NCBI GenBank assembly: GCA_016927655.1
Contig: JAFGMG010000015.1
Span: 1-37,706 of the forward strand
Source: Candidatus Dojkabacteria bacterium
Lineage (GTDB): Bacteria; Patescibacteriota; Dojkabacteria; B142; JAFGMG01
Direction of reading: 5' to 3'
DNA length: 37,706 nt
The notes below the pieces were generated by a model. The model ran no database searches and was not told the origin of the DNA. It worked only from the letters and a program-made list of their open reading frames with translations. This document shows, piece after piece, positions 1-37,706 of this stretch (position 1 is the first letter of the stretch; every line of letters starts with the position of its first letter). The translations under genes were made by a program, and so were the position numbers.

Positions 1-1173
1 ACTTAGCATGAATTTAGGGACCTTAACTGATGATCTGGGCTGTTTCCCTTTCGACTGACGGAACTTATATCCCGTAGTCTAACTCCCGATCTTGAGACTG
101 ATGGCATTCGGAGTTTGAGAGAGTATGGTACTCAATACTGAGCCCATGACTCAATCAGTGCTCTACCTCCACCAGTTAATAAATCGAGGCCAACCCTAAA
201 GCTGTTTCGGAGAGAACCAGCTATTACCGCGTCCGTTTGGCGTATCACCGCTAACCACAAATCATCCAAAACTTTTGAAACAGTTACTGGTTCGGTCCTC
301 CCCCCATATTTCTACGGGGTTCAACCTGTTCATGGTTAGATCACGCGGTTTCGGGTCTAATCTATACGACTATTATTTCGCCCGTTAAGACTCGCTTTCG
401 CTTTGGCTGCGGTGCAGAACACCTTAACCAGCCATATAGATTAACTCGCAGGCTCATTCTTCAATAGGCACGCTGTCATTCCGGCAAGCCGGAACTCCAA
501 CTGCTTGTATGTAAATGGTTTCAGATACTATTTCATTCCCCTCTCAGGGGTGCTTTTCACCTTTCCCTCTCGGTACTAGTTCACTATCGGTCACAAAAAG
601 TATTTAGCCTTTCCCAGTGGTTTGGGATGATTCCTACGGAATTTCACCTATGCCGTAGTACTCAGAAATAAACTCTAGCAAGTCCAATTGCTTTTACGTA
701 CGGGAGTATTACCCTCTATGCTCTGCCTTTCCAGGCTTGTTCCGCTAACAATAGGATTTATAACTTACTTCTCCGGTTTATAGTCCGGAAACGAGTCCAC
801 TCTACAACCCCTCAAAATAACCATCACTATAATGACGACTCAAATTCCGCACCTGCAACGCAGGTTTGGAAAAATTGTCCTATTCTTGAGGTTTGGGCTC
901 TTCCCCTTTCGCTCGCCACTACTTAGGGAATCCATATCGGTTTCTTTTCTTCTGGTTACTGAGATGTTTCACTTCACCAGTTTATCTCCACTGCAGCTAT
1001 GAATTCACTGCAGGGTTACGAATGGAGCAAGCTCCATTCGCAGGGTTTCCCCATTCGGACATCTCCGGGTAATAGCGCTTATTGGCAGCTCCCCGAAGCT
1101 TATCGCAGCCTGTCACGTCCTTCATCGACTTTTTGTGCCAAGGCATCCACCATTTACACTTAGTAGCTTAATC
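1..1173 (-). rRNA. rrl: 23S ribosomal RNA, 5' ~1.17 kb (3' part lies outside the window)
   Basis: Minus strand reads GATTAAGCTACTAAGTGTAAATGGTGGATGCCTTGGC...GATGAAGGACGTG, matching the bacterial 23S 5' end; the window start corresponds to the conserved GGGAAACAGCCCAGA...TAAGGTCCC block. Confidence 0.95.
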
Positions 1174-1272
1174 TTTGTTTTAAAACTTTCATTGAAATTC
1201 CCAACGGCGACAAAAAGACCGAACTGCTCGTTCTATTCTATTTTACCGTTGAGATACCTTGTTTTGCTATTC

Positions 1273-1286
1273 AGTTTTCAAAGAAC
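1273..1286 (-). promoter_or_regulatory. boxA-like antitermination motif in the 23S leader
   Basis: Minus strand GTTCTTTGAAAACT between the spacer tRNA region and 23S resembles bacterial boxA (TGCTCTTTgAAAA). Confidence 0.5.
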
Positions 1287-1295
1287 AACTTATTG

Positions 1296-1345
1296 TGGAG
1301 CCCCAGGAATTGAACCTGGCAAGTCCCGCCAAGCGGGAGGCCCCA
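1296..1345 (-). ncRNA. tRNA-like mini-element (acceptor stem + 6-bp hairpin + canonical T-arm; no D or anticodon arm)
   Basis: Minus strand TGGGGCC-TCCCGC-TTG-GCGGGA-CTTG-CCAGG-TTCAATT-CCTGG-GGCTCCA: 7-bp acceptor (one G.U), perfect 6-bp hairpin, perfect T-stem with TTCAATT loop. Confidence 0.7.
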
Positions 1346-1352
1346 TTTCGTA

Positions 1353-1450
1353 GGAATCTTGCTTCACTCTTCGTAATTTTGTAAACAAAACTACTTAGAA
1401 TTTCGCAAGTTCCTCCTCTTTCGATCCAACTCCCTAGGGTCGTTGTATCG
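1353..1450 (-). ncRNA. 98-nt double-hairpin tRNA-leader element, copy B
   Basis: H1 CGATACAAC-GACCCTAGGGA-GTTGGATCG; H2 outer GGAACTTGC/GCAAGATTCC, inner GTAGTTTTG-TTTA-CAAAATTAC; same length and layout as copies at 1616 and 21774. Confidence 0.7.
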
Positions 1451-1534
1451 ATTTAGAAAGAACACTGCAGATAGTGTGCGAAGAAAACATTTGAAACCCC
1501 TTGGTTTCAACGTTTTCGGAGCATGCTATCAAAG

Positions 1535-1609
1535 TGGAGCTAGAGGGATTCGAACCCTCGATCTCCTCATTGCAAATGAGGCGCATTAGACCAGCTGTGC
1601 TATAGCCCC
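1535..1609 (-). tRNA. tRNA-Ala(TGC)
   Basis: Acceptor GGGGCTA/TAGCTCC, anticodon arm CCTCA-TTTGCAA-TGAGG, T-arm GAGGG-TTCGAAT-CCCTC; no encoded CCA. Confidence 0.95.
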
Positions 1610-1615
1610 GACGTC

Positions 1616-1713
1616 GGAATTTTGCTTCGCCTTTCGTAATCTTGTAAACAAGATTACTTCAGACTTCGCAAATTCCTCCTCTTTCGATTTAACTCCCGTT
1701 GGTCGTTAAATCG
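1616..1713 (-). ncRNA. 98-nt double-hairpin tRNA-leader element, copy A
   Basis: H1 CGATTTAAC-GACCAACGGGA-GTTAAATCG; H2 outer GGAATTTGC/GCAAAATTCC, inner GTAATCTTG-TTTA-CAAGATTAC. Confidence 0.7.
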
Positions 1714-1731
1714 AAGCAAAGACTTACATAG

Positions 1732-1806
1732 TGGGCGTTCTAGGAATCGAACCTAGGACCTCAGTCTTATCAGGACTGCGCTCTAAACCAACTGAGCTAA
1801 ACGCCC
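1732..1806 (-). tRNA. tRNA-Ile(GAT)
   Basis: Acceptor GGGCGTT/AACGCCC, anticodon loop CTGATAA, T-arm CTAGG-TTCGATT-CCTAG. Confidence 0.95.
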
Positions 1807-1840
1807 CATATTTAAAACCAGCCCCGAACACCTCATTTGA

Positions 1841-1855
1841 CTTTTTTAAAGAGCA
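1841..1855 (-). promoter_or_regulatory. boxA antitermination motif in the 16S-23S spacer
   Basis: Minus strand TGCTCTTTAAAAAAG, close to consensus boxA TGCTCTTTAACA. Confidence 0.55.
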
Positions 1856-2027
1856 TGAGACTTGTGGTCTCATATAACCCTTGAGAACTTAATAGTGATA
1901 GAGACAGCTCTGCAGCAAAAGAATTTTAGAATGTAATTCCGGCCTAAACCGAAAAAACACTCAAGGTTAAAGATTAAGATCTTTAATTGTTTGTCCAGAA
2001 ACTTAATTCTGGATATTTACTCCTTAG

Positions 2028-3521
<1,494 letters not shown>

Positions 3522-3722
3522 AAATATTTCAACCATGAAGCAAGCTCCATGGATTTAAATCAAAGTTTTGATTCCGTTACTGCTTGGCATGAACTCTATC
3601 ACTATTAAATTTTCAAGGTGCCAAATTCTGCAAACAGAAAACAATAAGCTATGCACCAAAAGCCAACCAATTGAGACTTTCAGCACAAGCTTAATGCTTC
3701 TTGAGTTAGATTTTCCGCTTGT

Positions 3723-3752
3723 ATTCTAACAGAAAAGAACTTAGTTAGTAAA
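3723..3752 (-). promoter_or_regulatory. putative rRNA operon promoter
   Basis: Minus strand TTTACT-18 nt-TAGAAT upstream of the 16S leader. Confidence 0.4.
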
Positions 3753-3755
3753 GCC

Positions 3756-4091
3756 CTATTTGATCAATCCTCCTACTACTGGAACTTCCCATTTCTCACC
3801 GTTATTTGCTTTCATCAAGCCGTATACTCTGATCCCGATATCAAGTAAAGCCCAGGCTGGCCAAAGACATAGTCCAATAAAGAATGCCATTGAGATTGAG
3901 AAAATGATATGCCCGACGATTGAAACTAATGACCATGAAAGGGATTGCTTTGCATGATACTGCAAAAATTCATTTGCATCATTCATCCAGATGAAACTGG
4001 TGATTGGAGCAAAAAGCCATGCAAGCATTGCATTTGTCTTTACTTGCCCATCGGCTGTCTTTGCTGCTGGTGCTGCTGTTGTCTCTGCCAT
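3756..4091 (-). CDS. DUF4870/Tic20-like small membrane protein
   Basis: ORF 111 aa; 'NDANEFLQYHAKQSLSWSL' plus hydrophobic helices typical of DUF4870-like proteins. Confidence 0.7.
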   Translation of the reverse strand: MAETTAAPAAKTADGQVKTNAMLAWLFAPITSFIWMNDANEFLQYHAKQSLSWSLVSIVGHIIFSISMAFFIGLCLWPAWALLDIGIRVYGLMKANNGEKWEVPVVGGLIK

Positions 4092-4158
4092 AGCTAAAGG
4101 GGTACTAAAAATTAAATATAACTGAGTATACTATTTCAAAAATGAAATGGCAAACTTT

Positions 4159-6003
4159 TCAATTTACAAGTAATTTTTCAACTTCGCTCACTTTGGTCAC
4201 ATCTTCCGGATCTTTGTCTGCCCTATCCCACTCCTTCAGCCTCGGGAATCTAAGCGAGTACCCTACTCCGTCTTTGTCCTGCCCTGCTGTGTGCAGTTTA
4301 CTTTTTGAAATTTCATCAGCTTCAACTACCACCACAATTTCCGGCCGAAGAATTACATCCGGCATCAATTCTTTTTTTACTTCGGCGTTCTCAGGAATCT
4401 TTTCGATCTCCAGCCCCTTTATTCTCTCCATAATCCCCTCCCAATCTTCATCTTTGATTCCGCTTCCGACTTTCGCAATAGTCTCAAATTTCTCAGTTTT
4501 CTCATTATAAACTCCAACCAAGAATGCACCAACTCCATGCTTTGCTCTTGCTCCCCGACCGTGATAGTATCCCAAAACTACTGCATCTATCGTGTCTATC
4601 AACTTCGAATCGATATTTGCTTTAAGTTTAATCCAGTCATAATTTCTAGTACCAGGCAAGTATTTACTCTGCGGATTTTTGGCGATCAAACCTTCAAGGC
4701 CATCTTCTAGATATTTGGCAAAATATTTCTGAAGAGTCTTTAAATCCTTAAGCTCATTTGACTCAGAAAGTTTCAAAATCCTGGAGCTGGAGAAGTTCTT
4801 CTTTATAAGATCTTTCAATGCATCAAGCCTCGAAAGCAACGGCTTTTGTGAAATATCCTCTTTGCCCAAATAAAGAATATCAAAGACATAGACCTTCACA
4901 GGAACACTTTGAGATTTTTCTTTAATTCCATATTTTCTTTTCCTCTGGATTGTCTCTTGGAAAGGGATATATTTACCGGTTTCAGGATCAGTCCCAATCG
5001 CTTCAGCGTCAAGGACAAAACTACCAGGTAGTTCGTCTTCTTTTTTTTCAACTTCCGCTACTACATCCGGAAACATATCAGTAAGCGGCTCCATATTCCG
5101 GCTGAATATCCGCACAATATCACGTTTTCTTGATTCAGTTTTGCCCAGATCAAATTGCAATGACGGCGGTTTTTGCCCAATTGCCTGATTTTGATGCACT
5201 TGATGAATATCATCAAATCCAGCTCGCGAATAGTGAATCTGCAATCTCAATCCATCATATTTCGGCTGGACAATTGATTCTGGAATTCTTTCAAAAACCG
5301 CCTCAACTGATTTTTCCCGCTCAACCAGTTTCGAAGCAACAGGAGTGCCCGGTTCAACCATTATTCTTTCGAGTTTCTTAAATTTCCTTTGCAAGACAAG
5401 CTCAGCAATATCCCCAATATCGGCACGCACGCCATAAGCATAATCCAGCTGCCCTCTATAGCTCTTATCACTAAATCCGGCCCAAGACAGAGAATCAAGG
5501 ATCGTTTTATCATTCAACCCGAGCCTTAATTTCCCGACAATCATTCTTGCTACATACTTGATGCTCAACGGATCTGCCCCTTTAAAAAGCCTTTCAAACA
5601 CTTCGATTTTAGCCGTTTGGGAGCCAACCCCTTCCAGACTTGCTAGTTCAAACAGCAATTGGAAGACTTCGCCAATACTCAATTCTTCCTGTTTTTGCGG
5701 CATTTGAGATTTGATTTCCGATGCAACCAGTCCGATATCACCTTTCTTCGCCATTAGAGTCTCTATTTCCAAAATCCCCTTTCCCGACGCTTTTTCTATC
5801 GCCCGCAATAGCAATTTTGTTGAAAAATTAAACTCCAGAGGGATAAATCTGGGCGCAATTCTTCCTGTGAGCATGTACATTACGGGCTTTATCTCATCTG
5901 GTTCGAGTTTCTGCAGGAAACCGGCCAAAATCTCAGTCATCTCATTTCGAGAACTGCTCTTCTCAAGACTTTCAAGAATTGTCGCGAATTGTTTGAATTT
6001 CAT
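4159..6003 (-). CDS. ATP-dependent DNA ligase (archaeal/eukaryal type)
   Basis: Motif I 'VQPKYDGLRLQIHY', plus 'FVLDAEAIG', 'EGLIAKNPQSKYLPGTRNYDWIKLK' and 'DAVVLGYYHGRGAR'. Confidence 0.93.
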   Translation of the reverse strand: MKFKQFATILESLEKSSSRNEMTEILAGFLQKLEPDEIKPVMYMLTGRIAPRFIPLEFNFSTKLLLRAIEKASGKGILEIETLMAKKGDIGLVASEIKSQMPQKQEELSIGEVFQLLFELASLEGVGSQTAKIEVFERLFKGADPLSIKYVARMIVGKLRLGLNDKTILDSLSWAGFSDKSYRGQLDYAYGVRADIGDIAELVLQRKFKKLERIMVEPGTPVASKLVEREKSVEAVFERIPESIVQPKYDGLRLQIHYSRAGFDDIHQVHQNQAIGQKPPSLQFDLGKTESRKRDIVRIFSRNMEPLTDMFPDVVAEVEKKEDELPGSFVLDAEAIGTDPETGKYIPFQETIQRKRKYGIKEKSQSVPVKVYVFDILYLGKEDISQKPLLSRLDALKDLIKKNFSSSRILKLSESNELKDLKTLQKYFAKYLEDGLEGLIAKNPQSKYLPGTRNYDWIKLKANIDSKLIDTIDAVVLGYYHGRGARAKHGVGAFLVGVYNEKTEKFETIAKVGSGIKDEDWEGIMERIKGLEIEKIPENAEVKKELMPDVILRPEIVVVVEADEISKSKLHTAGQDKDGVGYSLRFPRLKEWDRADKDPEDVTKVSEVEKLLVN

Positions 6004-6076
6004 GTTTTACTATTTGTAGAAAATCTTTCAAAATATTATAAGGAACCCTTTTCAGTTTAGTGTTATTAAAAAAATA

Positions 6077-7483
6077 TCACACATCAACTTCTTTTACAGG
6101 ATCATCTTCCAGGGAACGTCTTACGATATCATTCACCTCCAATCCAGGCAACAGACGCGGATCAGATATTATCTTTCCAAACTGAGGATCTGACTTGTCC
6201 AATAATGAACACTTTTCCATGTCTATATCATTCACAATTTTGAGAAATCCTTCATATCCAAATCTTTTTATAAGTTTCTTGATCATTTTGACACCCTCCA
6301 TATAAATTTCCGGATTCCACTTTAATGATCGTATATCATTTTTAATAGCTTTCATAACAAGCTCCGCACCTTCTTTGTTTCCCTCTTCAATTAATCTATT
6401 ATATTCCTGCATAAGAATCGCCCTTGTTCCAAACACAGCTACCCCTTCAGCTACATGACCTCCCAAATCAGTTTCTTCGGGCAATTCATCTTCATAATTA
6501 TCAAGGGTAAGAATAAAATCATCCAAAGTCATATCAGAGATACCCGATCTAGTTATATTTATATTTTCCTCACTTAAACCGCCTTTCTTGGCCTTTCGAA
6601 AATGAATTTGATGGAGAATTTCATGAACTAAAGAACTTACATCATTTATTACTTGATTTTTGATATCCCTCGGTAAATCCTCACGTCCAAGGACGTTTTG
6701 CACTGGAGAGGAAAGAGATTTTAAAACATCGTCTGCTGCATAAACCGAATCCCGTATAGAAATGTAATCCACACCAAAAAAATTCCCCTCATAAGCAGCT
6801 GTCCCTGCTTCAAAGCTTGGATTAATTAATACAACTGCCTCATATACACTAGGATCGATACCCAGAGAATCCCTTATTAATCTATGTGCGTCTTGTACTC
6901 TATTGTGTATATACCTTTGTTTCAATATATCTCTGCGTACGTCCGATAAAACCTCCCCAACCGTTTTTTGACTGATTGAAAAAATATCCCCTTCACCCTG
7001 GAGAAGCCATTCACCAATTTTCCCTGCTTTTTTAAATACTTTTTCCCAATTACCCTGTGATAATTTAGCATCAAATAATCCAATATCTATACCCAGCTTT
7101 TCATATTCGGCAGTCATATGCAACCCACTCTCATCAAACTCCATCAATAGTTCGGGATGATTTTTGACTATTTTAAATAATTCACGAATCGGCTCAACCT
7201 TAGGATTGGCTATGATATCAACAGGTTCGTCGGAAACGGAATATACTTTATCAATGAAATAGACTTCTAATTCAGAATGATCTGCAATTAAAGACGCCTC
7301 CCTTACATTATAAATGACTTGCTGCATCCCTGCTCGTGGCACAGGAGTGTCGGCGGCATTAAGATCTACACGCTCTTCTTGAATCAGCTCTTGTCCTAAT
7401 TGTAGAGACGCCCCCCCTTCAAATGGTTTTGCAGGAGCGAGATTAATATTTCCCACACCTTCTTTTTCATCAATTAAATCCAT
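6077..7483 (-). CDS. Hypothetical protein with HExxH motif (putative zinc metallopeptidase)
   Basis: 'SSLVHEILHQIHFRKA' with downstream 'GGHVAEGVAVFG'. The ORF track starts at 7543, overlapping polA; internal Met at 7483 avoids the overlap and is preferred. Confidence 0.55.
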   Translation of the reverse strand: MDLIDEKEGVGNINLAPAKPFEGGASLQLGQELIQEERVDLNAADTPVPRAGMQQVIYNVREASLIADHSELEVYFIDKVYSVSDEPVDIIANPKVEPIRELFKIVKNHPELLMEFDESGLHMTAEYEKLGIDIGLFDAKLSQGNWEKVFKKAGKIGEWLLQGEGDIFSISQKTVGEVLSDVRRDILKQRYIHNRVQDAHRLIRDSLGIDPSVYEAVVLINPSFEAGTAAYEGNFFGVDYISIRDSVYAADDVLKSLSSPVQNVLGREDLPRDIKNQVINDVSSLVHEILHQIHFRKAKKGGLSEENINITRSGISDMTLDDFILTLDNYEDELPEETDLGGHVAEGVAVFGTRAILMQEYNRLIEEGNKEGAELVMKAIKNDIRSLKWNPEIYMEGVKMIKKLIKRFGYEGFLKIVNDIDMEKCSLLDKSDPQFGKIISDPRLLPGLEVNDIVRRSLEDDPVKEVDV

Positions 7484-7499
7484 AGCTATTAAATCTGAA

Positions 7500-10322
7500 T
7501 TAAATCTCCTCAATCTCCCCCCAGCTTTTGCCAATACCGACATCGACTTTCATCGGAACGTCGTACATATTTGCATCTAGCATAGCTTTCTTGACCATTT
7601 TGATAAATTTCTCTAGTTTAGTTCTTTTCATTTTCCTGCTTGATGATGGAACTTCAAATACCAGCTCATCGTGAATCTGCAGTATCAATTTATAATCTTT
7701 CCACTCCGGCTTTTGCAGTTCTTTCCATACAGCGATCATAGCCAGCTTCATCATATCAGAAGCACCACCCTGGATTGGGAAATTAACCGTTTCCCGCTCT
7801 AGTGCTCCTCTAATGCGAAAATTCCTGGATGTAATCTCCCGGACATCGCGCTTCCTGCCAGATTGCGTTTCGATAATCCCGTTACTTTTCGCGTCGTTTA
7901 GTAGTTCGTCAAAGAATTTTCTCACACCTTTGTAAGTTTCAAAATACTTATCAATAAATTCCTGCGCCTGCTGCTGCGGAATTTTCAGTCTGTCTGCAAG
8001 ACCAAAAGCAGAAATTCCATAAATAACAGAAAAATTTACCGTTTTTCCCTTAGATCTTTCGTCTTTGGTAATTTGATCAATCGGCTTATCGAACAATTTT
8101 GATGCTGTAAGAATGTGAACGTCTATGTTCTTTTCATATGCATCCCTTAACACCTCGTCGCGTGAAACACTTGATAGTATTCTCAACTCCTGCTGCGAGT
8201 AATCCAATGATACGAATATCTGCCCTTCTGCCGGAATGAATGCTTTTCGAATTTCATTCCCAAGCTCACTTGCAACTGGAATATTTTGCAAATTCGGCTC
8301 ACTTGAACTCAATCTACCCGTACTTGCAACTGCCTGATTGAACGAACTATGCACTCTGCCGGTTTTGACATTCTTTTGCGCGATCAGAGCGTCAATATAC
8401 GTAGAGCGCAATTTCGCCACTTCCCTATACTCAAGTACCAGATCCACGATTTCGTGCTGGTCCCTTATACCTCTTAGCACTCTTTCGTTGGTAGAAAAGG
8501 CCCCAGAGCTCGTTTTTTTAGAGCTGTCGAGCTTGAGCTTTTTAAATAAAATTTCTGAAAGCTGGGTCGGAGAGTTCAAATTAAAATCAACTCCTGCTAG
8601 GTCCATTATTTTTTCACTCAGATCATTTATCTTTTTATCTAATTTCTGCCCAAATTTTTTTAAATACTCAACATCCATCCCTATTCCATTTCTCTCCATT
8701 TCAATCAAAACAGGTACAAGCGGCATTTCAATTTGTTCGAACAATTTTTGCAGCTTTAGCTCTTCATGGAGCTGTTTTGAAAATAATTGATAAAGCCGGA
8801 AAGTCGCATCTGCGTCTGCTGAAGCGTACTGCGACAGATCTTCCAAAGCCAGACTATTGATATCACCTTTCTTCTCAGCCATATTCATCAAATCTTTGAA
8901 GCTCACCATATGCATATCCAGCTTTTCTAATGCCAGAGCCTTTAAGCCATACTCACCCACTCCAGCCTTGAGCAAATATGCGGCGATCATTGTGTCGAAA
9001 TATATTCCATGCGTTTTTATGCCCTGATTCAAAAGAACCTGTATATCAAATTTGATATTGTGCCCGATTTTTTTAATTTTATTGTTTTCAAAAATTTTCT
9101 TGATTTCTGCTTTGTGCGAATCAAAGATATCTCGCGGAATAAAGTACGCAGTCTTTGTCTCGAAACTTACCGAAAACCCGACTAGATCGGCATTCATGTA
9201 GTCCAGCGAATCTGTTTCTGTGTCAAAGGCGAACTCCTTGCATTTCCCAAGATCCATGAGTAATTTCCCGATGGATTTTTCATCAACTAGATGATAATTT
9301 TCGTTTCTCAAGCGTTTAATTTTTTCTATTTGAGTTGATTTTACGCCTTTGGTCAGCTCTGCAAATCCCATTTGAACACCAGCCTTCCCTCCGTCTTCAG
9401 CACTATCTTCGGCAATTTCTGTAACAGCTGCTCCACCATTTGGAAGTTTCTTTAACAGAGAACTGAACCTGTACTTTCTAAGAATGGCAATTACATCTTC
9501 GGTGTCCAAGCCGCTGAAATGCGCTTTTTCCAAATTAAAATCTATCGGAATATCTGTGAATATCGTTGCAAGTTTTCTGCTTAATTTTGCATCCTCAACC
9601 CCTTTCTCAAGTGCTGTTTTTACTCGTTTTGTCTCGATTTTATCTATGTTTTCCAGAATTTTATCTAAATGCCCGAACTTGTTTAACAATTCCAGCGCCC
9701 CCTTGTCTCCGATACCTGCTACTCCGGGGATATTATCACTCGGATCACCTCGAAGAGCCTTGTAATCAATAACATATTCAGGACCGAAACCCATTTTCTT
9801 TTTCACTTCCGCGGCGTCATATAATTTCGACTTGGAAAAAGCGCTGCCGGACAGATACACCTTTGTGTCTTTATTAACTAATTGAAAAATATCTTTGTCT
9901 CCAGTTACGATAATTTTCTCAAGATGTCCGTCAATTTTTGGATCATTTACAACTGTGCCGATTAGATCGTCTGCCTCGTAGCCTTTCTGGCCAAATATCG
10001 GCACATCAAAAGCATCTAAAACTTCGTGCACAATTGGTAATTGATCGAGCAACTCCTGCTCAGTCGGCTTCCTTGTGGCTTTGTATTCAGGATAAATTTT
10101 CAGTCTCTCGGTTGATTTCCCCATATCGACACATGCCACTAGATATTCCGGGTGGAATTTATCAATAACCTCAAGAAGCATTGTAGTGAAACCAAATACA
10201 GCATTTGTCTGAACACCGCCAGAACTTAAATGCGCCGGATATGCATGATATGCACGGTGCACAAGTGCATGAACGTCGATTAAAAGAAATATATCCTTGC
10301 CGGAAGATATGCTTTTTACCAT
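7500..10322 (-). CDS. polA: DNA polymerase I (5' nuclease, 3'-5' exonuclease and polymerase domains)
   Basis: 'LLIDVHALVHRAYHAYP', exo 'FAFDTETDSLDYMNADLVGFS', pol 'FVSLDYSQQELRILS' and 'LQIHDELVFEVP'. Confidence 0.97.
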   Translation of the reverse strand: MVKSISSGKDIFLLIDVHALVHRAYHAYPAHLSSGGVQTNAVFGFTTMLLEVIDKFHPEYLVACVDMGKSTERLKIYPEYKATRKPTEQELLDQLPIVHEVLDAFDVPIFGQKGYEADDLIGTVVNDPKIDGHLEKIIVTGDKDIFQLVNKDTKVYLSGSAFSKSKLYDAAEVKKKMGFGPEYVIDYKALRGDPSDNIPGVAGIGDKGALELLNKFGHLDKILENIDKIETKRVKTALEKGVEDAKLSRKLATIFTDIPIDFNLEKAHFSGLDTEDVIAILRKYRFSSLLKKLPNGGAAVTEIAEDSAEDGGKAGVQMGFAELTKGVKSTQIEKIKRLRNENYHLVDEKSIGKLLMDLGKCKEFAFDTETDSLDYMNADLVGFSVSFETKTAYFIPRDIFDSHKAEIKKIFENNKIKKIGHNIKFDIQVLLNQGIKTHGIYFDTMIAAYLLKAGVGEYGLKALALEKLDMHMVSFKDLMNMAEKKGDINSLALEDLSQYASADADATFRLYQLFSKQLHEELKLQKLFEQIEMPLVPVLIEMERNGIGMDVEYLKKFGQKLDKKINDLSEKIMDLAGVDFNLNSPTQLSEILFKKLKLDSSKKTSSGAFSTNERVLRGIRDQHEIVDLVLEYREVAKLRSTYIDALIAQKNVKTGRVHSSFNQAVASTGRLSSSEPNLQNIPVASELGNEIRKAFIPAEGQIFVSLDYSQQELRILSSVSRDEVLRDAYEKNIDVHILTASKLFDKPIDQITKDERSKGKTVNFSVIYGISAFGLADRLKIPQQQAQEFIDKYFETYKGVRKFFDELLNDAKSNGIIETQSGRKRDVREITSRNFRIRGALERETVNFPIQGGASDMMKLAMIAVWKELQKPEWKDYKLILQIHDELVFEVPSSSRKMKRTKLEKFIKMVKKAMLDANMYDVPMKVDVGIGKSWGEIEEI

Positions 10323-10349
10323 AGCAAGAGTTTATCAGAGAGCCAAACT

Positions 10350-11009
10350 TTATTCCAACTCCATCTGTCCGAGTAATTGCTTTACATCATCATTCAAGTC
10401 ACCTTTTATCATAATTGCATATTTGTCTGCGCCCTTGTAGACAATGCCTTTGTAAAAGGTAAAGCTGGATCCGGAGGAATAAACGATAGTCACACCATTG
10501 AAATTGACCGGAAAGTCTGAGACATAAATTCGCTCGAGTGGAAGATTGACAGTTGAATCCGGGTATTCCCTTAATTCAGAATCTGGATTTGGCAGAATGT
10601 ATGTTTCATCAGAATCTTCATGATATGCATTCCCGGCAGCTACACTCACATAGCCATCAATTCCGCTCTTTTCAAATATCACCTCATAACATTGATCCTC
10701 TCCGCCAGTCACACTCTCTCTCATCACATCTGACATTTTTCTGCAGTCAATCGGCGTGATTTCATCAAGAGGCCAGAACTCATCTGCTGCGATTAACCAG
10801 CCGCTAAGATCTCCTACCTTTATGCCGTAGCCCTCAGAGTCAAAATCGTAAGTTTTCTCAATTTCTTTTTCAACGACTTCCGGCTGAGTTGTCTCTTTCG
10901 AACTTCTATCGAATACAAAACTAAAAAATGCAACAGAAACAACAAAGACAAGTCCAAGAGCAGCAAGAGAAATTATCGTCGGGAGCTGTTTGTCCTGGTT
11001 GGATTGCAT
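10350..11009 (-). CDS. Hypothetical protein with N-terminal transmembrane anchor
   Basis: ORF 219 aa with 'IISLAALGLVFVVSVAFFSFVF' helix; family not recognised. Confidence 0.7.
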   Translation of the reverse strand: MQSNQDKQLPTIISLAALGLVFVVSVAFFSFVFDRSSKETTQPEVVEKEIEKTYDFDSEGYGIKVGDLSGWLIAADEFWPLDEITPIDCRKMSDVMRESVTGGEDQCYEVIFEKSGIDGYVSVAAGNAYHEDSDETYILPNPDSELREYPDSTVNLPLERIYVSDFPVNFNGVTIVYSSGSSFTFYKGIVYKGADKYAIMIKGDLNDDVKQLLGQMELE

Positions 11010-11037
11010 AAGGTCTGTTTAATAAATAAGACCCGAA

Positions 11038-13329
11038 CTAACTTTTCTCAAACAACCCCTCAAACTCATCGCCTTCAACAACCTCTTTCTCAAGCAGCAT
11101 CTCTGAAAGCTTGTCGAGAATTTTTCGATTATCAGTTAAAATTTTCTTTGCCTCATCATATGCCTGATTGATAATCGCTTTTACTTCATCATCAATTTCT
11201 TTGGCTACATCTTCAGAATAATCCCTCTGCTCGCCATAACCATAGCCCAGATACTGCAATTCGTTTGACTCGCCGTATTTGACTAGACCGAGTTTCTTGC
11301 TCATACCAAATTGTTTTACCATTTTCCTGGCAATCGAAGTTGCTTTTTCAATGTCATTACTAGCACCACTAGTCACATCACCAAAAACAATCTCCTCAGC
11401 AGCACGGCCGCCCATCAGAACCTTGATCCGGCCAATGAGTTCATTCATTGTCTGCTGATATTTATCCTCTTGAGGCAGCTGCATCGTCCAGCCAAGCGCC
11501 ATCCCGCGAGAGACAATTGTGATTCTGTGTACTGGATCAGTCTGAGGAGTCTTTTTTGCTACGATTGCGTGTCCGGCTTCATGATAAGCAGTCATTTTTA
11601 GTTCATCACTAGTCCTTTTTCTTCTTCTTTCCGGTCCAGAAACAACTTTTGTGGCAGCCTCTTCAATATCAGCTTTAGTTAACTCTTTCCGGTCAGCTTT
11701 AGCTGTGATAATCGCCGCTTCATTGAGCATATTTTCCAGATCTGCTCCGGAAAATCCAACTGTTCTTTTTGCAACCTCAGACAATTTCACATCAGCAGCA
11801 AGCGGTTTATTCTTCGCATGAATTTTCAAAATCCTTTCACGCCCTTCCATATCCGGAAGATCTAGAACTATTCTTCGATCAAATCTTCCAGGACGCAAAA
11901 TTGCAGGATCAAGAACATCAGGCCTGTTTGTCGCAGCAATAACTATCACATTTTGATTAGTCTCAAATCCATCCATTTCAACCAAAATCTGATTTAAAGT
12001 CTGCTCCGTGTGGCTTGACTGGACCGTCGTCCCCCTTTTCCTTGCGATGGCATCAATTTCGTCGATAAAAATCAGCGCCGGAGCAGATTTCTTTGCTTTA
12101 TTAAAAAGATCGCGGACTCTTGAAGCTCCAGCCCCAACAAGCATTTCTTCAAATTCAGCTCCTGAAGTATGAAAGAACGGCACACCTGCTTCACCGGCAA
12201 TAGCCTTCGCAAGCAAGGTCTTTCCAGTACCTGGAGGTCCGACCATTAGCAATCCTTTTGGAATTCTTGCACCAAGTTTCATAAATTTCTTTGGTTTTTT
12301 GAGAAACATTACGACTTCTTTAAGTTCTTCTTTCGCTTCTTTTACCCCAGCCACGTCTTTGAAAGTAATCTCGGGCTGCTTGCCCCAAAACAGCCTTGCT
12401 TTGCTCTGACCAAACTGCATCAAGCCACTACCCTGCCCCTGCATCGCACGGGCAAGCATTGAAATTGCAAACACCAGCGCAAGAATTCCAGCAATTGTCA
12501 AAATCGCATCGAGAGAAATCGGCGGATTGTAAACGGACAAGATTTCAACATTTCCCCCCGAAAAATCAACACCTTCTCCTTGCAGAAATTTCGTGAAATC
12601 ATCCGTAAACCCTTTCCAGACGACATAATTACGAGAAATATCCGATCGTTTTTCTTTGGCGTACAAGATGCCATCTACATCCCAGATTTCTTCATAATTT
12701 TTAGAATCAATCTGCTTTGAAAACTGCTCTTTAGTAATTTCTTTAGCCGCAGCTCTTTCGTAGGTTATTGTTATTGGAACATTATCTAAACCTGCGTCTT
12801 TCAGGGCATTTTTTAGCTCCTCTTCATCCACACCTTTGACAATATAGTCAGAATTGTCATCCCCAACTGTTCTTGCAATAACCGCATCTTCCAAAACGAT
12901 CAACTCTTCAACACCGCCTTTCCCACCCTGGAATAAATCTTTCAATTTTGCCTGGACATCTTCAGAATCAAGCCGGGAGACCACATAATCTAGACTTTTT
13001 TCCTCTAGTTCTGTCTCTTCGAATCCGACTCCCTCAACTGATTCTTTTTCAATTTCAGGAAGATACTTTTCATAACCGATTGCATTTCCCCCGAATTGTA
13101 TGTCCACTTGAGCATATTTATCATCTTTTATGTTTGAAACAAACTCATCAATCGTTATCTCGTTGCCTTTATCCGGTTCTGTCAGAATGCTTAAAAAATA
13201 GTACGCAGTGAAAGCAACAGTCAGAGCGATCAATATATTTGTCAGAGAAAATTTAATAACCAGAGTTCTTCGCCTCTTTGGGAGGCCCTTTTGGATATTT
13301 GGCGTCGGTCTCGTATTTGGCATAGACAT
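11038..13329 (-). CDS. ftsH: ATP-dependent zinc metalloprotease FtsH with an enlarged N-terminal extracytoplasmic region
   Basis: '[22 protein letters not shown]', SRH '[20 protein letters not shown]', 'HEAGHAIV'. Confidence 0.97.
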
Positions 13330-13369
13330 AATTTTTGTTTTGATAAACTAATTTGCAAGTAATTGAATG

Positions 13370-13443
13370 TGACGGGGGGCAGAATCGAACTGCCGACCTG
13401 GAGTTTATGAATCTCCCGCTCTAACCTTCTGAGCTACCCCGCC
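13370..13443 (-). tRNA. tRNA-Met(CAT), probable elongator
   Basis: Acceptor GGCGGGG/CCCCGTC, loop TTCATAA, T-arm GGCAG-TTCGATT-CTGCC. Confidence 0.9.
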
Positions 13444-13527
13444 AAAAATCAAAATGAACGCAAGCATCTAACAGGAATAATTTTACCATAAATGACTACG
13501 ACTCTATAACCTCGAGAAGTAATTCTT

Positions 13528-14274
13528 TCACTCCGTACTATACCCTATATACTTTTTGATCGTTTTATTTCCTTCAGCACCATAATCTCCTTTTGCGATA
13601 AAACCTTGAGTTGGTATATCAAGAAGTATCCCAAGTGCAGCTGCTTCTGCCAGAGATCTCCCACTTGGCCATAAACTCATAACTGCATGGACTTTTGTCG
13701 GAAGCGAGATTTTTCTTCCAGAAGTACTTGTTATCTCCCAAAAATCATTTGCTTCTCTATATTGTTTGATTTTACCCTTCCACAATGGAATAGTCTCTGG
13801 GGTCAATCTATATCCCCTAATATTATCTAACTTATCAACAAAAACCTTATAAATCGGATCAATCTTCCCCAATATAACAGGAAGCTCCGGAGGATTCTCC
13901 ATCCCAAATGCAAAAGACTGAGCCACTATTTGCCTAGTCAATTCTGAAGCTTCTAAGTCTACAAGGCCATGCTCAACCTCTTCCCTATCTTCTTCAGGAA
14001 CCTCGACGAATGGATCCACAGAAATAAAGTTTATTGGAAAATCTTCCCCTTCTTCTAGGACTGTATCATCACGAGCAAGTTCTTCTTCAACTTTGCTATT
14101 TGGCCCACTCCCAATGTTTATCACATTGTAAGGTGGACCTTCAACTGGCTTCTCTTTTGTCTCGTACAGATATTCCAAGAGCCTACAAATTGCATGCTCT
14201 CTTTCTGGCTCGGTAATCTTCAAGAAGATAGACAAAAGTTTATTAGAACTAGTTTCATTTGTTAAAAAACTCAT
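13528..14274 (-). CDS. Hypothetical protein, possible Rossmann-like fold
   Basis: ORF 248 aa; 'YNVINIGSGPNSKVEEEL' and 'FISVDPFVEV' are weakly methyltransferase-like. Confidence 0.5.
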   Translation of the reverse strand: MSFLTNETSSNKLLSIFLKITEPEREHAICRLLEYLYETKEKPVEGPPYNVINIGSGPNSKVEEELARDDTVLEEGEDFPINFISVDPFVEVPEEDREEVEHGLVDLEASELTRQIVAQSFAFGMENPPELPVILGKIDPIYKVFVDKLDNIRGYRLTPETIPLWKGKIKQYREANDFWEITSTSGRKISLPTKVHAVMSLWPSGRSLAEAAALGILLDIPTQGFIAKGDYGAEGNKTIKKYIGYSTE

Positions 14275-14380
14275 TTATTCCCTCTTAATTATGTAATATA
14301 TCAATTATATCAGTGCGGGGGCTTAATTTGAAGTATTTCTGCTCATTTTTGAACTCGAAACTGGAATTACTACAAATTGG

Positions 14381-14452
14381 TTGCGGGGGCTAGATTCGAA
14401 CTAGCGACCTTCAGGTTATGAGCCTGACGAGCTGCCACTGCTCCACCCCGCG
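14381..14452 (-). tRNA. Initiator tRNA-fMet(CAT)
   Basis: CGCGGGGTGGAGCAG 5' end with C1-A72 mismatch, anticodon arm TCAGG-CTCATAA-CCTGA, 3' CCCCGCAA. Confidence 0.92.
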
Positions 14453-14473
14453 TCTATATTTAGAAGCGTTAGA

Positions 14474-14479
14474 ATTATA
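14474..14479 (-). promoter_or_regulatory. -10 box upstream of initiator tRNA
   Basis: Minus strand GATATAATTC, ~22 nt upstream of the tRNA 5' end; no convincing -35. Confidence 0.4.
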
Positions 14480-14610
14480 TCACAAAATAATTGCTTATCC
14501 TGTTTTTTGACGGCATACTTGTTTTAGAGATCATCGTATTCAGATGTGCATATATGTATACTTCTACTCATCTATCTGCCCCTTTATCAATACTTCCCGC
14601 CTTTCCAGTA

Positions 14611-14626
14611 ATGTACATATGTACAT
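14611..14626. promoter_or_regulatory. 16-bp perfect palindrome, candidate operator
   Basis: ATGTACATATGTACAT; overlaps a putative -35 (TGTACA) 17 nt before TAGAAT (14643-14648), upstream of the CDS at 14698. Confidence 0.55.
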
Positions 14627-14697
14627 CTATTTCAAAGTGCGTTAGAATACCCTCAAAGAAACCTAGCTAATTTACGTTTTTCAATAACATACAAAAG

Positions 14698-15255
14698 ATG
14701 AAAATCCTCTTCTTTGCAGAGCCATCCCCAGATCATCTCAAAACTCACAGCAAAATCATTAAATACCTTCTGATCGCTAAAGAGCTAGAAGTAATTTCAA
14801 ATATCTCGCCCGCTTTTACAAGAACCGCACACACAGCAACAAAAAGCAGATTTACATTCATTAAAGGAACTGACACACAGCGGGTAGAAGCCGCGATCGT
14901 GAAAAGCCGCGCCACAATTATTGAATCCAGTATCCCCAGTCTCGAATTAGGAGTCTACTCCTCATTTTGTATCTGCATGCACAAACCTATACTGCTTCTT
15001 TCAAAAACCAGGGATTATCATGATTTATTCAACAGTAATTATTTTTATACGCATAAATATGGGAATACAGAATATTTTGCGAAGCCAATTAATAATTTCT
15101 TGAAGCATATAAATAAACAAGAACTTTCGCAAAGATTTAATTTGACACTTACAGAAGAACAAAAAGATTATCTCAAGTCAAAAGCAGAATTCAACAAAAA
15201 TACAATTACGAATCATCTCAGGAATTTAATCGAAGAAGACATGCTCAAGAAATAA
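14698..15255 (+). CDS. Hypothetical protein with nucleoside-deoxyribosyltransferase-like core and possible C-terminal ribbon-helix-helix segment
   Basis: 'VEAAIVKSRATIIESSIPSLELGVYSSFCICMHKPILLLSK' resembles the 2'-deoxyribosyltransferase-like fold; C-terminus 'LTEEQKDYLKSKAEFNKNTITNHLRNLIEE' resembles RHH. Confidence 0.5.
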   Translation: MKILFFAEPSPDHLKTHSKIIKYLLIAKELEVISNISPAFTRTAHTATKSRFTFIKGTDTQRVEAAIVKSRATIIESSIPSLELGVYSSFCICMHKPILLLSKTRDYHDLFNSNYFYTHKYGNTEYFAKPINNFLKHINKQELSQRFNLTLTEEQKDYLKSKAEFNKNTITNHLRNLIEEDMLKK

Positions 15256-15256
15256 T

Positions 15257-15817
15257 TCAATTCGCCTTTTCTGTATACTCTCCTGTGCTTGTATTAATTG
15301 AAACCTTATCCCCTTCACTGATAAATAGCGGGACTTGAAGCTGATAGCCAGTTTCAACGGTTGCATTTTTCGTAGCACCAGTTGCGGTATTTCCCTTCAC
15401 AGCGCCGGTAGTTTTTGTAATTTCAAGCGTAATCGATGGCGGCAAATTTACAGCTAATGGGCTTCCATCATAAAACATCATCACATATTTCGCATCAGGA
15501 TGTAGATAACTAGTGCCGCCAGCTATCAAGTCTAGTGTTACAGGGATTTGTTCAAATGTGGCTGGATCCATGAAGTAGGCTTCATTCCCATCGACATAAA
15601 TATATTGCATCGACTTTGTCTCCACATCAATCTCTTCGACCTTATCAGTTGACTTAAAAGTCTGATCCAAAACCCTTCCCGTGACAAGCGATTTTAGTTT
15701 TGTTTTTTTAAAAGCGGATACTCTCCCCTGACTGGTCATTTGTCTTTCCAGAACTACATGGGGTTCCCCCTTAAACAAGATATACATTCCCTTGTTGATA
15801 TTTGAAGTTAAAGACAT
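15257..15817 (-). CDS. efp: Elongation factor P
   Basis: 'NINKGMYILFKGEPHVVLERQMTSQGRVSAFKKTKLKSLVTG', 'YMDPATFEQI'-type and C-terminal 'LQVPLFISEGDKVSINTSTGEY'. Confidence 0.95.
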   Translation of the reverse strand: MSLTSNINKGMYILFKGEPHVVLERQMTSQGRVSAFKKTKLKSLVTGRVLDQTFKSTDKVEEIDVETKSMQYIYVDGNEAYFMDPATFEQIPVTLDLIAGGTSYLHPDAKYVMMFYDGSPLAVNLPPSITLEITKTTGAVKGNTATGATKNATVETGYQLQVPLFISEGDKVSINTSTGEYTEKAN

Positions 15818-15872
15818 AATTTCTCAATTTAACAATTAGCAATTGAAGCTGGATTATATCAAAAGTTTGAAG

Positions 15873-16313
15873 CTATATCCCAATTACAACCCTCCACCAG
15901 AATCTATTATCTTCGAAATTTATCGGGTCTGGATTTTCATCTTCTATGTAGTCATATTCAATATCATCTCTTTCTATTACGTACAAGCTCTCTCCAGGCT
16001 CGGCCATTCTATACCCGGCAACTGCCATATTTCTAGTCGCATCCGCTGACTCAAGATATGACAATTCCTCGTCAAGAGACTCTGATTCAGCAAGCAATTC
16101 ATCTGCTTTCGCCTGCTCTTCAAGTTTTATCTTATAGTTTGTCTCTGCCCTGCCGATCGTTTTATAAATATTGTAGCTTAGAAATGCAATCATAAGGAAA
16201 GTAATCCCGATAAACAGCAGATAATTGAGGTTTAGGCCCCATTTGTATATTGAATTCGAAATTGTAAAAGTAATTTTATTGATTCTGTATTGCAGTTTTT
16301 TCAAAATCATCAT
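15873..16313 (-). CDS. FtsB/DivIC-like septum formation initiator protein
   Basis: Single TM, coiled coil, then 'LESADATRNMAVAGYRMAEPGESLYVI', the FtsB/DivIC layout. Confidence 0.65.
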   Translation of the reverse strand: MMILKKLQYRINKITFTISNSIYKWGLNLNYLLFIGITFLMIAFLSYNIYKTIGRAETNYKIKLEEQAKADELLAESESLDEELSYLESADATRNMAVAGYRMAEPGESLYVIERDDIEYDYIEDENPDPINFEDNRFWWRVVIGI

Positions 16314-16335
16314 GACAGACAGATTATCCTATAGT

Positions 16336-16364
16336 TTGACTAAAGTTTAGTGCTTTGCTAGAAT
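16336..16364 (+). promoter_or_regulatory. putative sigma70-type promoter for the recombinase-like gene
   Basis: TTGACT-17 nt-TAGAAT ending ~50 nt upstream of the start codon. Confidence 0.6.
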
Positions 16365-16413
16365 CATTCATTCAAAGCGCCTCAGATTATCTTAGCACAT
16401 TTTCATCTTAGAG

Positions 16414-17280
16414 ATGAGTAAAGACACACATATAGAACTGTTTTGTGAAGATTTGAAGAGAAAAGGCCGCTCAAGTTCCACAATTACTGCGTATAAAGCA
16501 GATCTCGATCAATTTTCTTCTTTCCTTAATGAAAAAGACCTTCTGAAAGCAGGACCCAAGGATATTATCAAATTTCAAAAACATCTCATCAAAGAAAACA
16601 ATTCTACAGAGAAAACCGCCTCAAGAAAGCTAAATAGTATCAAGGCTTTTTTTAAATTTGCCCTTTTGAGAAATTTAGTTAGTAAAAACCCTGCCCTCGA
16701 CATTTCATATCCTAAAATCGAAGGGAAAGCCCCTACCAAGCTCTCCCAAATAGAATATAAGGCAATCAGAGATACCGCGAGATCCGAGTTTAAGGCATTT
16801 GCGATGGTTGAGCTGATTTTGCAGACAGGTTTAAAAATCGGAGAGCTTTCAAGGCTTAAACTCGAGCAGGTAAAACTTGACTCAAACCCGCCGCACGTAT
16901 TTATTGAGAAATATCAAACGAATGAGTCTAGAATTGTCGAACTAACAAGGGCAGCTAAAAAATGCCTGATAGAATATATTGCCCTGCGCCCAAAAGCTAG
17001 ACATGACAGAGGCTATCTCTTTCAGACAAGAACCGGCAGCCAGATCCTGCCAAGAAATATTAGAAGCACCCTGAATCGCATTTTCAAAAATGCAGGAGTC
17101 AAAAATGCGACAGTAAATGACCTGCGCAACACTTTCATCTGCCATCAGATTGAAAATGGGATGTCTCTAAAAAAGCTCGCCGAAATCGTCGGGCACAAAC
17201 ACACCGCAAGCACTGAAATGTATCTGGCGATAACGGAACGGAAAGCACCCGGAACTAGCCAGACTATCACGGAACTTTAG
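16414..17280 (+). CDS. Xer-like tyrosine recombinase with substituted catalytic residues
   Basis: SAM-like N-terminal domain and 'TGLKIGELSRL', 'NDLRNTFICHQIENG', 'VGHKHTASTEMY'. Confidence 0.88.
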   Translation: MSKDTHIELFCEDLKRKGRSSSTITAYKADLDQFSSFLNEKDLLKAGPKDIIKFQKHLIKENNSTEKTASRKLNSIKAFFKFALLRNLVSKNPALDISYPKIEGKAPTKLSQIEYKAIRDTARSEFKAFAMVELILQTGLKIGELSRLKLEQVKLDSNPPHVFIEKYQTNESRIVELTRAAKKCLIEYIALRPKARHDRGYLFQTRTGSQILPRNIRSTLNRIFKNAGVKNATVNDLRNTFICHQIENGMSLKKLAEIVGHKHTASTEMYLAITERKAPGTSQTITEL

Positions 17281-17314
17281 GAAATGTTAAAATTAATCGA
17301 ATAATAATGGCCCT

Positions 17315-17896
17315 ATGAATATAGAAAGACCCGTAAATAAACAACCACTCCCCTCTCATGCAAAACGCGTCTTTGAAGGCAGGATTTTCGATATTTACCA
17401 ATGGGAGCAGGAGATGTTTGATGGGAGCACCGCGACTTTTGAAAAAGCGAAGAGAAAAGCAGACTCTGTAAATATTCTTCCTATTACAAAAGATGGGAAA
17501 ATAATTCTTAATAAACAGGAACAACCGGGGGAAATGCCCTTTATTGGGGCACTTGGCGGAAGAATGGATGAAGGAGAAACTCCAATTGAAACTGCAAGAA
17601 GAGAATTACTTGAAGAAGGCGGGATAACTGCAAAAAACTGGGAGCTGCTCCATGCTGTGCAACCGGATATAAAAGTCGACTGGGTTTGCTATACTTTCAT
17701 AGCAAAAGATCTGGATAGGTCTGGGAAAAAGCAGCTGGACGAAGGCGAAAAAAATGAACTGATCGAAGTTACACTTGACGAATATATGAAAATAATCCTT
17801 GAAGATAATTATCGAGACCAGGAAATAGCGCTATTCTTACTCAAAACTCAGCAAGATCATGAGAAATGGTCTGAGATCAAGAGACTTCTTCGATAG
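17315..17896 (+). CDS. NUDIX hydrolase (ADP-ribose pyrophosphatase-like)
   Basis: Nudix box 'GGRMDEGETPIETARRELLEEGGI'. Confidence 0.9.
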   Translation: MNIERPVNKQPLPSHAKRVFEGRIFDIYQWEQEMFDGSTATFEKAKRKADSVNILPITKDGKIILNKQEQPGEMPFIGALGGRMDEGETPIETARRELLEEGGITAKNWELLHAVQPDIKVDWVCYTFIAKDLDRSGKKQLDEGEKNELIEVTLDEYMKIILEDNYRDQEIALFLLKTQQDHEKWSEIKRLLR

Positions 17897-18527
17897 TTTC
17901 AGCTAACCTTATAGAATCAGACAAAATAACATCCGCCCCCACTTTTTCCAACTCATCCTCTGGCGTTGTTTGCAGTAGTGCAATCACAAAAAGGTTTGCT
18001 GCTTTTGCCGATTGGACACCTTTCACCGAGTCTTCCACCACCACAACTTCGCTTCTTGACAGCCCCAATCTCTTCAAGGCCTCCAAGTAAGTATCCGGCG
18101 CAGGTTTACCCCTCTCCACATCGTCAGCATCTATTACAAATTCAAAAATATCCTCCATTTTCTCCCTTTTCAAAAATGCATTTATCAAAATGTCTCTTGT
18201 CGAAGAAGCGATGCACATCCTATATTTGCCATTATTTGCCTTCACAAAATTTACAACCTGATCAAAAGGCTGCACTTTTTCACTAAAATAGGGATCATAG
18301 GAAAGTTTCGTCTTTATAAATTCTTTCGGGTCAATATCCAAGTCTTTCTCTTTTATAAAATCATCTGTTGCTTCATATATAGTTTTACCAAAAAAAATTC
18401 TTTGAATTTCGGAATGAGTTGTTTCTATGCCAAATTTCTTACAAGTCTCAAGCAAAGCCCAGGAATGAAATTCCCAACTATCTACGAAAACCCCATCAAA
18501 ATCGAAAATTACTGCTTTTATTCCCAT
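17877..18527 (-). CDS. HAD-superfamily hydrolase (beta-phosphoglucomutase-like)
   Basis: 'VIFDFDGVFVDSWEFH', 'IASSTRDILINAFL', 'GKPAPDTYLEALKRL', 'VVVEDSVKGVQSA'. Confidence 0.92.
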   Translation of the reverse strand: MGIKAVIFDFDGVFVDSWEFHSWALLETCKKFGIETTHSEIQRIFFGKTIYEATDDFIKEKDLDIDPKEFIKTKLSYDPYFSEKVQPFDQVVNFVKANNGKYRMCIASSTRDILINAFLKREKMEDIFEFVIDADDVERGKPAPDTYLEALKRLGLSRSEVVVVEDSVKGVQSAKAANLFVIALLQTTPEDELEKVGADVILSDSIRLAETIEEVS

Positions 18528-18808
18528 CCGTACATTCTTTTTAACATTTCTGTAAGGACTCTACTCTCCTCTTCGCTCAAGATATTATTAACCTTAAATT
18601 TCCCAACAACCTTCTTTCCCTCTATCCTTGTCTGCTCAACAATCTGAATCTCAGCCTGCGCAGTCCAGTCCCTTTTGATCAGCCAGATCGGAACATCATC
18701 GAAATAGAGCCTAGATCCATCATTTTCGAAATCATAAATTTTTCCGACTTCAGGATCAGGACAGGAATCAACCCGAAGGATTGAATTTATTTCAACTTTA
18801 AAGCCCAT
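18518..18808 (-). CDS. Hypothetical protein
   Basis: ORF 96 aa overlapping the HAD gene start, same strand; family not recognised. Confidence 0.6.
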   Translation of the reverse strand: MGFKVEINSILRVDSCPDPEVGKIYDFENDGSRLYFDDVPIWLIKRDWTAQAEIQIVEQTRIEGKKVVGKFKVNNILSEEESRVLTEMLKRMYGWE

Positions 18809-18829
18809 CGTTGCAAAATAACAATTTAT

Positions 18830-19447
18830 TTATATATCTTTGATGATCCGATTAAACAAGTACTCATGTCCAGCCGGGCCAAGATGAAGTCCGTCTTCGT
18901 ACAAATACTCTCCGAATTCCTTCGACTTAAAATACTCCCAGACATTGATATATTTTATATCCATCCTCTCACAAATTCTTCGCAGAGCTTTCGAATATTT
19001 TTCCAAATCATCATTTCTATAATAATGAGGCTTCCAGGAAACTGGACAAGTCCTTTTTTCATCCACTGGATATGGGCTAATCACAATAGCATCGGCTATT
19101 TCACTTGTTTTCGTAAGAATATCATGAATATTTTCTTTGTACTCATCAAGCGGTGTTGTTATATCCCCGTCACGCGAATCAAATCTCCTGCAATCATTAC
19201 CACCCAATTGGAAAATCACACACTCGACTTTTCTATCCTTCAGCTCTTTTTCAACCCTCGAGAGAATATCATTTGAGTCATTGCCGCTGATTCCCAGGTT
19301 ATAGAAATATTTATTATTTCCAGCTGTCCCTTGGGACTCATGCCATTTCCGGAGCCTTCCTGCGAACCCCCCAAATTCAGAATCTCCAGTCCCCCCAGCC
19401 GTACTAGCTCCAACAACTGCTATCCGTTTATAATTCATATTTTTCAT
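18830..19447 (-). CDS. SGNH/GDSL-type hydrolase
   Basis: 'IAVVGASTAGGTGDSE', 'NLGISGNDSNDIL', 'FQLGGNDC', 'DGLHLGPAGHEYL'. Confidence 0.88.
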   Translation of the reverse strand: MKNMNYKRIAVVGASTAGGTGDSEFGGFAGRLRKWHESQGTAGNNKYFYNLGISGNDSNDILSRVEKELKDRKVECVIFQLGGNDCRRFDSRDGDITTPLDEYKENIHDILTKTSEIADAIVISPYPVDEKRTCPVSWKPHYYRNDDLEKYSKALRRICERMDIKYINVWEYFKSKEFGEYLYEDGLHLGPAGHEYLFNRIIKDI

Positions 19448-19459
19448 ATAAATGTTAAA

Positions 19460-20080
19460 CTACTTATGTTCAATCACAGCCATCCAAATAGAATCTGTCA
19501 CTGCTTGATACTGGTGCCAGACATATTTCCAGTTATTATCGCAAAAATAATCGTGCGTGAATCCTGGCGGCATGTACATTCTTTGATAGAGGGTCTTTGG
19601 ATCCTGTTCTGTAAATTTATTTAGAATGCCAACACCGGATAGCTGCGTATGCACCTCAAAAAATGGATGCTCATTATGAATTGTTACTTCTTTACCACCC
19701 GGCAGGTACCAGCAAACGAGCTCCAGATTGCCAATCTTTTCAATTGGGGAGCGGCGGATTTGGTATTTCCATTTGGTTGGGTCATCGGGATATCTGATTT
19801 TATTCGTATCCCAATTATCCCAGCAGAACTCGTTCAATTTCTCCTGCTTTTCCATCGGATCAAAGGCAAAACTCAAAAGCACTGCTTTTTCGACAGAATC
19901 GACCTTTGTGTCTTTGAGTAAGTACGATTTATGAATGGGAATGCTGCTGACAAAATCAATAACTATTGGGGTTTTTGAGAGGTTGATCAGAATTCCATAG
20001 TTCTTGATCTTAAAGTCTTTTTCATCTTCGATCAGATAGGCATCGAAGAAATCATTGGAAAAGTTTAGTTGTTTTTTCAT
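19460..20080 (-). CDS. Hypothetical protein, possibly cupin-like
   Basis: 'HNEHPFFEVHTQLSGVGILNKF...RMYMPPGFTHDYF' is cupin-like in spacing. Confidence 0.5.
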   Translation of the reverse strand: MKKQLNFSNDFFDAYLIEDEKDFKIKNYGILINLSKTPIVIDFVSSIPIHKSYLLKDTKVDSVEKAVLLSFAFDPMEKQEKLNEFCWDNWDTNKIRYPDDPTKWKYQIRRSPIEKIGNLELVCWYLPGGKEVTIHNEHPFFEVHTQLSGVGILNKFTEQDPKTLYQRMYMPPGFTHDYFCDNNWKYVWHQYQAVTDSIWMAVIEHK

Positions 20081-20159
20081 ACCCGTGTTTGTTTAATTGC
20101 TACATCGATTATAATGTGCCTTAAACAAACAAAGCAAATTCCCCACAACTGAATTAAGA

Positions 20160-20726
20160 TTAATCTATCCTAAACCCCATTGGCTCAGGATCTTTTTCAC
20201 TCCCATCCTGATCAATACTCAAGAGTTGCTCAACCACCTCATATATATCAATAATTGTCTGTTTGTTTGTATCCATATCACACTCCAATGCCTGAATTCT
20301 TCGTAACAATTCTTCGTTATTCTGCAGAAGATTCCTGAGGCGAACGAATGTACGGACTATTAGGATACTCATTTCAACGGCCCTCTTGCTCCTAAGGACA
20401 CTTGCAAGCATTGCGACTCCCTGTTCGGTAAAAGCGTGCGGAAAGACCGCAGAATGCTTTAGCGCCCCGAAGCGGTCACAATTTGTGACCAGTTCTGATT
20501 TCTCCTTCTTAGTAAGCACAAACATAAAATCCTCTGGAAATCTTTCGTTATTTCTACGCACCGCCTGATTCAATACTTTCGTCTCAACCCCATAAAGCCC
20601 CGCAATATCACTATCAATTATCACTTTCTGACCTCGAATGAATAATATTCTATTTGCAATTTTCTCTTGCGGGATAAGAGAGCTGGGCTTGATTTTATTT
20701 TTGTCTGCCATTTCTATGCATAGCAC
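20160..20726 (-). CDS. ORF6N domain-containing protein
   Basis: 'ILFIRGQKVIIDSDIAGLYGVETKVLNQAVRRNNERFPEDFMFVLTKKE...AFTEQGVAMLASVLRSKRAVEMSI'. Confidence 0.93.
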   Translation of the reverse strand: MLCIEMADKNKIKPSSLIPQEKIANRILFIRGQKVIIDSDIAGLYGVETKVLNQAVRRNNERFPEDFMFVLTKKEKSELVTNCDRFGALKHSAVFPHAFTEQGVAMLASVLRSKRAVEMSILIVRTFVRLRNLLQNNEELLRRIQALECDMDTNKQTIIDIYEVVEQLLSIDQDGSEKDPEPMGFRID

Positions 20727-20802
20727 TAATAGATATTATTCAAGCGTAACACACAACCATTGCGGAAATATGGAAAAAGGATGGAAATTCAATGAAAAAC
20801 CC

Positions 20803-21687
20803 CTAGACAAAAATCATCACCAATCCAATAAAAATCCCAAGAACTCCAATCATTTTTCTAGTAGTCAATTTATCTTTGAAAAGAATTGCAGACACAACAG
20901 TCAGCGCAGCTATTGAAGCAGCATTGGCGGCATTCACATAACCGATATTGGGCGCAGAAACAAATGCTTGGTTTTTTGAGAGATTGAACAATAAGGAGAA
21001 TATTCCTATCAATAGAACCACAAGCATGACTTTTCCGTTCAGCTTCAAGTTTGCCCTATCCCCTATCTGTTGCAACAGACCAAATGCGGACACAAACGTG
21101 TATAGAAATAGCATATATACATAGACATCCAGACCTTCATTAAATATATACTTTGATGTAGTAGTCAACAGTCCAAAACAAAAGAATGCCGCGAGTGTAT
21201 ATAATAGCCAGGTATTATCCCTAGAGAAAACAGGCTTCCCTTTCTCTATGCTTAAAATCAATCCGAACAACACTATAACAAAGGTTCCAACAAGCTTTAT
21301 TAGAGTGATTTCCGAATCAAACAAAATTGCAGCAAGAAAAATTGTAAATACACCATAACTTTTCTGAATCATCAGACTAAACCCTGGATTTTCAGCTTTG
21401 TGTTGACCCTTCATGGAAAAATAATTACCGAGAAAACTCAAGAAGAATGCGGAAAAAAGGATGATCAAAATTTGTTTCGCGCTCACATTTATTTCAATCC
21501 CACTCCCAAAAACATACAAGTACAATACTATTGTTGGCAATGCGAAACTCGCTAGATTGAGTAGTCCAGCTGTCATATTTAGATTCTTACCAATTCGTAC
21601 AAAAACATACAGGCAAATTGAAAACATAAACATAAGTAGTGTCTGAGCAATCCAAGACATTCGCGTTATTCGTAAGAAATAGTACAA
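20803..21687 (-). CDS. EamA/DMT-family multi-spanning membrane protein
   Basis: About ten hydrophobic segments in 294 aa; C-terminal 'NIGYVNAANAASIAALTVVSAILFKDKLTTRKMIGVLGIFIGL'. Confidence 0.8.
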   Translation of the reverse strand: MYYFLRITRMSWIAQTLLMFMFSICLYVFVRIGKNLNMTAGLLNLASFALPTIVLYLYVFGSGIEINVSAKQILIILFSAFFLSFLGNYFSMKGQHKAENPGFSLMIQKSYGVFTIFLAAILFDSEITLIKLVGTFVIVLFGLILSIEKGKPVFSRDNTWLLYTLAAFFCFGLLTTTSKYIFNEGLDVYVYMLFLYTFVSAFGLLQQIGDRANLKLNGKVMLVVLLIGIFSLLFNLSKNQAFVSAPNIGYVNAANAASIAALTVVSAILFKDKLTTRKMIGVLGIFIGLVMIFV

Positions 21688-21692
21688 GAAAG

Positions 21693-21766
21693 TGCTCCAG
21701 GATGGAATCGAACCATCGACCCCGGCTTTATAAGAACCGTGCTCTAACCGACTGAGCTACTGGAGC
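21693..21766 (-). tRNA. tRNA-Ile(TAT)
   Basis: Acceptor GCTCCAG/CTGGAGC, D-arm GCTC/GAGC, anticodon arm CGGTT-CTTATAA-AGCCG, T-arm GATGG-TTCGATT-CCATC. Confidence 0.92.
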
Positions 21767-21773
21767 ATCGTCA

Positions 21774-21871
21774 GAGATACCCTGCAGTTTACATAATCCC
21801 GATAAATCGCGATTCTTTCAACTTCCAGGATCTCTTCCTCTTCGATTCAACTCCCAAGGGTCGTTGAATCG
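21774..21871 (-). ncRNA. 98-nt double-hairpin tRNA-leader element, copy C
   Basis: H1 CGATTCAAC-GACCCTTGGGA-GTTGAATCG; H2 outer GAGATCC/GGGTATCTC, inner AATCGCGA-TTTA-TCGGGATT. Confidence 0.7.
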
Positions 21872-21924
21872 AGACACAAACTAACAGGGCAATTTTACCA
21901 CTAAACAAGAGTTATTGAGAAGCG

Positions 21925-24474
21925 CTAGCTTTTTGGAGTCGACTTTAGAGGGGTACTCGTCTGCTGGCCGAAACCGCCGCCCATTCTACCCTTATCAATT
22001 TTTGCAGAATCATCACCGGATACAGACAGCTGCGAGCGCTTGTTTATTTCAGCTTGAACTAGTTTCGCATCCCGCCCATAACGCAAACGGGATAATTCTT
22101 TAATCAATTGAGACATCTCGCTGCTCGACTCCTTCCACGAATGCGGAGCAAAAGCCATATCAGGCGTCATCGAAAATGGTGCAGGGTATTCTCCATTTAC
22201 AAGCAATTTAATGTATAAATGCTGATTTTCAAGGTTTATCAGGTCATCCTGATCGAACACAGGATGGAACCAGTTTTGCAGGTATGCAGCGTCATCAACA
22301 CCGACCTTGAAACTCGCCATAGTACCAACATTTCCAAAAACTGCATCACGGATCTTGTCATCAATTTGCGCTATATATTGATTTGCAACAATCAGGTTTA
22401 ATCTGTATTTTCTGGCCTCAGATAAAATCTGTGCAAAATCCTGTGTAGCAAAATTCTGGAACTCGTCAACGTACAAGAAAAAGTCTTTTCTCTGATCCTC
22501 AGGAAGATTTGCTCTACTCATAGCTGCAGAAAGAATTTTTGGGATCAAAAGGAGTCCAAGAAACTGTGCATTTTCCTCACCGACCAATCCTTTTGAAAGG
22601 TTCACAAGAAGAATTTTATTGCCATCCATCACCTGTCTGAAATTAAATCCAGACTTGCTTTGCGCCAGAATATTTCTCATCATTTTATTCGTCATAAATC
22701 TGTCAAATTTCGAAACGATGTATCCCAAAACTTCAGATTTATGGAAATCAGAAGTCTGCGCCATTTGATCCGTCCAAAAACGTTTAACAACATCATCATC
22801 CAGGACATCCATAAAAGTCTTCATAAATTTGTCATCAGTGATAATTCTCATAACCTCCATTAGAGTCGAATCCGGTTTCGCCATTGCAGTAAGCATTGCA
22901 TTACGCACAGCCTGCTCAAGTCTCGGACCTACTATACCTTGATTATTCGGGTCAAACATTTTATAAAGAAGATTGATAAAAGCATTGGTCACCATATGCT
23001 TATCATTCTCATTGAAATACTCGATGATATTGAATCCTATCGGCCTCTCGACATCCGCCGGGTTGAAATATATCACATCTTCCGCTCTTTCCGGCGGAAT
23101 TCTCTCTAAAAGCCACTCAACCGAATCGCCATGCGGATCGAGGAAAGCCAGCCCCAAGCCCTGCTGGATATCCTGCAAAATCATATTTTGCAGCCACCAG
23201 GTTTTACCGGTACCGGTTTTACCAACATAATAGAAATGTCTTCGCCTATCTTCCAAATTTATATAAACATTTTTGACAGCGTCGCGATATTTCGAAACTC
23301 CAAGCCAGACACCTTTCTCGCCCTTTTTATCAGGCACAAGACTCCCGGCAGGCGCACGTTTGGACAAAAGCCAGTGAATATGCGGTGTTTTAACAGTATG
23401 ATTCGGGAAATGGAAAATTGTGGCAAGCTCAGCTGTATTTAAAATACTTCCTTCTCTCGGGATCCTGTAAACAAAATCTTTGATAAACGCCTTTTTGTCT
23501 GAATCCCCCATTTTTTTCAGTTTATTACTGCCTTCTTTTGCAAGCTGATCAAATGAACTCAACAGACCGCCAAGATTTGAAATAGCGTCAGCATCAGCAC
23601 TCCCAACGGAAACCAGGCGGATATCTGTATAAAACCCAGGTTTTTCACATTTCTTTTCAATCCCGGCAAGAACATCGTCATCAACATCCATCTTTGATTT
23701 TTCAGGGTCCGCATTGTTTTCGCGAACTTTATTGACATATTTTTTACCCGATTTTCTCCATTCACTTCCTGCTGGAGAAACCACCAGCTGAACTGCAAGA
23801 GCCTCGCCTCTTTTTACCTTTGACATAGTTGAAGTGATACTCGAAATCATATCGGTAGAAAGCTCCTCATAAGTTCTAAGGGCCTTGTGAGCATCTTTAT
23901 CAAGTACCAGACTTGTAAATGCCACTCTGCCCTTCTGCGGGAAAATATTATATTCTGGGGCAGGAACAATTTCCGCGTCGGGGTATACGGCATTTATCTG
24001 TTTTTCAACAGTTTGTGCAATTTTGCGTGGAGAACAAATATAAAATTTTATCAACTGCGGAAAGGCAACAATTTCAAAACTTATAAATTCTTTTGCGCCA
24101 AAATTCTGCTGTTTCCATTTCATACTTCCCTGGATTCCCGTTAAGCTTGAGAAGAGCTGGTCCGAAGCCTGAATTTCGGTCTCGTTATTTCTTGGAACTC
24201 GTATTTCGTAGATAACGGTGTCTAATGATTTTTTGGTAAGCGAATTTGTCTTTACGGCCTTTTTGAAACTTTTGAAAAGTTTATAAGCCAGGACGATAGT
24301 TAGCCCCAAAATCACTACTGCGATTAGAAAAAACAGCACATAATTTGTAATCAGATTCGTATCAATATCCCCCAGTGCATTTCCCTGGGCAGATCCATAG
24401 CTATCTGTTCTTTGCGTAGTAAACTGAGAAAGAATCTCATTGAGATTGTTTTTCATAGAAACATGATACAGCAT
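21925..24474 (-). CDS. T4SS/conjugation-type ATPase (VirB4/VirD4/HerA-like)
   Basis: Walker A 'YVGKTGTGKTWWLQNMI', 'LAFLDPHGDSVEWLLERIP', Walker B-like 'DFFLYVDEFQNFAT', 'VANQYIAQID'; N-terminal TM. Confidence 0.88.
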   Translation of the reverse strand: MLYHVSMKNNLNEILSQFTTQRTDSYGSAQGNALGDIDTNLITNYVLFFLIAVVILGLTIVLAYKLFKSFKKAVKTNSLTKKSLDTVIYEIRVPRNNETEIQASDQLFSSLTGIQGSMKWKQQNFGAKEFISFEIVAFPQLIKFYICSPRKIAQTVEKQINAVYPDAEIVPAPEYNIFPQKGRVAFTSLVLDKDAHKALRTYEELSTDMISSITSTMSKVKRGEALAVQLVVSPAGSEWRKSGKKYVNKVRENNADPEKSKMDVDDDVLAGIEKKCEKPGFYTDIRLVSVGSADADAISNLGGLLSSFDQLAKEGSNKLKKMGDSDKKAFIKDFVYRIPREGSILNTAELATIFHFPNHTVKTPHIHWLLSKRAPAGSLVPDKKGEKGVWLGVSKYRDAVKNVYINLEDRRRHFYYVGKTGTGKTWWLQNMILQDIQQGLGLAFLDPHGDSVEWLLERIPPERAEDVIYFNPADVERPIGFNIIEYFNENDKHMVTNAFINLLYKMFDPNNQGIVGPRLEQAVRNAMLTAMAKPDSTLMEVMRIITDDKFMKTFMDVLDDDVVKRFWTDQMAQTSDFHKSEVLGYIVSKFDRFMTNKMMRNILAQSKSGFNFRQVMDGNKILLVNLSKGLVGEENAQFLGLLLIPKILSAAMSRANLPEDQRKDFFLYVDEFQNFATQDFAQILSEARKYRLNLIVANQYIAQIDDKIRDAVFGNVGTMASFKVGVDDAAYLQNWFHPVFDQDDLINLENQHLYIKLLVNGEYPAPFSMTPDMAFAPHSWKESSSEMSQLIKELSRLRYGRDAKLVQAEINKRSQLSVSGDDSAKIDKGRMGGGFGQQTSTPLKSTPKS

Positions 24475-24488
24475 CTAGTGTATTGTAT

Positions 24489-24968
24489 CTAGTCAGACTC
24501 CTTTTTAAGAAGTCTGTCCAGGAATAGAAGAAGCCATGTTTTTGAGTCTTTCACGTTGCCCTTTCCGGCGTTTTTCTTTACATAACCCGCATTGTTAGAA
24601 ATACTTGGCGGAGGCTGATACCCGAAGTATTTTGGTTTCGCTGCCTGATCCCCGGTTTTTGCTGGTTTTTTTTGAGGTGGTTCCTGCTTTGCAGGGGCCG
24701 GCGTTTGCTGCGGTTTAGGTGTCTGCTCTCTATTTGTATCTTGTTCCGCAGCTTTCTCTATTTGCTTTATTTTTTCATAGCCCGATTCGGTCTGCTGAGG
24801 CTGCATTTCTGTTTGCTGTTGTACCGGCGCAGCTTCGGGCGAACCGCCCCCAGTCTGTGGTTGTACTGCCTGTTCCTGCTGATCAACCTGCGAAGGATCG
24901 GTTTGAGGGTCCATTATCTGCTGAGGGCCCTGTGGCTGCATATTTTGCTGTTGATTCTGATCGTCCAT
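24489..24968 (-). CDS. Gln/Pro-rich low-complexity hypothetical protein
   Basis: ORF 159 aa immediately upstream of the ATPase gene, same strand; 'QQNMQPQGPQQIMDPQTDPSQVDQQEQ'. Confidence 0.6.
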   Translation of the reverse strand: MDDQNQQQNMQPQGPQQIMDPQTDPSQVDQQEQAVQPQTGGGSPEAAPVQQQTEMQPQQTESGYEKIKQIEKAAEQDTNREQTPKPQQTPAPAKQEPPQKKPAKTGDQAAKPKYFGYQPPPSISNNAGYVKKNAGKGNVKDSKTWLLLFLDRLLKKESD

Positions 24969-24977
24969 AATTTGAAA

Positions 24978-25421
24978 TTACCACCTTTCCTGTGAAGAAA
25001 CAATCTCTTTTTTTATCTCGCGCTCCATGATTTTCTGCCTTTTATCATATTTCTTCCTTCCCTTTCCAATCCCAATTTTCACTTTTATCTTGTTGTTTTT
25101 CACAAAAAGGTCTAAAACAATAATACTAACTCCTGGCATTTTCCTCAACCTTGCAAGCTCCTCTATTTCTTTTGAATTAAGAAGCAATTTCCTCTCACGT
25201 CCCTCATCGATAGGAATACTCGCTGACTGGGTTTTCCACCTTGAAACGTGCATGCCGTTTACAAAAGCGTCCGTTCCCCTGATCGCAACAAACGCCTGAT
25301 TAATATCCGCCATAGAATTTTTGATTGATTTCACTTCCCATCCTTCAAGAATTATCCCTGCCTCAAAAGTTTCCAGGATTATATAGTCAAAATAGGCTTT
25401 TTTATTCTTCGCTAAACCCAT
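24978..25421 (-). CDS. smpB: SsrA-binding protein SmpB
   Basis: 'NKKAYFDYIILETFEAGIILEGWEVKSIKNSMADINQAFVAI' and C-terminal 'GKGRKKYDKRQKIMEREIKKEI'. Confidence 0.96.
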   Translation of the reverse strand: MGLAKNKKAYFDYIILETFEAGIILEGWEVKSIKNSMADINQAFVAIRGTDAFVNGMHVSRWKTQSASIPIDEGRERKLLLNSKEIEELARLRKMPGVSIIVLDLFVKNNKIKVKIGIGKGRKKYDKRQKIMEREIKKEIVSSQERW

Positions 25422-25435
25422 AACCTTTTTGATTT

Positions 25436-27721
25436 TTAATATGTGAAACTTTGGAAATCGCTTTTTGCAAGTTTGTATACTTTCGCCCCGTCAAGTACAT
25501 AAATATTATCTGTGTCTACTGCAATATCTTTAATATTATCAAATCCGCCATCATATTTAAATTGAGCAATCAGGTCTACAAAATCAACATTTTCGCCTCT
25601 GGCTTTATCAAAAACCAGCACCCTTTTGTTAGCCGAATCCGCTACATAAATGTACAAGGCATCAGTAGCAACTCCATCTGCACTGTTAATATTATCGCCA
25701 TTTAGTAACCCGCTTATATTCGTAGTGATTTTTGAGTTAACGTAATATCTCACAATACCTTCCCCAATTTTTATCATAATAAATTTCCCGTCAAGCAAGC
25801 TGATGTCACTCAAGCCGCTTAAATCATCTCCCGCCCACCTGGATTGCGGCGCAGCACTATAGGAAGATCCGATTTTATTTATCTGCTGAACTTGCGGGCT
25901 CGTGGACATCGCAAGGTACAACCTGATATCTCCATCTGCCACTTTATAAGTTTCAATTTCAACAGTATTTGTAAACTTATCACTTGTCATCCCCGGGAAT
26001 CTCGTCATGTCATTGCTTTTTAGATCAATGGTTCCAAGCGCTGTAGAAGATTCATCCAAAACAACCAGATCACCATCAGGATCACCGCAGATATAGCGAG
26101 GCGAGCTTAATCCCTCATCAAAATACACCTCTTCCCCGCCCTGCTTGTCAATTTCATAAATTACATTTCTAGCAGAATCAGAAACAAAGACTCTACTTGA
26201 AACTACAGCAATATCACTTGGGACTGCACCTTCAAAAACCGCTCCCAGATCACTAAGAGGAGACGGGTCATTCACCGGAATAATTCTTAGCAATTGTAGT
26301 TCCAGGGATTCCAGTTCCGATTGGCTGCTCAATATCCTATCCTCGTATTCTTTTGTAATTTTTGTAGAATCGATCCTGTCTTTTAAACTAACAATTTCAG
26401 AATAAACCCTTTCTCTAGCACTGATATTATCCGGCGTCGGGATCGTAAACACACTGCTTGTAGATATTTCATTAAGCTTCGATTCGATTTCTTCAACGAG
26501 TGCCTCATTTGCCTTTGTGGTCCTGGCATTATTTATCGTATTTTGACGTATCCTGATCGCTCCATAAAGAACAATGACCACAAGAATAATAACCGCAGCC
26601 AACACCCGATAATTCATACTTCGCTGCCTGCCTTTTAAGAATATTCCTTTATCCTCGATGGCCAAAAGGTCCTTTTTGACGAATAAGTAAATTTCCTTGA
26701 GCATTTTGGCTGTTTTTCGCCATATACTGCTGACAATCATCATAAAAGTCGTCTGTTCACTTGGAGATTTCACAGAAGGTTCTTTTGCCGAAACTTCATT
26801 CAGGTCGGCTTCCCCAGCAGGTTCAATATCTGCCTGTTTCAAAGGCTTTCTGCCTCCTTTCAAACTGGCGAATTTATTCTTTCCTTTATCGCGTAAAGAT
26901 GCAGCACCTACGGTGATTTTTTCTTTATATTTCTTGAATTTTGCTTTTAAACCGCTTGCCTGCTCTTTTTGTGCTGAAAATCCATCGACTGGACTTACTG
27001 GCGCATTACCTGCATCTTTATCTTCACTTTCTTGAAGATCTACGATATTTTCTTGTACCAGGACCTCTTCGCCGTCAGACTTCAGCTCAACTCCAACCAT
27101 CAAGAAAGCAATCTTGCTGTCGTCTTCCATCATTTTATTTTTCAAACCAATTTCATTATATTCATTTACTGATTCAAAAATTTCATCATGAGAATATTCT
27201 TCAGAAGTCGCAGGAGTTCCTAAAAACAAAACATCTTTTGGCTGGGCAAATGAGGAGACAACTTCGAAATCCCCGACCCCTGTTGGATCTTTAAAACCAG
27301 CTGATAGATCCTGCAAACTTCCTCCGCGATAAATTTTCAGGACTCCATCTCCAATTCTTACCGAATAGAAATACCTTCCTTTAATTACCAAACTTACAAG
27401 ATCGAAATTAATTCCCGAAATCGCTGCCGAATCATCGTTTTCTACAAGACTCATTAATCTGTTTTTAACTGCCCTGACAGCCTCTTCAAGTGCTTCCAGT
27501 GTTGATTTTTTGGTACTTTCAAAATAAGTCTCGTGCAATATATCCAGAAGTAAATTCCCTGCAATTGACGATTCAAATTCTTTTGGTCCTTCGAGAAGAA
27601 CGGCAGCAAAAATTTCCCCTCTTCTGCTTAATAATTCTGCATCGTTCGGTCTATAAGCATAAACACTCGCCCACACACCAGGTCTATTTTTTCCAACGAA
27701 ATATTTTTTCTGAATTTTCAT
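25436..27721 (-). CDS. PP2C-like domain + transmembrane helix + beta-propeller (NHL-like) protein
   Basis: N-terminal 'GINFDLVSLVIKGRYFYSVRIGDGVLKIYRGG', TM 'VLAAVIILVVIVLYGAI', C-terminal repeats such as 'DALYIYVADSANKRVLVFD'. Confidence 0.7.
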   Translation of the reverse strand: MKIQKKYFVGKNRPGVWASVYAYRPNDAELLSRRGEIFAAVLLEGPKEFESSIAGNLLLDILHETYFESTKKSTLEALEEAVRAVKNRLMSLVENDDSAAISGINFDLVSLVIKGRYFYSVRIGDGVLKIYRGGSLQDLSAGFKDPTGVGDFEVVSSFAQPKDVLFLGTPATSEEYSHDEIFESVNEYNEIGLKNKMMEDDSKIAFLMVGVELKSDGEEVLVQENIVDLQESEDKDAGNAPVSPVDGFSAQKEQASGLKAKFKKYKEKITVGAASLRDKGKNKFASLKGGRKPLKQADIEPAGEADLNEVSAKEPSVKSPSEQTTFMMIVSSIWRKTAKMLKEIYLFVKKDLLAIEDKGIFLKGRQRSMNYRVLAAVIILVVIVLYGAIRIRQNTINNARTTKANEALVEEIESKLNEISTSSVFTIPTPDNISARERVYSEIVSLKDRIDSTKITKEYEDRILSSQSELESLELQLLRIIPVNDPSPLSDLGAVFEGAVPSDIAVVSSRVFVSDSARNVIYEIDKQGGEEVYFDEGLSSPRYICGDPDGDLVVLDESSTALGTIDLKSNDMTRFPGMTSDKFTNTVEIETYKVADGDIRLYLAMSTSPQVQQINKIGSSYSAAPQSRWAGDDLSGLSDISLLDGKFIMIKIGEGIVRYYVNSKITTNISGLLNGDNINSADGVATDALYIYVADSANKRVLVFDKARGENVDFVDLIAQFKYDGGFDNIKDIAVDTDNIYVLDGAKVYKLAKSDFQSFTY

Positions 27722-27741
27722 AGTTTCATGATATCAGAAGT

Positions 27742-27960
27742 TTAAACAAAAAATGAGTACAGCATCCCGAAACTTGCTACTACCAGAAATACTAATGTAA
27801 AAAGGTACATCGTAGTTTTGTTCTGAACACTTATTACTGAATTCATTGTCTGCTGCTGCCTGAGCAGGACCAGCCCGATCCCTGCGTTTATCACAAGCAC
27901 AACGATTCCTCCAATCTTTACGATCAAAAGGAAAATATCCTGGATTTCAGCTTCGCTCAT
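27742..27960 (-). CDS. Small membrane protein
   Basis: 72 aa, two hydrophobic helices; 4-nt overlap with the upstream gene. Confidence 0.6.
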   Translation of the reverse strand: MSEAEIQDIFLLIVKIGGIVVLVINAGIGLVLLRQQQTMNSVISVQNKTTMYLFTLVFLVVASFGMLYSFFV

Positions 27961-28592
27961 GGTTCGTATGCCCTAACAAGACTAGATAAATCCGCAATCA
28001 CATTTCTAAACCAGACTGGTTTTGGTACAGCCCGGAAAAAGAACCTGCTTTTATTCGCTGCAGTTTGCACTCGTATATCCCCATAACCAAATATATTCGG
28101 GAAAAAACCAATACTTACCTGACTTACATCCTGAATGTTTTCAATTTCTGCTTCAGAAACTTTATACGCAAGCAGCGGTCTAAATTCGTACTGTAAAACA
28201 CGCTCACTTGTTACAAGGTAGATATTATAATACCAGCTCAACAGATTCATTAAAGCAGACGCAACAACACTTATATAGTATGCAAAAAGAACAAGAATTA
28301 CGTATTCTTCAGAAAAAAATCCGAATTCAATTCTTAAATAGTTAAATATTGAAAAAGCAAAGATCGGCATCGCAGAGAGTATCGCAACCCTGATAATCCA
28401 ACCAATATTTGTAATTACATGGGCTCTGACAAGTAGATAGACTTTTTCTCCCGGATTTTGCGTGCGGAAACGGACCTTCTTTGGATAAACCTCAATGGAA
28501 CCAAAAGCCTGCACCTCTCTTTTCGGCAGAATCCGTGTAATAACGGATCTCTGCGCTGCTTCTCTTTCTACTACTGGTCTTCTAACTGGCAT
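27957..28592 (-). CDS. Bacterial PH-domain membrane protein
   Basis: 'YLVTSERVLQYEFRPLLAYKVSEAEIENIQDVSQVSIGFFPNIFGYGDIRVQTA' PH/YdbS-like signature after TM helices. Confidence 0.8.
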   Translation of the reverse strand: MPVRRPVVEREAAQRSVITRILPKREVQAFGSIEVYPKKVRFRTQNPGEKVYLLVRAHVITNIGWIIRVAILSAMPIFAFSIFNYLRIEFGFFSEEYVILVLFAYYISVVASALMNLLSWYYNIYLVTSERVLQYEFRPLLAYKVSEAEIENIQDVSQVSIGFFPNIFGYGDIRVQTAANKSRFFFRAVPKPVWFRNVIADLSSLVRAYEP

Positions 28593-28626
28593 TTTTTAGA
28601 TTCTAGTAAAATAAATTGATTTCACC

Positions 28627-30429
28627 CTAATTTGCTGTCAATGCTTTGAATGTGATCCCTTTTAGATTATCACTTGGTCTACTGACTCCGCTGTTTGAGG
28701 AATTTATCCATTTATTAAATAACGTCCTGAAATATCTTCCCGAAACACTTGCCGAACCTTTATCACCCCTTAATATTACCTTTTTTACCCTTCCAGATCC
28801 ATCTTCTTCAGTACTCAGGCCGTTTAACGTGCCGATTTTTGATTTCACTTCCGAATTGAACCAGGATTTTGTCGTGCAATTTGATACGCACCAGTTTGTC
28901 ATGATATTTAGCTCCGCCATTGAATAGGAATTTGTTCTGAAATTTGACCGTCCTAGATATTTGTAAGTGATCGAGCTGTCGGCTACTGATTTTAGATAAG
29001 AATATTGCGTGCCGGTGCCTGCGTTCGATCCCCAGACAGTTACATTATCCGCCGTCCCTACTCCATTGCTGTTATACGACGAGTAAAACGCTCGAATTAT
29101 CTGTCCATTGTGGGTAGAGCCAGTTGAAAAAATATATTTATCCCTTGTTTCCCAGGCAGCCCAGGCTTTTGCCTTGCCGCCTTTGTAAACCTGACATGCA
29201 GCAGTAGTACATATTGGCTGGCTGCTTGTAACGCCATATGATCTGGCGGCGAGTACTTGTGCCTTGATTGCTTCTTCCGGCCAGCAGTCCCATATTGTGC
29301 TTGGGTTATCGATGACGTATTTGTTGCGTCTTGGATCATTTGCCGCCCATCCCTGGCTGTCTGCGTACGCAGCCCATACTGTGATTTTTTCCAGATTCCC
29401 GCAGGCATAGTCCGGCACTTCGCCTAACCCTGAAACATAATCCTCCACTGTCATTGTTCCATAACCCTGGACACTTATTGATTTGCCGGGGCTTGCTTGA
29501 ACTGCAGTTTGTTTATAATAGAAAGTCACAATCTGATCAGCGCTCCAGCCTGCATTCCCCGCTCCATAAGCTCCGAATTGAGACAACCCGAGTCCATGAC
29601 CAAATGCATCGTAACTCGGATCACCAGGAGAATTTATAACACTGCCTGAAAAATATACCTGGCCCGATACAAGTGGCTGCTGGCCGCCAGCTGTCCCCTG
29701 GTCGATTTCACTTTCCAACTGTTCTTTCTCCGCAACCAGCGCGTCCTTTTGAGACTGGCTTGACCCAAGCTTAGATCTGATCCCATTCGCACTTGAACTT
29801 GCTTGAGCAGCGACTTCATTGTATTTTCTAATTTGCTCTTCCAGCGTTGCAATCAGCTGCTTCTTCGCTTCTATCTCCTGGGCTAATTTGTCCTTTGACG
29901 CTCCTAATTCAGCCAGCTCGTTTTCAAGTGCTTTTAATTTATCATAAGTTTGATTTAATCCTTCCTGATCAGTCTCTGCAATAATTTCCTGATAATAATT
30001 CGCTTTCAAAGGATCGTCATTTGTACTCATTATCACACTTACTATTTTGTCATTTTCCTTCCAGCTCATATAAAGAGATCCAAGCTGCATCTCCTGTTTC
30101 TTTTCCTCTTCTTCTTTTTGAAGCAGCTGCAAATTGTATGTCTGCTCAAGTTGAGAATATTGAAGCTCAAGAAGTTCAATCTGCATTTCACTGCCTCCTA
30201 CTTCGGCTCTGACTCTTTCAATTTCACTTTGCGAACTGCTTTTTGAGGCATTTGCCTTTGCCAGTTCATTTTCTTTCGCCTTTAAATCATCTGCAAGTGA
30301 TTTCAATTCCTCTTCTTTGGCTGCAATATCCTCCTCAATATCCTCTAGATCACGCGCTGATACCAAATTTAACGGAAACAGCATCACCGTGAATAAAACG
30401 AGGATTGTGATTTTGAGTGCTATTTTCAA
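28627..30429 (-). CDS. Coiled-coil + SpoIID/LytB-domain protein
   Basis: Signal peptide, long coiled coil, then 'GHGLGLSQFGAYGAGNAGWSADQIVTFYY', 'VEDYVSGLGEVP', 'EEAIKAQVLAARSYG'. Confidence 0.85.
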   Translation of the reverse strand: MKIALKITILVLFTVMLFPLNLVSARDLEDIEEDIAAKEEELKSLADDLKAKENELAKANASKSSSQSEIERVRAEVGGSEMQIELLELQYSQLEQTYNLQLLQKEEEEKKQEMQLGSLYMSWKENDKIVSVIMSTNDDPLKANYYQEIIAETDQEGLNQTYDKLKALENELAELGASKDKLAQEIEAKKQLIATLEEQIRKYNEVAAQASSSANGIRSKLGSSQSQKDALVAEKEQLESEIDQGTAGGQQPLVSGQVYFSGSVINSPGDPSYDAFGHGLGLSQFGAYGAGNAGWSADQIVTFYYKQTAVQASPGKSISVQGYGTMTVEDYVSGLGEVPDYACGNLEKITVWAAYADSQGWAANDPRRNKYVIDNPSTIWDCWPEEAIKAQVLAARSYGVTSSQPICTTAACQVYKGGKAKAWAAWETRDKYIFSTGSTHNGQIIRAFYSSYNSNGVGTADNVTVWGSNAGTGTQYSYLKSVADSSITYKYLGRSNFRTNSYSMAELNIMTNWCVSNCTTKSWFNSEVKSKIGTLNGLSTEEDGSGRVKKVILRGDKGSASVSGRYFRTLFNKWINSSNSGVSRPSDNLKGITFKALTAN

Positions 30430-32543
30430 TTATTTTGATCTACAGAAGTAATATTTACAAGATTTCCCCAGTCCTGAAAGTCATTATCATGTGTAAAAAG
30501 CAATATCTGCCTGTTTTCGCCCTCTTTTTTTAACAGCGCCTTCGCTTCCTCACTTCTAAGTCTATCATATGTGACGAAAATGTCATCAAGCAGTAGAGGC
30601 GCCTTTTTCTCTCCTTCGACCATTTTCAAAAGAGCCAGCCGGTATACAAAATATATTTGATCAGCCGTGCCAGTAGAGAGATTCTCAATCGGGTCCACCC
30701 AGTCATTTTTCTCCTGCGAAAATGCCTCTAAATGGAACTCCCCATCCAGCCTTATATCTTTATAACGATTGTTTGTGAGTCTCGGCAGATCTTCTTCAAC
30801 TTTTTCTAACACCTGGGTTTGAATTAGACCGGACAAATCTGCTTTTACTTCGTTTAATACCTGTATAGTTGCACCAACAATTTGCAGTTCCTCTTTCGCA
30901 CCCGAAAGTTTCTGGTCATTATTCTCAATTGCTTCTTCAAGTTTTACCAATAGCTCATAATTTGCCATCTCGTCCTCAGCAATAACCTGAGACTCTACGT
31001 TTTCACGCTCAAGTTTTCTTCTTTCAACTTTCAATTTATCTAGTTCACGGCGTTTGCCAAGGTATTCTTCCGCTGTCATTTTTGAGGCTTTTACTTCATC
31101 TGTAAGCTTATTGACTTCGATTTCTCTTTTTTTAGTAAGAATTTCTACCTGCAGAGACTGCAAATCTTCAAAAGTTTTTGTTCCCAGGACTCCCTTGATT
31201 TCTGCCTCAATTCTATTTTTTTCTTCCCTTATTGTTGCTGCTTTTATCTTTTTATTGTAGAAATCTTTTAGATTTGGCGCTTTGTATTTATTCAAAATGT
31301 TTTTTAGAGCTTTTTGATCTGCTTCTTTCGAAATTTCCAGTTGAGTAATTCTGGAGCTTTGCTGTTTCAATTCCGAACCTGTTTGTGAGAGATCTCTGCT
31401 CTGGCTTATCTGCCACACGAGCATTACTGCTCCTAATAACGAAACCACACTAAAAAGCAAATTGATAAGAACAACAAGAACAATTCCCAGAGCGATAGCA
31501 AGAAGCGAAATAATAATTGGCAATTGCACGGCTTGATTAGGGCTTTTAGCATTTGGTTTCTCCAGCTCCTGCTGCAAGTTCTCAAGCATTTTATTTTTTG
31601 CCTCAATTTGCGCTTCAAGTTTAGATGCGTTTTCAGCGTCAGTATTTAGATCTTTATTTAAAAATTCTTTGAACTGCGAAAGTCTGCGTTCGGCTTCCGT
31701 ATTCTCTTCTGTCAGTTTTTCTATACGAAGAAGCTGTTCTTGAATTTGCCTTAGCTGAGAATCAATCTGCTTCATTTCCCCTTCCGCCTCATCTAGAATT
31801 TTCTGATTATTTATCATCCTTTCGATTATTGAGATTTTCTCTTCAATTTCTCTAATTTCTCCTGCACTGGACTGTTCTTTTTGAGATGCTCCGGTTTTTT
31901 CCTCCCAGTGAGCTTTTACTTCGCTGTGCTGTTTTTTTAGTTCTTCTAGTTTATCTTCCAGCGCTTTTATCGTCCCCGGATTTTTAGCTGGGCTTTTGAG
32001 CCCGCGAATCAGCTCCCCTTCTTCCTTTTTCAGCTCCTTCAAGACTTCTTCAATTGACCTGCCTGAGCCTGTGCTGATCGATGTTTCAATTGCCTTGCTC
32101 AAATCGGCAGGCTTTTCGATTTTGGCGATATCGGCCTGTTTGATCAAAGCCGTGGCTTTGTAAATTGTATCTGATTTAATTGGATTGAGTCTTTCAAGTG
32201 CCTCCTGAACGAGATTGGGATCGCTGAGTGTCTTCCCTGTCTCAAGATTTTCGAGTGTTGCAGTTGAGTCGGTGAAATTCTTTATCAGTTTGTATTTTTT
32301 GCCCTCCTCTTCAAATTCCATTTCAACAATGCTTTGGGCGCTCGCATTCCATTTAGTAATAAAGTCATAGAATTTCTGCGATCTGGTCCTGACATCAACG
32401 AAAAGTGCCGAGAGAATTGCCTGCATGATTGTGGATTTGCCGGCTTCATTCTCACCAATGACGACATTTACCCCTTTAGAAAAATTGAAGCTGGCGTTCT
32501 GAAATCTTCTGAAGTTTTTGAGTGTAATGGCGGCAATATCCAT
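30426..32543 (-). CDS. SbcC/Rad50/YhaN-like AAA ATPase with internal membrane hairpin
   Basis: 'NFSKGVNVVIGENEAGKSTIMQAIL', 'LSTGTADQIYFVYRLALL', 'PLLLDDIFVTYD'; two TM segments inside the coiled coil. Confidence 0.88.
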   Translation of the reverse strand: MDIAAITLKNFRRFQNASFNFSKGVNVVIGENEAGKSTIMQAILSALFVDVRTRSQKFYDFITKWNASAQSIVEMEFEEEGKKYKLIKNFTDSTATLENLETGKTLSDPNLVQEALERLNPIKSDTIYKATALIKQADIAKIEKPADLSKAIETSISTGSGRSIEEVLKELKKEEGELIRGLKSPAKNPGTIKALEDKLEELKKQHSEVKAHWEEKTGASQKEQSSAGEIREIEEKISIIERMINNQKILDEAEGEMKQIDSQLRQIQEQLLRIEKLTEENTEAERRLSQFKEFLNKDLNTDAENASKLEAQIEAKNKMLENLQQELEKPNAKSPNQAVQLPIIISLLAIALGIVLVVLINLLFSVVSLLGAVMLVWQISQSRDLSQTGSELKQQSSRITQLEISKEADQKALKNILNKYKAPNLKDFYNKKIKAATIREEKNRIEAEIKGVLGTKTFEDLQSLQVEILTKKREIEVNKLTDEVKASKMTAEEYLGKRRELDKLKVERRKLERENVESQVIAEDEMANYELLVKLEEAIENNDQKLSGAKEELQIVGATIQVLNEVKADLSGLIQTQVLEKVEEDLPRLTNNRYKDIRLDGEFHLEAFSQEKNDWVDPIENLSTGTADQIYFVYRLALLKMVEGEKKAPLLLDDIFVTYDRLRSEEAKALLKKEGENRQILLFTHDNDFQDWGNLVNITSVDQNN

Positions 32544-32568
32544 GGAAACAGTATACAGTCTTTGATTG

Positions 32569-33699
32569 CTAGTTTCCAGCCATTAAAAGTGATACTCCTT
32601 TTTCAAGAACTTTCTGTTTTTGCAAATCATCCAGATCTCCCCTGCCTTCAACGATTTCGATGAATTTGCCAATAACTGTATGCTCTGGATATTTTTGCAA
32701 GTCTTCCTCGGTAAGTTTTAGCTCTGTCTTGTCTGTAATTTTGAAAAGGAAATATCTGCCTGCAAAATATTCTTCGATTTTTTCAACTTCAATTCTTTTT
32801 TCGATCGATTTTGTCCCGGTCAAAACAACGCTAACGATCCACGACGCCCCTTGAGTAACGGTTATCGACTCTTCAAGGCTTTTGAGAATATTTTCTGTTT
32901 TGCTGGTATCCAGTTCAAATTCAACGATTTCAAATTTCCCGACTCTTAGAGGCTCAACTTTCACTTCTTTTCCTTTTTCTAGGCTGACTATCAAAACGTT
33001 TCCTGCATTTTTCTGATCGACTGCTAAAGGCTCGATCGATCCTGGATAAAATGCCCTTGTTTTGATCGCGCCAGTATCGAGCATCCCGTGCCAATCTCCA
33101 AGCGCGATATAGTCAAACCCACTATTTTCTATCTCTTCTTGTGTGATTGGGAAATTATCTGACTTTTCGCCTTTTACCTCGAAGCTGCCGTGAGCTAGGG
33201 CTATATTGAAGAAATCGTCCTGCGGGTTCTGCCCTGCGACACCGTTTAGTTGCGGCAATGGCGAAGTTTGAGACTTCTGCGTGGTATTGGCTTTGGCGTG
33301 AAGCCTGACTCTTAATTCTGCGATTTCAAAGACTTGCTTATTTGGATCATTAAAAACAATTATTTTTTCATTTCCCTGGGAAAGATCTTTCGTTTTATAG
33401 ACACTTCCATCGGCCATATAGTCGTGATTACCGGGGATCAAAGCAACGTATATTCCTGCTTCGGCAAAATTCAGTAGTGTTTTTTTCACAATCTCGATGG
33501 CGGTGTTTGATGGGAATGGGGTATCAAATAAATCCCCGCTGATCAGAACTAATTGAACTTTCTGTTCTTTGGCCACATTCACGAGATTTTCAAATGTATT
33601 GACAAGCTGTTTGCGAAATTCAGAAGCATTAGCCCCCAAGAAACCAACCTTAGCTTCAAGATGAATGTCGGATGTGTGGAGGATTTTTAATGGTTTCAC
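32569..33699 (-). CDS. SbcD/Mre11/YhaO-like metallophosphoesterase
   Basis: 'ILHTSDIHLEAKVGF', 'LVLISGDLFDTPFPS', 'IPGNHDYMADG', 'IALAHGSFE', 'YIALGDWHG'. Confidence 0.92.
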   Translation of the reverse strand: MKPLKILHTSDIHLEAKVGFLGANASEFRKQLVNTFENLVNVAKEQKVQLVLISGDLFDTPFPSNTAIEIVKKTLLNFAEAGIYVALIPGNHDYMADGSVYKTKDLSQGNEKIIVFNDPNKQVFEIAELRVRLHAKANTTQKSQTSPLPQLNGVAGQNPQDDFFNIALAHGSFEVKGEKSDNFPITQEEIENSGFDYIALGDWHGMLDTGAIKTRAFYPGSIEPLAVDQKNAGNVLIVSLEKGKEVKVEPLRVGKFEIVEFELDTSKTENILKSLEESITVTQGASWIVSVVLTGTKSIEKRIEVEKIEEYFAGRYFLFKITDKTELKLTEEDLQKYPEHTVIGKFIEIVEGRGDLDDLQKQKVLEKGVSLLMAGN

Positions 33700-33708
33700 T
33701 GTAATTAA

Positions 33709-34455
33709 CTAAAAACTCTTTTTTTCTTCTTGTACTTTAGGTTGCCCACTAGGATCAACAATAACTTCATATTCCGGATCGCAATCAGGACCGACAGTAC
33801 ATGTATCAGCTGCTATCGCCTCGCAGAAACCAAGCTTCCCAGAATCCTCCTGGTATGTAACCGCATAATCTCCGTTAAGAGTCTCATTTCCTCTAGGAAA
33901 TGAGATTAAGGCATTCATAGGTAAAGAAATCGTTTTAACACTAGAACAACAGTTCCCACGGCCTACCAACGACGCCAATTCCTCATCTGTATAATTAACA
34001 CAATCCGCATTTATATCATACTTATCACTCCCTGCCTGCGGGTCAGTGCAGACATCAGCGAAGAAAAAATGAAACCCAGGAGTCAAAATGTCTTTGTAGC
34101 ATTCTTCATTTGCTTCTCCGATTCCTGTAACTTGGTAGAAAGTAAGGATGATTGGATATGCTAGATAAAAAATCAAAACACTAATCAGCCACTTCGATCC
34201 TTTTGCCCTGATTTCCTGCTGTTTCTGGGCATCACCCATACTAGTCATGTAGTCAAACCCTATCTTCATCAATATAAGGGTCAAACCAAGCGTGCCCACA
34301 CCCCATACAACATAGATCATCTGAACAACAATAGGCTCAATATCACGAAGCCTCGCCGGTTCATCAAGCGTACCAAGAGTCTGGGCGGAAATGCTTCCCA
34401 AGCCCACAAATAACAGAAGGAAAAATGTTGCAAAATATCTCTTCATTGAAGCCAA
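33709..34455 (-). CDS. T4SS pilin-like/secreted membrane protein
   Basis: Signal peptide plus two TM segments, 'FDYMTSMGDAQKQQEIRAKGSKWLISVLIFYLAYPIIL', Cys-containing tail. Confidence 0.65.
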   Translation of the reverse strand: MASMKRYFATFFLLLFVGLGSISAQTLGTLDEPARLRDIEPIVVQMIYVVWGVGTLGLTLILMKIGFDYMTSMGDAQKQQEIRAKGSKWLISVLIFYLAYPIILTFYQVTGIGEANEECYKDILTPGFHFFFADVCTDPQAGSDKYDINADCVNYTDEELASLVGRGNCCSSVKTISLPMNALISFPRGNETLNGDYAVTYQEDSGKLGFCEAIAADTCTVGPDCDPEYEVIVDPSGQPKVQEEKKSF

Positions 34456-34506
34456 TAATTTTTTAAGTTGCTATTATTGTCTAATTAGAATAATTACGAC
34501 AAAGAA

Positions 34507-35052
34507 CTAATACTCCGGACAATCAACCCCAGCCGTATATTTCTGCTCACATGCCCCCTTAGATATGTCAGTATAACCGCTCAAGACATAGTTTGTCCCA
34601 TTTGCATCCAATTTACCCTCACTACAAACAGTACATGTCCTGGTTTCCGGACAAGCCAAACACACACTTGGTAAAGTCGGGTCTGGTAATGCAACATCAA
34701 ATATGAAAAAGACTATTACAATCCCAATAAAACCTACGAACATTGCTGCAACTCCTTGAAATATTGCCTTGATCGCATTGTTCGCTTCCTCCACTTTGCC
34801 AGAATCTCCCTGACTTCTGATATATTTAATCGCTGCTAATATTGAGAACAATACTGCGACAAGGATGACTGCTCCAAATGCAAGTGTCAAAGCTAATCTC
34901 AAGAACCCGACAATTTTCTCGGTAACGGATGTCCCTTCCCAGTCAGTCAGGAACTTACTGATATTCTCCGGTAAAATCGACTGTGCCTGCACACTTAGCG
35001 GTACAAGAGTTAAAACTAAACTCATCCAAAAAGCTGCTAAATATTTCTTCAT
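34507..35052 (-). CDS. T4SS pilin-like membrane protein, paralog 1
   Basis: Signal peptide 'MKKYLAAFWMSLVLTLVPLSVQA', 'IKYIRSQGDSGKVEEANNAIKAIFQGVAAMFVGFIGIVIVFFIFDVALPDPTLP'; Met at 35052 preferred over the track start at 35088. Confidence 0.75.
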   Translation of the reverse strand: MKKYLAAFWMSLVLTLVPLSVQAQSILPENISKFLTDWEGTSVTEKIVGFLRLALTLAFGAVILVAVLFSILAAIKYIRSQGDSGKVEEANNAIKAIFQGVAAMFVGFIGIVIVFFIFDVALPDPTLPSVCLACPETRTCTVCSEGKLDANGTNYVLSGYTDISKGACEQKYTAGVDCPEY

Positions 35053-35068
35053 GATTAACCTTAAATAA

Positions 35069-35632
35069 TTATAAACCGGCACAATCAACTGTCTCCGCTT
35101 CCTCTTTAGTAAGATTACAATTTCCCTCCTCTGTACTATAAATTATAGCTCCCGCACTATTTTTTACCACATAATTTCCATCATCCTTCTTCCCTTCACT
35201 ACAAGCTTTGCAAGCCTCACTTTCCGGACAAGTTAGACACACGTTTGGCAATGTTGGATCTGGCAATGCTACATCAAATATGAAGAACACTATCACAATT
35301 CCAATAAATCCAACGAACATTGCTGCAACTCCTTGAAATATTGCTTTGATTGCATTATTCGCCTCTTCTACTTTGCCCGAATCTCCCTGACTTCTGATGT
35401 ATTTGATCGCTGCCATGATCGAAAATAACACCGCTACAAGAATCACCGCTCCAAATGCAAGTGTCAAAGCTAATCGCAAGAATCCTACTATTTTTTCAGT
35501 AACAGTTGAACCCGACCAGTCATTTAAAAATCCACTAATGTTTTCAGGTAAAATCGACTGTGCCTGCACACTTAGTGGTACTAGGGTCAATACAAGGCTC
35601 ATCCAAAAGGCGGTTACAAATTTATTTTTCAT
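35069..35632 (-). CDS. T4SS pilin-like membrane protein, paralog 2
   Basis: Core nearly identical to the 34507 gene; divergent C-terminal Cys-containing tail. Confidence 0.75.
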   Translation of the reverse strand: MKNKFVTAFWMSLVLTLVPLSVQAQSILPENISGFLNDWSGSTVTEKIVGFLRLALTLAFGAVILVAVLFSIMAAIKYIRSQGDSGKVEEANNAIKAIFQGVAAMFVGFIGIVIVFFIFDVALPDPTLPNVCLTCPESEACKACSEGKKDDGNYVVKNSAGAIIYSTEEGNCNLTKEEAETVDCAGL

Positions 35633-35686
35633 CTTATACGAGAACTAATGTATAAACAGCATAGGGAATTTCCCTCTTAGTGTCAA

Positions 35687-36262
35687 CTATTCACTAGTCG
35701 CCCAGCCCATACCAGGCAGTGCCGGACCCGGAACGCCTTCTTTATAACAGCTCCATTCAACCACATCCCCGTCTTCTCTGCTCGCTTCAGCTTGAAATTT
35801 GTATTGATAACACTGCTCTTCTCCGGCATTCTCACAAGAACACTCCTGGAAACTTTCTGACCATTCAAAAATATTTCCTACCCCTGCAAATGTCCCAATA
35901 AAAGAAATCGCCATAAAAAATAATAGACCGATTGAAATTCCATAGAAGACGTTTTTTATTCTTTTTGAGCCTGCCGTCATCCCCTCTTCCCCCGGCTGCC
36001 TCATTATTTTGATTGCTGCAAAAATTATTATAAATATCCACGCTACAAAAAGTCCCGAAAAAGCAAAAACCAGAATTCTGCTGCCAATTGTGAGAAACGA
36101 GGCATTCCCCCAGCCGCCAAGTGGATTAAAGGTATCAATAGTAATAAGCGTATCCCCAGGTTTCGCCGGATCTTCAATTCCTATTGGATCAGCACTTACC
36201 GGCAAAAGTAACGTCAGGACAATACCGATAAGAACAAATAGAGCTAATAATTTTTTATTCAT
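35687..36262 (-). CDS. T4SS pilin-like membrane protein
   Basis: Signal peptide 'MNKKLLALFVLIGIVLTLLLPVSA', two TMs with 'IKIMRQPGEEGMTAGSKRIKNVFYGISIGLLFF'; internal Met at 36262 preferred over 36352. Confidence 0.65.
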   Translation of the reverse strand: MNKKLLALFVLIGIVLTLLLPVSADPIGIEDPAKPGDTLITIDTFNPLGGWGNASFLTIGSRILVFAFSGLFVAWIFIIIFAAIKIMRQPGEEGMTAGSKRIKNVFYGISIGLLFFMAISFIGTFAGVGNIFEWSESFQECSCENAGEEQCYQYKFQAEASREDGDVVEWSCYKEGVPGPALPGMGWATSE

Positions 36263-36974
36263 CTGCTGGTGCACTAATTTCAAAAGATGTGTCCGTGACA
36301 CTATCTGCCACTCCAACAGCCACGGCAACAAACTGGATAATAAAAACCCCAAGAACTGCTACAGCAACTCCAATCAAACCGCTTTTCAAAACACCCTGAG
36401 CTTTTTTCACCTGTTCGTCATTTTCACCCGCGGTACTATAAAGTCCCATTCCATAAAATCCGATAAACGCCGAAATCACTGCGATAGCAGCAAACGCCAG
36501 GATAAAAGCCATTCTGATGAGTTCAGCAAGATTGTCAATGCTCCCATCGAAATTTGTATCGAAAAAGACCGTATCTTTGAAATCTTCTGCGCTTTCGTCT
36601 ATTCCTGTCACAACTCCTACGGTTATATTTCTGTCACAGACACAATATGACTCTATCCAAAAATAACCATCTCGATAGCACAAATTTCTAGCAGACGCTA
36701 TCCTTTCCTTTGACCCTTCGAAGGTTGTATCACAATTATCTATCAAACTATTATTCATGCACCTACAAAGTGCCTGATCATATGTCTGACCATCGGCATC
36801 ACAGTCATCCGCGACTTCTTTAAACTCTGTCCCGCAAAGACTGCAGACAATATCGGGATTTGCAATTTTTCGAACATAACAATCTGAAAGATTCTGAGCG
36901 CTTGAAGGTCTCGTCATCAATGCAGACAACGCTATCAAACTTAGAACTGTCAGTAAGAATAATTTTGTTCTCAT
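36255..36974 (-). CDS. Cys-rich exported domain + pilin-like two-TM membrane protein
   Basis: Signal peptide, many Cys, then 'LAELIRMAFILAFAAIAVISAFIGFYGMGLYSTAGENDEQVKKAQGVLKSGLIGVAVAVLGVFIIQF'. Confidence 0.7.
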   Translation of the reverse strand: MRTKLFLLTVLSLIALSALMTRPSSAQNLSDCYVRKIANPDIVCSLCGTEFKEVADDCDADGQTYDQALCRCMNNSLIDNCDTTFEGSKERIASARNLCYRDGYFWIESYCVCDRNITVGVVTGIDESAEDFKDTVFFDTNFDGSIDNLAELIRMAFILAFAAIAVISAFIGFYGMGLYSTAGENDEQVKKAQGVLKSGLIGVAVAVLGVFIIQFVAVAVGVADSVTDTSFEISAPADE

Positions 36975-36987
36975 TGACTATTTCAAT

Positions 36988-37341
36988 TTAAAAGAAATCG
37001 CCCCTAACTCCGATCAGTCTCCCGACAATTTCGACAATAACTGGAGCCAGTGCAATTATAATAAATCCGACAATGCCAGCTTTCAAAGTATCCCAGCCTT
37101 TCTTTTGTTTTTCCGGATCTCCAGCTGATGTTTGAATCGTAATACCTGCATAAATAATTACTCCAAGAAATACTACAAGGATTAACGGCCTGATATATGT
37201 ACTCAAACTCGAAATCACTTCAAAAATATTTTTATTGACCGGCGCTTGTATCTGCCCTGTCGGCTGTGCAAGTGCAACAGAAATTCCGGAAAATAGAAAA
37301 ACCAAAACCGAGACGAGTTTGTAAATCTGTTTTCTACCCAT
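36988..37341 (-). CDS. T4SS pilin-like (VirB2/TrbC-like) small membrane protein
   Basis: 'GVIIYAGITIQTSAGDPEKQKKGWDTLKAGIVGFIIIALAPVIVEIVGRLIGV'. Confidence 0.75.
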   Translation of the reverse strand: MGRKQIYKLVSVLVFLFSGISVALAQPTGQIQAPVNKNIFEVISSLSTYIRPLILVVFLGVIIYAGITIQTSAGDPEKQKKGWDTLKAGIVGFIIIALAPVIVEIVGRLIGVRGDFF

Positions 37342-37415
37342 TTAAAAATTATCTAATATCTAAACCAGTATTAAACAAATCCGCTATAGCGTCAAGCTCA
37401 AAGAGATTATTGCGT

Positions 37416-37706
37416 CTAAATAAACCCGCTAGGTAGTCCTATCACATGTACTCCTAGTGTCTCTAATACTATTGTCGCAAATACTAGCAAGAGCAAACCT
37501 CCTGCTATTGACCATACTCCACTTTGGGCATCTTTTATCTTCTCTGGATCTCCGCTGTTGTATGCTATTACTATTTGTGGAACTTTAATTAGAAGAATTA
37601 GCCCTCCTACTATTCCAATCCCTATTTGATACAGCCTTGTAATCAGTCCTGATGGTGATGGATCTATACACCCAAGACTTGTCCAGATCGCTCCTGTTGG
37701 CTCATA
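37416..37706 (-). CDS. T4SS pilin-like small membrane protein, partial (5' end beyond window)
   Basis: Not in ORF track. Own translation: YEPTGAIWTSLGCIDPSPSGLITRLYQIGIGIVGGLILLIKVPQIVIAYNSGDPEKIKDAQSGVWSIAGGLLLLVFATIVLETLGVHVIGLPSGFI*. Confidence 0.75.
   Translation of the reverse strand, partial: YEPTGAIWTSLGCIDPSPSGLITRLYQIGIGIVGGLILLIKVPQIVIAYNSGDPEKIKDAQSGVWSIAGGLLLLVFATIVLETLGVHVIGLPSGFI

Follow-up and report, generated by a model that had tools for sequence, protein, structure and literature searches.

We found that a 50-nt tRNA-like unit in the 16S-23S spacer of a Dojkabacteria rrn operon sits behind a copy of a structured element with two hairpins, about 105 nt long, that adjoins tRNA ends and, in one family, start codons elsewhere in Patescibacteria. 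Judged from its sequence, this unit, referred to below as the mini-element, fits best a truncated, perhaps chimeric, tRNA relic, and it is probably neither a tRNA nor a selected pre-23S processing signal. On balance, we lean towards a combined reading, in which a tRNA relic lies next to a small, dispersing two-hairpin element that is placed by its GACG end at borders.

The window, that is, the whole stretch of 37,706 nt that was analyzed, belongs to a genome of 0.9 Mb (G000), and its rrn operon runs on the minus strand in the order 16S, Ile-GAT, Ala-TGC, mini-element and 23S. The 16S rRNA gene occupies positions 2028-3521 and is followed by tRNA-Ile(GAU) at 1731-1806, whose own 5′ end carries no copy of the element, tRNA-Ala(UGC) at 1534-1609, the mini-element at 1296-1345, and the 5′ part of the 23S rRNA at 1-1173, the 23S beginning at 1173. 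The leaders of tRNA-Ala and of the mini-element are both copies of the two-hairpin element, at 1610-1714 directly adjoining the 5′ end of tRNA-Ala (114 bits with covariance model R1) and at 1347-1451 before the mini-element (103.9 bits with R1 and 85.0 bits with R3), both on the minus strand and both folding far above shuffled sequences (z = −6.05 and −5.60, respectively). The first-pass annotation had assigned the mini-element its own copy of the leader, and this agrees with a repeat of the tRNA-Ala leader over 103 nt with 81% identity at a spacing of 263. A long hairpin (GAAAACGTTGAAACC/GGTTTCAAATGTTTTC) was also seen at 1452-1530, in the interval that separates tRNA-Ala from the second copy of the element.

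Read on the minus strand, the mini-element consists of a U at 1345 (position −1 in the tRNA register), the acceptor 5′ strand GGGGCC (1339-1344), the hairpin UCCCGC-UUG-GCGGGA (1324-1338), CUUG (1320-1323), the T-arm CCAGG-UUCAAUU-CCUGG (1303-1319), the acceptor 3′ strand GGCUCC (1297-1302) and A73 (1296). The acceptor, T-arm and single GC hairpin proposed in the first-pass annotation were all recovered as the pairings of the MFE fold, at −27.6 kcal/mol (z = −2.74, with 3 of 200 shuffles folding equally well). An acceptor of 7 bp had been proposed as well; pairing does occur there, but the seventh pair is U(−1):A73, leaving 6 pairs (GGGGCC/GGCUCC) and A73 in the tRNA register, so that the acceptor/T helix is slipped or falls one pair below the normal 12 bp. 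D and anticodon arms are missing from the mini-element, and positions 1296-1345 were not called as a tRNA by ARAGORN or by Rfam RF00005 at its gathering score. A scan of 1.59 million strand-bases of tRNA-rich loci for a 7-bp stem and a 5-bp T-arm with the T-loop consensus, outside called tRNAs, gave two matches, one of them the mini-element, against 1.0 per shuffled pass. This yield suggests that a chance appearance of the mini-element in the 860-nt spacer is improbable, though such folds are not impossible, and its position behind a tRNA leader copy within an rRNA spacer makes chance a poor explanation. The other match, L154:1055-1111 (minus strand, G019), is a 57-nt tRNA-like unit with a 7-bp stem and a T-arm and no normal cloverleaf, on which ARAGORN was silent.

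As to its origin, the mini-element shares the end GCTCCAC with tRNA-Ala, as had been pointed out; its acceptor ends are Ala-like, and GGGGCC-type tRNA-Ala acceptors occur in several Dojkabacteria. Among 259 tRNAs, its best match was tRNA-Ser(CGA) of its own genome, over the variable arm and T-arm, followed by Ala(CGC). The resemblance of the hairpin segment to Ser(CGA) was equalled by 1 of 300 shuffles, which do not preserve palindromes, and is therefore only a lead; GC hairpins may resemble each other by chance. The T-arm core GGTTCAATTCC had no second occurrence in the genome. A search for relatives suited to spacer comparison yielded nothing closer than the same order, and a scan of GTDB by DNA ligase likewise gave no close relative. 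The earlier suggestion of a decayed duplicate fits, since the Ala leader occurs a second time directly ahead of the mini-element, and since in other Patescibacteria broken tRNAs recur behind the same leader, not far from an intact tRNA of that kind. The mini-element would have decayed after a duplication of element and tRNA together, or after a tRNA-targeting insertion. Its leader copy has an altered border, with GACG changed to TACG, UACGAAAU in place of GACGN, and three extra bases before the acceptor; this degradation looks like loosening, not tuning. The mini-element retains both acceptor strands, unlike most truncated tRNAs behind the element, and its intact acceptor and T-arm pairing could be due to selection.

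The element itself is built of two hairpins, joined by a purine linker whose last bases are GGAG, and of GACG after the second. Hairpin 2 has symmetric internal loops of the GAA/GAA type, and hairpin 1 is topped in the Dojkabacteria copies by GACC-NNN-GGGA. G000 holds 44 tRNA matches and five copies of the element, which precede tRNA-Ala, the mini-element, tRNA-Lys(UUU), tRNA-Ile(UAU), located by a regular-expression search, and tRNA-Lys(CUU), located by covariance model. The copy before tRNA-Ile(UAU) is the third within the window (21767-21872, minus strand) and adjoins the 5′ end of this tRNA (21692-21766, minus strand). Covariance models were built iteratively from 7 (R1), 28 (R2) and 98 (R3) copies. 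Among 89 genomes of the class, the R1 search detected 8 carriers, one with a marginal match, and the R2 search detected 20 among 384 genomes sampled over the phylum, a patchy distribution. A DNA pattern, which demanded a downstream tRNA motif and is therefore uninformative on borders, matched 32 loci in 85,462 species genomes; 11 were confirmed by covariance model and belong either to named Patescibacteria groups (Peregrinibacteria, Parcubacteria, Kerfeldbacteria, Saccharimonadia, Dojkabacteria) or to MAGs with no group label. No locus assigned to another phylum was confirmed. At gathering score, Rfam models matched only rRNA, tRNA and tmRNA in window positions 1-6000 and at ten other loci, leaving the element unmatched, and a permissive Rfam search of 1280-1740 gave no further match above its gathering score. 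A limited search of an open-access collection found no paper that describes such an element, which thus appears to be undescribed within Rfam 15 and open-access papers.

The pairing of the element is supported by covariation. In the first alignment, made with plain MAFFT, 28 pairs showed changes on both sides, compared with 12.4 in shuffles. Fitting to the model, as was done for the later alignments, biases the outcome towards the structure. Of the pair cells in the alignment of 28 Dojkabacteria copies, 94.8% were paired, with 237 both-side changes against 56.6 in column shuffles and a covariation score of 0.719 against 0.192, and in 128 distinct copies from the phylum the corresponding values were 92.6%, 1482 against 444.6, and 0.825 against 0.200. 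None of 500 shuffles reached the observed score in either set, and controls slid along the larger alignment scored at most 0.142.

We found that the element has precise borders. In 105 of 146 copies, its 3′ end is no more than 8 nt away from a tRNA or tmRNA gene; a few genomes contribute many copies to these counts (32 from G170 and 17 from G100), and the copies are not independent. The 105 comprise 58 D copies, in which the element is on the tRNA strand at the tRNA 5′ end, and 47 I copies, in which it is on the opposite strand at the tRNA 3′ end; they cover 18 tRNA kinds as well as tmRNA, and two tRNAs carry D and I copies together. The distance is at most 2 nt in 101 of 144 distinct copies. 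As a control, a distance of 8 nt or less between the 5′ end of the element and a tRNA end occurs in only 2 of 146 copies. Immediately 5′ of tRNA-Arg(TCT) and tRNA-Arg(GCG) in G000 there is a GACG without hairpins, near a −10-like box, which is possibly an element remnant or chance.

The other 41 copies are of two main sorts. Thirteen copies, all from one family (G100, G120 and G137), adjoin start codons through GACG and 1-2 nt, and none of them is followed by a tRNA. According to our reading of the translations, the genes behind them encode L27, S8, S13, L20, NusA, GreA, MscL and others. Before L27, the element is found in two genera, and the third genus has a shortened hairpin with identical GGAG and GACG borders. 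The shortened form at L244 (G100:C1:718506) reads AAAAGGAG-AAACTTCAC-GAAATGTAA-GTGAAGTTT-AGACGT-ATG. Many of the rest adjoin partial or interrupted tRNAs (Leu, Ser, Gln, Phe, His, Lys, Tyr and tmRNA) that have an intact counterpart close by, and within the window this set is represented by the mini-element. A GIY-YIG-like frame is present at two such sites, L062 (tmRNA) and L117 (tRNA-His). At L062 (G025:C8, 581-1605), the tmRNA is followed by the GIY-YIG-like frame, 17 nt that nearly repeat the 3′ end of the tmRNA, and an inverted element, an order that resembles an insertion of GIY-YIG at the tmRNA 3′ end. At L117 (G402:C18, about 1606-1930), a GC hairpin and the GIY-YIG-like frame split a tRNA-His, and an intact tRNA-His lies downstream.

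The sequence of the element turns over independently of its flanks. The copies at tRNA-Trp of G005 and G010 are 99% identical, with upstream flanks of 70% identity, and the copies at tRNA-Phe of G005 and G007 are 68% identical, with upstream flanks of 83%; saturation of the flanks at the orthologous Phe copies was rejected, as upstream identity there is 83-89%. In tandem copies, the tRNA-proximal one outscores the distal one in seven of eight pairs and keeps the full outer stem, which the distal one usually lacks. One contig (L201, G170:C24, 490-750) ends in a head-to-tail array of near-identical units without the 3′ strand of the outer stem. No pair of empty and filled insertion sites was seen among the copies compared. 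We also looked for a possible mover among 18 carrier genomes. Reverse transcriptase (PF00078) is absent from 11 of them, including G000, G170, in spite of its 32 copies, and the near-complete G178, and was rejected as a general driver. Y1 transposase (PF01797) was likewise rejected, as it is not common to all carriers. Priming by tRNA-CCA is unlikely because inverted copies directly adjoin A73 where CCA is not encoded, and integron attC sites, suggested by the hairpin shape, were set aside on inspection because the R-box pattern is not conserved across copies.

We favour a dispersing element, at a confidence close to even, over its main rival, a leader that belongs to the host. The element, if mobile, would be set with its GACG end 0-2 nt from tRNA 5′ ends, from tRNA 3′ ends on the opposite strand, and from start codons, and it would act as a folded single strand, either ssDNA or RNA. 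Insertions at tRNAs may be tolerated because tRNA end-processing would strip the element from pre-tRNAs, and those before start codons because the folding of hairpin 2 would bring the built-in GGAG beside the AUG. According to the rival, the element is a cis-acting RNA of the host, a folded 5′ leader kept by selection, which sets or protects the 5′ ends of pre-tRNAs and mRNAs or aids expression. We consider this rather unlikely. The element strand does out-fold its complement, in 55 of 56 D copies, 44 of 46 I copies and 13 of 13 start-codon copies, by a mean of about 6-10 kcal/mol, and G-U pairs exceed A-C mismatches in both orientations (41:14 in D and 38:15 in I). In D copies, the folded strand is the strand of the tRNA transcript, as a processing leader demands, and −10-like boxes lie upstream of 32 of 56, compared with 26.3 in shuffled sequences (10 of 200 shuffles were as high); this modest excess suggests that some D copies are probably transcribed. 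However, the 47 inverted copies among the 105 that adjoin tRNAs do not follow this rule: in 44 of 46 I copies, the strand that folds better runs antisense to the tRNA, and −10-like boxes show no excess upstream of them (14 of 45 against 14.0). A general role of the element as part of the tRNA transcript is therefore unlikely, and what remains is that it acts as ssDNA or as a separate RNA. Most tRNAs, moreover, have no element, as the five copies in G000 illustrate. Retention for function is suggested by L27, where the element or its shortened form occurs in all three genomes of the family, each of its own genus, with the same borders and with the spacing SD, hairpin, GACGN and ATG; the retention of the full outer stem in tRNA-proximal copies also accords with a host leader, and the near-perfect pairing in most tRNA-adjoining copies could reflect selection on each copy in place. 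The structure and covariation of the element, its precise borders, both orientations, the folded strand and the recurrence by broken tRNAs are observations; mobility and the tolerance of insertions through processing are inferred. The tandem copies, the turnover independent of flanks and the arrangement at L27 point two ways, to dispersal and to retention.

Several known systems resemble the element in part. REP hairpins are preceded by a GTAG tetranucleotide (PMC2817692), and the element, which also consists of dispersed imperfect hairpins that act as single strands, has GGAG ahead of hairpin 2. An element of the REP/REPIN-RAYT or IS200/IS605 kind, mobilised in trans by a Y1 transposase, would accord with this and with the Y1 genes in 11 of the 18 carriers. 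We regard it as quite improbable, since no Y1 gene was found in G000, G005, G007, G010, G178 (near-complete), G402 and G105, and since a unit of about 105 nt with two unlike hairpins, GAA/GAA loops, few copies and strict ends at tRNA borders or start codons is unlike the short, scattered REPs, in which a short hairpin directly follows the tetranucleotide. tRNA-targeting integrative elements and homing (GIY-YIG) genes share the preference for tRNA borders and the partial tRNA copies beside intact ones; the two-hairpin element differs in that it is geneless and lies outside the tRNA, at its exact end. The eukaryotic retroelements Ty3 and Dictyostelium TRE integrate at set distances upstream of tRNA genes, and are similarly position-specific next to many different tRNA genes, whereas the element lies 0-2 nt from either tRNA end and most carriers searched have no reverse transcriptase.

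The first-pass annotation had proposed that the mini-element is kept as a signal whose cleavage by RNase P and/or RNase Z frees pre-23S, in the manner of t-elements. Since a paired acceptor with a T-arm can in principle serve as a minimal substrate of RNase P, the mini-element may be processed, and both arms lie paired immediately ahead of the 23S leader. In plant mitochondria, t-elements, which are tRNA-homologous and tRNA-shaped, have no role in translation, and adjoin rRNA or mRNA ends, mark RNA ends in such a way (PMC11658184). The mini-element is likewise tRNA-shaped beside an rRNA end, but it has no D and anticodon arms and is preceded by a dispersed structured element not described for t-elements. 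We judge this proposal improbable, and it finds no support in our analysis: the leader border at the mini-element is degraded, its helix is slipped from, or short of, the 12-bp register, other truncated tRNAs behind the element mostly retain one tRNA side only, and the leader also occurs outside rRNA spacers, adjoining many unrelated tRNAs and start codons and, inverted, the 3′ ends of tRNAs. The inverted and start-codon copies led us to drop the view that the repeat of about 98 nt is literally an RNase P/Z leader.

Our results show that a tRNA-like fragment in an rRNA spacer is not necessarily a signal for processing. The element fits no class tested here, with its covarying hairpins, near single-nucleotide placement and both orientations. 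We tentatively entertain the idea that it is an RNA-end or insertion module whose 3′ GACG border is placed at, or creates, the ends of functional RNAs (tRNA 5′ ends, tRNA 3′ ends from the opposite strand, and start codons), either as a border-specific mobile single-strand element that has no known transposase or reverse transcriptase or as a cleavage signal that makes tRNA 5′ ends and leaderless mRNAs. For Patescibacteria, this raises the question of whether DNA is inserted exactly at functional RNA borders, or whether these borders are defined by the folded strand.
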